DNA from: Oligoflexia bacterium
GTDB taxonomy: Bacteria > Bdellovibrionota > UBA1018
Direction: 5' to 3'
NCBI GenBank assembly: GCA_014376785.1
Contig: JACMQW010000045.1
Span: 1 to 47,876 of the forward strand
Length of the DNA: 47,876 nucleotides
A program made the translations under genes and the position numbers. The notes under the pieces were generated by a model, which saw nothing but the letters and a program-made list of their open reading frames with translations, was not told the origin of the DNA and did not search any database. Of this stretch, positions 1-47,876 are shown one piece after another. Each line of letters begins with the position of its first letter. The first letter of the stretch is position 1.

Positions 1-591
1 CTCCAGGTGGAGCAGGGGGAAACGGTCGCGATTCTCGGAAAGAGTGGCAGTGGCAAGTCGACCCTACTCTCATTGCTCGCCGGCCTAGATTCACCGGATG
101 CCGGAAGTGTCGAACTCGAAGCCGAAGACCTAGGGAAAATCACAGAAAAGCGCTTACTCCAGCTCAGAAATGAAAAAATCGGAATCGTTTTTCAACAATT
201 CCACCTTTTTCCCGAGTTGACCGCATCAGAAAACGTGGCCATTCCGCTTGAAATCCGCGGAGATCTTGAAGCCTTCCAGAAAGCAAACCGAGCATTGGAA
301 TCGGTAGGACTAGGGCACCGGTTGAGCCACACTCCCGACCGGTTATCGGGCGGAGAAAAACAAAGGATCGCGATCGCTCGGGCATTTATCTCCGATCCCT
401 CCATTCTGCTCGCTGACGAACCGAGCGGAAACCTTGATGCAAAAACCGGCGACGAAGTGATGTCTGTTCTTTTCGATCGGGTGCGAGAACTTGGAATGAC
501 TCTCATTTTGGTGACTCATGACGAATTGCTCTCGAAGCGATGCGGTAGAAGAGTCGAACTCGTGGGAGGCAAATTGGTGCCCCTCTTATGA
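1..591 (+). CDS. ABC transporter ATP-binding protein, LolD/YbbA-like (5' end outside window)
   Basis: This is the cytoplasmic ATPase of an ABC system that pairs with the FtsX-type permease encoded next. The reading frame is open to the first base of the window, so the true start and roughly the first 25-30 residues are missing. The first in-frame start-like codon (GTG at 7) is probably internal. Counting from there, Walker A (GKSGSGKST) is at 11-19, the Q-loop glutamine near 63, the ABC signature (LSGGEKQR) at 113-120, Walker B (ILLADEP) at 133-139 and the switch histidine (VTHD) at 171. The spacing is typical of the MacB/LolD/YbbA subfamily, which works with permeases that act on lipoproteins or envelope substrates rather than pumping solutes through the membrane. 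The stop overlaps the permease start by four bases (ATGA), indicating translational coupling. The substrate cannot be read from the sequence. Confidence 0.93.
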   Translation, partial: LQVEQGETVAILGKSGSGKSTLLSLLAGLDSPDAGSVELEAEDLGKITEKRLLQLRNEKIGIVFQQFHLFPELTASENVAIPLEIRGDLEAFQKANRALESVGLGHRLSHTPDRLSGGEKQRIAIARAFISDPSILLADEPSGNLDAKTGDEVMSVLFDRVRELGMTLILVTHDELLSKRCGRRVELVGGKLVPLL

Positions 592-3146
592 AAACTTTAT
601 CGCGGGTGGTACGAAGCCTGCGTCGTCGTCCGGGTTACGCGATCGGGTTTCTTCTTGCCGGCGTGCTCGGGCTTTCGGGAAATCTGTATTTAGATTCTCT
701 CGAGGGCTCTTTGCGTGCGAGTTTGGGAGCGAAATCTCGGGAACTGTTGACTGCCGATTTATCCATTTCCGTTCGACGACTGACGAATGAAAAAGAGCGA
801 AGAGAGATTTCTGCTTTCCTTTTACCGCGCGCAAGCCAGGTGACTCGGTCTCTGGAACTCTTTTCGATGCTCAGTACTCCTATCGGAAGCCGACTCACCC
901 AAGTGGTTGCCGTAGAAAACAAATTTCCTTTAGTCGGTAAAATCAGTTTGGAATCAATGCCAGGAGCGAAAGCGACTTCCGAGGCACCTCAGCTGAGTCT
1001 GGGTAAAGTATGGATCGATCAGGACTTGCGGGACGCTCTCGGTCTTCAGGTCGGAGCCGTTCTGAAGATCGGCGCGTCTGAATTTTTAGTTGATGCCGTT
1101 ATTTCCGATGACACCTCGAACACCTGGAAGGGCATCAGCCTGGCTCCTCGAGTGTTTATACGGCTGGAAGATGTGGCAGGAACGGCGCTTCTGAAAAAAG
1201 GGAGTACACTCTGGGACCGGACTTACGCCGTTCTAAAGCCAGACCTTCGATCGCGAGATGTTGCAAAAAATTGGAATGCTTCATCTTCAGATTCCTCCCT
1301 TCGTGCAACGCCGCACGAAGAATCCAGCGAGCAAGTGGCAAAACTCACGTCCTACTTGAATGATTATTTGGGCTTAGTTGGATTGACCACACTCTTTCTG
1401 GCGTTGATTGGACTCTCGTTTCTCTTCCAAACCGAGCTGCGGCGGAGGCTCCGGATGATCGGAACTCTCCGCGCGTTGGGGGATTCCGTTAGCAGAATTG
1501 GGTTCGAAATCGCTCTCGAAGCACTCCTCCTCGGGGTGATTTCAGCGGTGGTGTCTATCGGGGTGGTTGCATTAACGCTTCCTTTTGCAACTCATCAGCT
1601 CGCGAAGATTTCGGGAGTGGGAATTCGCGCCGCAGTTTCCCCCGTGTCCAGTGCTTTCACGCTGGGAGTGGGGGCGCTCCTTGGATTTTTTCTCGCATTG
1701 CCATTTATCGTCCGGGTGTCTCGGCTAAAAGTCAGTTCCCTGTTTCAGGATGAAGCCAATCTCGAAATTCCCCAGCGGAAAGTAGATATTTTCACCTTTA
1801 CCCCGCTCGCTTTGCTTTTCTATTTTCTCGCAGTCTACCACGCTCATTCCTGGCGGGTGGGATCGGCGTTTTTCCTATTGGCCATTCTTTCTATTTCAGG
1901 CCTGTACCTTCTCGGGTTGTTTGTTTTGAGGCGGCTCGAGAAAGTGCGGACGACATCGCTTTCCCTTCGCTTAGGACTGCGTTCTCTCGCTCGGAATCCT
2001 TGGAGTAGTTTGGCGGGATTCGTTTCAATTGGCGCCGGAACTCTTTTGCTCTGTCTGATTCCTTCACTCCAGTCGATGATCGAATCAGAGATATCCCGTC
2101 CCGAAGGGAGCAAGGTTCCGTCGCTCTTCCTCTTCGACATCCAGCCAGAACAGTTGGAAGCGATAAAGCATGATGTCGAGGGTTTGGGGGCTCACTTGGA
2201 GTACGTCTCCCCGATGATTCGAGCTCGGCTGGAGTCGCTGAAAGGAAAACCGGTCGATAAGGCACTGGAATTTTCAGAACGATCTACGCGCGAACAAGAA
2301 GAAGAAGAAAAAAGTCGAAACCGCGGCTTTAACCTCAGTTACCGGGAAGGATTCGCGGATTCTGAAAGTTTGGTGTCTGGTCGCGGGTTTCGCGGTCGAT
2401 TTCAGTCCGTGCCCGGAGAGGTTCCTGAAGTAACGCTAGAAGATAAATTTGCAGATCGTCTCGGAGTAGGGATCGGTGATCGGATTGGATTCGATGTGCA
2501 GGGAATTCCGATAGAAGCAGTGGTCGTGGGAATAAGGCGAGTCCGATGGGCGAGTTTTCAGCCGAATTTTTTCGTGATCTTCCAACCGGGAGTGCTGGAT
2601 GACGCGCCTAAGACATTTTTGGCCGGAGTTCCTGCATTAGATGTCGTTACCCGGCAACGCATCCAAGTTGCCCTGGTAAAAAGGTACCCGAATGTCGCCC
2701 TCATTCGGGTCGATGAAATGGTGAAGAAACTGCTGAAAATTTTTGATCAAATGGGGATGGCCGTAAAGATCACTGCGCTACTTTCCTTGATCACCGGTAT
2801 CCTTGTGATTTTTACGATTGCTCGTCGACAGGTGGAAATAAAGCGAAGAGGAGCGCTGCTCCTTCGAACCATCGGCGCATCAAGCCAAACGGTCCTCGGG
2901 ATATTTATGTGGGAATTCGGCACCCTTGCACTGATCGCGGCATCGGCAGGTGCCGCATTCTCGTTCCTCATCTCGAAGGTATTAGCTTGGTTTCTCTTTG
3001 ACCGAGTGGAGTTTGCCGTAACCGCCACGTCGGTTATTGCCGTCGCAGCGGTTGTGCTAGTCGTGCTGGTGGCAGTGATCCTGGCATCATTCCGAGTCGT
3101 TCGTGAAAAGCCGTGGCGAATTCTTCAGGCTGAAGGGGATCGATGA
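588..3146 (+). CDS. FtsX-type ABC permease, YbbP-like (852 aa)
   Basis: This is the inner-membrane permease partner of the upstream ATPase. It has one N-terminal membrane helix (about residues 17-33) and a large extracytoplasmic region to about residue 250. A group of helices follows (about 255-280 and onward), including a loop with the RALG motif (LRALGDS) typical of FtsX-domain coupling regions. A second extracytoplasmic region lies near 510-710, and the last helices form a second FtsX-like unit (about 725-845). The size and two-unit layout match YbbP-type permeases, which are larger than LolC/LolE or MacB. Start ATG 588 overlaps the ATPase stop by four bases. The 3' end overlaps the convergent glycosyltransferase gene by 22 bases, leaving no space for a terminator between them. 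YbbAP-like systems are of uncertain function; envelope lipid or lipoprotein handling is plausible inference only. Confidence 0.9.
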   Translation: MKTLSRVVRSLRRRPGYAIGFLLAGVLGLSGNLYLDSLEGSLRASLGAKSRELLTADLSISVRRLTNEKERREISAFLLPRASQVTRSLELFSMLSTPIGSRLTQVVAVENKFPLVGKISLESMPGAKATSEAPQLSLGKVWIDQDLRDALGLQVGAVLKIGASEFLVDAVISDDTSNTWKGISLAPRVFIRLEDVAGTALLKKGSTLWDRTYAVLKPDLRSRDVAKNWNASSSDSSLRATPHEESSEQVAKLTSYLNDYLGLVGLTTLFLALIGLSFLFQTELRRRLRMIGTLRALGDSVSRIGFEIALEALLLGVISAVVSIGVVALTLPFATHQLAKISGVGIRAAVSPVSSAFTLGVGALLGFFLALPFIVRVSRLKVSSLFQDEANLEIPQRKVDIFTFTPLALLFYFLAVYHAHSWRVGSAFFLLAILSISGLYLLGLFVLRRLEKVRTTSLSLRLGLRSLARNPWSSLAGFVSIGAGTLLLCLIPSLQSMIESEISRPEGSKVPSLFLFDIQPEQLEAIKHDVEGLGAHLEYVSPMIRARLESLKGKPVDKALEFSERSTREQEEEEKSRNRGFNLSYREGFADSESLVSGRGFRGRFQSVPGEVPEVTLEDKFADRLGVGIGDRIGFDVQGIPIEAVVVGIRRVRWASFQPNFFVIFQPGVLDDAPKTFLAGVPALDVVTRQRIQVALVKRYPNVALIRVDEMVKKLLKIFDQMGMAVKITALLSLITGILVIFTIARRQVEIKRRGALLLRTIGASSQTVLGIFMWEFGTLALIAASAGAAFSFLISKVLAWFLFDRVEFAVTATSVIAVAAVVLVVLVAVILASFRVVREKPWRILQAEGDR

Positions 3147-4945
3147 TCTCTCGCCTCTTGCAGGGAGATGACCGGGGCTTGAGCAGTGACTGCCATCGGG
3201 CGGGCAAGCGTGAGCGTGTACTCCGTCCAGTTCCTCAGACCGTTCATGCCGATTCTCAAGAATCGATAGACCTCTGCCGTTTCTTCCGCGACATCGGAAA
3301 TCCGCTTGCCAGTCAGGTTGTGCATGAGTACTCGTGACAGTCGGTGAATCGGGCGAAGAGAATCCTGAGTGAGTCCAACTCGCTCGCAAAGCTCATCGAT
3401 TTCGCTGATTTTGTTTCCAAGTTCTTGAATTTTTTCTCGATCTGAAATTTTCATCAGGTGTTCAGATTTTAGAGACTTCGTTCGCGCGACGAGTTCATCC
3501 GCCGATCGGATCATCTCTCCATAAAGGCGGTCGAGCACATCGATTCCTTCGCTGAGTTTACGCAGGTTCTGAACAAGCGCCGGGCTGACATTCGTGCGTT
3601 CGAGTTCCTGACCGACGGGAGGAACCCATCCGCAATACCATTCCCGCGCGACGTGACCCATCACTTGCGAGTACCAATTCTCTAGCGAGATCGGATTATC
3701 GATCAGCGCCTCGTAATGGATGCCACCTCCCTGGTCAGAGGCGCGAATTTTCGAGCGAAAGACTTCGATGTCTGGCAGTTGAGTGCGTTGATCTAAATTC
3801 GTAAAGTGGGTGGCTAAATTCATTTCTCTGCGGTGCTGCCACTCGGTAGAGGCATAAGTCCAAACTCCGTAGACTGCTTCCGCTGAAAGTTCTGGCTTTT
3901 CAGGGGTTCCCCGAACCACATAGTGTCCATTGCCATAAGGTCCGGTTTCGCGGAACCGAACCGGGCCGGTCGAAACGTTCAGGACTCTCGTTCCGAGGAC
4001 GGCCGCGAGATGAAGTGCGGCAGTGTCTGCGGAGATAACCCACTGGGCGTCTCCCAGAATTTGGGACCATAGTTCGAAAGTCGTCTTTCCCACTTTGGAT
4101 TGGACACGTCGTTCGAAAAGAGATGATTTTACCCCGCCCGCTTTCTCTTCTGCTCGCAATGCCGCGAGAAAACGTGTCTCGAGTTGTTTTTCTTTTTTTC
4201 CGCCGAGTAGAATGATTCGCGCATCATCATGGCGACGTAAAATCATGCTTGCGAGTCTTGCCCACTGTTCGGGTTGCCACGTTTTATCCTCACGGGAGGC
4301 TCCGAGTTGGATAGCGATCCACCGTAAACCCGGATGACTCCAGCCTTCGCAGATGGCTGCAGATCGATCGGCGGTGAAAAATCCTTTGGAGGTGACGCTT
4401 TGGTTCTCCACATCCTCGATCGGCTCATCAAAATGAATTTGCAGGGCAGTGAGAAGCTGAGTGGTTAAAATGTCGGTTAAATGAATCGACTGCAGAGTTT
4501 CTGTTTGGACGACGGAATGAATGTAGTGTGACCATCCGTCTTTCACCGAAAGAGTGCCGTCACGATGACGAGAATAACCGAGGCGTACTCGGGCCGGAAG
4601 GATACCCGCGAGGAAGCTGGATGCTTCGCTATAGGTCCAGTTGAGAACAATATCGAACGTTTGTTCGGTCAACGGTTCAAGCCAGGTAGCGATTTCAGGA
4701 ATGAGCGTCTTAGCCGATCGTTTTCCAGAAAGCAGAGGCTTTACGAACGACTCTGTCGGCAGAGTCACGACCCGATGGAGCCATGGGCAACGTTCAGCGG
4801 CGGCGGCGAATGATTCATGCGCGATGAAAGTGATCTCAAGCTCTGGGTAGAGCTGGCGAGCGGCTCTTAGAGCCATCAGACTTTGGATCGTATCGCCTAA
4901 TCGAGCGAGCTGAATGACTGCAATTCGGATCGACTCTCGATTCAC
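3125..4945 (-). CDS. Glycosyltransferase family 9 (heptosyltransferase-like) with long C-terminal extension (606 aa)
   Basis: The N-terminal part (about 1-345) is a GT-B glycosyltransferase of family 9. It starts with the typical IRIAVIQLARLGDTIQS strand and loop, and later has an IQLGAS segment and a donor-site region around VISADTAALHLAAVLGTRV. Family members transfer heptose or related sugars from an activated donor in the cytoplasm. The C-terminal 260 residues resemble no domain I recognise and look mainly helical. Start is GTG 4945, which overlaps the stop of the preceding small gene (GTGA) and has AGGGAGA about six bases upstream. It is the last gene of the fliD-fliS-fliT-like-TPR-small-ORF operon. 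Its location suggests flagellin or cap glycosylation rather than LPS core synthesis, since no LPS genes are nearby. That is inference from context; an LPS role remains possible. Confidence 0.85.
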   Translation of the reverse strand: MNRESIRIAVIQLARLGDTIQSLMALRAARQLYPELEITFIAHESFAAAAERCPWLHRVVTLPTESFVKPLLSGKRSAKTLIPEIATWLEPLTEQTFDIVLNWTYSEASSFLAGILPARVRLGYSRHRDGTLSVKDGWSHYIHSVVQTETLQSIHLTDILTTQLLTALQIHFDEPIEDVENQSVTSKGFFTADRSAAICEGWSHPGLRWIAIQLGASREDKTWQPEQWARLASMILRRHDDARIILLGGKKEKQLETRFLAALRAEEKAGGVKSSLFERRVQSKVGKTTFELWSQILGDAQWVISADTAALHLAAVLGTRVLNVSTGPVRFRETGPYGNGHYVVRGTPEKPELSAEAVYGVWTYASTEWQHRREMNLATHFTNLDQRTQLPDIEVFRSKIRASDQGGGIHYEALIDNPISLENWYSQVMGHVAREWYCGWVPPVGQELERTNVSPALVQNLRKLSEGIDVLDRLYGEMIRSADELVARTKSLKSEHLMKISDREKIQELGNKISEIDELCERVGLTQDSLRPIHRLSRVLMHNLTGKRISDVAEETAEVYRFLRIGMNGLRNWTEYTLTLARPMAVTAQAPVISLQEARDHRSPSA

Positions 4946-5115
4946 GCGGATTCTCCCTTAACTTCGTCCTCGTTTTTGGGAGTGAGAATTCCAAGCCGTT
5001 GCTCTTTTTCTAACGCTTCAAGAAATCCAACCAAGAGTTGTTCCAATTCCTTTGCTGAAAGTGCTTCTTCGATGATCGTCTCTTCGATCGACTGCCGACC
5101 TTGTTTTGCCATCAT
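4942..5115 (-). CDS. Small acidic protein of unknown function (57 aa)
   Basis: This short gene fills most of the gap between the TPR gene and the glycosyltransferase gene. The frame starts with two consecutive ATG codons (5115 and 5112) directly preceded by GGAGGA, a strong ribosome binding site; the second ATG has the better spacing. It ends in a TGA that overlaps the glycosyltransferase GTG start by four bases. The product is mostly helical and acidic, with motifs SIEETIIEEALSAKELEQLL and FLEALEKEQRL, and no signal peptide or membrane segment. The strong ribosome binding site, same-strand position and start/stop overlap argue for a real coding gene. No family is recognised. It may be an adaptor for its neighbours, but nothing in the sequence proves this. 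Confidence 0.72.
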   Translation of the reverse strand: MMAKQGRQSIEETIIEEALSAKELEQLLVGFLEALEKEQRLGILTPKNEDEVKGESA

Positions 5116-5171
5116 TCCTCCGCGATGCGATGCGAACTCGTCCTGAGTTCACGTCTAATTTTACCACGTTT

Positions 5172-6332
5172 TTAAACTGAATTTTCGATAAGACTCACGA
5201 GCGTTTTTGCTTCTTCGTGAGTGGGCTGAATTCGTAAGATGGTTCGAGCCGTGCGAAGAGCCGCAGCGCGGTCTCCGAGGTGGTATTCGAGCCCCGCCAA
5301 GCTATAAAGCAGGTGCGGATTAAAGGGAGAGACGTCCACATAGGCGCGTAGAAGAGTAACCGCCCGTGCGAACTCCTTGGTCTCATATGCGCATTTCACT
5401 AAATGGAAGATCGCCTGAGGTTGCTGAATTTTAATTTCGAGGGACTTCGCAAAGGCATGCAGCGCGGAGGTTTTATCTCCCATAGCAAGCTCTGCAGTGC
5501 CAAGGCCAAACCATGCTTTTTCGTTTGCGGAGTTCACGCGGAGGGATTCTTGAAATGCTTGCTTCGCTTCTTCTACTCGTGATTGTTGCAAGCAGAGGGT
5601 ACCTAAATTGGTGGCCACTCCATCAGAGTGTGGATGGTACTCGAGGGCCTTACGGTAGTGTCTCTCTGCTTTCGCCGAGAGTTCGGCTCGGAAGCATGCA
5701 TTTCCAGCAGCTTGATGGAGGTCGTACCGCGATTTTTCTGAGAGATCTTTGAGGAGGAGAGCTCGCTCTAACACTTCTGCGGCTTGTTGATCTTTTTGAT
5801 TGCGAATCAGAAGTGAAGCATACCTTCGATAGGCCTCAATGCTGGGATGATAAAGGATGGAGTCGTCATAAGCTTTCAACGCAGCGTCGGTGCGTTCCTC
5901 TGCTTCCAAGCACCTTGCGATGCCGAGCAATGACTCCGGGCTTCTGTCGTCTGACTGGGTAATTGCGCTGTAGATTTGTCTGGCGGCTGCAAAATCCCCT
6001 GCAAAAAAAAGAGTTTTTGCATTGCCGAGTAGGTATTCGGTATTAAGCTTTCCGTTGGCGAGGTAAATTCCGTCGGCCGCTGCACTTTGGAGATCCGAAT
6101 GAGCAGGAGTCGCCAGAGGCTGCACGGGTTGCTTTTGCTTCCGAATGTGTAAGACGTAGGTTTGAGAATCGTTTGGTTCGGTCGTTTCAAACTCGGACAA
6201 AACTTCTTGGAGCGTTCGGAAACGCACCATTCGATCTGCCCCCGAAGGTACGGCGATCAAATCAGCCACTTCTAATCCTTCTTTTTCCAGCCGAAGTTTT
6301 AATTCTTCGGATATGAGACCGTGAGTACTCAT
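5172..6332 (-). CDS. Tetratricopeptide-repeat protein in flagellar operon (386 aa)
   Basis: A soluble protein without a signal peptide. Residues 1-75 form a small non-repeat region (LRLEKEGLEVADLIAVPSGA and onward) followed by a short proline-rich linker. From about residue 100 to the end it is an array of tetratricopeptide repeats, with the usual alternation of alanine, tyrosine and leucine helices (for example AERHYRKALEYHPHSDGVA, AKQAFQESLRVNSANEKAW). Such arrays bind proteins. Its ATG overlaps the stop of the fliT-like gene by four bases, and the small ORF and family 9 glycosyltransferase follow. TPR proteins are often partners of protein glycosyltransferases, so a role presenting flagellin or FliD for modification is a reasonable guess. 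It is not an O-GlcNAc transferase, because no GT41 domain is present. Confidence 0.85.
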   Translation of the reverse strand: MSTHGLISEELKLRLEKEGLEVADLIAVPSGADRMVRFRTLQEVLSEFETTEPNDSQTYVLHIRKQKQPVQPLATPAHSDLQSAAADGIYLANGKLNTEYLLGNAKTLFFAGDFAAARQIYSAITQSDDRSPESLLGIARCLEAEERTDAALKAYDDSILYHPSIEAYRRYASLLIRNQKDQQAAEVLERALLLKDLSEKSRYDLHQAAGNACFRAELSAKAERHYRKALEYHPHSDGVATNLGTLCLQQSRVEEAKQAFQESLRVNSANEKAWFGLGTAELAMGDKTSALHAFAKSLEIKIQQPQAIFHLVKCAYETKEFARAVTLLRAYVDVSPFNPHLLYSLAGLEYHLGDRAAALRTARTILRIQPTHEEAKTLVSLIENSV

Positions 6333-6796
6333 AATGTTTTATCCATTCCTTCGCCGGTTCCGCCCGCTCCACTTTTAAATTTCGAAAGGAGGTCGCCGCT
6401 CTTTCGGTTTTCTTGGAGAAGTTTCGCAATTTGCGCTTGTGCGTCTCGGATTCGGCTAAACACGATGTCGTCTGCGTTGAAAACTGCCGTGATGAGACGT
6501 TCGTTTTGCAGGAGTTCTGCTTTCACGCTCTCCATAAATTCGGGCGTTTTCTTCGTGCTCCCAATGTTGGAGATCAAAGTATGAATGCGTCGATCGTGCA
6601 TTTCCAAAGTCTGGATGACCGACGTTCGCTCGTTTTCATAAAGAGTGAGGGGTGTCTCTGAACCTTCGTCACCCATAATCAGTGTTTCCAACGGAGCGGA
6701 AAGAAACGCTTGGGTGGAATCCATCAACCGGTCAAGGCAGCGGTTCTTCGTTTGGAGTAAACTTAGAATTTCAGAAGGAGTGGTTTCGTTCATCAT
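6329..6796 (-). CDS. FliT/FlgN-like flagellar export chaperone (155 aa)
   Basis: A small, mainly helical soluble protein directly after fliS in an operon ordered fliD-fliS-X, the position held by fliT in enteric bacteria. The middle part (ENERTSVIQTLEMHDRRIHTLI) has the heptad-like leucine pattern and the paired-aspartate/arginine turn seen in FliT/FlgN-type chaperones, which hold cap or hook-junction proteins for type III export. The C-terminus is glycine/serine rich and probably disordered. The start overlaps the fliS stop by four bases, and two ATG codons occur in tandem (6796, 6793). Similarity is weak at sequence level, so the call rests mostly on size, predicted fold and operon position. 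FlgN-type is equally possible. Confidence 0.6.
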   Translation of the reverse strand: MMNETTPSEILSLLQTKNRCLDRLMDSTQAFLSAPLETLIMGDEGSETPLTLYENERTSVIQTLEMHDRRIHTLISNIGSTKKTPEFMESVKAELLQNERLITAVFNADDIVFSRIRDAQAQIAKLLQENRKSGDLLSKFKSGAGGTGEGMDKTL

Positions 6797-7185
6797 TTTC
6801 TACCGCTCGCTTCTTTTTGAAACTGCGTGACTGCGCCCTTCCAACCTTCTAGCAATGTCTCAAGATTTTTAAGAACCGCACTCAGAGGTTCTTTGTCATT
6901 TTCGATATTGGCTTTGAACAGTTGGGTCACCATAAAATTGTAGAGACGCTCGAGATCTTGCGCAATCGAGCCTCCCACTTCGTGATTCAGCGACACTGTC
7001 AATTCGTTGATGATGTCGTGAGCCTTGCCGATGTATTTGCCTTTCTCGGCGAAATTCTTCTGTTCGATCGCGAGCATGGCTTTTTTCACATTTTGAATCG
7101 CACCTTCATAAAGCAGAATAAGGATCTGCGTAGGGGATGCGGTCGTGATCTGCATTTGCTTATAGTTCTTGGCACCGTAGGTCAT
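6793..7185 (-). CDS. fliS: Flagellar export chaperone FliS
   Basis: FliS binds the C-terminus of newly made flagellin in the cytoplasm, prevents its premature polymerisation and delivers it to the flagellar export gate. The protein is 130 aa, normal for the family (about 125-135). It begins with the typical Y-Q region (YGAKNYKQMQITTASPTQ) followed by LILLYEGAI, which matches the family signature of a short N-terminal segment and first helix. The HDIINELTVSLN motif and the C-terminal LLEGWKGA region also fit. It lies 26 bases after fliD and overlaps the fliT-like gene by four bases. No flagellin gene is present in the window. Confidence 0.95.
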   Translation of the reverse strand: MTYGAKNYKQMQITTASPTQILILLYEGAIQNVKKAMLAIEQKNFAEKGKYIGKAHDIINELTVSLNHEVGGSIAQDLERLYNFMVTQLFKANIENDKEPLSAVLKNLETLLEGWKGAVTQFQKEASGRK

Positions 7186-7211
7186 TTTCTTCTCCGTTTA
7201 TGAATACAGGG

Positions 7212-8618
7212 TTATCCCATGAGCTGGCTGATGAGGTTTCCGCCGCCGCCCCCTCCGCCCATGGAGGCAGAGAGCGAAGCTTGTTGGGATTGCATGTTCT
7301 GCATCGTGGATTGCATCCGAGAAAACTGCTGAGTGAGCGATTCGGTTTTCCTTTGGACGAGTCTTTCTTTCGCTTCGATGTCTTGATTGATGCGAGTGAT
7401 GCGGCCTTTTAGTGAGTTCTCACGAGTCGCCAGGAGGCCATTACCCGGACGAGTGTAGTTGGCCATCACCGTGCGAATCTGAGTGGCGAAGCCGTACTCA
7501 CCGGTGATCGCCTGGCTCACACCATTGAAATCAGATTGAATCGCTTTCGCGAATTTTTCTTCGCTGTAGGTGAGCTGACCATTTTTTTCAAATGTGATGC
7601 CCATCTGGTTCAAAAAAACCATGCGTGGCTTCGAGGAATCGTCGGGGTTATCCCAAACCGGAAAACCCTCGTGCATCAAATTACGAATTCGGTATTCAAT
7701 CGATTGGAGAGAAGTGTCCCCGGTGAATCCATTACTGGTATCGGTTTTGTCATCGACGCTATTTTGCTTATTAATGAAATCGAGAATCCCATTGATTTGA
7801 TCGACCAGGCCTTTCACTTTTCCGGCCATTTTCGGAACGTCTTCTGAAACTTGGACCGTAAACGCCTGACCTTCTTTTGCTTGTTTCAGATCTAGGTTCA
7901 TTCCCGTCATAAACTCGGGAATCTTGTTTCCCGAGGACTCGATCTCAAACCCATCGACCTTTAGAACGGCGTTAGCCGCTTCGTTGTCTTTTTCGATGCG
8001 AAGGTCGCGGTGACCATCTAGGAAATAAAATTGTGGAAATTTAATTTCGCTATCGAGGCCATCTTTTTTCGCAGACACGATGAGGCGCCAGGGAGCGTCG
8101 GGATCGGTACTATCTTTAATGACGGTCGCTTTTACCGTCGAGTCGGCTTTTCCATTAATGGCCGCCGCGATTCCATTCAGGGAAGCAGCTTTTTTCCCGA
8201 TGTAAAGTTCCTCTTTGTCACCCTTTGCATCATAGGCAACGATGTAGCCGACGCCTAGATTGGCTTCCTCTGCACTTTCGAAACCATTCGAAATGATGGA
8301 GGAGCGTTTTGCAAGCGAGGCGATCTCGATGTCGTAACTTCCGGGTTGAACTTTTGTTTTATCAATCGTCACAGAGAGGTTGTTTGCGCCATCTCCCAAA
8401 TCGACTTTGAATTCTTTGAATTTATTGAAATCGCTGAATTCGGAGAGGGTGCGATCGAAGTTCGCAAATTTACCTTTAAACTCCTGGAAGAGTTTCATGC
8501 GCTGTTCTTCTTTGCCTTTGCGGACTTCCAGCTGTTTGATCGGCTGCCGTTCGGCCTCGATGATGGCCTTCAGAGCTGAGCTGAGCTGTCCTCCGGTGGC
8601 GTCGAAACGAAGTCCCAC
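7212..8618 (-). CDS. fliD: Flagellar filament cap protein FliD (468 aa)
   Basis: FliD (HAP2) forms the cap at the filament tip and guides folding of incoming flagellin. The N-terminal region (GLRFDATGGQLSSALKAIIEAERQPI) and the coiled-coil C-terminus (ITRINQDIEAKERLVQRKTESLTQQFSRMQ) match the family. The C-terminal helix, with its glutamine/methionine-rich stretch, ends in a poly-glycine run before NLISQLMG. Length is normal. Start is GTG 8618 with AGGAGG about nine bases upstream. It is the first gene of the operon fliD-fliS-fliT-like-TPR-small ORF-GT9. A weak sigma-70-like pair (TTGTTC at 8714-8709, 18-base spacer, CATAGT at 8690-8685) lies upstream; I found no clear sigma-28 or sigma-54 site. 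Confidence 0.95.
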   Translation of the reverse strand: MGLRFDATGGQLSSALKAIIEAERQPIKQLEVRKGKEEQRMKLFQEFKGKFANFDRTLSEFSDFNKFKEFKVDLGDGANNLSVTIDKTKVQPGSYDIEIASLAKRSSIISNGFESAEEANLGVGYIVAYDAKGDKEELYIGKKAASLNGIAAAINGKADSTVKATVIKDSTDPDAPWRLIVSAKKDGLDSEIKFPQFYFLDGHRDLRIEKDNEAANAVLKVDGFEIESSGNKIPEFMTGMNLDLKQAKEGQAFTVQVSEDVPKMAGKVKGLVDQINGILDFINKQNSVDDKTDTSNGFTGDTSLQSIEYRIRNLMHEGFPVWDNPDDSSKPRMVFLNQMGITFEKNGQLTYSEEKFAKAIQSDFNGVSQAITGEYGFATQIRTVMANYTRPGNGLLATRENSLKGRITRINQDIEAKERLVQRKTESLTQQFSRMQSTMQNMQSQQASLSASMGGGGGGGNLISQLMG

Positions 8619-8727
8619 GCGATCCGTCCTCCTGACGATGAGTTACCCGCCGATCCGGCTTCCTGCCGAAACGGATGAATATCCACTATGCGCTTTGAAC
8701 CCCTTTCCGAACAAGTCGGTAGAAGTT

Positions 8728-8746
8728 GCCGCGTGAACGACGCGGC
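8728..8746 (-). terminator. Hairpin just after the outer-membrane protein gene
   Basis: Perfect 7-base inverted repeat (GCCGCGT / ACGCGGC) with a five-base loop, eight bases beyond the stop of the gene that ends at 8754. GC-rich and well placed for a terminator, but no U-tract follows it on either strand, so it may instead stabilise the mRNA 3' end. Confidence 0.4.
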
Positions 8747-8753
8747 CCAAGCG

Positions 8754-9863
8754 TCAAAACGACGTCGAGATTCCGAGACTGATGGAGTCAAGCTGGATGG
8801 TTTCGCCAGCGACGATGAATTTTGCGCTCGCGAAGTCGAGGTTGCCCATAAATCGGCGTTTCGCACTGATGGGAGTGAGTTGGTAGGCGGCTCCCAGGGC
8901 GAATTCGCGATTGCTGAACATTCCACCTTCGCCGTCCAAAATGCTGGCCGCCTTGATGTAACCAACCGCCGTCCGTCCAGTCGGCGTCAGGAAGCGGCCT
9001 ACCACGAAGAGTTGTGGTCCGGATAGCTTCACCACGCCGTAATTGAGACCGTTTGGCGAAGGAGGGACGATCATTCCCCAGAAATAAGGGCCGGTCATTA
9101 AATAGATATTCCCCGTCTTCAGGCTGTAAACCTTATACCCAACGCGAAGGTTAACTCCGTAAAACCGAGGTGTCGAAAGGCCATCCGGAGTTTTGCTGAT
9201 CGGAAGTCCCGCTGCGGTGATAAAGGTACTGATGCCGAAGTCGAGTTTGTCGCTGTAGTTGTAGGTGAGTCCGGCCTTGGGAGTGAATCCGATTTGGCTG
9301 ATCTTGACCTGATCGCCACCCGCCGAGGTTTGTTTGTAATCCAAGTAGGAAACCGACGCGCCAAAATCAAAATTTAATTTTCGCTTATTGCTTAATTGGT
9401 CCGTCTGGAATTGGTAGAAATTTTCGTAAACGATTTCGATGTCTTGAGTGCCGAGGTTTCCATAATCATCGATGTACTTCACTTTCACCGGTGTTTTGCG
9501 GCCAGTAAGCGGAATGAGGACCGTGAAATGGGAAGAATCTCCCTTGTATTGTGCGCGCTGAATCACTTCTGAAGAAAAGAGAAGTGTTCCCGCGTTTTTT
9601 GAATCGAAAACTCCACTTACACGCGCTCCAGGCTTTCCATTTTTCAATCCTTCGATTGTAAAACTGGGCTCTGCTCCGTCGCCTTCCCAGGTGAGTCCTG
9701 GAATGGTCGTTCGTCCTTCCGAGTAAACGGACTGCGCGATGGAAGAATCAAAGACGTTTGGAAGTTCTTCTGCAAATGCAGAAGTTGGAATGGCACCTGC
9801 GAATGCAATGGAGAAAAAGAAAGTAGCAACGCTCACGGGGGAGAAATAGAGAGGGTTCCGCAT
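8754..9863 (-). CDS. Exported barrel-like outer-membrane protein of unknown function (369 aa)
   Basis: It begins with a hydrophobic signal peptide ending near ASAFAEE (about residue 31). Residues 40-160 look like an immunoglobulin-like or sugar-binding-like beta region. From about residue 165 to the end there are alternating short amphipathic strands (LNFDFGASVSYLDY, FGISTFITAAG, FYGVNLRVGYKVY) and the chain ends in phenylalanine (SLGISTSF), the usual C-terminal signal for outer-membrane beta barrels. About 10-12 strands would fit. It is transcribed alone and diverges from the basic secreted protein gene. ATG 9863 has only a weak purine-rich site upstream. The family is not recognised; the N-terminal domain could be surface- or periplasm-facing. 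Confidence 0.8.
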   Translation of the reverse strand: MRNPLYFSPVSVATFFFSIAFAGAIPTSAFAEELPNVFDSSIAQSVYSEGRTTIPGLTWEGDGAEPSFTIEGLKNGKPGARVSGVFDSKNAGTLLFSSEVIQRAQYKGDSSHFTVLIPLTGRKTPVKVKYIDDYGNLGTQDIEIVYENFYQFQTDQLSNKRKLNFDFGASVSYLDYKQTSAGGDQVKISQIGFTPKAGLTYNYSDKLDFGISTFITAAGLPISKTPDGLSTPRFYGVNLRVGYKVYSLKTGNIYLMTGPYFWGMIVPPSPNGLNYGVVKLSGPQLFVVGRFLTPTGRTAVGYIKAASILDGEGGMFSNREFALGAAYQLTPISAKRRFMGNLDFASAKFIVAGETIQLDSISLGISTSF

Positions 9864-10044
9864 TTATTTCTCTATATTCCCTATTTTTCCTTAATATTTC
9901 TAGCACTTTAGAGAAGTGGATTCTTCTTGGCGTAAAAAAACATGCGAAACCCTGATTAGGGTGAGCAATCGCCAAAGATTTGACTGAAAATTTCTCCTCC
10001 AGATCGTGGCTTAAATTGACGACAGGATGGAAGAGGAATCCATC

Positions 10045-10752
10045 ATGCGCGCTCTCTTGTCGGTACTGCTTTTTTTATCCCTGCTCCCTCCCGCGGCTTT
10101 TGCGAGTTCAAGAACCGTCTCCATGAAGCGGAGTGAAATCGCTCAATACGAAGGGGAGTACGCTCCCAATGGGCGCAAAGTGAGAAAATCGAAGCGCACG
10201 TCGGCCAGAGTCCGGAAACCTGCGTCGTATTCCAAAAAGCGAAAGCCAGCTGCGATTCATTCGGGCCGTACTTATGGAAAAAAGAAATCTTTGGCAAAGC
10301 GGTCACACCGCGCGCCGGCTAGCCGAAAACAGACGCGCTCTAAAAGACAGAATGGGTCACATCGGAAACCCGCTTCGAAATCTTCGAAGTCAAAGAAGTC
10401 GCATGCCAAGAAATCACGAGCCCATCATCTGAGCAAAGTCGATGATTTCCGACTGCCCTACGTGCGTAAGGCGAAGCATGAACGCGACCTTCCCTTTATG
10501 TCGATTCCAAACAGTCGAGTCGTAACCGATCATGACAAAACAATTGTGATGGATGATCCGAATGTGAACCGACCGACGGAAAGTTCTCCTCCATCGGTTT
10601 TAAATGCACATTCTTCACCAGAAGTGGCGTCCGCACCCGAAGCTTTAATCGTTCCGACAGATGCGGATCTTGCCCGTTCTCCGGCGTCTGGCCCGCGCGA
10701 ACCCGATGCGTACGATTTGCATTCCGGAACCGAACCTACTTTAGCTCGGTAA
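10045..10752 (+). CDS. Secreted, extremely basic low-complexity protein (235 aa)
   Basis: A secretory signal (MRALLSVLLFLSLLPPAAFA, cleavage near residue 20) is followed by about 115 residues dominated by lysine, arginine, serine and alanine, with repeated short blocks such as RKPAS, KKRKPA and SKSSKSKKSHAKKSRA. The last 100 residues are a proline/serine/aspartate-rich tail. The basic region resembles histone H1-like or cell-wall/LPS-binding tails. Start is taken at ATG 10045, which gives a normal signal peptide and has AGAGGA about eight bases upstream; an in-frame ATG at 10027 would add six acidic residues ahead of it. The 3' end overlaps the convergent lipoprotein gene by 17 bases. No catalytic domain is visible. 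Binding to an anionic polymer in the envelope is inference. Confidence 0.72.
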   Translation: MRALLSVLLFLSLLPPAAFASSRTVSMKRSEIAQYEGEYAPNGRKVRKSKRTSARVRKPASYSKKRKPAAIHSGRTYGKKKSLAKRSHRAPASRKQTRSKRQNGSHRKPASKSSKSKKSHAKKSRAHHLSKVDDFRLPYVRKAKHERDLPFMSIPNSRVVTDHDKTIVMDDPNVNRPTESSPPSVLNAHSSPEVASAPEALIVPTDADLARSPASGPREPDAYDLHSGTEPTLAR

Positions 10753-12652
10753 TCTTTCCGCCCTTAACCGTCAGCAGAGTAAGATTTCTCGCATATTCGC
10801 CATCTCGGTAACTAATTTTTCCAGTCGCGCCAGAGACATCATGTACGGAATGCAGACGATTCTTCACGTCACTCCGAGACAGTCTTCCAGGGGCCAGATC
10901 TTTCAATACCGATTCCACAGCCAGAGCCGCATCATAGGCCATGGCTTCGATCGTCGAAGGTGCAGCGCCTTGATCTCGTTGGAAGCGAGTGATGAATTTT
11001 TGCGCAGCCACCGACTCTGAGTCGACGAAGAGCCCATCCACGAAAACGGAACCTTCCGCAAAAGCTTGAGCGCGTTTCACCAGCTCAGGCGAATTCCAAG
11101 TCGAGATCCCTAAGAATTTTACCTTATCGACATCGCGGTAAGCGAAAGTGGGGAGGATTTGTCCGACGACTTTCGGCTCATCCGGAATGAAGACGGCGTC
11201 GAATTCGATGATCGGAGGAAGATCGAAGTATTGGGTCGTTTTACGAGTTTTATGGGTGATCTTCAGTTCATCCCGTTGTTTCACCAGGGCGTCGGTCTCT
11301 CGGACGCGGGCATCTTTGTAGTAGGTCCCGACGAGTCGGTCGACTACCTGCCGAAAATCCGTTTCTCCGGGGGCGTAAGATTCGATTCCGACCACTTCAC
11401 CACCGAGTGCTTCTACCGCGTCCCAGTAACTTTGCGAGTATTGTTCGCCGAATTTATCTTTGGGATAAACGATTGCGAATCGTTTCAAGCCAAGTTTCTG
11501 GATGGCCACTTTCGCAATTTCGTTCGCCTGCATTTTAGGCGATAGCCCAGCAGAAATCACGTAGTCGCCGGTAGCTCCGGGCTGTTGCGTAAGGGTGACG
11601 AGTGGCATTCCTAAGGTCTCTGCACGGGCGGCGACCTGGTCGATTCCTTTGGAAAGGAGAGGGCCAATAACAACCGACACGCGACGCTCGTTCGCCAATC
11701 GGTTCAGCGCACGAATGGTCTGTTCGACCGAGTCTCCCGTGTCTTCGATCTCCAATTTGAATTCTGTCCCGTTTGGATCGTAAACTTTCAGAGCCAAGGT
11801 GATGGCATTCAGCACGCGCGAACCAAAATCCGCGAAGCGTCCGGAGAGCGGGAGCATCACTCCGATCGTGTAGGTGTCCCCGTCTGTGGTAGCCGGCGGA
11901 GCTTGGAGATTCAGTCCAGGGGCGATTCGTTTCAGGACGCGGTCTGCAAGGGGAGAGTCTTCTAATCCAGAAACTATTTTGAGGAGGTCTTCCTGGCGAC
12001 TGACTTGAGAGACTGCGCGGTCCAAAAGCTCAACATAAGCCGATTTTACTCCATTTGTGGTGCCCGCGCTTTTGGATGCTTCCAAGGTTGAGCGAGCGGC
12101 GTCGACCCAAGCGGATTTCGCGAGCAAATTCTTCGCGCGAACCGAGTGAAATTTAGCGCGTGTTTCTAGATTGAGGGCTTCGGGGTGAATTTCTTTCAGA
12201 GTCTCTAAGGCATCATCGACTTGATCCGCGTCCGAGAGGGCCGCCGCTAGGTTGAACTGCACGTAGGGCTTAATGAGCTCTGGTGGCTGGTAGTCGAGAG
12301 CGCGCTGGAATTGGACGATGGCAGGAAGGGGTTTTCGAGTCGCTAAGTAGGAGAGCCCCTTTAGGTTCCGAACGTAGGCCAGAGCAAGGGGGGAACGGAT
12401 TCGTTTTTCTAAAGTGTTTCCGCGTTCGATTGCTTCCGCGTATTTGCCCTTCTGATAAAGGCTTTGCATCGCTAGGTAGTCGGAGTCTCGCGTGATCGCA
12501 TTCTCTTCATGCGCCCTTTGGGTTTTTGAAGGAGCGCTTTTGGGCTGGTATTCCCGGCCTGCATCAAAGCTTTTCTGAGGAGCTTTCGAAGAAGACGAGC
12601 AACCTACTAGGCCAAGCCCAAGTCCGAATGTGAAAACAATTATTTTAAGCAC
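10736..12652 (-). CDS. LpoA-like lipoprotein with TPR and periplasmic-binding (type 1) domains (638 aa)
   Basis: A lipoprotein signal with lipobox LVGC (cysteine 18) is followed by a serine run, and residue 19 is not aspartate, so outer-membrane sorting is expected. Residues about 55-240 form TPR-like helices. From about 262 onward there is a type 1 periplasmic-binding fold beginning TIGVMLPLSGRFADFGSRVL and including VVIGPLLSKG and FAIVYPKDKFGEQY. This TPR plus binding-fold layout is that of LpoA-type activators of penicillin-binding protein PBP1a. Branched-chain amino-acid binding proteins share only the second domain. Start is GTG 12652: an in-frame stop lies four codons upstream, and the Shine-Dalgarno-like AAGGA nearly touches the start, which is unusually close. 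The activator function is inferred from architecture. Confidence 0.8.
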   Translation of the reverse strand: MLKIIVFTFGLGLGLVGCSSSSKAPQKSFDAGREYQPKSAPSKTQRAHEENAITRDSDYLAMQSLYQKGKYAEAIERGNTLEKRIRSPLALAYVRNLKGLSYLATRKPLPAIVQFQRALDYQPPELIKPYVQFNLAAALSDADQVDDALETLKEIHPEALNLETRAKFHSVRAKNLLAKSAWVDAARSTLEASKSAGTTNGVKSAYVELLDRAVSQVSRQEDLLKIVSGLEDSPLADRVLKRIAPGLNLQAPPATTDGDTYTIGVMLPLSGRFADFGSRVLNAITLALKVYDPNGTEFKLEIEDTGDSVEQTIRALNRLANERRVSVVIGPLLSKGIDQVAARAETLGMPLVTLTQQPGATGDYVISAGLSPKMQANEIAKVAIQKLGLKRFAIVYPKDKFGEQYSQSYWDAVEALGGEVVGIESYAPGETDFRQVVDRLVGTYYKDARVRETDALVKQRDELKITHKTRKTTQYFDLPPIIEFDAVFIPDEPKVVGQILPTFAYRDVDKVKFLGISTWNSPELVKRAQAFAEGSVFVDGLFVDSESVAAQKFITRFQRDQGAAPSTIEAMAYDAALAVESVLKDLAPGRLSRSDVKNRLHSVHDVSGATGKISYRDGEYARNLTLLTVKGGKITELK

Positions 12653-12794
12653 GTCCTTAAGCTAGCTGAGTCCGAACGACTTTTCATCCCATCCGTTTCG
12701 AATTCGGCTAAAGGATGAACCCTCTTGACGCTTTGCGTGACAGAGAGTAATGAGACGCATCCCTTTGGTCACCCGATTGCATTCGCCGGAGCTT

Positions 12795-14045
12795 ATGAAT
12801 TTTATCCTGCTTATTTTGAGTCTGTTCGTCCCCTTAACCGCCCAGGCGCAGTGGACTCCCGCAGAACGGAACTGGTTCGTGAGCTTTTCTGAGCGTCCCG
12901 CACGCTTTGCAGACGCCTACGGATCCACGGTTTGGGGCGTACTGGCTGCGGACGGGATGTTTCGGAGCGCGGCACCTGGAAATTCCCCATTTGTGCCGAC
13001 TCTTCTCGAAAACGCGAGGTACCGCACGGGTTGGATTGAGGGAAATAGTTCATTTCAATCCGCGGACGTCGATGGAAATAAAAAAATCCGCGCGCCTTTG
13101 ATCATCCTGCTTCCGGGAATCTTCATGGATGGAGAAAGCGCCGAAACGATTGCGCTCGCAAACTACTTTTACAAACGGGGCTATCACGTTGCCTCTTTGC
13201 CAAATCCCTGGAGCCCACGAGCGATACGGCATAAACCCCGGCGGAAACCAGGGGACCTGACTTTCGAATCTCGAGTCACCCTGGAGCTGATACGATCGAT
13301 CGTAGAAAAAATCGGGGCGGACAAAGTTTCTACGGTTTCGCTTTTAGGAGAAAGCTACGGAGCCATCCTCAGTACAGCCGTTTTCGCGACGGATCAGTCC
13401 GATCTTCGCCCGATCATCAATGGTAAAGTCATGGGGATTAGTCCGCCACTGAACCTCAGAGACGGCGCTTCTCGTTTAGACGAGGGGATCGAGAAGAACG
13501 AGGGGCGATTTGGTGAATGCGGATCTCTTCCAGTCGTATGGACGCTTTTTAGAAAAATTCTGGGCCGTCCGAACGCCGTTCAGAGCGAGTTGGGTGAACG
13601 AGCTCTAAACTGCATGGAACCGCTGGTTTTCCGAGTATTTCGTGACTCATTGGCCGATTCGGTCGCTGCGATAAAAAGTTCGCTCATCAATGAAGCAGGA
13701 AATTCCGAATTCCTTCCCGATCCTTCCGCCGAGGCTCGGGTCGCGCCGAGAAAGACGGGACTTCGATTCGGAAAGGTTTTCGATACGATCGTGCCGGAGA
13801 ATAAGCCATTACTCCGAAGCCCTATCGGCGATCTTTCCTATTGGGCAAACCAACTCTCGCCCGAATCCCGGGAGCGACTCCGGATCATCTCCGCAAGTGA
13901 CGATCTTTTGAATGTGGGCAAAACCTGGTCGACCGACGAATCCCCCGCGTTCTCGAAAGAAAATCTCTTTCTCCTTCCGTGGGGGGGGCATCTCGGTTTT
14001 ATGGCAGATCCTGATTTCGTAAAACTGCTCGATATCGCCTACTGA
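12795..14045 (+). CDS. Exported alpha/beta hydrolase-like protein (416 aa)
   Basis: It has a secretory signal (MNFILLILSLFVPLTAQA, cleavage near residue 18). The body has an alpha/beta hydrolase layout. LIILLPGIF resembles the oxyanion strand, GESYGA (serine about 187) is the nucleophile elbow, ISASDDLLNV near residue 380 could supply the acid, and WGGHLGF near the C-terminus the histidine. Together these give a complete Ser-Asp-His triad. Start is taken at ATG 12795, with CGGAG five bases upstream; ATG 12750 would add 15 residues and cannot be excluded. The substrate is unknown; esterase, lipase or acyltransferase are possible. It converges with dnaJ with 19 bases between the stops. Confidence 0.75.
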   Translation: MNFILLILSLFVPLTAQAQWTPAERNWFVSFSERPARFADAYGSTVWGVLAADGMFRSAAPGNSPFVPTLLENARYRTGWIEGNSSFQSADVDGNKKIRAPLIILLPGIFMDGESAETIALANYFYKRGYHVASLPNPWSPRAIRHKPRRKPGDLTFESRVTLELIRSIVEKIGADKVSTVSLLGESYGAILSTAVFATDQSDLRPIINGKVMGISPPLNLRDGASRLDEGIEKNEGRFGECGSLPVVWTLFRKILGRPNAVQSELGERALNCMEPLVFRVFRDSLADSVAAIKSSLINEAGNSEFLPDPSAEARVAPRKTGLRFGKVFDTIVPENKPLLRSPIGDLSYWANQLSPESRERLRIISASDDLLNVGKTWSTDESPAFSKENLFLLPWGGHLGFMADPDFVKLLDIAY

Positions 14046-14067
14046 TTCTTTACTGACCTGAGAATCA
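14043..14067. repeat. Inverted repeat between hydrolase and dnaJ stops
   Basis: Seven-base inverted repeat TGATTCT / AGAATCA with an 11-base loop lying exactly between the two convergent stop codons. It could act as a weak bidirectional terminator or 3' end stabiliser. GC content is low and no U-tract follows, so confidence is limited. Confidence 0.4.
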
Positions 14068-15213
14068 TTCGAAAAGGTTCCGTACCTTTTCGAAAAAGTT
14101 CTTATGCATCGGATGGGTGTGCTCGGTGCCGGAGCCTTCGAAGGTCCGCAGCATTTCTTTCTGCTCTTTTGAAAGTTTAGACGGCGTTTCAATGATCACC
14201 CGAACCAACTGATCTCCTCTTGACGGCGATCCAATAAATGGCATCCCTTTGCCTTTGAGGCGGAGGATTTTATGGGACTGGGTCCCTTCCGGGATTTTTA
14301 CTTTCGCTTTCCCATCGAGAGTGGGGACTTCGACTTCGGCGCCGAGCGCCGCTTGAACAAAGGTGATGGGAACGTCACAGAGAATGTCCGCTTCATCGCG
14401 GGAGAAGATTTCGTGATCGAGTACGCGAATGACAACGTAGAGGTCTCCAGCAGGACCCCCATTTTCTCCCGCTTCACCTTCGTTTGCGAGTTTCAATCGT
14501 TGGCCAGTATCGATCCCGGCCGGAATTTTCACGGCGATTTGGGAACGTTTCTTTAATTTTCCACTCCCGCGACAGTCCACGCAGGGGTCTTTAATCTTTT
14601 GTCCGGTGCCGTTGCAGTCAGAGCAAGGTCGAGAGATCGCAAAGAATCCTTGTTGGAAGTGAACTTCTCCTCGGCCTTGGCAAGTTTTACAAGTCTCTGG
14701 ATGAGTTCCCGGCTTCGCGCCCGAACCTTTGCAGGTTTCACAAGAAACGGTGCGCGGGATGGTGATGATTTTTTCGACTCCGCGGGACGCTTCTTCGAAA
14801 GTGATGTCGATTTGGGTGCGAATATCGGCACCGGCGACTCCTCGAGAACGCCGTCCGCCAGAGCCCCCGCGGCCACCGCGTGCTCCGCCACCCCCAAAAA
14901 TATCTCCGAAGATGTCTCCGAAGATATCATTCATCGAACCTCCGCCCTGAAACCCGCCGCCTCCGAACGGATTACCTCCTCCTCCGCCTTGAGAAAAAGC
15001 AGCGTGACCGTACTGGTCGTACATCTGCTTTTTCTGAGGGTCAGTCAGCACTTCGTAGGCTTCTGAAACTTCTTTGAATTTTTCTTCCGCAGTTTTATCC
15101 CCAGGGTTTTTGTCGGGATGGAACTGAACCGCTTTTTTACGGTACGCTTTTTTCAATTCATCAGCCGTGGCAGATTTTTCAACACCGAGGAGTTCGTAAT
15201 AATCTTTTTTCAT
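14065..15213 (-). CDS. dnaJ: Chaperone protein DnaJ (382 aa)
   Basis: DnaJ is the Hsp40 partner that brings unfolded substrate to DnaK and stimulates its ATPase. The J domain occupies residues 1-70 with the essential HPD at 32-34. A glycine/phenylalanine-rich linker follows (about 75-130, [13 protein letters not shown] and onward). Four CxxCxGxG-type zinc-binding repeats come next ([32 protein letters not shown]), then two C-terminal beta domains. All class I DnaJ features are present and length is normal. It lies 122 bases downstream of dnaK on the same strand, and a 7-base hairpin lies in that gap. The final codons form half of a perfect 10-base inverted repeat at the 3' end. Confidence 0.97.
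14068..14094 (-). repeat. Perfect 10-base inverted repeat over the dnaJ 3' end
   Basis: TTCGAAAAGG / CCTTTTCGAA with a 7-base loop. It lies inside the last ten dnaJ codons (protein [10 protein letters not shown]), ending next to the stop codon. In mRNA this gives a hairpin reaching to the stop. It may protect the end of the heat-shock transcript; no U-tract follows, so a classical intrinsic terminator is unlikely. Confidence 0.55.
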
Positions 15214-15279
15214 GTTCGTCTCGAGAAAGGGCTAAAGGCGAAAGGCAATCTTGGAACGCGAAAGCCGCCCGCCCGTCCA

Positions 15280-15297
15280 GAAGAGGTTTACCTCTTC
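15280..15297. repeat. Hairpin in the dnaK-dnaJ gap
   Basis: Perfect 7-base inverted repeat GAAGAGG / CCTCTTC with a four-base loop, between the dnaK stop and dnaJ start. No U-tract follows on the dnaJ side, so full termination is unlikely. It might reduce read-through from dnaK to dnaJ or mark a processing point, as commonly seen where dnaJ is made in lower amounts than dnaK. Confidence 0.45.
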
Positions 15298-15335
15298 ATT
15301 TTCGGTTGGGCGGCCATCACTTAAGGATCTAAGGA

Positions 15336-17282
15336 TTAGACTTCTTTGAATTCGGCATCAATTGCATCGTCTTTGCCGTCATGTCCGGAGGATTTTCCAC
15401 CTGCTGCGTGAGCGCCAGCGTCGTGGTCCCCCGCAGATCCGCCCGCGCCCATGTCAGGTCCACCTGCGGATGGGCCTGCATTCTTATACAGCTCTTCAGC
15501 CATCTTATTCGAAGCAGTCGTGAGAGTTTCCGTCGCCTTCGTGAGTTCAGCGACATCTTTCGAGTCAAGAGACTTACGGGCTTCGGTCACAGCCGATTCC
15601 ACGGTCGTTTTAGCTTCCGCGGAGACTTTGTCGCCACTTTCCTTCAAGGTCTTTTCGATCGAGTAAATCAAGCTATCGAGAGAGTTGCGCGCATTCACGA
15701 GTTCTTTGCGTTTCTCGTCGTCCGCTTTGTTCTCTTCGGCTTCACGCTGCATGCGTTTGATTTCTTCTTCGGTGAGTCCGGAAGAAGGAGTGATCTTGAT
15801 CGACTGCTCTTTTCCCGTTCCAAGATCTTTCGCAGACACATTCACAAGTCCGTTTGCATCGATATCGAAAGTGACTTCGATTTGCGGAACACCCCGCGGA
15901 GCCGCAGGGAGACCGACCAAATCAAAGCGTCCGAGGGATTTGTTGTGCTCTGCGAATTCGCGCTCACCTTGAAGAACGTGAATGGTCACCGCACTTTGAT
16001 TGTCGCCCGCGGTCGAGAATACTTGCGATTTCTTAGTTGGAATCGTGGTGTTTTTCTCGATGAGTTTCGTCGACACTCCGCCCATGGTTTCGATACCCAG
16101 GGATAGAGGAGTCACGTCGAGGAGAAGAACGTCTTTCACATCTCCCTTGAGGACTCCGCCTTGAATCGCAGCGCCGACCGCAACCACTTCATCAGGATTC
16201 ACGCCTTTGCTTGGCTCTTTTCCGAAAATCTCTTTAACCTTCGCTTGAACGCGAGGCATACGAGTCATCCCACCGACGAGAATGACTTCATCGATTTGGG
16301 ACTTCGTGAGTCCAGAGTCTTTAATACAAGTTTCGCAAGGACCCGCCAGTTTATCGATTAAGTCCGAAACGAGGGATTCGAGCTTAGCGCGGGTGAGCGT
16401 GATGTTTAAATGTTTAGGGCCGGAAGCATCTGCAGTAATAAAGGGAAGATTCACGTCGGTGCTGGTGGTCGAAGAAAGCTCATGTTTTGCTTTTTCTGCC
16501 GCTTCTTTCAAACGTTGTAGCGCCATCTTGTCTCCGCGAAGATCGATGCCGGACTCTTTTTTGAATTCGTCAGCAAGAAACTCGATGATTTTTTGATCGA
16601 AGTTACCACCGCCTAAGAAGGTATCTCCATTGGTCGCTTTCACTTCGAAAACGCCGTCGCCCATTTCGAGGATCGAGACGTCGAAGGTTCCGCCTCCCAA
16701 GTCGAAAACTGCCACTTTAATGTCTTGGCCTTTTTTATCCAAGCCGTAAGCCAAAGCGGCGGCAGTCGGCTCGTTGATGATTCGCTTCACATCGAGCCCG
16801 GCGATCTTCCCGGCATCGCGGGTGGCCTGGCGCTGAGCATCGTTGAAGTAGGCCGGAACAGTGACCACGGCTTCGGTGACCGGCTCTCCAAGGTAATCTT
16901 CCGCAGTCTGTTTCATTTTTTGGAGAACGAGAGCGGAAATTTCTTGAGGAGAATATTCTTTATCGCCGACTTTAATGAAAGCGTCGCCGTTCTTTGCTTC
17001 GACGAGTTTGAAAGGGGCGTGCTTCGCAAAATCAGCCGTTTCGGGAGATTTGAATTTTCGACCCATTAAACGCTTCGCTTCGAAGATCGTGCGTTCAGGA
17101 TTCGTAACCGCTTGGCGCTTCGCCGTTGTTCCGACCAGTTTATCGCCATTCGCGGCAAAACCGACGATCGAAGGAGTGGTGTTTGCACCTTCGCTGTTTG
17201 GGATAACTTTCGCGTCAGAACCTTCCATGACGGATACGCAAGAATTCGTTGTGCCTAAGTCGATACCAATAATTTTACCCAT
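15336..17282 (-). CDS. dnaK: Chaperone protein DnaK (Hsp70, 648 aa)
   Basis: DnaK binds hydrophobic stretches in unfolded proteins in an ATP-driven cycle with DnaJ and GrpE. The N-terminal nucleotide-binding domain starts [16 protein letters not shown] and contains [12 protein letters not shown] and the VGGMTRMP loop. The substrate-binding domain and helical lid follow. The tail is a glycine/alanine-rich linker ending in AIDAEFKEV, close to the conserved DAEFEEV-type end. Start is ATG 17282: the longer frame beginning at GTG 17291 would use a GTG that lies inside the ribosome binding site AAGGTGG, six bases before this ATG. A sigma-32-type promoter (17375-17399) and a small leader hairpin (17303-17318) lie upstream. 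Confidence 0.98.
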
Positions 17283-17302
17283 TTGTTCCACCTTTTACTG
17301 AG

Positions 17303-17318
17303 CAGCCCGGTTGGGCTG
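17303..17318 (-). promoter_or_regulatory. Hairpin in the dnaK 5' leader
   Basis: CAGCCC / GGGCTG with a four-base loop (AACC in the mRNA sense), about 20 bases before the dnaK start. It is GC-rich and close to, but not covering, the ribosome binding site. It could influence mRNA stability. No evidence that it is a thermosensor. Confidence 0.35.
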
Positions 17319-17374
17319 GTTGATATAATTTTTTGAGAGAAGCTTAATTTTCACTGTCTCTAGTTGTTCATAAA

Positions 17375-17399
17375 TTGGGGGTGCCAGGAGCGTTGTCAA
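17375..17399 (-). promoter_or_regulatory. Sigma-32 (RpoH)-type heat-shock promoter of dnaK
   Basis: On the minus strand TTGACA (17399-17394) is followed after exactly 13 bases by CCCCAATTT (from 17380). This matches the known RpoH promoter pattern, CTTGAA-type -35 and CCCCAT-type -10 with a 13-14 base spacer. A second site with the same boxes and spacer precedes grpE. No CIRCE (HrcA operator) repeat is visible. Confidence 0.72.
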
Positions 17400-17420
17400 A
17401 TCAGAGATCTGTTTCAGAAG

Positions 17421-17975
17421 TCAGTGAGCGACTGGAGTTCCACTACTCATCACCACTTTTGCTGGTCGTAGGAGCCTTCCGTGAAGGGTGTAACCCTTCA
17501 CTAACGTCTGAGTAACGGTGCCCGAAGGAAGGTCAGACGGCTCTTGGCCCATTGCTTCATGAAGCTCAGGGTTAAAGGGGGTTCCGCCGCTCGGAATGAG
17601 GGCGACTCCCTGTTTTTCGAGGGTGTTTCGGAATTGGGAGACGGTCATTTCGATGCCCGCTTTCAAGTTCGCGTCCACGGTGCCAGGAATGTGCTCAACC
17701 GCTCTCTCAAGGTTATCGACGACAGCGAGGAGGTCTCGAGCGACGTTCTCCCAACCGTACTTCATGGCTTCGGAACGTTCTTTCACCGCACGTTTTTTGT
17801 AATTATCGAAGTCAGCGTAAAGATAGAGGTATTTGTTTTTTTCTTCTTTTAGCGCCGCTTCGAGTTCAGCGACTCTGCCTTCTGCTCCGCTGACCGGGGC
17901 ATCAGTATTTGATTCAGAGTCTGTTTTTGCAGACGTAAAGTTTGGATCATTCGGCTGGGTGTTTTCGCTGCTCAC
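17421..17975 (-). CDS. grpE: Nucleotide exchange factor GrpE (184 aa)
   Basis: GrpE releases ADP from DnaK, resetting the chaperone cycle. After an acidic, disordered N-terminus there is a long coiled helix (AELEAALKEEKNKYLYLYADFDNYKKRAVKERSEAMKYG, residues about 40-80) with the conserved YADFDNYKKR pattern. The C-terminal beta domain contains FNPELHEAMG and VVMSSG. Start is GTG 17975, six bases after GGAGA, giving 184 aa. A longer frame to 18068 would add 31 residues that extend into the promoter region, so it is rejected. It is first in the order grpE-dnaK-dnaJ. hrcA, often found in this cluster, is absent. Confidence 0.95.
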   Translation of the reverse strand: MSSENTQPNDPNFTSAKTDSESNTDAPVSGAEGRVAELEAALKEEKNKYLYLYADFDNYKKRAVKERSEAMKYGWENVARDLLAVVDNLERAVEHIPGTVDANLKAGIEMTVSQFRNTLEKQGVALIPSGGTPFNPELHEAMGQEPSDLPSGTVTQTLVKGYTLHGRLLRPAKVVMSSGTPVAH

Positions 17976-18019
17976 GCAAGGTCTCCATCGGCTGTGAATT
18001 GAAGGTTTATAACCGAAAG

Positions 18020-18044
18020 ATGGGGTTAAACCAGGGAGTGTCAA
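18020..18044 (-). promoter_or_regulatory. Sigma-32 (RpoH)-type heat-shock promoter of grpE
   Basis: On the minus strand TTGACA (18044-18039) is separated by 13 bases from CCCCATCTT (CCCCAT at 18025-18020), an excellent match to the RpoH consensus. The start of transcription should fall near 18010, giving a leader of about 35 bases before the grpE GTG. It has the same structure as the dnaK site. Confidence 0.77.
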
Positions 18045-18062
18045 ATCGCCATCTTTAAGTGG

Positions 18063-18106
18063 CTGCAAAGAGGCGGCTTTTAAGGGCCGCGAGAAGGGTA
18101 TTGCAG
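18063..18106 (-). terminator. Two-part hairpin after hemW
   Basis: Directly after the hemW stop, outer arms CTGCAA / TTGCAG enclose inner arms GCGGC / GCCGC. Its location between hemW and the grpE promoter suggests it separates the two transcription units. It lacks a clear U-tract, so it is only a candidate terminator. Confidence 0.42.
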
Positions 18107-18107
18107 A

Positions 18108-19283
18108 CTATCCAGCTAGGCTTGCGATGATCTGGTCGGAGAGGGCAAAACCTCGGGGGGTGAGGCGAAGATTTTCAGACTGGGAAGGGTGATTCTCGAT
18201 CAATCCACGCTCTCGAAGAAGGGCCGCTTTTTTCTGCCGATGGTCTGAGTCTAACCAAGCGCGAGGAAATCCGTCGGCCAAGCGCAGCGCAAGCAACCAT
18301 TTCTCCATCTCGCGCTGTTCAGATGTCAGGCTCTCTTTCCATTCGATCACCGATTCATCTTTACGGAGGAGAGAAGCGTACTTATGGAGCGATGAAAAAT
18401 TTTTCCAACGTTCACCCCGTGCAGCATCATAGGAGTGCGCGCTTGGACCGAGTGCTAAATAAGATTCCCCAGTCCAATAGGCAAGGTTATGGCGAGCGCG
18501 GTGTCCGGGTTTCGCAAAATTGGAGATCTCATAGTGCTCAAAGCCTTTCCTAGTCATGGTGCGATCGATGGCTAAGAGGTGTTCGAGTTGCTCATCTTCT
18601 TTGGGAAGGTCTCGAAACATTCGATGGGTTTTTGGCAGGGTCAGTAGGTAACAGGACAAATGAGTAATGGGATAGGCAGTCAACTCATCCATGGCTTTCT
18701 CGACTTCATCGACGGATTGGTTTGGCACCCCGCAAAGCAAGTCGACTGAAACGTTCGTGAAGCCGGCTGAAAAGATGGCGTCGAGCGCTCGGAAGGCGGC
18801 ATCCCGAGAATGGACCCGGCCTAGCGCGGTGAGTAAGTCCGGTCGTAGGGCTTGAACACCCATTGAAATCCGATTCACCCCTAACGCGCGGTACGCTTCG
18901 AGCTTTGAACGGTCGACGGAACTGGGGTTCGCTTCCATGGTCCATTCGGTCCCTGAATGAATGCGTTCAGAAAGTTTTAGCGGGGCCAAAGCCCTCAGCA
19001 TCGATTCAGGAGGAGTCATGCTCGGAGTTCCTCCACCGAAGAAAATGGTGTCTACTTGTTCGCTCAGCCGCAGTGGGAGCGCTTTTCGGGTTGAGTCATC
19101 CTGAATTGCGTCAATTGCAGCACTGTCGATGCTGCTTCCGCTGTACCTTCGACATTCTTGAAAAAGCGCTTCCTCAAAAAGAAGCGGATCTGAGTCAGCG
19201 GTCCGTTCGGCCCCAATCGAGTAAAAATCGCAATAATGGCATTTGGATTCGCAAAAAGGAAAGTGAACGTAAAGTGACCGCAT
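18108..19283 (-). CDS. hemW: HemW-like radical SAM protein (391 aa)
   Basis: HemW is a cytoplasmic radical SAM protein thought to be a heme chaperone; older annotations call it oxygen-independent coproporphyrinogen oxidase. The start MRSLYVHFPFCESKCHYCDF carries the [4Fe-4S] cysteines at 11, 15 and 18. The short CESKCHYC form followed by DF is typical of HemW rather than HemN. FFGGGTPS, the NRISMGVQ and LCGVPNQ segments and a C-terminal HemN-type domain follow. Start is ATG 19283: the longest frame begins at 19421, but that would run across the divergent M16 gene and its promoter. There is no obvious ribosome binding site before this ATG. Confidence 0.9.
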   Translation of the reverse strand: MRSLYVHFPFCESKCHYCDFYSIGAERTADSDPLLFEEALFQECRRYSGSSIDSAAIDAIQDDSTRKALPLRLSEQVDTIFFGGGTPSMTPPESMLRALAPLKLSERIHSGTEWTMEANPSSVDRSKLEAYRALGVNRISMGVQALRPDLLTALGRVHSRDAAFRALDAIFSAGFTNVSVDLLCGVPNQSVDEVEKAMDELTAYPITHLSCYLLTLPKTHRMFRDLPKEDEQLEHLLAIDRTMTRKGFEHYEISNFAKPGHRARHNLAYWTGESYLALGPSAHSYDAARGERWKNFSSLHKYASLLRKDESVIEWKESLTSEQREMEKWLLALRLADGFPRAWLDSDHRQKKAALLRERGLIENHPSQSENLRLTPRGFALSDQIIASLAG

Positions 19284-19295
19284 GGCGCCAAAGGG

Positions 19296-19324
19296 TTTAC
19301 CGCTTTTCACGCTTCCCGTACACT
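19296..19324 (+). promoter_or_regulatory. Sigma-70-type promoter of the M16 peptidase gene
   Basis: TTTACC (19296-19301), a 17-base spacer and TACACT (19319-19324). The -10 box ends eight bases before the ATG at 19333, so transcription should begin at or next to the start codon, and no ribosome binding site lies between. This points to a leaderless message. Confidence 0.6.
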
Positions 19325-19332
19325 CTTCTTCT

Positions 19333-21996
19333 ATGTCGAAATTCCTCCAGCCCGAACTCCTCAGTCTCTCCAACGGAATCCCGCTCATTCTCCAAAATAA
19401 CGACAGCCCCGTCGCCTCCATTTATTGGTGGGTAAAGACAGGAAGTGCGGACGAAAAGCCAGCCGAAGCAGGGTTTGCCCACTTTCTGGAGCACATGCAT
19501 TTCAAGGACACCGATGCGAAGACTTCTAATCGCGCCTCGACCGGTGAAATGGCTCGGTTGATTGAAAGCTTGGGGGGCGACATCAACGCTTACACTTCAT
19601 TTGACCAAACGGTTTACCACGTCACTTGCGCTGCTCACCACTGGGAGAAAGTGCTGAAGGTTTTCGGAACGATGGCGAAACCTCAGCGGTTTTTAAAAGA
19701 GGATTTCCAGCGTGAGCGGGAAGTGATTTTGGAGGAGCTGAAAAAAAATGAAGATTCTCCGAACCGTATGCTTTTCCAATCCCTCTTCACATCGACTTTT
19801 TCGAAGCATCCTTATGGAAGACCGGTCATCGGTTTCACGAAGACACTAAAGGACGCGAAAGTCGGAAATCTTGAAGCTTTCTACCGGCGCCAATACGTTT
19901 CAGGAAACATGGGGCTGATTTTGGTCGGGCCCTTTGAAGAGAAGCGCAAAAAGAGTTTGGTGAAAATTCTCGACGAACTTTTCGGTAAAAAGAAAATTCC
20001 TAAAAAACCGCCGGTTAAAGCGGAGCGGGTCCAAGAAGTCGAAATCCGGTCTCACGCGAAGTTTAATAAAGTTCCTTTCGATGTCACGACTCCCACCATG
20101 GCATTTTCTTTCCGGGTGCCGGATCTTCGACATCCGGACATGCCCGCTCTCGATTTGCTGGGCGGAATTCTCGGTATGGGGGAAATGGGACGGCTCTACC
20201 AAGCGTTGTTTTACGGGAAATCCATCGTGAATGATGTGGGTGGAGGCGTGTATGTTCCACGCGACCCGGGAATGCTTTATTTTACGGCCGATGCCGATTC
20301 AGTCGAGAAACTTCCCGAGATCTTTTCATCGATGCTGGATGAACTGAACCGGATTCAGACGGACGGGCCGACCGATGAAGAGTTGGCACGAGTGGTAACC
20401 AATACTGAAAGCGAACGCTACTACGCGCTCCAAAGCGCGGACGGGATCGCTTCCCGGTTGGGATTTTTGAAGTACCAGCTGGGCGACCTGAATTACGATG
20501 ACCAATACCTCTCCGCGCTGAAAGGTGTGGATGCAGAAAAAGTCCAAGAAGTTGCGGCTCGATATTTTGATCTCCGAAGAATGTCGTTCTCAGTCATGGT
20601 TCCTAAAAAAGACAAAGACTTCGATTTGAAGCCGATGTTTGCCATAGCGGAAGATAAACTCGGAGGCAAAGGCGAATCCTCTAAGCCAAAAGCTGCGAAA
20701 GTCGCGAAACGCAAAATCGGAAGTCCGATCGATATTTTACCGGAACGCATCACGCTTCCTTCGGGAGTGCGGGTCCTTTTCCGGGAGCGAAAATCGTCTC
20801 ACGTCATGAGCATTCAGGCTGCCGTACTCGGCGGTCTCCGCTTAGAAGTTGCGGATCCCGTAACGAAGGCTGAACTGGACATCGGAGCGAGTAATTTGCT
20901 CTCCGGAATCTGGGCAAAAGGCACGCACACCAAGAGCTCAAATGAGATCACGACGCTGATCGAAAATGCGGCGGCGAACCTCGATGGGTTTTCTGGCCGC
21001 AATACCATCGGCCTCGCATCCTCTGGACTTGCGCGTGACTGGACGAAGTTGAGCACGCTTTTTTCCGAAGTGTTGCTGGAGCCCGCATTCCCGAAAGACG
21101 AACTCGATCTGTCGAAGAAAGTGGTCGAGGATGCGATTAAATCCATCGAAGATCACTCGTCGGCGCTTTGCTCGAAACTTTTTCATGAAGCCCTTTTCGA
21201 AAATCACCCGTATGGAAAGTACGCAGCCGGGACGATCGAGAGTTTGGCTTCCATCGATTCAGATCGGTTAAAAGCTTTCCATGAAAAATGGGTTCAGCCC
21301 GAGCGGCTCGTCGTATCGGTGGTGGGAAATATCAGTCGAAAGAAACTGGATCCGTGGTTGGAGTCGCTCGATGCGAGTTTTCAAGCTCGGAAGAAATCCA
21401 GTTCCAAACCTCTGGGATTGGCTAGTATTGGAGACGAACCCGAGACGAAAGGTCCCCGCTGGATCGAAAGGTCGATGGGTCGCGAACAGGTTCACATTAT
21501 CACCGGAGGCCTGGGACTTCGTTTTTCGGATGACGATCGCTACGCCGTCCGACTCCTCCAAAACGTGCTCGGAGGGCAAAGTGGGCGCCTTTTTATCGAG
21601 CTTCGCGAAAAACGGAGTATGGCCTATTCGGTGGCGCCGATCTCTATGGAGGGGATCGAGCGGGGTTATATCGGAACTTACATCGGGTGTTCGCCTTCGA
21701 AAAAAGACGAAGCCATCGCGGGAATTAAAAAAGTTCTGGAAGACTTAGCGAATAAAGGTCCCACCGAGAGCGAAATGAGACGCGCGAAGGAATATTACCT
21801 CGGACGTCGTGTGATGGATCTGCAAGGCGATGGATCGCTTGCGGGTTATTATGCGCTGGAATCGGTCTATGATCTGCCGATTCGCACGGAGACTGAGATC
21901 GTTAAAAAAATAGAGGCGGTGACGGCAAAAGCGGTTCGCGAGGCTTGCCGAAAGTTTTACGTCGAGGCGAACACCGTCACGGCGACGGTCGGTTGA
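19333..21996 (+). CDS. M16-family zinc peptidase, two-domain (887 aa)
   Basis: This belongs to the pitrilysin/insulinase family (M16). The first half has the inverted zinc motif HFLEH (His50, Glu53, His54) and a downstream REVILEE segment (Glu130) that could be the third ligand, so this half looks active. The second half (from about residue 470) repeats the fold without an HxxEH motif (GASNLLSGIWAKGT in its place) and should be the non-catalytic partner. The GLRFSDDDRYAVRLLQNVLGG and REKRSMAYSV segments match the family's substrate-chamber region. No signal peptide is evident, so it may be cytoplasmic, although many relatives are exported. Start is ATG 19333, chosen because of the promoter; a frame beginning at 19282 would overlap hemW. 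Confidence 0.9.
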   Translation: MSKFLQPELLSLSNGIPLILQNNDSPVASIYWWVKTGSADEKPAEAGFAHFLEHMHFKDTDAKTSNRASTGEMARLIESLGGDINAYTSFDQTVYHVTCAAHHWEKVLKVFGTMAKPQRFLKEDFQREREVILEELKKNEDSPNRMLFQSLFTSTFSKHPYGRPVIGFTKTLKDAKVGNLEAFYRRQYVSGNMGLILVGPFEEKRKKSLVKILDELFGKKKIPKKPPVKAERVQEVEIRSHAKFNKVPFDVTTPTMAFSFRVPDLRHPDMPALDLLGGILGMGEMGRLYQALFYGKSIVNDVGGGVYVPRDPGMLYFTADADSVEKLPEIFSSMLDELNRIQTDGPTDEELARVVTNTESERYYALQSADGIASRLGFLKYQLGDLNYDDQYLSALKGVDAEKVQEVAARYFDLRRMSFSVMVPKKDKDFDLKPMFAIAEDKLGGKGESSKPKAAKVAKRKIGSPIDILPERITLPSGVRVLFRERKSSHVMSIQAAVLGGLRLEVADPVTKAELDIGASNLLSGIWAKGTHTKSSNEITTLIENAAANLDGFSGRNTIGLASSGLARDWTKLSTLFSEVLLEPAFPKDELDLSKKVVEDAIKSIEDHSSALCSKLFHEALFENHPYGKYAAGTIESLASIDSDRLKAFHEKWVQPERLVVSVVGNISRKKLDPWLESLDASFQARKKSSSKPLGLASIGDEPETKGPRWIERSMGREQVHIITGGLGLRFSDDDRYAVRLLQNVLGGQSGRLFIELREKRSMAYSVAPISMEGIERGYIGTYIGCSPSKKDEAIAGIKKVLEDLANKGPTESEMRRAKEYYLGRRVMDLQGDGSLAGYYALESVYDLPIRTETEIVKKIEAVTAKAVREACRKFYVEANTVTATVG

Positions 21997-22024
21997 TCTA
22001 CGAGGTGAGGAAAGGACTTAGGTG

Positions 22025-22636
22025 ATGAACGTTTTCTTTGGACCTTTCCTCATCACTTTTACTTCGCTCTTTGTCGCGCTCGATATCATTGGGACGGTTC
22101 CCATTTATCTTTCGTTGACGAAAGATATGTCCGCGGGCGAACGGAAGGAAGTCGTGGATCGATCGATGGGGGTTGCCCTCATCGTTGCTATTCTCTTCAT
22201 GGCGCTCGGCCAAGTCACCTTCAAGCACATCGGAATCAGCATTGATGATTTCAAAATTGCGGGCGGACTGATCCTGCTCTTAATTTCACTCGCAGATCTC
22301 GTGGGTGGTCCTCAGGCGGTTCACGGCTCCTCTTCGGGGTCGACGGGAGTTGTGCCGCTCGCGGTTCCGCTGATTTCCGGTCCCGCGGTCCTCACCACTT
22401 TGCTCCTGCAGTCGGGTTCGGTGGGTTACTTGGTGACCGTCTCTGCACTCTTTTTAAATTACCTACTCGCGTGGCAGATTCTCCGACACTGCGACAAAGT
22501 TACCAAGTGGATCGGTAAAGATGGAACGATTGTGTTGTCGAAGATCGCGGCCCTTCTGCTTGCAGCCATTGCGGTCGCGATGATCAGAAGCGGAATCTTT
22601 TCAAGTCTGGCCGAATTCGTCCGTTCGATGAAATAA
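22025..22636 (+). CDS. MarC-family integral membrane protein (203 aa)
   Basis: A small hydrophobic inner-membrane protein with about six transmembrane helices (first MNVFFGPFLITFTSLFVALDIIGTVPIYLSL). The DIIGTVPIYLSLT and IAGGLILLLISL segments and the PLAVPLISGPAVLTTLLL motif are characteristic of MarC (UPF0056). MarC was once thought to be an antibiotic-resistance factor, but its function remains unknown. ATG 22025 is preferred to the adjacent GTG 22022, since AGGAAAGGA lies upstream. It lies 28 bases after the M16 gene and may be co-transcribed with it. Confidence 0.9.
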   Translation: MNVFFGPFLITFTSLFVALDIIGTVPIYLSLTKDMSAGERKEVVDRSMGVALIVAILFMALGQVTFKHIGISIDDFKIAGGLILLLISLADLVGGPQAVHGSSSGSTGVVPLAVPLISGPAVLTTLLLQSGSVGYLVTVSALFLNYLLAWQILRHCDKVTKWIGKDGTIVLSKIAALLLAAIAVAMIRSGIFSSLAEFVRSMK

Positions 22637-22687
22637 AGTTCCCAGCCACTTCAAATCGGCCTATTCCTGCATTAAGAGCGGACTCGT

Positions 22688-23407
22688 TTATTCTCCCTCT
22701 TCATTGGATGAAGATTCGGTTCCTTCATCGAGCGAGCAAACGTACTGTATTTTCGCAACCCGGATTGCTTTATGAAATTCTTCCTCGGTGTCCGGTTGGA
22801 TGAGCCGTTCGAATTTTTCTCTGAGGTGATCAACGAAAACCGTGTTCCAGCCCGCGCCGTTTGCGTCGAATGCCTTTTTCATGGATTCTTCAAACGCCGG
22901 ATAGCTCAGTGAGGAAATGTGTTCTTTTAAGTTTTTTAAGAGTGAATCTAGAGCGCTACGGACATCGCTCGAGTTCGCCTTTTTCGCCTGTGTGAGCGCT
23001 TCTTCGAGTGCGATTTTAGCGGCGAGCCGCTTTCGAAGGTGGTCGCGGTATTGTTCGAGAACGGGTGGAATGTTTTTGAGAGCAGTCGTTTTCAAACGGA
23101 TGCGCTTCATCGCTTCGACACCCGCGGTAGGAGAAATTTTTTCGGGACTGACTTCATGAATCGAAGTCAGCACGGGACGAGGAAACGGGCCACTCATCGT
23201 GCACGGTTGGCCGAAAAGCGTGACGGGTATTTCTTGGATCTTCTCAGCGGGTGCGGACGACGACGGGGGCTTTGGAAGCGGGGCTGCAGTCGCATTGAGG
23301 GGGAGAATCAGGGGGCCAAATGTGAACGATGCAATCACTAACCGTTTGAGCGGTGGAATGATGACGCTAAAAATCCAAAGATTTCCGTGTTTACCAGGCT
23401 TCTTCAC
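22688..23407 (-). CDS. Exported protein of unknown function (239 aa)
   Basis: The N-terminus has a basic stretch and a hydrophobic segment (LKRLVIASFTFGPLILPLNATAAP) that looks like a long signal peptide with cleavage near ATA, then a proline/serine linker. The rest is mainly helical and charged (RDHLRKRLAAKIALEEALTQAKKA), with two well separated cysteines (PCT and YVCSL) that could pair in the periplasm, and an acidic end. Start is GTG 23407 without a clear ribosome binding site; a shorter start downstream is possible. It converges with the marC-like gene and diverges from the 202-aa helical protein gene. No family is recognised. Confidence 0.65.
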   Translation of the reverse strand: MKKPGKHGNLWIFSVIIPPLKRLVIASFTFGPLILPLNATAAPLPKPPSSSAPAEKIQEIPVTLFGQPCTMSGPFPRPVLTSIHEVSPEKISPTAGVEAMKRIRLKTTALKNIPPVLEQYRDHLRKRLAAKIALEEALTQAKKANSSDVRSALDSLLKNLKEHISSLSYPAFEESMKKAFDANGAGWNTVFVDHLREKFERLIQPDTEEEFHKAIRVAKIQYVCSLDEGTESSSNEEGE

Positions 23408-23436
23408 TTCTAAATGTTAAGATGGAATTCCGAAGT

Positions 23437-23464
23437 TTGACAGGGGAAAGCCAGGGCCTAAAAT
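23437..23464 (+). promoter_or_regulatory. Sigma-70-type promoter of the gene at 23489
   Basis: TTGACA (perfect) at 23437-23442, a 16-base spacer and TAAAAT (five of six) at 23459-23464. Transcription should start near 23471, after the first in-frame ATG (23468), so the ATG at 23489 is the likely start codon. Confidence 0.68.
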
Positions 23465-23488
23465 AGAATGCAGGGGGCCTGTACCTTC

Positions 23489-24097
23489 ATGGCGAATGAC
23501 AAACTCAAGCTCGTCGCTCAGCCGCAAGAATACTTTTATGAAATGCTCGGAGCCGCGTTTAAGCGTCGCTCTTTCCGGCCCACGCCTGAGGCGGAGTTTT
23601 ATATCGTAAACCTCATGAACCAGTTCATGACGACAGACGCTCTCTATGCTCGAAACGCCGACGGGAAACATGAGCCCGGTGCTCTCGCATTACTAGTGAA
23701 AGAGGCGGTTGAAGCTCCGAGTGCCCCAACCCAGAGAACGATGTTTCGCCAGGTCGGGGACGTGTCACTTTATACGGCTGGATTTTTCCAAGACAGTTTA
23801 AATCGCAAGCTGGTGGATCTCGACTACTACATCGATATGGGTGGTCACGCTTACCGTGAAGCGGCATCTCGCCATGAAGAAATGGCGCTTCGGCAAGTTT
23901 TTGAAGAATTAGCGGGTCGCTTCGGACAGTTCGTCGATGTCCTTGCTGAAATCAGTGATCAGACCATGTCGAAAACGGAACGCGACCTTCTGCGCCTTTA
24001 CGATAACTGGATCACGACGAAGAGTGAGCGCGCAGAACGTCTTCTTCATGAAGCGGGAATCATTCCGACCCGCAGCACGAAGAAAAACATTCAGTAG
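23489..24097 (+). CDS. Helical cytoplasmic protein of unknown function (202 aa)
   Basis: A soluble, almost entirely helical protein without signal or membrane segments. Recognisable elements include PTPEAEFYIVNLMNQFM, a long middle helix (DVSLYTAGFFQDSLNRKLVDLDYYIDMGGHAYREA) and a C-terminal helical bundle. No catalytic pattern stands out and I do not recognise a family. Start ATG 23489 (MANDKLKL) is chosen over 23468 because a strong promoter predicts transcription beginning between them. It is a monocistronic gene that converges with the cyclophilin gene, 18 bases away. Confidence 0.8.
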   Translation: MANDKLKLVAQPQEYFYEMLGAAFKRRSFRPTPEAEFYIVNLMNQFMTTDALYARNADGKHEPGALALLVKEAVEAPSAPTQRTMFRQVGDVSLYTAGFFQDSLNRKLVDLDYYIDMGGHAYREAASRHEEMALRQVFEELAGRFGQFVDVLAEISDQTMSKTERDLLRLYDNWITTKSERAERLLHEAGIIPTRSTKKNIQ

Positions 24098-24115
24098 GTC
24101 CCATTCGACAGTTCC

Positions 24116-24796
24116 TTACTCGACGGAGACCTTGGTCATCTTATCGCCTACTTGGATCGAACTCACGATGTCCATTCCCTCAGAAACCTGTCCGACGACG
24201 GTGTAGCTGCCATCGAGGTGCGGGATCTCACTCAACGCAATATAGAATTGGGAGTCTGCGGAGTCAGGGTCCTGAGCGCGAGCCATGGCCACGGTTCCCA
24301 TAATGTGCTTCCGGGAGTTGAATTCGGCTTTTAATTTCGTTCCGCTCCCGCCGGTCCCATTCCCGCTCGGGTCTCCGCCTTGAATGACGAAGCCAGGCTC
24401 GACTCGGTGAAAGGTGAGTCCGTTGTAAAATCCGGACTGAATGAGTTGTACCAGACGAGCGGCCGTGTTCGGCGCATCTTTCGAATAGAAACGGAATTTG
24501 ATTTTACCCTTCGGGGTTTCGATCGTGACCACGGCTTTTGAAAGTCCTGCCGCATCGACCGTCAGGTCGGGCGCGGTAGTGGTTTGAGCGCTCGCTCCAT
24601 CGGAAGCGGTAGAAGATGGAAGCACTGAGGGGTTCGATTCTGGAGTCGTGACCTGCGGGTGAGAGCTGTCCGCGGCCCCGTCTTCTTTTTTCAGATAGAA
24701 TCCGGTGGCTACGAGTCCGATGAGAACGATGGCGGCAATTCCGTAGAGGAGACCGCGAGGGGACTTTTCTGGAGGGAGGGGGTGGGTTTCAGACAT
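24116..24796 (-). CDS. Membrane-anchored cyclophilin-type peptidyl-prolyl isomerase (226 aa)
   Basis: A cytoplasmic N-terminus (about 15 residues) is followed by one membrane helix (GLLYGIAAIVLIGLVATGFYL), a 45-residue serine/threonine/proline linker and a cyclophilin domain from about residue 85. The domain has FHRVEPGFVIQGGDP with the catalytic arginine, GTVAMARAQDPDSADSQFYIAL and LDGSYTVVGQV. The active arginine and QFYI segment are intact; the common tryptophan of the cyclosporin site is tyrosine or absent, as in many bacterial enzymes. It probably assists folding in the periplasm, tethered to the inner membrane. It diverges from tatC with 58 bases between starts. Confidence 0.92.
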   Translation of the reverse strand: MSETHPLPPEKSPRGLLYGIAAIVLIGLVATGFYLKKEDGAADSSHPQVTTPESNPSVLPSSTASDGASAQTTTAPDLTVDAAGLSKAVVTIETPKGKIKFRFYSKDAPNTAARLVQLIQSGFYNGLTFHRVEPGFVIQGGDPSGNGTGGSGTKLKAEFNSRKHIMGTVAMARAQDPDSADSQFYIALSEIPHLDGSYTVVGQVSEGMDIVSSIQVGDKMTKVSVE

Positions 24797-24854
24797 AGGG
24801 AGAGCGTTCCTTTATTTCGAAATCAATTTCCTCTACTATGAAAGCGAGCAACCC

Positions 24855-25661
24855 ATGGCACAAGACCAAACCGAAAAACCGATGGCGTTCTTTGATCACC
24901 TCGACGAGCTGCGCGCGCGAGGCATGCGAATGCTTTACGTTTTTGTTGCCGGCTTTATCGGAGGCTACTTAGTTTCGAACCCGGTCATGACTTGGTTGAG
25001 AGCGCCCCTTTTCGCGGCTTTGCCTCAGGAAAAAAGGTTCCTTTACTTTACGAGTCTTTTTGAAAATTTCATGACTCACTTAAAGATCGCGGGTTACCTC
25101 TCGATTTTCGCACTTTCGCCGTATTTCTTTTATGAGATTTGGGGATTCATTGCTCCGGGTCTGAAAAAAAATGAGAAGAAAATTGTCGTTCCATTTATCG
25201 CGGCGGCGACTTTCTTTTTTATCGGGGGTGCGCTGTTTGCGTATTATGTGCTTTTTCCGGTGGGATTTAAGTACTTCGTCCAATACGGGATGCCGACTGA
25301 CGTTCCCCTCCTGACGATCGACGCCTATTACTCGACCGCTCTGAAGCTTATGCTTTTATTCGGGCTCGGGTTTGAACTCCCGGTTTTTATCAGTCTTTTG
25401 GGAGCGCTTGGGATCGTGGATGCGCCAACCCTGCGCGCGCACCGCCGGAATGCCATCATCGGGATCACTCTGGCTTCGGCGATGTTCGCCCCGCCGGACG
25501 CTGTTTCCATGCTCATCCTCATGGCGCCTCTCCTTATCTTGTTTGAAGCTTCCATATTCGTGGTCGATTGGCTCGGTGCGAAGAGAAAAAAGACAGCCGC
25601 GGAAGCGGCATCTGAGGCCACCTCGGTTGAAAAAGGCATTATTGGGAAATCAGATTACTGA
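24855..25661 (+). CDS. tatC: Twin-arginine translocase subunit TatC (268 aa)
   Basis: TatC is the membrane receptor for folded proteins with twin-arginine signal peptides. Six transmembrane helices are visible. Family marks are the N-terminal FFDHLDELRAR, the LFENFMTHLKIAG segment with the conserved glutamate, FYEIWGFIAPGLKKNEKK, and FAPPDAVSMLILMAPLL. The C-terminal tail is short and charged. tatA and tatB are not adjacent, so they must be encoded elsewhere. An upstream hexamer TACTAT lies about 15 bases before the start, but the -35 match is weak. Confidence 0.95.
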   Translation: MAQDQTEKPMAFFDHLDELRARGMRMLYVFVAGFIGGYLVSNPVMTWLRAPLFAALPQEKRFLYFTSLFENFMTHLKIAGYLSIFALSPYFFYEIWGFIAPGLKKNEKKIVVPFIAAATFFFIGGALFAYYVLFPVGFKYFVQYGMPTDVPLLTIDAYYSTALKLMLLFGLGFELPVFISLLGALGIVDAPTLRAHRRNAIIGITLASAMFAPPDAVSMLILMAPLLILFEASIFVVDWLGAKRKKTAAEAASEATSVEKGIIGKSDY

Positions 25662-25726
25662 TTCAATGCGTTAATTTCGGGCAATTTGAGGTTGTTCTCT
25701 TCGATTGAACCGAATCTGTTGCTCGT

Positions 25727-25750
25727 CCGGGCTGGCTCTGTTAAACCCGG
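25727..25750 (+). promoter_or_regulatory. Hairpin in the rpsF leader region
   Basis: CCGGG / CCCGG with a 14-base loop in the 187-base gap between tatC and rpsF, the longest gene-free gap in the window. Ribosomal protein S6 operons often have a structured leader bound by S6-S18. This hairpin is a candidate for such a control element, but I could not match the full conserved motif. Confidence 0.3.
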
Positions 25751-25848
25751 TCGACGCACACCACCTGAAATAGGATGACTGTGACCTTGCTCGGTCTCAT
25801 GTGAAGATCGGGCTCCGAATTATTGGAACCTCAAGGAGATCGTTTTTA

Positions 25849-26328
25849 ATGTCTAAAGCAGTTGCCGGATCAGTTGTTACTAAAATGGCTGGGTACGAGA
25901 CCACTTTCATCACCCGTCCTGAAATGAACGAAGACCAACTGAAAGCGCTCCAAGACCGCATCGCTTCCGTCATCACCGAATATAAAGGTGAACTCGTCCT
26001 TCAAGAAGACTGGGGCACGAAACGCCTCGCTTATAAAATTCAAAAAGAAACTCGCGGCCGTTACACCTACCTCGTTTACACGGGCGAAGGGAACATCGTC
26101 GCCGAAATCGAGCGTAACTTGCTCATCAACGATTTCGTGATGCGCTTTCTGTCTGTGAACCTCGCGAAAGAATTTGAAAAAGACTCTTTCATGAAGCGTC
26201 GCGAAGAAATCAAAGCTCAAGCTAAGAAGCGTGAAGAAGAACGCGAAGCTCGCCGTGAAGAGCGCGAAGCCCGCCGCCGTTCCTTCGATGAGTCTGGCGA
26301 CGATATGGGCGCTGACGCAGGAGAGTAA
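25849..26328 (+). CDS. rpsF: 30S ribosomal protein S6 with long charged tail (159 aa)
   Basis: S6 binds the central domain of 16S rRNA together with S18. The core (YETTFITRPEMNEDQLKALQDRI, then WGTKRLAYKIQKETRGRYTYLVYTGEG and NLLINDFVMRFLSV) is clear. After residue about 115 there is a charged helical extension rich in E, R and K (KREEEREARREEREARRRSF) ending in an acidic tail; it is longer than in many species. Start is ATG 25849, nine bases after AAGGAGA; the frame upstream to 25801 has no ribosome binding site. rpsR is not found next to it. The order here is rpsF, DUF2232-like, rplI. Confidence 0.95.
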   Translation: MSKAVAGSVVTKMAGYETTFITRPEMNEDQLKALQDRIASVITEYKGELVLQEDWGTKRLAYKIQKETRGRYTYLVYTGEGNIVAEIERNLLINDFVMRFLSVNLAKEFEKDSFMKRREEIKAQAKKREEEREARREEREARRRSFDESGDDMGADAGE

Positions 26329-26348
26329 GCTCTCTTTCGAAGTAACCC

Positions 26349-27362
26349 ATGATGAATCATCCGAGTTCCGGCGAGCCGCAAGGTTCCGCCGGAACAGGCA
26401 TTTCTGAGGAGCAAAGCTCTCGCTCGACACCTTTTCCAAAAGGACCGGCCGCTCTTTTTCTCGTTTGGAATCGGATTGCTCCGTTTTTCATCAGCGCCGC
26501 TCTTTTCCTCAGCGGATTTTTCGCGCTTTTTTCCCCGCTGCCATTCTTGATTATGGGAATGACGATGCCGTGGGGTTGGCTGCTTGCAGCGATCGCGACC
26601 AATTCAGCCATCGTTTATTTCACGAGTGGACCCACCGTATTCCAATTCTATCTCCTGGCGGTTGGCTTGATCGGTTTGGTTTTGCCATTCTTCATCCGAA
26701 GACGGCTTTCCCCAGAATCGATCGTTGCGAGAACTTTCATCGTTCAGTGGGCGACGGTAGGGGCATTGGTAGGTGTTTATGCTGTCATCCACCACACGAC
26801 ATTGGGCATGGAGCTGAGTGGGATTTTTTCTCACTTTTTTGATTCCTTGCTCGCAAGTCTGAGCCCTGAGTCTCGGGAGCAGCTCTTGTCAAATTTCGGG
26901 GGCGGTGATCTGGGCGTAGAGGAATGGCGCCGGAAAACGCTTGCTGAGCTGCCGGGTGCGATCGGGATTCTTTGCATCCTCCTTATTTGGTTCAGTTTAC
27001 GAGTTCTGGTGAATTTGAATCCAGGTCGGTTTGCTTCTGGTTTAGGGCTTGATCGAGCCAGGCTGAATCAGTGGAAAAACGCGGAATGGCTCATTTGGCC
27101 GACGATCGCTAGCTGGGCCGTTGTTCTTTTTTCTGAGGGCGTACCTTCGGAAATCGGACTGAATATTTTCAAGATTTGTATGGCTGCTTACGGGCTGCAA
27201 GGGCTGTCCGTGATGGGGTCTGCATTCGATGCGTACCGAGTCCAATCCTTCGTGCGGATTCTGATTTATTCACTCGTTATTTTACTTCTCATGCCGCTAC
27301 TCCTGAGTATCGGCTTCTTCGACCAGTGGTTTGACTTTCGTTCCAAGTTCAGGCAAACGTGA
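26349..27362 (+). CDS. DUF2232-like integral membrane protein (337 aa)
   Basis: After a serine/glycine-rich cytoplasmic N-terminus (about 35 residues) there are about eight hydrophobic segments (APFFISAALFLSGFFALFSP, FYLLAVGLIGLVLPFFI, AIGILCILLIWFSLRVLVNL, FVRILIYSLVILLLMPLLL). It fits the polytopic DUF2232 (YybS-like) family, which is often located between ribosomal protein genes and dnaB; the function is unknown. It starts 21 bases after rpsF and ends 28 bases before rplI, so it is clearly inside the operon. The position normally taken by rpsR is used by this gene. Confidence 0.78.
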   Translation: MMNHPSSGEPQGSAGTGISEEQSSRSTPFPKGPAALFLVWNRIAPFFISAALFLSGFFALFSPLPFLIMGMTMPWGWLLAAIATNSAIVYFTSGPTVFQFYLLAVGLIGLVLPFFIRRRLSPESIVARTFIVQWATVGALVGVYAVIHHTTLGMELSGIFSHFFDSLLASLSPESREQLLSNFGGGDLGVEEWRRKTLAELPGAIGILCILLIWFSLRVLVNLNPGRFASGLGLDRARLNQWKNAEWLIWPTIASWAVVLFSEGVPSEIGLNIFKICMAAYGLQGLSVMGSAFDAYRVQSFVRILIYSLVILLLMPLLLSIGFFDQWFDFRSKFRQT

Positions 27363-27390
27363 TAATCTATTTAGTTTTAAGGAGTTACTC

Positions 27391-27837
27391 ATGCTCGTGA
27401 TCCTACGTGAAAACGTCGAAAATTTAGGCCGTATTGGTGATCTCGTTAACGTATCGACCGGTTTTGCCCGGAACTACCTCATCCCGAATAAACTCGTGAT
27501 GGCTGCCGATGCTGCGAACGTGAAAATGATTGAGAACCAAAAAAAGGTTCTCGAAAAGAAACGCGTTGCCGCACGTGCAACCTCTGAAGGCCTGGCTAAG
27601 AAATTAGCGGACCAGTCCGTCACGATCTCCCGCAAAGTCGGCGAGAACGATAAGCTCTTCGGATCGGTTACTCAATCCGACATCATGGAAGCGCTGAAGA
27701 AGTCCGGCCACACGGTCGAAAAGCGAATGATCACTTTAGAACATCCGATTAAAGCTCTCGGTGTTCACACGGTTCTCGTTAAATTCGATCAAGACGTGAC
27801 CGCTTCTGTAAAAGTCTTAGTGACTAAAGAAGAATAG
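27391..27837 (+). CDS. rplI: 50S ribosomal protein L9 (148 aa)
   Basis: L9 binds 23S rRNA at the base of the L1 stalk. The N-terminal domain (MLVILRENVENLGRIGDLVNVSTGFARNYLIP) carries the conserved GxVV-type and GYARNYL-type pattern. A long linker helix and the C-terminal domain (KLFGSVTQSDIMEALKKSG) follow, giving the usual length of about 148. Start is ATG 27391, seven bases after AAGGAG; the longer frame starting at 27331 lies inside the preceding gene. A strong intrinsic terminator follows at 27901. Confidence 0.97.
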   Translation: MLVILRENVENLGRIGDLVNVSTGFARNYLIPNKLVMAADAANVKMIENQKKVLEKKRVAARATSEGLAKKLADQSVTISRKVGENDKLFGSVTQSDIMEALKKSGHTVEKRMITLEHPIKALGVHTVLVKFDQDVTASVKVLVTKEE

Positions 27838-27900
27838 TCTCTCCTCAGGGTGGATCACGAAATCGTGGCCGTCCTTGAAAAAATCAAAATCCTATTGGAT

Positions 27901-27937
27901 CCCGGTCGCGCGTTTCCGAACCGTGTCCGGGTTTTTT
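27901..27937 (+). terminator. Intrinsic terminator after rplI
   Basis: CCCGGTCGCG pairs with CGTGTCCGGG (one mismatch, one G-U pair; 11-base loop) and is directly followed by six T bases. This should end most transcription of the rpsF operon before dnaB. Confidence 0.85.
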
Positions 27938-27976
27938 CATTCCTTTTCATTGGGGTAGTACGAAAATGGGTGTTGA

Positions 27977-29443
27977 ATGAGCGGCCGATACGACGATCGA
28001 ATGGATGATGGAGCCCCTCCTTCGGGTGGCCGTGGTTCGAGAGTTCCTCCGCATAATGTCGAAGCGGAGCGCTCGGTACTCGGGGCGATTCTTCTGAACA
28101 ATGAAGCGATTCACCGAGTCGTCGAAATTGGCATCGAAGGTCGCGATTTCTATTTCGATAACCACAATAAAATTTTTGATACCCTCATCTCGCTTTCTTC
28201 TCGCGGCCAAGCGCTCGACCTGATCACGCTCTCTGCAGCAATGCGTGACCGAGGTTGGTACGAGCAAATCGGCGGGCAGGCGACGCTCACTTCTCTGGTC
28301 GAAGACACGTTTGCGATCGGTAACGTCGTTTATTACGCGAAGATCGTTCGCGAAAAAGCACTGCTCCGGCGCATGATCGAAATCGCCGGAGAAATCACGC
28401 GGGACGCTTTCGAAGGCGTGAGTGATGTCGAAGGATTTTTAGACGATGCTGAAAAGAAAGTTTTCAGCGTCAGCGATATCCAGCTGAGTAAATCGTTTTC
28501 GTCCATGCAGGACATTCTCGTTTCGAACATGCACTCCATCGAAGAGGCAGCTTCGCGTGGAACAGCGGTTACTGGTTTATCCACTGGTTTTAACGATTTC
28601 GATAAACTCACTGCAGGTCTTCACCCGGGGCAGCTGATCATCGTCGGCGGAAGACCTGCGATGGGTAAAACTTCTTTGGTGGTTTCAGCCGCGCAGAATG
28701 CGGCTCTCCAATCTAAAGCAGTGGTCATGATTTTCTCTCTCGAAATGTCGAAAGAGGAACTCGTCATGCGGATGCTTTCTTCCCAATCTCGGATTGATTC
28801 GAAGAGACTGCGTTTGGGCCGATTGGTTGATCGAGATTGGCCGCGCCTTGCGCAAGCCGCCGATCAACTCTCGAAGGCGAAAATCTTTATTGATGACTCG
28901 GGTGATCTTACGGTGATGGACATGCGGGCACGCTGTCGCAGGCTCCTCGCCCAAGAAAAGAAACTCGATCTCATCGTAGTCGATTACCTCCAACTCATGC
29001 GCGGGTCGAAGGCGAGTAAAAATAGCGGAGGCAGCCGCGAAAATGAAATCTCCGAAATCTCTCGAAGCCTGAAGGGTCTTGCGAAAGAACTTCGAGTTCC
29101 TATTATTGGACTCTCGCAGCTTTCTCGCGCGCTCGAAGGAAGACCGGATAAGCGGCCGATGCTGTCTGACCTTCGAGAATCGGGAGCAATCGAGCAGGAC
29201 GCCGATTTGGTTGGGTTCGTTTACCGGGATGAATATTACAATAAGGAAACCGAAGACAAAGGCGTTGCGGAGTTCATCATCGCCAAACACCGAGCAGGGG
29301 AAACGGGCACGGTGCGGCTCGCATTCATGGGCGAGTACACCCTCTTCGCCAACCTCTCTTCGGATACCCCGGGCACTCCGGTAGCGGGTCCATCGGGAGG
29401 CGGAGGTGGCGGAATCCGACCTCGGGGCGACGTCGGGCTCTAA
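27977..29443 (+). CDS. dnaB: Replicative DNA helicase DnaB (488 aa)
   Basis: The hexameric helicase that unwinds DNA at the replication fork. The N-terminal interaction domain starts near PPHNVEAERSVLGAILLNNEA. The RecA-like domain has Walker A GGRPAMGKTS (about residue 225), LEMSKEELVMRMLSSQSRI, Walker B LIVVDYLQLM, GLSQLSRALEGRPDKRP and DLRESGAIEQDADLVGFVYRDEYYN. No intein is present. The tail is glycine-rich. Start is ATG 27977; a four-codon open frame beginning at ATG 27966 ends in a TGA that overlaps this start, and the ribosome binding site is weak. A terminator candidate follows the stop. Confidence 0.97.
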   Translation: MSGRYDDRMDDGAPPSGGRGSRVPPHNVEAERSVLGAILLNNEAIHRVVEIGIEGRDFYFDNHNKIFDTLISLSSRGQALDLITLSAAMRDRGWYEQIGGQATLTSLVEDTFAIGNVVYYAKIVREKALLRRMIEIAGEITRDAFEGVSDVEGFLDDAEKKVFSVSDIQLSKSFSSMQDILVSNMHSIEEAASRGTAVTGLSTGFNDFDKLTAGLHPGQLIIVGGRPAMGKTSLVVSAAQNAALQSKAVVMIFSLEMSKEELVMRMLSSQSRIDSKRLRLGRLVDRDWPRLAQAADQLSKAKIFIDDSGDLTVMDMRARCRRLLAQEKKLDLIVVDYLQLMRGSKASKNSGGSRENEISEISRSLKGLAKELRVPIIGLSQLSRALEGRPDKRPMLSDLRESGAIEQDADLVGFVYRDEYYNKETEDKGVAEFIIAKHRAGETGTVRLAFMGEYTLFANLSSDTPGTPVAGPSGGGGGGIRPRGDVGL

Positions 29444-29452
29444 AAAATCCTT

Positions 29453-29477
29453 TTAGCCGCACTGGCTAACTGTTTTT
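29453..29477 (+). terminator. Candidate intrinsic terminator after dnaB
   Basis: TTAGCC / GGCTAA with a five-base loop followed three bases later by five T bases, just after the dnaB stop. The stem is short and only half GC, so efficiency may be moderate. Confidence 0.55.
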
Positions 29478-29555
29478 CTTCATTAATTTCATAGAGTTTA
29501 GCGAGAAATGGCTTTCAAATTTAGCTAGGCTTCCAAACTAACGCACTGTATAACG

Positions 29556-32500
29556 ATGTCGTTGTTCAACCGCCGTTTAACTCATCATTTCAGCCGACTT
29601 GTGTTCGGATTCGTCTTGCTCCTATCGGGCTGTTCGCTCGATATGTTTCAGAAACACTCTAGGGACTCCTCTATTTCTGAACGCCAAGTTTATCGAAAAA
29701 TGAGGACCGAGTGCTCCGGCCTCCAATTAGAACGTGCTGAACTGAGTGCGGAATCATTCCGATCGCTTCTGAACTGTTTCAACTCCAATGGATCTTTGCC
29801 GGAACTGAACAGCCTGGTTACGTCTGCCTCGACGGCAAGCCTGCAGAAGTCAGTGTCCCTTCTGAATGAGGCCTTCTTGGCCGATGCTGAAACGTTGAAA
29901 GAGTCGCGCGCCATCATTCAGAATTTGGAAAAATCGGGAAAGTGGCAATCCTCAGTGAAGGGTTTTCAAGCTTTGCTTCAGGATCCAGAACGACTTCACG
30001 CTCTCATTCGGCTGGTCACGATCGCGCCAGAAGGGGGAGATCGCCGTGCACTCGTTGCTTCCACGTTTTCGAGCACTCTGAATCGGTTCGAGCCTCGCGA
30101 AACCATGGCTGCTTTCGAACTTTTAGGGCGGCTCTTCCGAAGCCGGAGCTTTTTGAGCCTCCAGGCAAAAGTTCTCAGTGATCCTCTCACTCCGGAGGAT
30201 CGCAAAAGACTCGTCGTTCTCCTCACAAATTTCTTTTCGACCCCAACGAAATTTAGATCCGCCCATGCACTGGTGAGTGACATGACGGCGGGAAAGTCGG
30301 CACCCCTTTGGAATTTTGCTTTCGGAGGCGAGAAAGACGTTCTGCGGAGCGTTTCCACTTTTCATCTCCTCTTGAAGGATTTCGGAGCGAATCAGGGGAC
30401 CCTTCTTCGGGAATTTTCACGCTTTCATCGTGGTTTCCATCGGCCTGTCTCTTGTTGGGGGGGCGGAAAAATATTCCGGAATCCTTGGACAAATCTCACT
30501 TCCGAATTTCAAAATCACACCGGGCCCGGTCGAATGACACCTTTCCTCCTGCGTTTCGCTCCGGTCACTGCGCTTGCGGTGAGGGATTTTTGCGAAATTC
30601 CGCCTGAATTCGATGCTCATTATCAGGCCCTTGCGAAGTTCGCGCTCGGTCGCTCGGGTGGTGAGTATGTTCGGGTGCTCAATGAAGTGTTTAAGGCAGG
30701 AATGGGTGAATCGGCCGGATATTTTGTGGGCGAGTGGGGTGAATCGCTTGCGGATGGACTCGGAATCCTTTCAGATAAGCCCTGGTTTTCTGATCTTCTC
30801 CTCCTTTTTTCCGAACTCGATTCTGCTGATCGCGACCGAATTTCTACTTGGGTGAGCACTTTAGTGGAAGACGAGGCTCACTGGGGAAAGCTCAGCCGAA
30901 CCTGGAACGTACCGGAAATAAGCAGTTTTTTTTCCGACGTGGGAACGGTGTTGAGCGCTCCCCCGGGTGTACTCGACTCGAGTTTCGGCTCGGTGGTGAC
31001 TCTGTTTGAATCTTCCCGCGCGCACCCCTGGTTTGCAGGTTGGAAAAAAGTGGCATTGAAATCAGCGGATGTCGATTCCGGCTTCGGTAAGATCATGGTT
31101 TCTCCCGATTTTTCGAAAGCGTCGGCCGCGCTCGGAGGCATGGCGGGCGATGGGCGGCTAGCCGATCTGATTGCTGCGGGTTTCGAGTGGATCGCGGGAG
31201 GGGGGCGAACTTCTGCAAATATTGAAAAAGATTCGGTTTCAACTCTAGAAGTTTCTCCTTGGAAAAAGTTGCGGCATGCATTCAGTGGAGGAGATTTATC
31301 ATCCGGAGAGTCGCCGCTTGAACTCGATGCGAGCCTGCAGGCATGCGCGAGACTCGATGTCAGAAAATTAGCGAAAGCCCAGTGGCAGGATTATCAAACG
31401 TGCCTCGTCGGCGGAGGTATTTCTGCAGAGAGCATTTCGAGTCTGGGAAAGAATGCTGCATCGATCGCATCTTTCGCGAAGAGTTGGATCGATTTACCGA
31501 TGAGTTCCGCCCAGCGGTCGCTGGTTGTGGAAGAGGTCATCCGGATTAAAGACGAAGGTGCAGACCTTTTTAAATTTGGGTTGGGTTCGGACGAGCATGC
31601 CATCGATCGGTCGGATTTAACTCAAACAGGCAATGGTGAAAGAAGGGATGTTGAGAATGAAATAAGAGATCAAAAATCTCCGTTTCATTTCGAATTTCTG
31701 CACCGATTTGCCTCGCAAGCTTCACTCACCAAAGCCGATTTTAACCGATTTTTTAACGGCGTGGGAAAAGCGATTGATGACCCAAGGCTACCAGGTGTTT
31801 ATCAGGCATTCTTGCGCCTGACTTCCCCTGAGGCCGGAATGAACGGTGGCGGCGGAAAAGTTAAACCGGTGACCCTTCCCGATCGCGCATCACTCACCGA
31901 GCTCGTCATTCGCGCGGAATGCGACGATGCGAGGTCCGTCAGAAATCCAGAAAAACGAGCGAACGAAATCGCGAATGAGTTTTCCAACGGGGTGGTGGGG
32001 TTTGATTACAGAGACGGAACCCTTCCCGTGGGCTGGAAAAAAGCCGAGCTCTGGGAAAAATTCCAGGCATTTGCAGACGTCATGAAAGACTACGACGTCC
32101 GGAGTGCCCTCTTATCATGGGCCTCGCACTTAAACCCGGGAGCCGTGAATTCGTGGTTTATAAGCCGGACGCGCGATCCACGTGCGGTCGTCGTGATGGA
32201 TGAAAAAAGCGGAGCCCTCCGCGTTCGTTGGATGACGACACTGGACCGATTCGAGTCGATTCTGGTGAATTCGAATTTCAGTTATCTATTACCCGGAAAT
32301 TACGGACTGAAATTCATTGGGAAATTTGCGAACTCATGGGGAGATGAGCCGAGGGAGAAGTGGCCATCGGAAATTCGCGATCGGTATTCGAATGGTCGAA
32401 GACCACCGACTCTTCGTGAAACCTACGACGAAGTTTTCGAGTTTCTTCGGAATTTCGAACGCGTCGGGGGTCTTCCGAAAACTCCCGAGTGCGCGGCGTC

Positions 32501-33566
32501 TGTGCTTCCTCGCGCCGGTTTCAGTATTCCGGACCTGCTTCTCTCCCAATCTCTGAAAGCGAAAGCGTTCAATTTAAAGCAAACCCTCTCCGTCGTCGAA
32601 GAAAACTTGCCTGGAAGCGATTCCGTGAATCGAAGCGGAATGAAGTTTTTACGGGATCTTTTCTGGTCCGTCACTTCTTCGCATCCTCATTCTTTCTGGG
32701 AAAAGGTGCGGGGTCGGCCCGACCCGCTCCGAGTATTTCAAGTCCTCGGTGACCTCGGAGCACTGCGGACGCTGAACCGGGCTTACGCGGCGCTTGAATC
32801 GAACGAAGAGTTTGTTGCGATGGAGGACGTTCTCGGAAGTGTGAAGTCTCTCGCCCGAACTCCGGAGCTCGGAGACTTAGTCGAGCAGGCGCTAAACGAT
32901 GAGGCATTCACGGCGGCGGCGTTCGACGCAGGTTTCGATCGAGATTTTTCTCTGTCCAGATTTGCGGCACGGGTCGGTTCTTGGATTGCGGCTGACCGGA
33001 CACTCGGGTTTGGGCCCGGACTTATCCGTTTTTCGCACTCCCTTTTCTCGCAAGAAAAACTACCGAAGAAAACTCTCAGTGAGGCGATTCACTTCATCGG
33101 GAGCCGAAACTTCGGGTCGCGACCGAGCTTTTTCACGCGGAGAGATCCGAGACCGGATGCCGACACTCGCCAGATCTCCCGATTTTTTCAGGAGAGGATC
33201 TTAGGCGCGCTTGATCCCACGGCAGTCGCAAAGGTTCTCCGGTCGCTTGAAAGTGAGAATGGCCTTCGTCAGCAATTATTTTCCGTTCTTCGGAATTCGG
33301 ATCTCTTCCGTCAAAACGATGCCGTGCCTTTCGAAACACGGCGCAACTCGTCAGAACCTGCCTTATCCCTATTATTGGGTAGTCGAACTCCCCATCTGCG
33401 GCACGCCTTCGCACTTTGGTGCGGGCAAAGCGCTGGGGGACTTTTCTTAGATCTGGTGTCTCGCCCCGATGAAGCAGATTTAATGCTGAGCGGAGTCTTA
33501 GGCTTTAAGGACAGCGCCTACTTGAAAGATGTCACAGAAGCGTTTTTACGCCAGCTTCCCGATTGA
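29556..33566 (+). CDS. Very large lipoprotein of unknown function (1336 aa)
   Basis: The first 30 residues form a lipoprotein signal with lipobox LSGC (cysteine 26) followed by serine and leucine, which favours outer-membrane localisation. The remaining 1300 residues are mostly helical, with repeated leucine/phenylalanine-rich helix pairs (for example AMAAFELLGRLFRSRSF-like and VFQVLGDLGALRTLNRAY-like) but no repeat unit I can define exactly. There are several cysteines after the signal, one cluster near residue 400, so disulfides are possible. There are no membrane helices and no known catalytic motif. ATG 29556 has no ribosome binding site, and a TATAAC box lies directly before it. The next gene, moxR, starts 32 bases after the stop, so it probably belongs to the Bat-like operon. 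No family is recognised. Confidence 0.83.
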   Translation: MSLFNRRLTHHFSRLVFGFVLLLSGCSLDMFQKHSRDSSISERQVYRKMRTECSGLQLERAELSAESFRSLLNCFNSNGSLPELNSLVTSASTASLQKSVSLLNEAFLADAETLKESRAIIQNLEKSGKWQSSVKGFQALLQDPERLHALIRLVTIAPEGGDRRALVASTFSSTLNRFEPRETMAAFELLGRLFRSRSFLSLQAKVLSDPLTPEDRKRLVVLLTNFFSTPTKFRSAHALVSDMTAGKSAPLWNFAFGGEKDVLRSVSTFHLLLKDFGANQGTLLREFSRFHRGFHRPVSCWGGGKIFRNPWTNLTSEFQNHTGPGRMTPFLLRFAPVTALAVRDFCEIPPEFDAHYQALAKFALGRSGGEYVRVLNEVFKAGMGESAGYFVGEWGESLADGLGILSDKPWFSDLLLLFSELDSADRDRISTWVSTLVEDEAHWGKLSRTWNVPEISSFFSDVGTVLSAPPGVLDSSFGSVVTLFESSRAHPWFAGWKKVALKSADVDSGFGKIMVSPDFSKASAALGGMAGDGRLADLIAAGFEWIAGGGRTSANIEKDSVSTLEVSPWKKLRHAFSGGDLSSGESPLELDASLQACARLDVRKLAKAQWQDYQTCLVGGGISAESISSLGKNAASIASFAKSWIDLPMSSAQRSLVVEEVIRIKDEGADLFKFGLGSDEHAIDRSDLTQTGNGERRDVENEIRDQKSPFHFEFLHRFASQASLTKADFNRFFNGVGKAIDDPRLPGVYQAFLRLTSPEAGMNGGGGKVKPVTLPDRASLTELVIRAECDDARSVRNPEKRANEIANEFSNGVVGFDYRDGTLPVGWKKAELWEKFQAFADVMKDYDVRSALLSWASHLNPGAVNSWFISRTRDPRAVVVMDEKSGALRVRWMTTLDRFESILVNSNFSYLLPGNYGLKFIGKFANSWGDEPREKWPSEIRDRYSNGRRPPTLRETYDEVFEFLRNFERVGGLPKTPECAASVLPRAGFSIPDLLLSQSLKAKAFNLKQTLSVVEENLPGSDSVNRSGMKFLRDLFWSVTSSHPHSFWEKVRGRPDPLRVFQVLGDLGALRTLNRAYAALESNEEFVAMEDVLGSVKSLARTPELGDLVEQALNDEAFTAAAFDAGFDRDFSLSRFAARVGSWIAADRTLGFGPGLIRFSHSLFSQEKLPKKTLSEAIHFIGSRNFGSRPSFFTRRDPRPDADTRQISRFFQERILGALDPTAVAKVLRSLESENGLRQQLFSVLRNSDLFRQNDAVPFETRRNSSEPALSLLLGSRTPHLRHAFALWCGQSAGGLFLDLVSRPDEADLMLSGVLGFKDSAYLKDVTEAFLRQLPD

Positions 33567-33598
33567 CGGTTCGCACTTGAAAGCGGAAAATCTCCGTC

Positions 33599-34591
33599 AT
33601 GTCTACGACCGATATCCAAGCCCTGACCGAAGAAATTAAAGTCCGTAGTAAATTTGTGGACGAGTTGCTCGCGGAGGCTTCCCAAGTCATCGTCGGGCAA
33701 CGCGTCCTCCTTGAGCGATTGATCATGGCACTCCTCTGTGACGGCCACGTTTTACTCGAGGGTTTACCCGGACTCGCAAAAACCCTGACGATTAAGACGC
33801 TCGCGGATATTATCCACGCGTCTTTCTCACGCATCCAGTTTACCCCCGACCTGATGCCCGCGGATCTGGTGGGAACGATGATCTTCAATCCGAAAAGCGG
33901 AGAATTTACACCTAAAAAAGGCCCTATTTTCGCAAATTTAGTGCTCGCGGATGAAATTAACCGAGCACCGGCAAAAGTTCAGAGCGCGCTGCTCGAAGCG
34001 ATGGGTGAGCATCAAGTCACGATCGGTGACACCACTTATCCGCTGGAAGCTCCCTTTATTGTGTTAGCGACTCAGAATCCCATTGAGCAGGAGGGTACTT
34101 ATCCGCTTCCTGAAGCGCAGCTCGACCGTTTTCTTTTCAAAGTGAAAGTCGGCTATCCGACCCTTCAAGAAGAGAAGAACATCCTGAATCGAATGTCAGG
34201 GGTTGCTTACGCAAAGGCTCGAAAGATCTGCCACCCCGACACGATCCTTCAGGCGCGCGAACTTTGTTCGAAGATCTACATGGACGAGAAGATCAAGGAT
34301 TACATCCTGGCCCTCGTGTTTGCGACTCGGTTTCCGGAGAAGCATGGCTTGAGCAGCCTGAAGTCTTACATCTCAGTCGGAGCGAGTCCGCGAGCAACGA
34401 TTGCGTTGGCTAAAGCGGCCCGCGCGAGTGCCTTTCTTCATCACCGGGGGTTTGTCACGCCCGAGGATGTGAAGACGGTGGTTTACGATGTATTCCGGCA
34501 CCGACTCATCCTCTCTTTCGAGGCGGAAGCTGAAGGCATCGATGCCGAGACCATTGTAAAACGCGTGCTTGAGCAAATAGAAGTTCCGTAA
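33599..34591 (+). CDS. MoxR-type AAA+ ATPase (330 aa)
   Basis: MoxR ATPases are cytoplasmic chaperone-like AAA+ proteins that act on von Willebrand A (VWA) partners encoded beside them. Walker A (GLPGLAKT) is at 55-62, Walker B (LVLADEIN) at 114-121, and the sensor region reads ATQNPIEQEGTYPLPEAQLDRF. The C-terminal lid contains SVGASPRATIALAKAARA. Length is normal. The DUF58 gene starts two bases after the stop. Its place at the head of DUF58-VWA-VWA/TPR-BatD defines a Bat-type operon. Confidence 0.95.
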   Translation: MSTTDIQALTEEIKVRSKFVDELLAEASQVIVGQRVLLERLIMALLCDGHVLLEGLPGLAKTLTIKTLADIIHASFSRIQFTPDLMPADLVGTMIFNPKSGEFTPKKGPIFANLVLADEINRAPAKVQSALLEAMGEHQVTIGDTTYPLEAPFIVLATQNPIEQEGTYPLPEAQLDRFLFKVKVGYPTLQEEKNILNRMSGVAYAKARKICHPDTILQARELCSKIYMDEKIKDYILALVFATRFPEKHGLSSLKSYISVGASPRATIALAKAARASAFLHHRGFVTPEDVKTVVYDVFRHRLILSFEAEAEGIDAETIVKRVLEQIEVP

Positions 34592-34593
34592 AA

Positions 34594-35475
34594 ATGTTGC
34601 CGGAAGAGCTTCGAAAAAAAGTAAAGCTGATCGAGATTACTACGAAGCGAGTGATCGACGATGTCATGAGTGGCAGCTACCGCAGCCATTTCAAAGGCCA
34701 AGGCATGCAGTTCGCCGAGCACCGGGTTTACGTCGCAGGGGACGATGTCCGGCACATCGATTGGAAAGTGAGTGCTCGAACGAAAGAGCCGCTCGTGAAA
34801 AAGTTCGAGGAAGAAAGAGAGCTAAATGTTCTTTTCGTCGTCGATTTTTCCGCATCGGGAACTTTCGGCTCGAAGTCATCGACAAAGGGCGAGGCAAGCG
34901 CTGAGATCGCAGCTCTCCTCGCCACCGCAGCGGAACGCATCGGTGATAAAACGGGTCTCATTCTTTTTGCGGGCCAGGTCGAAAAAAGAGTTCCTCCGAA
35001 GCGAGGGAAATCCCACCTACTCCGAATCGTACGGGATATTTTAGGTACCGTTCCTAAGACGAAGGGAACAAACTTAACGGGAGCGCTCGAGATCGCTGCT
35101 CGGATCATGAAGCATCAGGGAATCGTTTTTGTGATTTCTGATTTCATGGCCGAAAATTACGAAACCGCTTTGAAGCGGTTAGCTCGGAAGAATGAAGTGG
35201 TGGCCGTTCGAGTGCGTGACGGACATGAGTGGACGCTCCCAAACGTGGGAGCGATCGCCATCGTGGATCCGGAGACGGGTGAAGAAGGCGTGCTAGATCC
35301 CCGTTCACAGAAATTTAAAGCTTGGTTTGAAAAAATGCGCCGAGGAAATGATGAACGATTTAAACAAGCTTGCCGAGGCGCCGGAATCGAAGTGTTACCG
35401 GTGGATACGCGGGAGGATCATGTACAGGCTGTCGTCCGCTTTTTTCAAGCACGCAACCGCATTCGCCGCGCTTAG
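34594..35475 (+). CDS. DUF58 protein with degenerate VWA fold (293 aa)
   Basis: A soluble DUF58 protein. Signature elements are SHFKGQGMQFAEHRVYVAGDDVRHIDWKVSARTKEPLVKKFEEERE and the following VVDFSAS, a MIDAS-like D-x-S-x-S metal site at the start of a VWA-type fold. DUF58 proteins always accompany MoxR ATPases and are expected to bridge the ATPase to membrane VWA partners. Start ATG 34594 is two bases after the moxR stop. Its 3' end overlaps the next gene by 56 bases, unusually long for this operon. Confidence 0.92.
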   Translation: MLPEELRKKVKLIEITTKRVIDDVMSGSYRSHFKGQGMQFAEHRVYVAGDDVRHIDWKVSARTKEPLVKKFEEERELNVLFVVDFSASGTFGSKSSTKGEASAEIAALLATAAERIGDKTGLILFAGQVEKRVPPKRGKSHLLRIVRDILGTVPKTKGTNLTGALEIAARIMKHQGIVFVISDFMAENYETALKRLARKNEVVAVRVRDGHEWTLPNVGAIAIVDPETGEEGVLDPRSQKFKAWFEKMRRGNDERFKQACRGAGIEVLPVDTREDHVQAVVRFFQARNRIRRA

Positions 35476-36352
35476 CATTTCGGTAGCGGCTTCGGCTGGA
35501 ACGACTCCGGCTCCGAGTCCTTTGCCGATGGTTGAGCTGGTCTTCCACCCCTCCCGGGCACCGGGTAAACCTTCGCGCGTGGGGGATGCGGTCCTTTATG
35601 AATTAAAGGGCGGAACTCCCGATTGGCACATCGATCCGAAGGAAGGTGCGCTTACGAAAGGATTTCTTTTTCGATCCGGAAAACTCTTTATTCCATTAGT
35701 GCCAGGCAAAGTGACTCTTCCTTCGCTCTCTGTTTTAAACGGAACGCAAGAACAGGTGGCGAAAACGGATCCGATTGAGTTTTCGGCCGAGTCGAATCTT
35801 CCGCCTGCGAAACCGGGCGAACAGCCACCCAAATCAGAACCGGCGATCGGACCGATGGGGCTTCCTTTTCCGCTTTGGATTCAAGAAACGGTCATCGGGT
35901 TGGCCGCGCTGGGAGTGTTGGTTCTTGCCCTATTCGTCTTCCGCTTTCTCAAACGTCGCGCGAAGCGAGCCATCCAGTCGCTTCTGCCGAAGAAGCCCTA
36001 CGATTCGGTTGCGCTGGAGCGGCTAGACACACTCTTGCGCGGTGATCTAAAAGACCCGCGCGTCTTGAAGAAAACTTATTTTGCCATCTCTGAAATCCTG
36101 AAAAATTATCTGGGTGAGCGCTATTCGATGGATGCGGAGGAAAGCACCACTTCCGAACTGATCGCCGGACTGAACGAACGAAACGGAATTTCGGGATTGA
36201 ATGATCGATTGATCGAACGGGTGGGCGAGCTTTTCGGTCGACTGGACCCGGTTAAATTCGCAGATCTGGTCCCGACCGTTTCCGAGTCCGAAGAGGCGAT
36301 TAAAGAAGCTAAAGACCTCATCGAAAAGACTCGCAAAGAGGCGAAACCATGA
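35420..36352 (+). CDS. Signal-bearing, single-pass membrane protein of the Bat operon (310 aa)
   Basis: The protein has a signal peptide (MYRLSSAFFKHATAFAALSISVAASA), a 110-residue periplasmic beta-rich region, a proline-rich spacer, a membrane helix (IGLAALGVLVLALFVFRFL) and a cytoplasmic helical domain (DSVALERLDTLLRGDLKDPRVLKKTYFAISEILKNYLGERY). The last part resembles DUF4381/BatD-type tails, and the operon position, between DUF58 and BatA, is where DUF4381 proteins are found. Start is ATG 35420, preceded by GGGAGG at three bases; the longer frame from 35327 would overlap the DUF58 gene by 149 bases. The gene stop overlaps the BatA start by four bases. Confidence 0.8.
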   Translation: MYRLSSAFFKHATAFAALSISVAASAGTTPAPSPLPMVELVFHPSRAPGKPSRVGDAVLYELKGGTPDWHIDPKEGALTKGFLFRSGKLFIPLVPGKVTLPSLSVLNGTQEQVAKTDPIEFSAESNLPPAKPGEQPPKSEPAIGPMGLPFPLWIQETVIGLAALGVLVLALFVFRFLKRRAKRAIQSLLPKKPYDSVALERLDTLLRGDLKDPRVLKKTYFAISEILKNYLGERYSMDAEESTTSELIAGLNERNGISGLNDRLIERVGELFGRLDPVKFADLVPTVSESEEAIKEAKDLIEKTRKEAKP

Positions 36353-37332
36353 GGTTCGCTTATCCCTATCTGCTCCTCTTCATTTTGCTCCTTCCGATTC
36401 TCTATCGTTACTGGCGAGCGAGAAGTCTTCCGGCCCGAGTTCATTTTTCCCTCTCCATTCCAAAAGAAATTCGAAGGATAGATCCGACACGGATCTTACT
36501 TTGGATACGCTACGCCGCGGTCGTATTGCTAATTATCGCATTCGCTCGCCCGCAAGAGAGTCACCGTCAAACCCAGCGCCAGGTTTCTGGGATCGACATC
36601 ATGATGGTGATGGATATTTCCGCTTCGATGAATATCGAAGACATGACGGAAGAGTCTCGAATCGACACGGCGAAACGAACGATGGAAAACTTCGTGAAGC
36701 GCCGGAACGATGATCGGATTGGTTTTCTGATTTTCTCCGGAGAACCGCTGACCCTGGTGCCACCGACACTCGATTACGGACTTCTCCTTCGCGAACTGAG
36801 ACGCGTGGAAACCGGGATGTTGCGGGATGGGACAGCGATTGGAGATGGGCTTTCGGTTGCGGTGAATCGGCTTCGGAATTCGAAAGCAAAGAGCCGCGTC
36901 GTGATTCTTTTGACCGATGGAGAAAATAATGTCGGCCAAGTAGACCCGCTTACCGCAGGGGATCTCGCCGCAGGTTACGGAATCAAAGTCTACACGATCG
37001 CGATCGGTAAAGAGGGTCGCGTCCGCATGCCGATTCGCCGGAAGGGAATCATGGGTGATGTCGTGACTTCCTACCAATGGTTCGATAACCAACTGAATCC
37101 GGAGCTCCTCCAACAAATCGCGAAAGCCACCGACGCGAAGTTCTACCGAGTAGAGGACGCTGCTTCACTTGAAAACGTCTTCCAGGATATTAACCGTCTC
37201 GAAAAATCTGAAATTAAAGTGAACGAGCAAATCAAGTTTGACGAGATGTTTCTAAAGCCGTTGCTTCTCGCAATCGCTCTGCTGATCCTCGAGCGGTTGC
37301 TTGCGCGGTTTTGGTGGAGGGTATTGCCGTGA
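36349..37332 (+). CDS. batA: BatA-like VWA membrane protein (327 aa)
   Basis: Two N-terminal membrane helices (YPYLLLFILLLPILYRYW and ILLWIRYAAVVLLIIAFARPQ) are followed by a periplasmic or cytoplasmic-facing VWA domain. It has a complete metal site (MVMDISASMN, with downstream T and D residues in RDGTAIGDGL and LLTDGENN), and the protein ends in a C-terminal helix (PLLLAIALLILERLL). This is the standard BatA architecture. Start ATG 36349 overlaps the preceding stop by four bases and the end overlaps the next start by four bases. BatA in Bacteroides is linked to aerotolerance; the biochemical role is still unclear. Confidence 0.9.
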   Translation: MRFAYPYLLLFILLLPILYRYWRARSLPARVHFSLSIPKEIRRIDPTRILLWIRYAAVVLLIIAFARPQESHRQTQRQVSGIDIMMVMDISASMNIEDMTEESRIDTAKRTMENFVKRRNDDRIGFLIFSGEPLTLVPPTLDYGLLLRELRRVETGMLRDGTAIGDGLSVAVNRLRNSKAKSRVVILLTDGENNVGQVDPLTAGDLAAGYGIKVYTIAIGKEGRVRMPIRRKGIMGDVVTSYQWFDNQLNPELLQQIAKATDAKFYRVEDAASLENVFQDINRLEKSEIKVNEQIKFDEMFLKPLLLAIALLILERLLARFWWRVLP

Positions 37333-39149
37333 AAATTGCCGGAATTTTCTTCCTCCAAACTGCTTGGCTCTGGGCTTGTCTGGCGATTCCATTCCTCTAC
37401 GCGATCGGTCGTTACTTCATTTCGCGTCGCAAGGAGCGATTCAAGCTCTTTGCCAGTGAGAGCATGTGGTCGAAAATCGCGCCCGAACTCGATTGGAATT
37501 TGGCAAAGCGAAAGCTGCTCGCGTGGAGCGCGGCGCTGCTCTTTCTCTTTTTAGCCGCTGCGCGTCCGCAGTGGGGAGAAACCGAAGAAACCGTAAAGAC
37601 TACTGGCCTCGACCTCATGCTCGTGGTGGACGTGTCCCAGAGTATGCTCGCAGAGGATGTCGTTCCGAATCGCTTGAAAAAAGCTCAGCATTTTATCCGG
37701 CGTTTTCTCGAACGAACGTCAGGAGACCGAGTGGGTTTGGTGGCATTCGCGGGAAATAGCATTCTGCTTTCTCCGTTAACCACGGACCTCGATTATGTCG
37801 CGGAAACTTCCGATACTCTGACGACCGATAGTGTCACCCTGCAGGGGACAGACCTCGGCGCCGGATTGGAAACGGCTCTGAAAGCTTTAGAGCGCGGCGC
37901 GGAAGATAATTCCGGAAAGGAATCCCAAGCCCCGGTCTCTCGCTCGATCATTCTCATTTCAGACGGCGAAGACAACGAGGACCGGATTAAGGAAGTTTCG
38001 AACAGCCTTCGGAAAGAAAAATTAAAACTCTACGTCTTTGGGGTCGGCACTGAGAAGGGTGGCCCGATTCCGGTGCGGAATCCGGAAGGAGACGCGATTG
38101 GTTTTAAACGCGATCGATCCGGGAACTCAGTCACGACTCAGTTTCAATCCGCTTCGCTGGAGAAGTTGGCAGCGGACTCGGGAGGGCAGTTCTGGAGGAT
38201 CACCCCATCGGAAAATGAACTCGATGCGTTGATGACCGATTTAGGATCGCTCGCTCGCGGCGATTTCGCAGAGAAAAAAGTGACCATTCGTTACGAACGA
38301 TTCCAATGGCCACTTGCCGTTTCAATCCTGCTTTTTTTCTTGGAACTGAGCCTGCCTTCGCGCCGCAAAGTGGTGGCGGCCCTTCTTCTCTTCGGTGCAT
38401 TTCTTTCCGGTTCTTCCGCTCAGGCAGATGAGTGGAATGCCTACCGCCAAAATGGAAAAGCTCTGAAGGCTTTCGAGGCCGACAGAGTTTCCGAAGCAAA
38501 AGAACTCTTCGGTTCGGCTCAGGTCGAAGATCCGGGTTCTCCGATCCTTCGTTTCAATCAGGGCGTCATCCACCTGAAAGAGGAAAAGTGGACAGACGCC
38601 GATCGGGCGTTTTCTGCCGCAAGCGAAGCAGCAAAACTCGCCCAACGTCCTGATCTCGCCGCGGAAGCGCTCTATAATCAGGGCATCGCTCGGACCGCGG
38701 ATAAAAGGCCCGAGGATGCGGCGGATTCCTACCTCGCTGCGCTCGTCCAAAACGCTTTCGATCCAAAGCCCGAGGCTGAGGCGAAAATTCGGAAAAATTT
38801 GGAACTTCTTTTCCAGAGTCAGCAATCTCAAGGGCAGGGATCCGACCCGAAATCAAAAGACGACAAATCAGACAAAGGCGATCCGAAAGATCAAAAAAAT
38901 CAGTCAGGCAAAAATTCGTCAGACGGAGACGCCGACCAAAAGAAGAAAGAAAAAGAAGGCGAAGACGCGGAGAAGAAGAAGCCTGAGAAGTATAAAGAAT
39001 CCAACGGAAAGCGAGAATTCAAGTCTGAAAAACTTTCGCCAGAAGATGCGGGACGAGTGATGAGTGAGCTCTCTCGCCGCGAAAAAGACCTCCAAGAAAA
39101 GATGAAGCGCTCAAAAGGGCGCCCGCAGCCACTCGATAAGGATTGGTAG
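37329..39149 (+). CDS. BatB-BatC fusion: VWA domain plus TPR domain (606 aa)
   Basis: The first half is BatB-like: two membrane helices, a VWA domain with an intact metal site (VVDVSQSMLAEDV, GTDLGAGLE, LISDGEDN) and a third helix (WPLAVSILLFFLELSL). Directly after it comes a second hydrophobic stretch (RRKVVAALLLFGAFLSGSSAQADEW) that looks exactly like a signal peptide, followed by a TPR region (about 365-460) as in BatC and a lysine/aspartate/glutamate-rich disordered region before the conserved C-terminal part (KLSPEDAGRVMSELSRREKDLQEKM). In many genomes batB and batC are separate. Start is GTG 37329, overlapping the BatA stop (GTGA) with GGAGG eight bases upstream. The long frame from 37311 uses a TTG inside BatA. 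Confidence 0.88.
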   Translation: MKIAGIFFLQTAWLWACLAIPFLYAIGRYFISRRKERFKLFASESMWSKIAPELDWNLAKRKLLAWSAALLFLFLAAARPQWGETEETVKTTGLDLMLVVDVSQSMLAEDVVPNRLKKAQHFIRRFLERTSGDRVGLVAFAGNSILLSPLTTDLDYVAETSDTLTTDSVTLQGTDLGAGLETALKALERGAEDNSGKESQAPVSRSIILISDGEDNEDRIKEVSNSLRKEKLKLYVFGVGTEKGGPIPVRNPEGDAIGFKRDRSGNSVTTQFQSASLEKLAADSGGQFWRITPSENELDALMTDLGSLARGDFAEKKVTIRYERFQWPLAVSILLFFLELSLPSRRKVVAALLLFGAFLSGSSAQADEWNAYRQNGKALKAFEADRVSEAKELFGSAQVEDPGSPILRFNQGVIHLKEEKWTDADRAFSAASEAAKLAQRPDLAAEALYNQGIARTADKRPEDAADSYLAALVQNAFDPKPEAEAKIRKNLELLFQSQQSQGQGSDPKSKDDKSDKGDPKDQKNQSGKNSSDGDADQKKKEKEGEDAEKKKPEKYKESNGKREFKSEKLSPEDAGRVMSELSRREKDLQEKMKRSKGRPQPLDKDW

Positions 39150-39150
39150 T

Positions 39151-41064
39151 ATGAAACCGTTTTTTCAATTTGCACTCCCTTGCCTGATCTCATTTTCCAG
39201 TGTGACTGCTGCGTTTGCCGTGGAATTCCATGCAGAGGTGGACCGGACAGAAATCGCGCAGGACGAATCCCTTTCGCTGAAGCTCGTGGTCGAGGCAGAC
39301 GGGACCGTTCCCGTCGAAACTCCGGAGTTCACGGCGCTGAATTTCGAAGAAATTCAAAACTATCAGGGATCATCGGTACAGAGTTACTACGACTCGGACA
39401 ATGGGAAGTTCGGAGCAAAGTTCACTCGGTCATTCACGTATGTTCTTCGACCGAAGACTACCGGCCGCTTTTCGATCAACGGGATTAAGATTCGGGTCGA
39501 TGGAAAATCTTTCACCGCAGCGCCGATTACTGTTTCCGTCAGTGGGGGAGGCGGCGGTACTCCGCCACCCCAAGGGTACGGCGGCGCCGGTTCGGGCCTT
39601 CGAGGCGCCGCGAAAAAAGGAAGGGGAACCGTTCTTTTTCTTCGCACGGAAGTCGATAAAACGAAAGTTTACCGCGGCCAGCAAGTCGTCACGAATTACT
39701 ACCTCTACTCGCGCGCAACAAATTTTAATGCGACCGCTGATCGCTATCCGAACCTGAATGGCTTTTTGAAAGAGGAATTGGATATTCCGATTCTCAGCGG
39801 GCGCTTGAAAGCGGAAAACGTCGTGCTGGATGGCACGGCTTATCGACGCGTTCTGGTGGCGTCGTTCGCGGCTTATCCTTTAAAGGAAGGTAAGCTCACG
39901 ATCGACCCGATGGAAGTGAAAGCGACCTACATTGCGGAGCGGGAAAATCGAGGAGCGAATAGCGATGATCCTTTTGCAGACGATGATCTCTTTCAAAACT
40001 TCTTTCGTGGGGGAGCTCCTCAGACGGAAAATTTACGCAGCGAATCCATCACCGTGGATGTCTCTCCTCTGCCGCCCGTTCCAAAAGGGCTGAACTACAC
40101 CGGAGGCGTCGGAGATTTCGATGTGATCTCCGCCGTGGACCGCACTGAAGTCAAAGCAGGCGAAGCAGTCACGCTGACTTTAAAGATCGAAGGAAAAGGA
40201 AATCTTTCGAACATCGACACACCGAAAATTTCCCTTCCCGATGGCATGGAACTCTACGAAGCCAAAAGCCAGACGAAGGGCAAGGCGGGGATTGGCGAAA
40301 AAGTTTTCGAATACTTACTGATCCCTCGTAAGGAGGGAGATTTCACCCTGCCGGCAGTCGAACTCGGATTCTTCGATCCAAACGCGGGTGAGTATACCCG
40401 GAAATCGACATCGCCGATTTCCATCCATGTTCTACCGGGAATGCAGGGATCTGACCCTGTCGGCACGCCCCCGGTAGGAACTCGGTCAGAAGTGTCGTCT
40501 CCGGAGAAGAGTGCCCTGAAAATTTTCGGACTGTTTAACGGCACGTCTGAAGGAAGAAAAGACGCTCGGTTGCGGATGACTCCTGCTCAGAAAGGATTTC
40601 TTTTAGCAGGTATCGGACTTCTCATTATTTTGGGGTTACTGGTGCAGTTTCGGCATCCGCTGCGCCGTCGATTTGCCACCCTCGGCAGTCTCACGAGACA
40701 GAAAAAGGCCCGAGAGCGCGCGTGGTCGAAAATTCGACGCCAAGCGGAAGACTCCCAACGGCTTCCTTTCCAGGAAGTGATCCAAGTTTTCGACTTTTTA
40801 GAGCGTCAACTCGAAGAAGCGCTATTTCGACGGTTTGGAATTGCTCCCCGCGGATTTACGCGTACGGAACTGAAGGAGGCTCTTGTCGATCGCGCTCTAA
40901 TCCCCGAGACTCTTTGGCAGCGAATAGCGCTTCTCCTCGAATTTACTGAAACCCTCCGTTATGCGAGCAAAGCGGGGGTGCTTTCAGAAGATCGATCGAG
41001 AAATGAGCTGAAGAATTGGGTCGCTGAATGCGAACAGATCTTAGCCGCGCTCCGCGAAATTTAG
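39151..41064 (+). CDS. batD: BatD-like protein (637 aa)
   Basis: It starts with a signal peptide (MKPFFQFALPCLISFSSVTAAFA) and continues with immunoglobulin-like beta domains: FHAEVDRTEIAQDESLSLKLVVEADG, then a glycine-rich linker (GGGGGTPPPQ, residues about 132-155) and further beta modules (DVISAVDRTEVKAGEAVTLTLKIEGKG). A membrane helix near residue 480 (FLLAGIGLLIILGLLVQF) is followed by a cytoplasmic helical tail. This is the BatD (PF13584, aerotolerance-related) layout. The stop of the fusion gene is directly next to this start (one base between). It is the last gene of the operon; a glnA-type III gene begins 54 bases later. Confidence 0.92.
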   Translation: MKPFFQFALPCLISFSSVTAAFAVEFHAEVDRTEIAQDESLSLKLVVEADGTVPVETPEFTALNFEEIQNYQGSSVQSYYDSDNGKFGAKFTRSFTYVLRPKTTGRFSINGIKIRVDGKSFTAAPITVSVSGGGGGTPPPQGYGGAGSGLRGAAKKGRGTVLFLRTEVDKTKVYRGQQVVTNYYLYSRATNFNATADRYPNLNGFLKEELDIPILSGRLKAENVVLDGTAYRRVLVASFAAYPLKEGKLTIDPMEVKATYIAERENRGANSDDPFADDDLFQNFFRGGAPQTENLRSESITVDVSPLPPVPKGLNYTGGVGDFDVISAVDRTEVKAGEAVTLTLKIEGKGNLSNIDTPKISLPDGMELYEAKSQTKGKAGIGEKVFEYLLIPRKEGDFTLPAVELGFFDPNAGEYTRKSTSPISIHVLPGMQGSDPVGTPPVGTRSEVSSPEKSALKIFGLFNGTSEGRKDARLRMTPAQKGFLLAGIGLLIILGLLVQFRHPLRRRFATLGSLTRQKKARERAWSKIRRQAEDSQRLPFQEVIQVFDFLERQLEEALFRRFGIAPRGFTRTELKEALVDRALIPETLWQRIALLLEFTETLRYASKAGVLSEDRSRNELKNWVAECEQILAALREI

Positions 41065-41118
41065 GGGAGGCATTGTGTCCTCCTCTCCCTGCCGAAAGGC
41101 AACCGCTGAGGAGGCGGA

Positions 41119-43353
41119 ATGTTTATGAGTCTAGGTACCGGCGCGAAAGCGCGATTTGATTCGATTCGTGAAATTAATAATCGGTCTCCCCGAAAAATCG
41201 ATCCACCCCGAGATGAAGATGGGAAACGCCTTCCGGTTTCTGAATTCTTCGGTGTGAATACTTTCGACATTTCTCGGATGAAAGAAAAACTGCCTCGGGA
41301 CGTCTTTCAAAAGCTCCGCCTAACGATCGACCTCGGGAAGAAGCTCGACAGCGATGTCGCAAATACCGTGGCGAATGCCGCGAAGGAATGGGCAATCTCC
41401 CGCGGATGCACCCACTTCTGCCATTGGTTCCAACCGCAGACGGGCAATACGGCTGAAAAGCACGATGCATTCCTCACCTTCGATGACAATGGTCATCCGA
41501 TGGAGAAATTTTCTGGGTCACAACTGATCCAGTCTGAACCGGACGCATCGTCTTTTCCATCCGGCGGGATGCGCACCACGTTCGAAGCCCGGGGCTACAC
41601 GGCCTGGGATCCTTCTTCTCCGATGTTCATCATGGAATCGGCAAATTCAAAGACACTTTGCATTCCCTCGGTGTTCATTAGCTATCACGGTGACGCACTG
41701 GATGAAAAAACGGGACTGCTTCGCTCAATGGAGGCGCTCTCAAAAGTTGCTTGTGAACTTTTAACCGTCACCGGATTAGAAGGTGTGAACCGAGTCGTGC
41801 CCACCCTCGGAGTCGAACAAGAGTATTTCCTGGTGGACCGAGCCCTATTTTCGCTTCGTCCTGATCTCATTATGACCGGCCGGACATTGGTTGGTGGGCA
41901 GCCTCCGAAAGGACAGCAGCTGGAAGACCATTACTTCGGCGCGATTCCCACCCGCGTTCTTGCCTTCATGTCGGAAGTGGAACACGAACTTTTCAAACTC
42001 GGCGTGCCCGCAAAAACACGCCACAACGAAGTCGCGCCGAACCAGTTCGAGCTTGCTCCGATTTTCGAAGAAGCGAACGTGGCAACCGACCATAACCAGC
42101 TCACCATGGAAGTGCTGAGAAAAGTCGCTCAGCGCCATCATTTCGCAGTTCTCCTCCATGAAAAGCCTTTCGCAGGCGTGAATGGAAGCGGGAAGCACAA
42201 TAATTGGGCGCTGATGGTCACTGCGTCTGGCGATGACTTAAACGGCATGAACTTGCTCGATCCTGGAAAGACGCCGCATCAGAATCTTCGGTTTCTCCTC
42301 GTTCTCACTTCGATTCTGAAAGGCGTTCATAAACACGCGGGTCTTTTGCGTGCGGCCATCGCCTCTTCAGGAAATGATCACCGTCTCGGCGCAAATGAAG
42401 CACCTCCCGCAATCATGTCCGTGTTCTTAGGGGAGATGTTAAGTCGGATCCTGAATGAAATCGACAAAGGGACGGTCGCGGATAAAGGGGCTGAACAGGC
42501 GGTCATTAAACTCGGAGTTTCACAGATCCCCGAGGTGGCAAAGGACAACACCGACCGGAACCGGACTTCTCCGTTTGCTTTCACGGGAAATAAGTTCGAA
42601 TTTCGAGCCGTCGGTTCTTCGGCATCTACTGCATTTCCAGTCACCGTTTTAAATGCAGCGGTCGCGGATGGGATGACGGAAACCCTTTCCGTTCTGAACG
42701 ATTCGGTTAAGCGGGGAATGAAGCTTGAAGACGCGATCATGGAGACGGTCCGAAAAACCGTGAAGGAAACGGAAAAGGTTCGTTTTGAAGGAAATGGATA
42801 TTCGGAAGAATGGGTCCATGAGGCAGCCCGCCGTGGACTTCCGAACTTACGAAAAACGCCGGAAGCTTTAGCCCAGTTGATGGAAGCAAAAGCGATTGAG
42901 CTTTTTTCTCAGTTTGGAATTTTCTCGGAGGCTGAAGTTCATTCCCGCCTGCACATTAGGCTTGAGCGTTACCTAAAAAATCTTCAGATCGAGGTGGAAA
43001 CCCTCAGGTCGATGATCGATACCCAGATCCTTCCGACTTGTTACGCCTATTCGGGAGACCTCGCGGCTTCGGTGAAAGCGAATTTGGATGCAGGAGTTCC
43101 CGCCCCTCATAAGGAGACTTTGTTGCGTTTGAACGGCTTGATTGGCTCCTTGCAGGTAAAGCGCAAAGAGCTAGAGACCGTGCACCAAAAAGCGGAAGCC
43201 AGCCACGGAGAAGAAGCGAAAGCGAAACACTACGCAGTCGAGGTTTCCGCGTCGATGCTCGACATTCGAAGTGTGGCGGACGAACTCGAGTCCATGATCG
43301 GTGACGATTACTGGCCGCTTCCGAAATACCGCGAGATGCTCTTCTCGACTTAA
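41119..43353 (+). CDS. glnN: Type III glutamine synthetase (744 aa)
   Basis: The enzyme makes glutamine from glutamate, ammonia and ATP. The size (about 730 residues rather than 470) and elements such as SEFFGVNTFDISRMKEKLP, THFCHWFQPQTGNTAEKHDAF, GVEQEYFLVDRALF, NEVAPNQFELAPIFEEANVATDHNQLTMEVL and GSGKHNNWAL identify the GSIII group. The catalytic glutamates and the NxxxGSGKHNNW loop are present. GSIII lacks the tyrosine adenylylation site of GSI. Start is ATG 41119 with GAGGAGG a few bases before it; ATG 41125 is an alternative. A strong terminator follows at 43380. Confidence 0.96.
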   Translation: MFMSLGTGAKARFDSIREINNRSPRKIDPPRDEDGKRLPVSEFFGVNTFDISRMKEKLPRDVFQKLRLTIDLGKKLDSDVANTVANAAKEWAISRGCTHFCHWFQPQTGNTAEKHDAFLTFDDNGHPMEKFSGSQLIQSEPDASSFPSGGMRTTFEARGYTAWDPSSPMFIMESANSKTLCIPSVFISYHGDALDEKTGLLRSMEALSKVACELLTVTGLEGVNRVVPTLGVEQEYFLVDRALFSLRPDLIMTGRTLVGGQPPKGQQLEDHYFGAIPTRVLAFMSEVEHELFKLGVPAKTRHNEVAPNQFELAPIFEEANVATDHNQLTMEVLRKVAQRHHFAVLLHEKPFAGVNGSGKHNNWALMVTASGDDLNGMNLLDPGKTPHQNLRFLLVLTSILKGVHKHAGLLRAAIASSGNDHRLGANEAPPAIMSVFLGEMLSRILNEIDKGTVADKGAEQAVIKLGVSQIPEVAKDNTDRNRTSPFAFTGNKFEFRAVGSSASTAFPVTVLNAAVADGMTETLSVLNDSVKRGMKLEDAIMETVRKTVKETEKVRFEGNGYSEEWVHEAARRGLPNLRKTPEALAQLMEAKAIELFSQFGIFSEAEVHSRLHIRLERYLKNLQIEVETLRSMIDTQILPTCYAYSGDLAASVKANLDAGVPAPHKETLLRLNGLIGSLQVKRKELETVHQKAEASHGEEAKAKHYAVEVSASMLDIRSVADELESMIGDDYWPLPKYREMLFST

Positions 43354-43379
43354 TACTGGGATTTATCGTGGTTTTAGAG

Positions 43380-43410
43380 GGAGTCTCCGAGTTTCGGGGG
43401 CTCCTTTTTT
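43380..43410 (+). terminator. Intrinsic terminator after glnN
   Basis: An 11-base-pair stem (two G-U pairs, no mismatch) with a three-base loop, directly followed by six T bases. It ends the glutamine synthetase transcript. It also shows that the reading frame beginning at GTG 43368 is not the real ribF start. Confidence 0.88.
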
Positions 43411-43427
43411 ATGTTAAGTCATGGAAT

Positions 43428-44414
43428 ATGCTTTTAGTTCGGGGAATCGAAAATCTGGAATTGACCCGGGATCACGCTGTGCTCACGATCGGGAACTTCG
43501 ACGGTGTCCACATCGGTCATCAGAAAATTTTCGCGGCCGTCATCGAAGAGTCGAAGCGGACGGGCGGCCCCGCATGTGTGTACACCTTTCGTCCCCATCC
43601 GCAGGAAGTGCTTCGCCCGGGCACCCAGGTAAAACTCCTGACCCTTTACGATGAAAAAATCCGCCTGCTCGAGTCGGTCGGAATCGATGTAGTCGTCGAG
43701 GAGCCATTCAGTCAGGAATTTTTCACTCTTTCGGCCCGAGAATTTTTCGAGAAAGTGATCATCCGGGGATTTAAAGCCGTGTCGCTTTTCGTGGGCCATG
43801 ATTTCGCTTTCGGCAAGAATCGCGAAGGCAATCTCGATCTACTGAATGAATGGTGCGCCGAGCGCGGTGTTCAGGTTACGGTTCTCTCCCCCGAAGAGTC
43901 GGAAGGGGAAATTGTCTCAAGCACGCGCATCCGAGCCCTTCTGAGCGAAGGAGATGTGATTCGCGCAGCCCGGCTCATGGGTCGATTCTTTTTCTATCAG
44001 GGCATCGTGGTGAAGGGGGACCAGCGTGGCCGACTCTTGGGTTTTCCTACCGCAAATCTTCGACTTGAAAACAAGCTTGCCCTTCCGCGGGGAGTCTATG
44101 CGACTTGGGCGATCGTCGAGAAAAATGGAAAGCGTGAAAAAGTTCCCAGTGTGACAAACGTCGGAGTGCGTCCGACCTTCACCGATGCCTCCGATCAGAA
44201 TGTTCTTCCGGTAGTGGTGGAGTGTCACCTGATTCTTCCCGAAGGTGAAACGATCGATCTCTACGGTGAGTCCCTGGAGGTCCAATTCGTGGAGCGCTTC
44301 CGCAATGAGAAAAAATTTGCGGATTTTGAAGAGTTGAAAACTCAGATCGCCAAAGATCGAACGCAAGCAAAAGAGTATTTCCGTTTTCAGGATTCCGGAT
44401 CGATGAAATCCTGA
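43428..44414 (+). CDS. ribF: Bifunctional riboflavin kinase / FAD synthetase (328 aa)
   Basis: RibF phosphorylates riboflavin to FMN and then adenylylates FMN to FAD. The N-terminal nucleotidyltransferase domain has GNFDGVHIGHQK (the HxGH motif) and FVGHDFAFGKNREGN, with SSTRIRALLSEGD near residue 170. The C-terminal riboflavin kinase domain has GDQRGRLLGFPTANL and PSVTNVGVRPTF. Length is normal. Start is ATG 43428; the longer frame would begin inside the glnN terminator. No FMN riboswitch is visible. Ribosome binding site is weak (GGAA directly before the ATG). Confidence 0.93.
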   Translation: MLLVRGIENLELTRDHAVLTIGNFDGVHIGHQKIFAAVIEESKRTGGPACVYTFRPHPQEVLRPGTQVKLLTLYDEKIRLLESVGIDVVVEEPFSQEFFTLSAREFFEKVIIRGFKAVSLFVGHDFAFGKNREGNLDLLNEWCAERGVQVTVLSPEESEGEIVSSTRIRALLSEGDVIRAARLMGRFFFYQGIVVKGDQRGRLLGFPTANLRLENKLALPRGVYATWAIVEKNGKREKVPSVTNVGVRPTFTDASDQNVLPVVVECHLILPEGETIDLYGESLEVQFVERFRNEKKFADFEELKTQIAKDRTQAKEYFRFQDSGSMKS

Positions 44415-44464
44415 CGCTATGTCGAGCTTTTAGTTTCGTCAAAACTTCGGCTGCAGGACGGAAA

Positions 44465-44493
44465 TTGTCACTGAGAAAAATATCGTTCACAAT
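44465..44493 (+). promoter_or_regulatory. Sigma-70-type promoter of pilB
   Basis: TTGTCA (44465-44470), a 17-base spacer and CACAAT (44488-44493). The -10 box ends eight bases before the pilB ATG at 44502, the same distance as at the M16 peptidase, and no ribosome binding site lies between. A leaderless message is predicted. Confidence 0.6.
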
Positions 44494-44501
44494 AGAACGA
44501 C

Positions 44502-46226
44502 ATGTCTCGCCAACTCGCCGAAGTACTCATTAAAGATCGTCTTATCACCCAAGCCCAACTCGACGCCGCACTGGCGACAATGAAGGATAAGACTTCTGAT
44601 CCTGTGCGCGTGATGATCGCAAGCCGCGCGATTTCTGAAAATAAACTTCTCGAGTATTTAAGTCGTAAATACAGCCTCCATTCGATCAATCTCTCGAAAT
44701 TCGAAATCGATAAAAAAGTCACGACTCTCATACCGGTCGATCTCGTGCGCGATCTGCAAATCCTGCCCCTTCAGACGAAAAATTCAAGCATTGTAGTCGC
44801 AGTGGCTGACCCGACTCGGTTAAGCGCGATCGATAAGGTGCGTCTGGTGACGAAGCTCTCGGTCGAAGCAGTGCTGACGACGTTCAGTGCTTTCGATGAG
44901 GCGATGGGAAAGTACTACGGGGCGAGCGCGGTCATTTCGAGTGCGGTAAGTGCGCTCGGAATTAAAGACAAGTTGGATGGTGGGAAGAAGCAGTCTGAAG
45001 GGTTAGAGAATTTTCAAGTTTACGACGTCGATTCCAGTTACGACCAAAAAATCGAAGGCCAAGGTGAGGCCGTCATCGCATTCGTGAACGGAATCCTTGC
45101 CGAGTGTATTCGAAGGAATGCTTCCGATATTCACGTCGAACCCTATGAAAAGCGTTTCCGCGTGCGGATGCGAATCGACGGATCGATGATTGAAATCGCG
45201 GAAGTGCCGCTGGAAATGAAGCGCGCAGTGGTTGCTCGACTGAAAATCATGTCCCGAATGGATATTTCCGAATCCCGCATTCCTCAAGATGGTCGAATTA
45301 AGTTAAAGGCCGGCGGAAAAGAAATCGATTTCCGGGTGAACTCTCTCCCCACTCTATTCGGTGAGAAAGTGGTCATGCGGATGCTCGCATCCGGTAACCT
45401 TGCGCTTGATTTGGGAAAGCTTGGATTCGAAACCCGGCAACTCGAACTCTTCAAAAAAGGCATTTACGCGCCGAACGGGCTCGTCCTCGTTACTGGCCCT
45501 ACCGGTTCGGGAAAAACGACTACCCTTTACTCAGCACTCGCGGAGCTGAATGTGATCACGGATAATATTTCGACGGCCGAAGATCCGGTCGAATACAACT
45601 TAGAAGGAATCAACCAAACCCAGGTAAATAAAGACGTGGGTCTTTCGTTTGCCGCCGTTCTTCGCGCACTCCTTCGCCAAGATCCGGATACGATTTTGGT
45701 CGGGGAAATTCGAGATTACGAAACAGCGGAAGTCTCCATCCAAGCGGCGCTCACCGGTCACTTAGTGCTTTCGACCCTCCACACGAACGACGCTCCGAGT
45801 TCGATCACCCGACTCATGAACATGGGGGTCGAGCCTTTTTTAGTGACGTCATCTGTGAACACGATTGTCGCGCAGCGATTGCTTAGGCGAGTTTGCCAGA
45901 AGTGTAAGCAACCGGTGAAAATGTCGAAGGAGGAAATCGCGAAGATTGGGTTTTCATCCCTTGAGCTTGCGAGCTTGAATCTCTTGAAAGGTTCGGGATG
46001 CACGGTTTGTAATAATTCCGGATACAAGGGACGAGTCGCGATTTACGAAGTCTTCGACTTTACGAGCGCGCTTAAGGAGATGGTGCTGAAGGGCGAATCG
46101 ATCATCGACATTCGGAAGGCCGCCATCGCTGGCGGAATGAAAACGTTAAGGATGAGCGCGCTTACCCGCGCCGCAGATGGATCGACGACTCTCGAGGAAG
46201 CGATCGGTTCGACGATGGAAGAATAG
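44502..46226 (+). CDS. pilB: Type IV pilus extension ATPase PilB (574 aa)
   Basis: PilB drives assembly of pilin subunits into the pilus. It has an N-terminal GspE/PilB domain (LAEVLIKDRLITQAQLDAAL), a second N-terminal part ending near residue 150, and a C-terminal RecA-like ATPase. Walker A (GPTGSGKT) is at 332-339; the Asp box TAEDPVEYNLEGINQTQV, Walker B TILVGEIRDYETAE and His box LSTLHTNDAPSSITRL follow. A zinc-binding tetracysteine site is made by CQKC and, after a linker, CTVC. Length and features are standard. Start ATG 44502 is set by the promoter, which predicts a leaderless transcript. pilT and pilC follow. Confidence 0.96.
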   Translation: MSRQLAEVLIKDRLITQAQLDAALATMKDKTSDPVRVMIASRAISENKLLEYLSRKYSLHSINLSKFEIDKKVTTLIPVDLVRDLQILPLQTKNSSIVVAVADPTRLSAIDKVRLVTKLSVEAVLTTFSAFDEAMGKYYGASAVISSAVSALGIKDKLDGGKKQSEGLENFQVYDVDSSYDQKIEGQGEAVIAFVNGILAECIRRNASDIHVEPYEKRFRVRMRIDGSMIEIAEVPLEMKRAVVARLKIMSRMDISESRIPQDGRIKLKAGGKEIDFRVNSLPTLFGEKVVMRMLASGNLALDLGKLGFETRQLELFKKGIYAPNGLVLVTGPTGSGKTTTLYSALAELNVITDNISTAEDPVEYNLEGINQTQVNKDVGLSFAAVLRALLRQDPDTILVGEIRDYETAEVSIQAALTGHLVLSTLHTNDAPSSITRLMNMGVEPFLVTSSVNTIVAQRLLRRVCQKCKQPVKMSKEEIAKIGFSSLELASLNLLKGSGCTVCNNSGYKGRVAIYEVFDFTSALKEMVLKGESIIDIRKAAIAGGMKTLRMSALTRAADGSTTLEEAIGSTMEE

Positions 46227-46281
46227 GTTTGCGAAAGATTCGCGAATTTCGATTTTTTAATGAATAGCAGGAAGCTCACTC

Positions 46282-47355
46282 ATGGCGAAAATTAGTCTCC
46301 CTTCACTTCTAAAAACAATGGTGGATCAGAACGCCTCCGATTTGCACATCACGGTGGGAGTTCCGCCGGAATTTCGGATCTCCGGTCGCATGGTGAAAGT
46401 GAAGACCGAACCCATGCAGTCGCAGGATACGAAAGAAATTTGCTATCAGGTTCTCACCGATTCTCAGAAAGCCGAATTCGAGCGAAATCTGGAACTCGAT
46501 TTTTCGTTCGGCATTAAAGACGTCTCCCGTTTTCGGGGAAATCTTTTTCTTCAGCGAGGCTCGGTTGCAGCCGTCTTTCGAAGAATTCCGATCTCCATTC
46601 CGGAATGGGATACCATCGGAATTCCTAAAATCATGCGCGAAGTGATTAAGCGACCGAGCGGTCTGGTCTTGGTTACAGGGCCGACCGGTTCGGGCAAGTC
46701 GACGACCCTCGCATCGATTCTCGACACTTTAAATAGAGAAGAATACGGCCACCTGATTACGGTCGAGGACCCGATTGAGTTTGTGCACCCGCATAAGAAC
46801 TGCGTGGTGAACCAACGCGAAGTGGGAGTGGACACGAAGAGCTTTAGCAGCGCTTTGAAACAGATTCTCAGACAAGACCCAGACTTTATTTTGGTCGGAG
46901 AACTTCGAGATCTCGAGACGATCGAGATGGCGATGACCATGGCCGAAACCGGTCACCTTGTTTTCGGAACCTTGCACACAAACGGTGCCGTTCAGACGAT
47001 TAACCGGTTGATTAACGTTTTCCCACCCCACCAGCAGTCGCAGATCCGTCAGCTCCTCTCTTTCACTCTGCAGGCCGTGATTTCGCAATCGCTCCTTCCA
47101 CGGCAGGATGGGAAAGGGAGAGCCATGGCTTGTGAGGTGATGATTCCTACGATGGCGATTCGCAACCTCATTCGGGAAGAAAAGATTCACCAGATCTATT
47201 CCGCCATGCAGACTGGGCAGGGAGAGACGGGAATGCAGACGATGAACCAATGTCTCCTCTCGCTGATCCGCGCCGGAGTAATCTCGGTCGACGTTGCGAT
47301 CGAGAACAGCAATCTCCCGGAAGAACTTGTGAAACAAATTTCGCTGCTCAAGTAA
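46282..47355 (+). CDS. pilT: Type IV pilus retraction ATPase PilT (357 aa)
   Basis: PilT depolymerises the pilus and gives twitching force. Shorter than PilB, it lacks the N-terminal GspE domain and the zinc site. Walker A (GPTGSGKS) is at 133-140, the Asp box VEDPIEFVHPHKNCVVNQREVG and Walker B ILVGELRDLETIEMA follow, and the His box is GTLHTNGAVQTINRL. The PilT-typical AIRNLIREEKIHQIYSAMQTGQ motif is near the C-terminus, confirming retraction motor rather than PilB paralogue. Start ATG 46282 has AGGAAG seven bases upstream. A weak hairpin (46231-46243) with a T-run lies in the pilB-pilT gap and might reduce read-through. Confidence 0.96.
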   Translation: MAKISLPSLLKTMVDQNASDLHITVGVPPEFRISGRMVKVKTEPMQSQDTKEICYQVLTDSQKAEFERNLELDFSFGIKDVSRFRGNLFLQRGSVAAVFRRIPISIPEWDTIGIPKIMREVIKRPSGLVLVTGPTGSGKSTTLASILDTLNREEYGHLITVEDPIEFVHPHKNCVVNQREVGVDTKSFSSALKQILRQDPDFILVGELRDLETIEMAMTMAETGHLVFGTLHTNGAVQTINRLINVFPPHQQSQIRQLLSFTLQAVISQSLLPRQDGKGRAMACEVMIPTMAIRNLIREEKIHQIYSAMQTGQGETGMQTMNQCLLSLIRAGVISVDVAIENSNLPEELVKQISLLK

Positions 47356-47373
47356 GCGCGCAAAAGGAAGCCT

Positions 47374-47876
47374 ATGCCAGAGTACAAGTACGAAGGAGTC
47401 GATAAGCAAGGGAAACGCGTGAAGGGGCAGCTGAATGCGGCTTCGGAAGGCGATTTGCGTGTTCTCCTTCGAGGACAAGGCGTGCGCCCGGTGCGAATTG
47501 CGGGAGTGTCGCTCGTCCAGCGCGATTTGGGATCGATCTTGGGTGGTTCGAAGAACATTACGAAAGAAGAAGTTCTCCACTTCACGCGTCAGCTTCAGGT
47601 CTTGCTAGGGTCCGGAGTACCGCTCGTCCAATCGCTCGATATTCTTGCGGATCAGGCCTCTTCGGCTGGATTACGCAGTCTCTGCCAGGGGGTGAAAAAC
47701 CGAGTATCTGAAGGCGCTTTTCTTTGGGAATCTTTGAGTGCATACGAGAAATCTTTCCCCAGGCTTTATCTTGCTTTGGTCCGCGCGGGGGAATCATCCG
47801 GAGCACTCGATCAGATGTTGAAGCGGTTGACGGCTTACCTCGAAGATGCCGATCGGTTGAGGAAAATGCTAAAGGC
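47374..47876 (+). CDS. pilC: Type IV pilus inner-membrane platform protein PilC (3' end outside window)
   Basis: PilC is the inner-membrane platform on which PilB and PilT act. The visible 167 residues begin MPEYKYEGVDKQGKRVKGQL, the usual PilC/GspF N-terminus, and include the first GspF domain start (EVLHFTRQLQVLLGSGVPLVQSLDIL and FPRLYLALVRAGESSGALDQMLKRL). The ATG at 47374 is 18 bases after the pilT stop with AAAAGGAAG just before it. The frame is open to the last base, so the membrane helices and C-terminal half lie beyond the window. Confidence 0.94.
   Translation, partial: MPEYKYEGVDKQGKRVKGQLNAASEGDLRVLLRGQGVRPVRIAGVSLVQRDLGSILGGSKNITKEEVLHFTRQLQVLLGSGVPLVQSLDILADQASSAGLRSLCQGVKNRVSEGAFLWESLSAYEKSFPRLYLALVRAGESSGALDQMLKRLTAYLEDADRLRKMLK

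Follow-up and report, generated by a model that had tools for sequence, protein, structure and literature searches.

The heat-shock genes grpE and dnaK of an Oligoflexia bacterium are each preceded by a site of two paired boxes, and both sites are very probably promoters at which RNA polymerase initiates with the one RpoH-type (sigma-32-like) sigma factor that the genome encodes. The DNA analysed, called the window here, is a whole contig of 47.9 kb (47,876 nucleotides) from a 3.22 Mb draft genome that is 96.6% complete. Compared by grpE, the closest named relatives of the genome are two MAGs, 'Oligoflexia bacterium 339R_metabat_159' at 81% and 'Bdellovibrionales bacterium SZAS-2' at 78%. The features of the locus, in the direction of transcription, are as follows.

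18108 to 19421, minus strand: hemW (HemN-related), the upstream neighbour (TIGR00539, 231 bits, above cut-off)
18039 to 18044, minus strand: predicted -35 element (TTGACA) of the grpE promoter; TTGAC is aligned in the grpE upstream regions of relatives
18020 to 18025, minus strand: predicted -10 element (CCCCAT) of the grpE promoter, RpoH type; relatives have CCA at offset 21 from TTGAC
17973 to 17975, minus strand: probable grpE start codon GTG, 44 nt past the -10 box
17421 to 17975, minus strand: grpE, 184 aa (NF010738, 144.5 bits, cut-off 137)
17394 to 17399, minus strand: predicted -35 element (TTGACA) of the internal dnaK promoter, from the sequence and the alignment of relatives
17375 to 17380, minus strand: predicted -10 element (CCCCAA) of the internal dnaK promoter, from the same two sources
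17281 to 17374, minus strand: dnaK leader, with a fold not above shuffles
15336 to 17280, minus strand: dnaK, with its ATG at 17280 (NF001413, 1015 bits, and TIGR02350, 978 bits, both above cut-off)
14065 to 15213, minus strand: dnaJ (TIGR02349, 452 bits, above cut-off)

On the minus strand, positions 18044-18020 read TTGACA-CTCCCTGGTTTAA-CCCCAT and positions 17399-17375 read TTGACA-ACGCTCCTGGCAC-CCCCAA, each with a spacer of 13 bases. A sequence-only reading of the window had described TTGACA and CCCCA-type boxes with this spacing, and its description is correct to the base. Both sites are intergenic. The grpE site lies between the hemW stop (18108), which bounds the promoter region, and the grpE GTG (17975). 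The dnaK site lies in the 140-bp gap between the grpE stop (17421) and the dnaK ATG (17280). The -10 boxes stand approximately 44 nt (grpE) and 94 nt (dnaK) ahead of the start codons, and transcription is predicted to start at about 18013 and 17368. A GGAG ribosome site of grpE is present at 17986-17983. Mechanical ORF calling begins grpE at a TTG at 18068 (adding 17976-18068 of the window), which would place the promoter within the gene. This start is disfavoured because the GTGAGCAG start at 17975 is conserved in both congeners.

The two sites resemble the promoters of E. coli sigma-32 in having TTGA at -35 and CCC(C)AT at -10. The DNA upstream of E. coli dnaK contains TTGAT-N15-CCCAT and TTGAA-N15-CCTAT, whose spacing is the same as that of the window sites. 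The -35 sequence is different, being TTGAC here and CTTGAAA in the textbook E. coli consensus. The arrangement also differs, since a single dnaK site lies between grpE and dnaK here, whereas in E. coli two sites precede dnaK, which does not follow grpE there. The targets of E. coli sigma-32 include dnaK, grpE, clpB, groESL, and clpP, which are the same target genes as here.

Relatives share the core TTG(A/C)C-N16-CCA; position 6 of the -35 box and the leading C of CCCCA are variable. TTG(A/C)C followed by CA at the fixed offset is found in 21/30 dnaK, 17/22 grpE, and 26/28 groES upstream regions, for which the shuffle means are 0.34, 1.06, and 0.95, respectively. With the distance from TTGAC to CCA allowed to vary, the offset peaks at 21 (dnaK 16, grpE 13, groES 24), and other offsets have at most 3 cases. 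Strict sites in 42 named close loci precede grpE in 34/41 and dnaK in 25/42. Both strict sites are present in 20 of 41 named loci, the grpE site only in 13, the dnaK site only in 5, and neither in 3; the opposite strand, used as a control, gives 0/41. The separate dnaK promoter proposed from the sequence is conserved in many relatives, including both congeners, which keep TTGAC-N16-CCA in the grpE-dnaK gap, but it is not a feature of all. The grpE site also occurs outside the close set, in five records (L182, L186, L189, L212, and L217) labelled Bdellovibrionaceae, Bdellovibrionales, Bdellovibrionota, and Bacteriovoracaceae. With the strict pattern, no grpE site was found in Syntrophaceae, alpha-proteobacterial, or gamma-proteobacterial records.

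TTGACN-N12..14-CCCCA has exactly two matches in the 47.9 kb, which are the two sites; dinucleotide shuffles of the window give 0.24 expected matches, and 2/100 shuffles reach two. Over the whole genome, TTGAMA-N12..14-CCCCA has 12 matches versus 2 with the reversed control. Four of the 12 are of the TTGACA type and correspond to grpE, dnaK, clpP-clpX (L228:1501-1525; G000:C97:11004-11028), and one unexplained site. This fourth match, TTGACA-N14-CCCCA at L009:1501-1525 (G000:C71, minus strand), lies ahead of a putative 74-aa ORF.

A second pattern, TTGAC-N15-MCCAW, was shaped after viewing the sites of relatives and the first clpP match. It has 10 matches in all in the 3.22 Mb genome. Five are directly upstream of grpE, dnaK, clpP-clpX, clpB, and clpS-clpA, and the remaining five are within apparent coding sequence. 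The reversed control has 9 matches versus 10, meaning that position is enriched and total count is not. The chance of 5/10 matches lying ahead of heat-shock operons is approximately 2e-16 when 10 operons with 150 bp upstream of each are allowed, a figure that is too favourable, as grpE and dnaK were known beforehand and clpP had already been seen. Since the pattern was shaped on relatives and clpP, full independence can be claimed in this genome for just two recoveries, clpB and clpSA, and the chance of these two alone is, by our own arithmetic, approximately 1e-6. The stricter TTGAC-N15-CCCAT has 5 matches in the genome, 4 of them ahead of such genes, versus 0 with the reversed control; summed over 24 genomes, it has 104 matches versus 45. 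In a genome of the same genus (G001), two of the five strict sites precede clpB and clpSA. G024 and G025 likewise have a site at clpB, and G028 has one at clpA. The promoter of the genome's own groES is unreadable because the contig begins inside groES. The suggestion that the motif could serve as a seed for the regulon is borne out by the recovery of clpB, clpS-clpA, and clpP-clpX in the genome scan and of groES in relatives. The clpP site was found in this genome alone among those examined, with none upstream of clpP in the relatives examined. It therefore seems lineage-specific, and clpP was rejected as an order-wide target. Autoregulation of rpoH through the same motif was also rejected, as no convincing site lies ahead of the sigma gene in the loci examined.

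The RpoH-type sigma factor on which the sequence-only reading depended is encoded in the genome. It is a protein of 413 aa (L078:1232-2473) with sigma regions 1.2, 2, and 4 (Pfam PF00140, PF04542, PF04545). On the RpoH model, this protein scores 257 bits versus 131 for RpoD, and there is one RpoH-like protein per genome. A third protein in this genome that matches the RpoH model is, in our reading, FliA-like. In 53/58 genomes of the class, and in 35/35 of those of good quality, there is one protein whose match to the RpoH model is far better than that of RpoD. The score with NF005143 ('RNA polymerase factor sigma-32') is 260 bits, above the cut-off of 241. The score with TIGR02392 is 256-257 bits, below the cut-off of 323.1, as are all matches in the 58 class genomes. 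In a tree, a 100/100 branch separates the RpoH-like proteins together with E. coli RpoH from RpoD, with the E. coli row forming a long branch. At the position of the RpoH box, the protein has QKKLFFHLM and E. coli has QRKLFFNLR, which are identical at 6/9 residues; there is no agreed threshold for having the box. Relatives have Q(K/R)(K/R)LF(F/Y)xL at this position, and two Bdellovibrionaceae MAGs have the variants QRKLFYRL and QKKLFYQL. The conserved sites, the restricted regulon, and the sigma factor support by comparison the RpoH-like control that had been proposed from the window, and we infer that the RpoH-like factor reads both sites.

The same protein has a charged, low-complexity N-terminal extension of approximately 135 aa before region 1.2 (L078:1232-1640, G000:C35). 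Extensions of a similar kind and of varying length are seen in the RpoH-like proteins of relatives.

Metal-reducing delta-proteobacteria have RpoH-type promoters before groE, dnaK, grpE, and clp genes, and most of them also have HrcA/CIRCE; the operon of Geobacter and Desulfuromonas has the order hrcA-grpE-dnaK-dnaJ (PMC545781). The promoters here stand before the same genes, but there is no hrcA match and no CIRCE. At E <= 0.001, hrcA has no match in this genome, nor in 34/39 relatives searched. The CIRCE element TTAGCACTC-N9-GAGTGCTAA is absent from the window and from 60 grpE/groES loci of relatives with up to 3 mismatches allowed. Control by HrcA/CIRCE was rejected on these grounds, and the absence of both, as reported in the sequence-only reading, holds genome-wide for hrcA and across the window for CIRCE. 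The absence of hrcA is not absolute in a 96.6% complete draft; the agreement across the order is persuasive. Five relatives of one genus have weak matches to the HrcA model, covering the first ~55 of 338 positions only. The matching open frames (L043-L047, family f5) are 231-271 aa long, match the model's first 55 positions, and perhaps encode a winged-helix regulator related to the DNA-binding part of HrcA.

TTGACA is also the -35 box of sigma-70 promoters. The window sites could be ordinary sigma-70 promoters in which the likeness to CCCCA is incidental, as the TTGACA is perfect and several groES sites of relatives have a TATAAT-like hexamer at a spacer of 16-18, matching at 5/6 positions in some. 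However, the best TATAAT match at this spacer is 3/6 in the two window sites, and the scan finds no sigma-70 promoter on the minus strand between grpE and dnaK. Sigma-70 promoters would also leave unexplained why CCA is fixed and why the sites cluster at chaperone and protease genes, and we regard this explanation as very unlikely. It is also very unlikely that the heat-shock promoter at grpE is genuine while the dnaK site is a chance match or a decaying copy. Such an origin would fit the lower frequency of the strict dnaK site among named relatives and the -10 box that ends CCCCAA here, not CCCCAT, but relatives' dnaK sites far exceed the shuffle mean (21/30 versus 0.34), and the site lies in a 140-bp gap where both congeners keep the core motif.

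The paired boxes could instead be an operator for a repressor or an activator and not a promoter. Two fixed blocks approximately two helical turns apart could form a bipartite binding site, and disruption of the RpoE-like bd0743 de-represses the groE genes of Bdellovibrio bacteriovorus, directly or indirectly (PMC3464611). However, the blocks form neither an inverted nor a direct repeat. Their -35/-10 geometry, ~44 nt (grpE) and ~94 nt (dnaK) ahead of the start codons, is that of promoters, their order and spacing match E. coli sigma-32, and a matching sigma factor is encoded. An operator is highly improbable.

With both sites taken as RpoH promoters, the first would drive grpE, with read-through into dnaK and probably into dnaJ, and the second, within the operon, would add a dnaK(-dnaJ) transcript. 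Accumulation of unfolded protein would raise RpoH activity and turn on grpE, dnaK, clpB, clpSA, clpPX, and, in relatives, groESL together. Control would thus be positive, via the sigma factor, with repression by HrcA/CIRCE absent. Heat induction of grpE and dnaK is predicted on this basis. On the minus strand between grpE and dnaK, neither a sigma-70-like promoter nor a terminator-like site was found. As there is no terminator there, transcripts from the grpE promoter probably reach dnaK, and DnaK would be made from both promoters. The arrangement may affect the DnaK:GrpE ratio, and it is reasonable to expect that two promoters raise DnaK over GrpE.

These results predict the heat-shock promoter and regulon of a large group of Bdellovibrionota, most of them uncultured, for which no published RpoH regulon was found in the literature searched. 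The mechanism is a textbook one, and this is ordinary biology in a little-studied group. Several Bdellovibrionaceae MAGs have the same promoter at their grpE loci. In B. bacteriovorus, groES1EL is heat-induced, and the inducing factor was left unnamed (PMC3464611). The sigma factors of this predator are RpoD (bd0242), an RpoD homologue (bd3314), FliA (bd3318), an RpoN-like factor (bd0843), and two RpoE-like factors (bd0743 and bd0881) (PMC11209729). Bd3314 is a 373-aa protein with regions 1.2-4 and is apparently essential, since a knock-out was not obtained. Published work leaves it without an assigned role and, as no RpoH box is present, considers it 'unlikely to be RpoH' (PMC3464611). In contrast to Bd3314 as published, a variant box, Q(K/R)KLF(F/Y)xL, is retained in the RpoH-like proteins here and in those of the two Bdellovibrionaceae MAGs. 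Since the genomes here carry RpoD, FliA-like, and RpoH-like proteins, bd3314 is by elimination predicted to be the likely orthologue of the RpoH-like protein; Bdellovibrio proper stands outside the class of the window. Contrary to the published exclusion, it is moderately likely that throughout Bdellovibrionota the apparently essential sigma factor of Bd3314 type is RpoH, that it has a variant box and a charged extension at its N-terminus and uses the promoter TTGAC-N16-CCA, and that it is the sole control of the chaperone regulon, without HrcA. Bd3314 of the model predator becomes an RpoH candidate and, if it is RpoH, would account for why groES1EL is heat-induced, which earlier work could not attribute to a factor.

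RNA structure was also considered. No Rfam families were found in the window, and an RNA thermometer in the dnaK leader was rejected, as its fold is no better than that of shuffles (z -0.94). A large hairpin of -44 kcal/mol is predicted between dnaK and dnaJ (15210-15340, minus strand), with 1/200 shuffles as good (z -2.75). It could be a terminator or attenuator, or a processing signal, that reduces dnaJ relative to dnaK.
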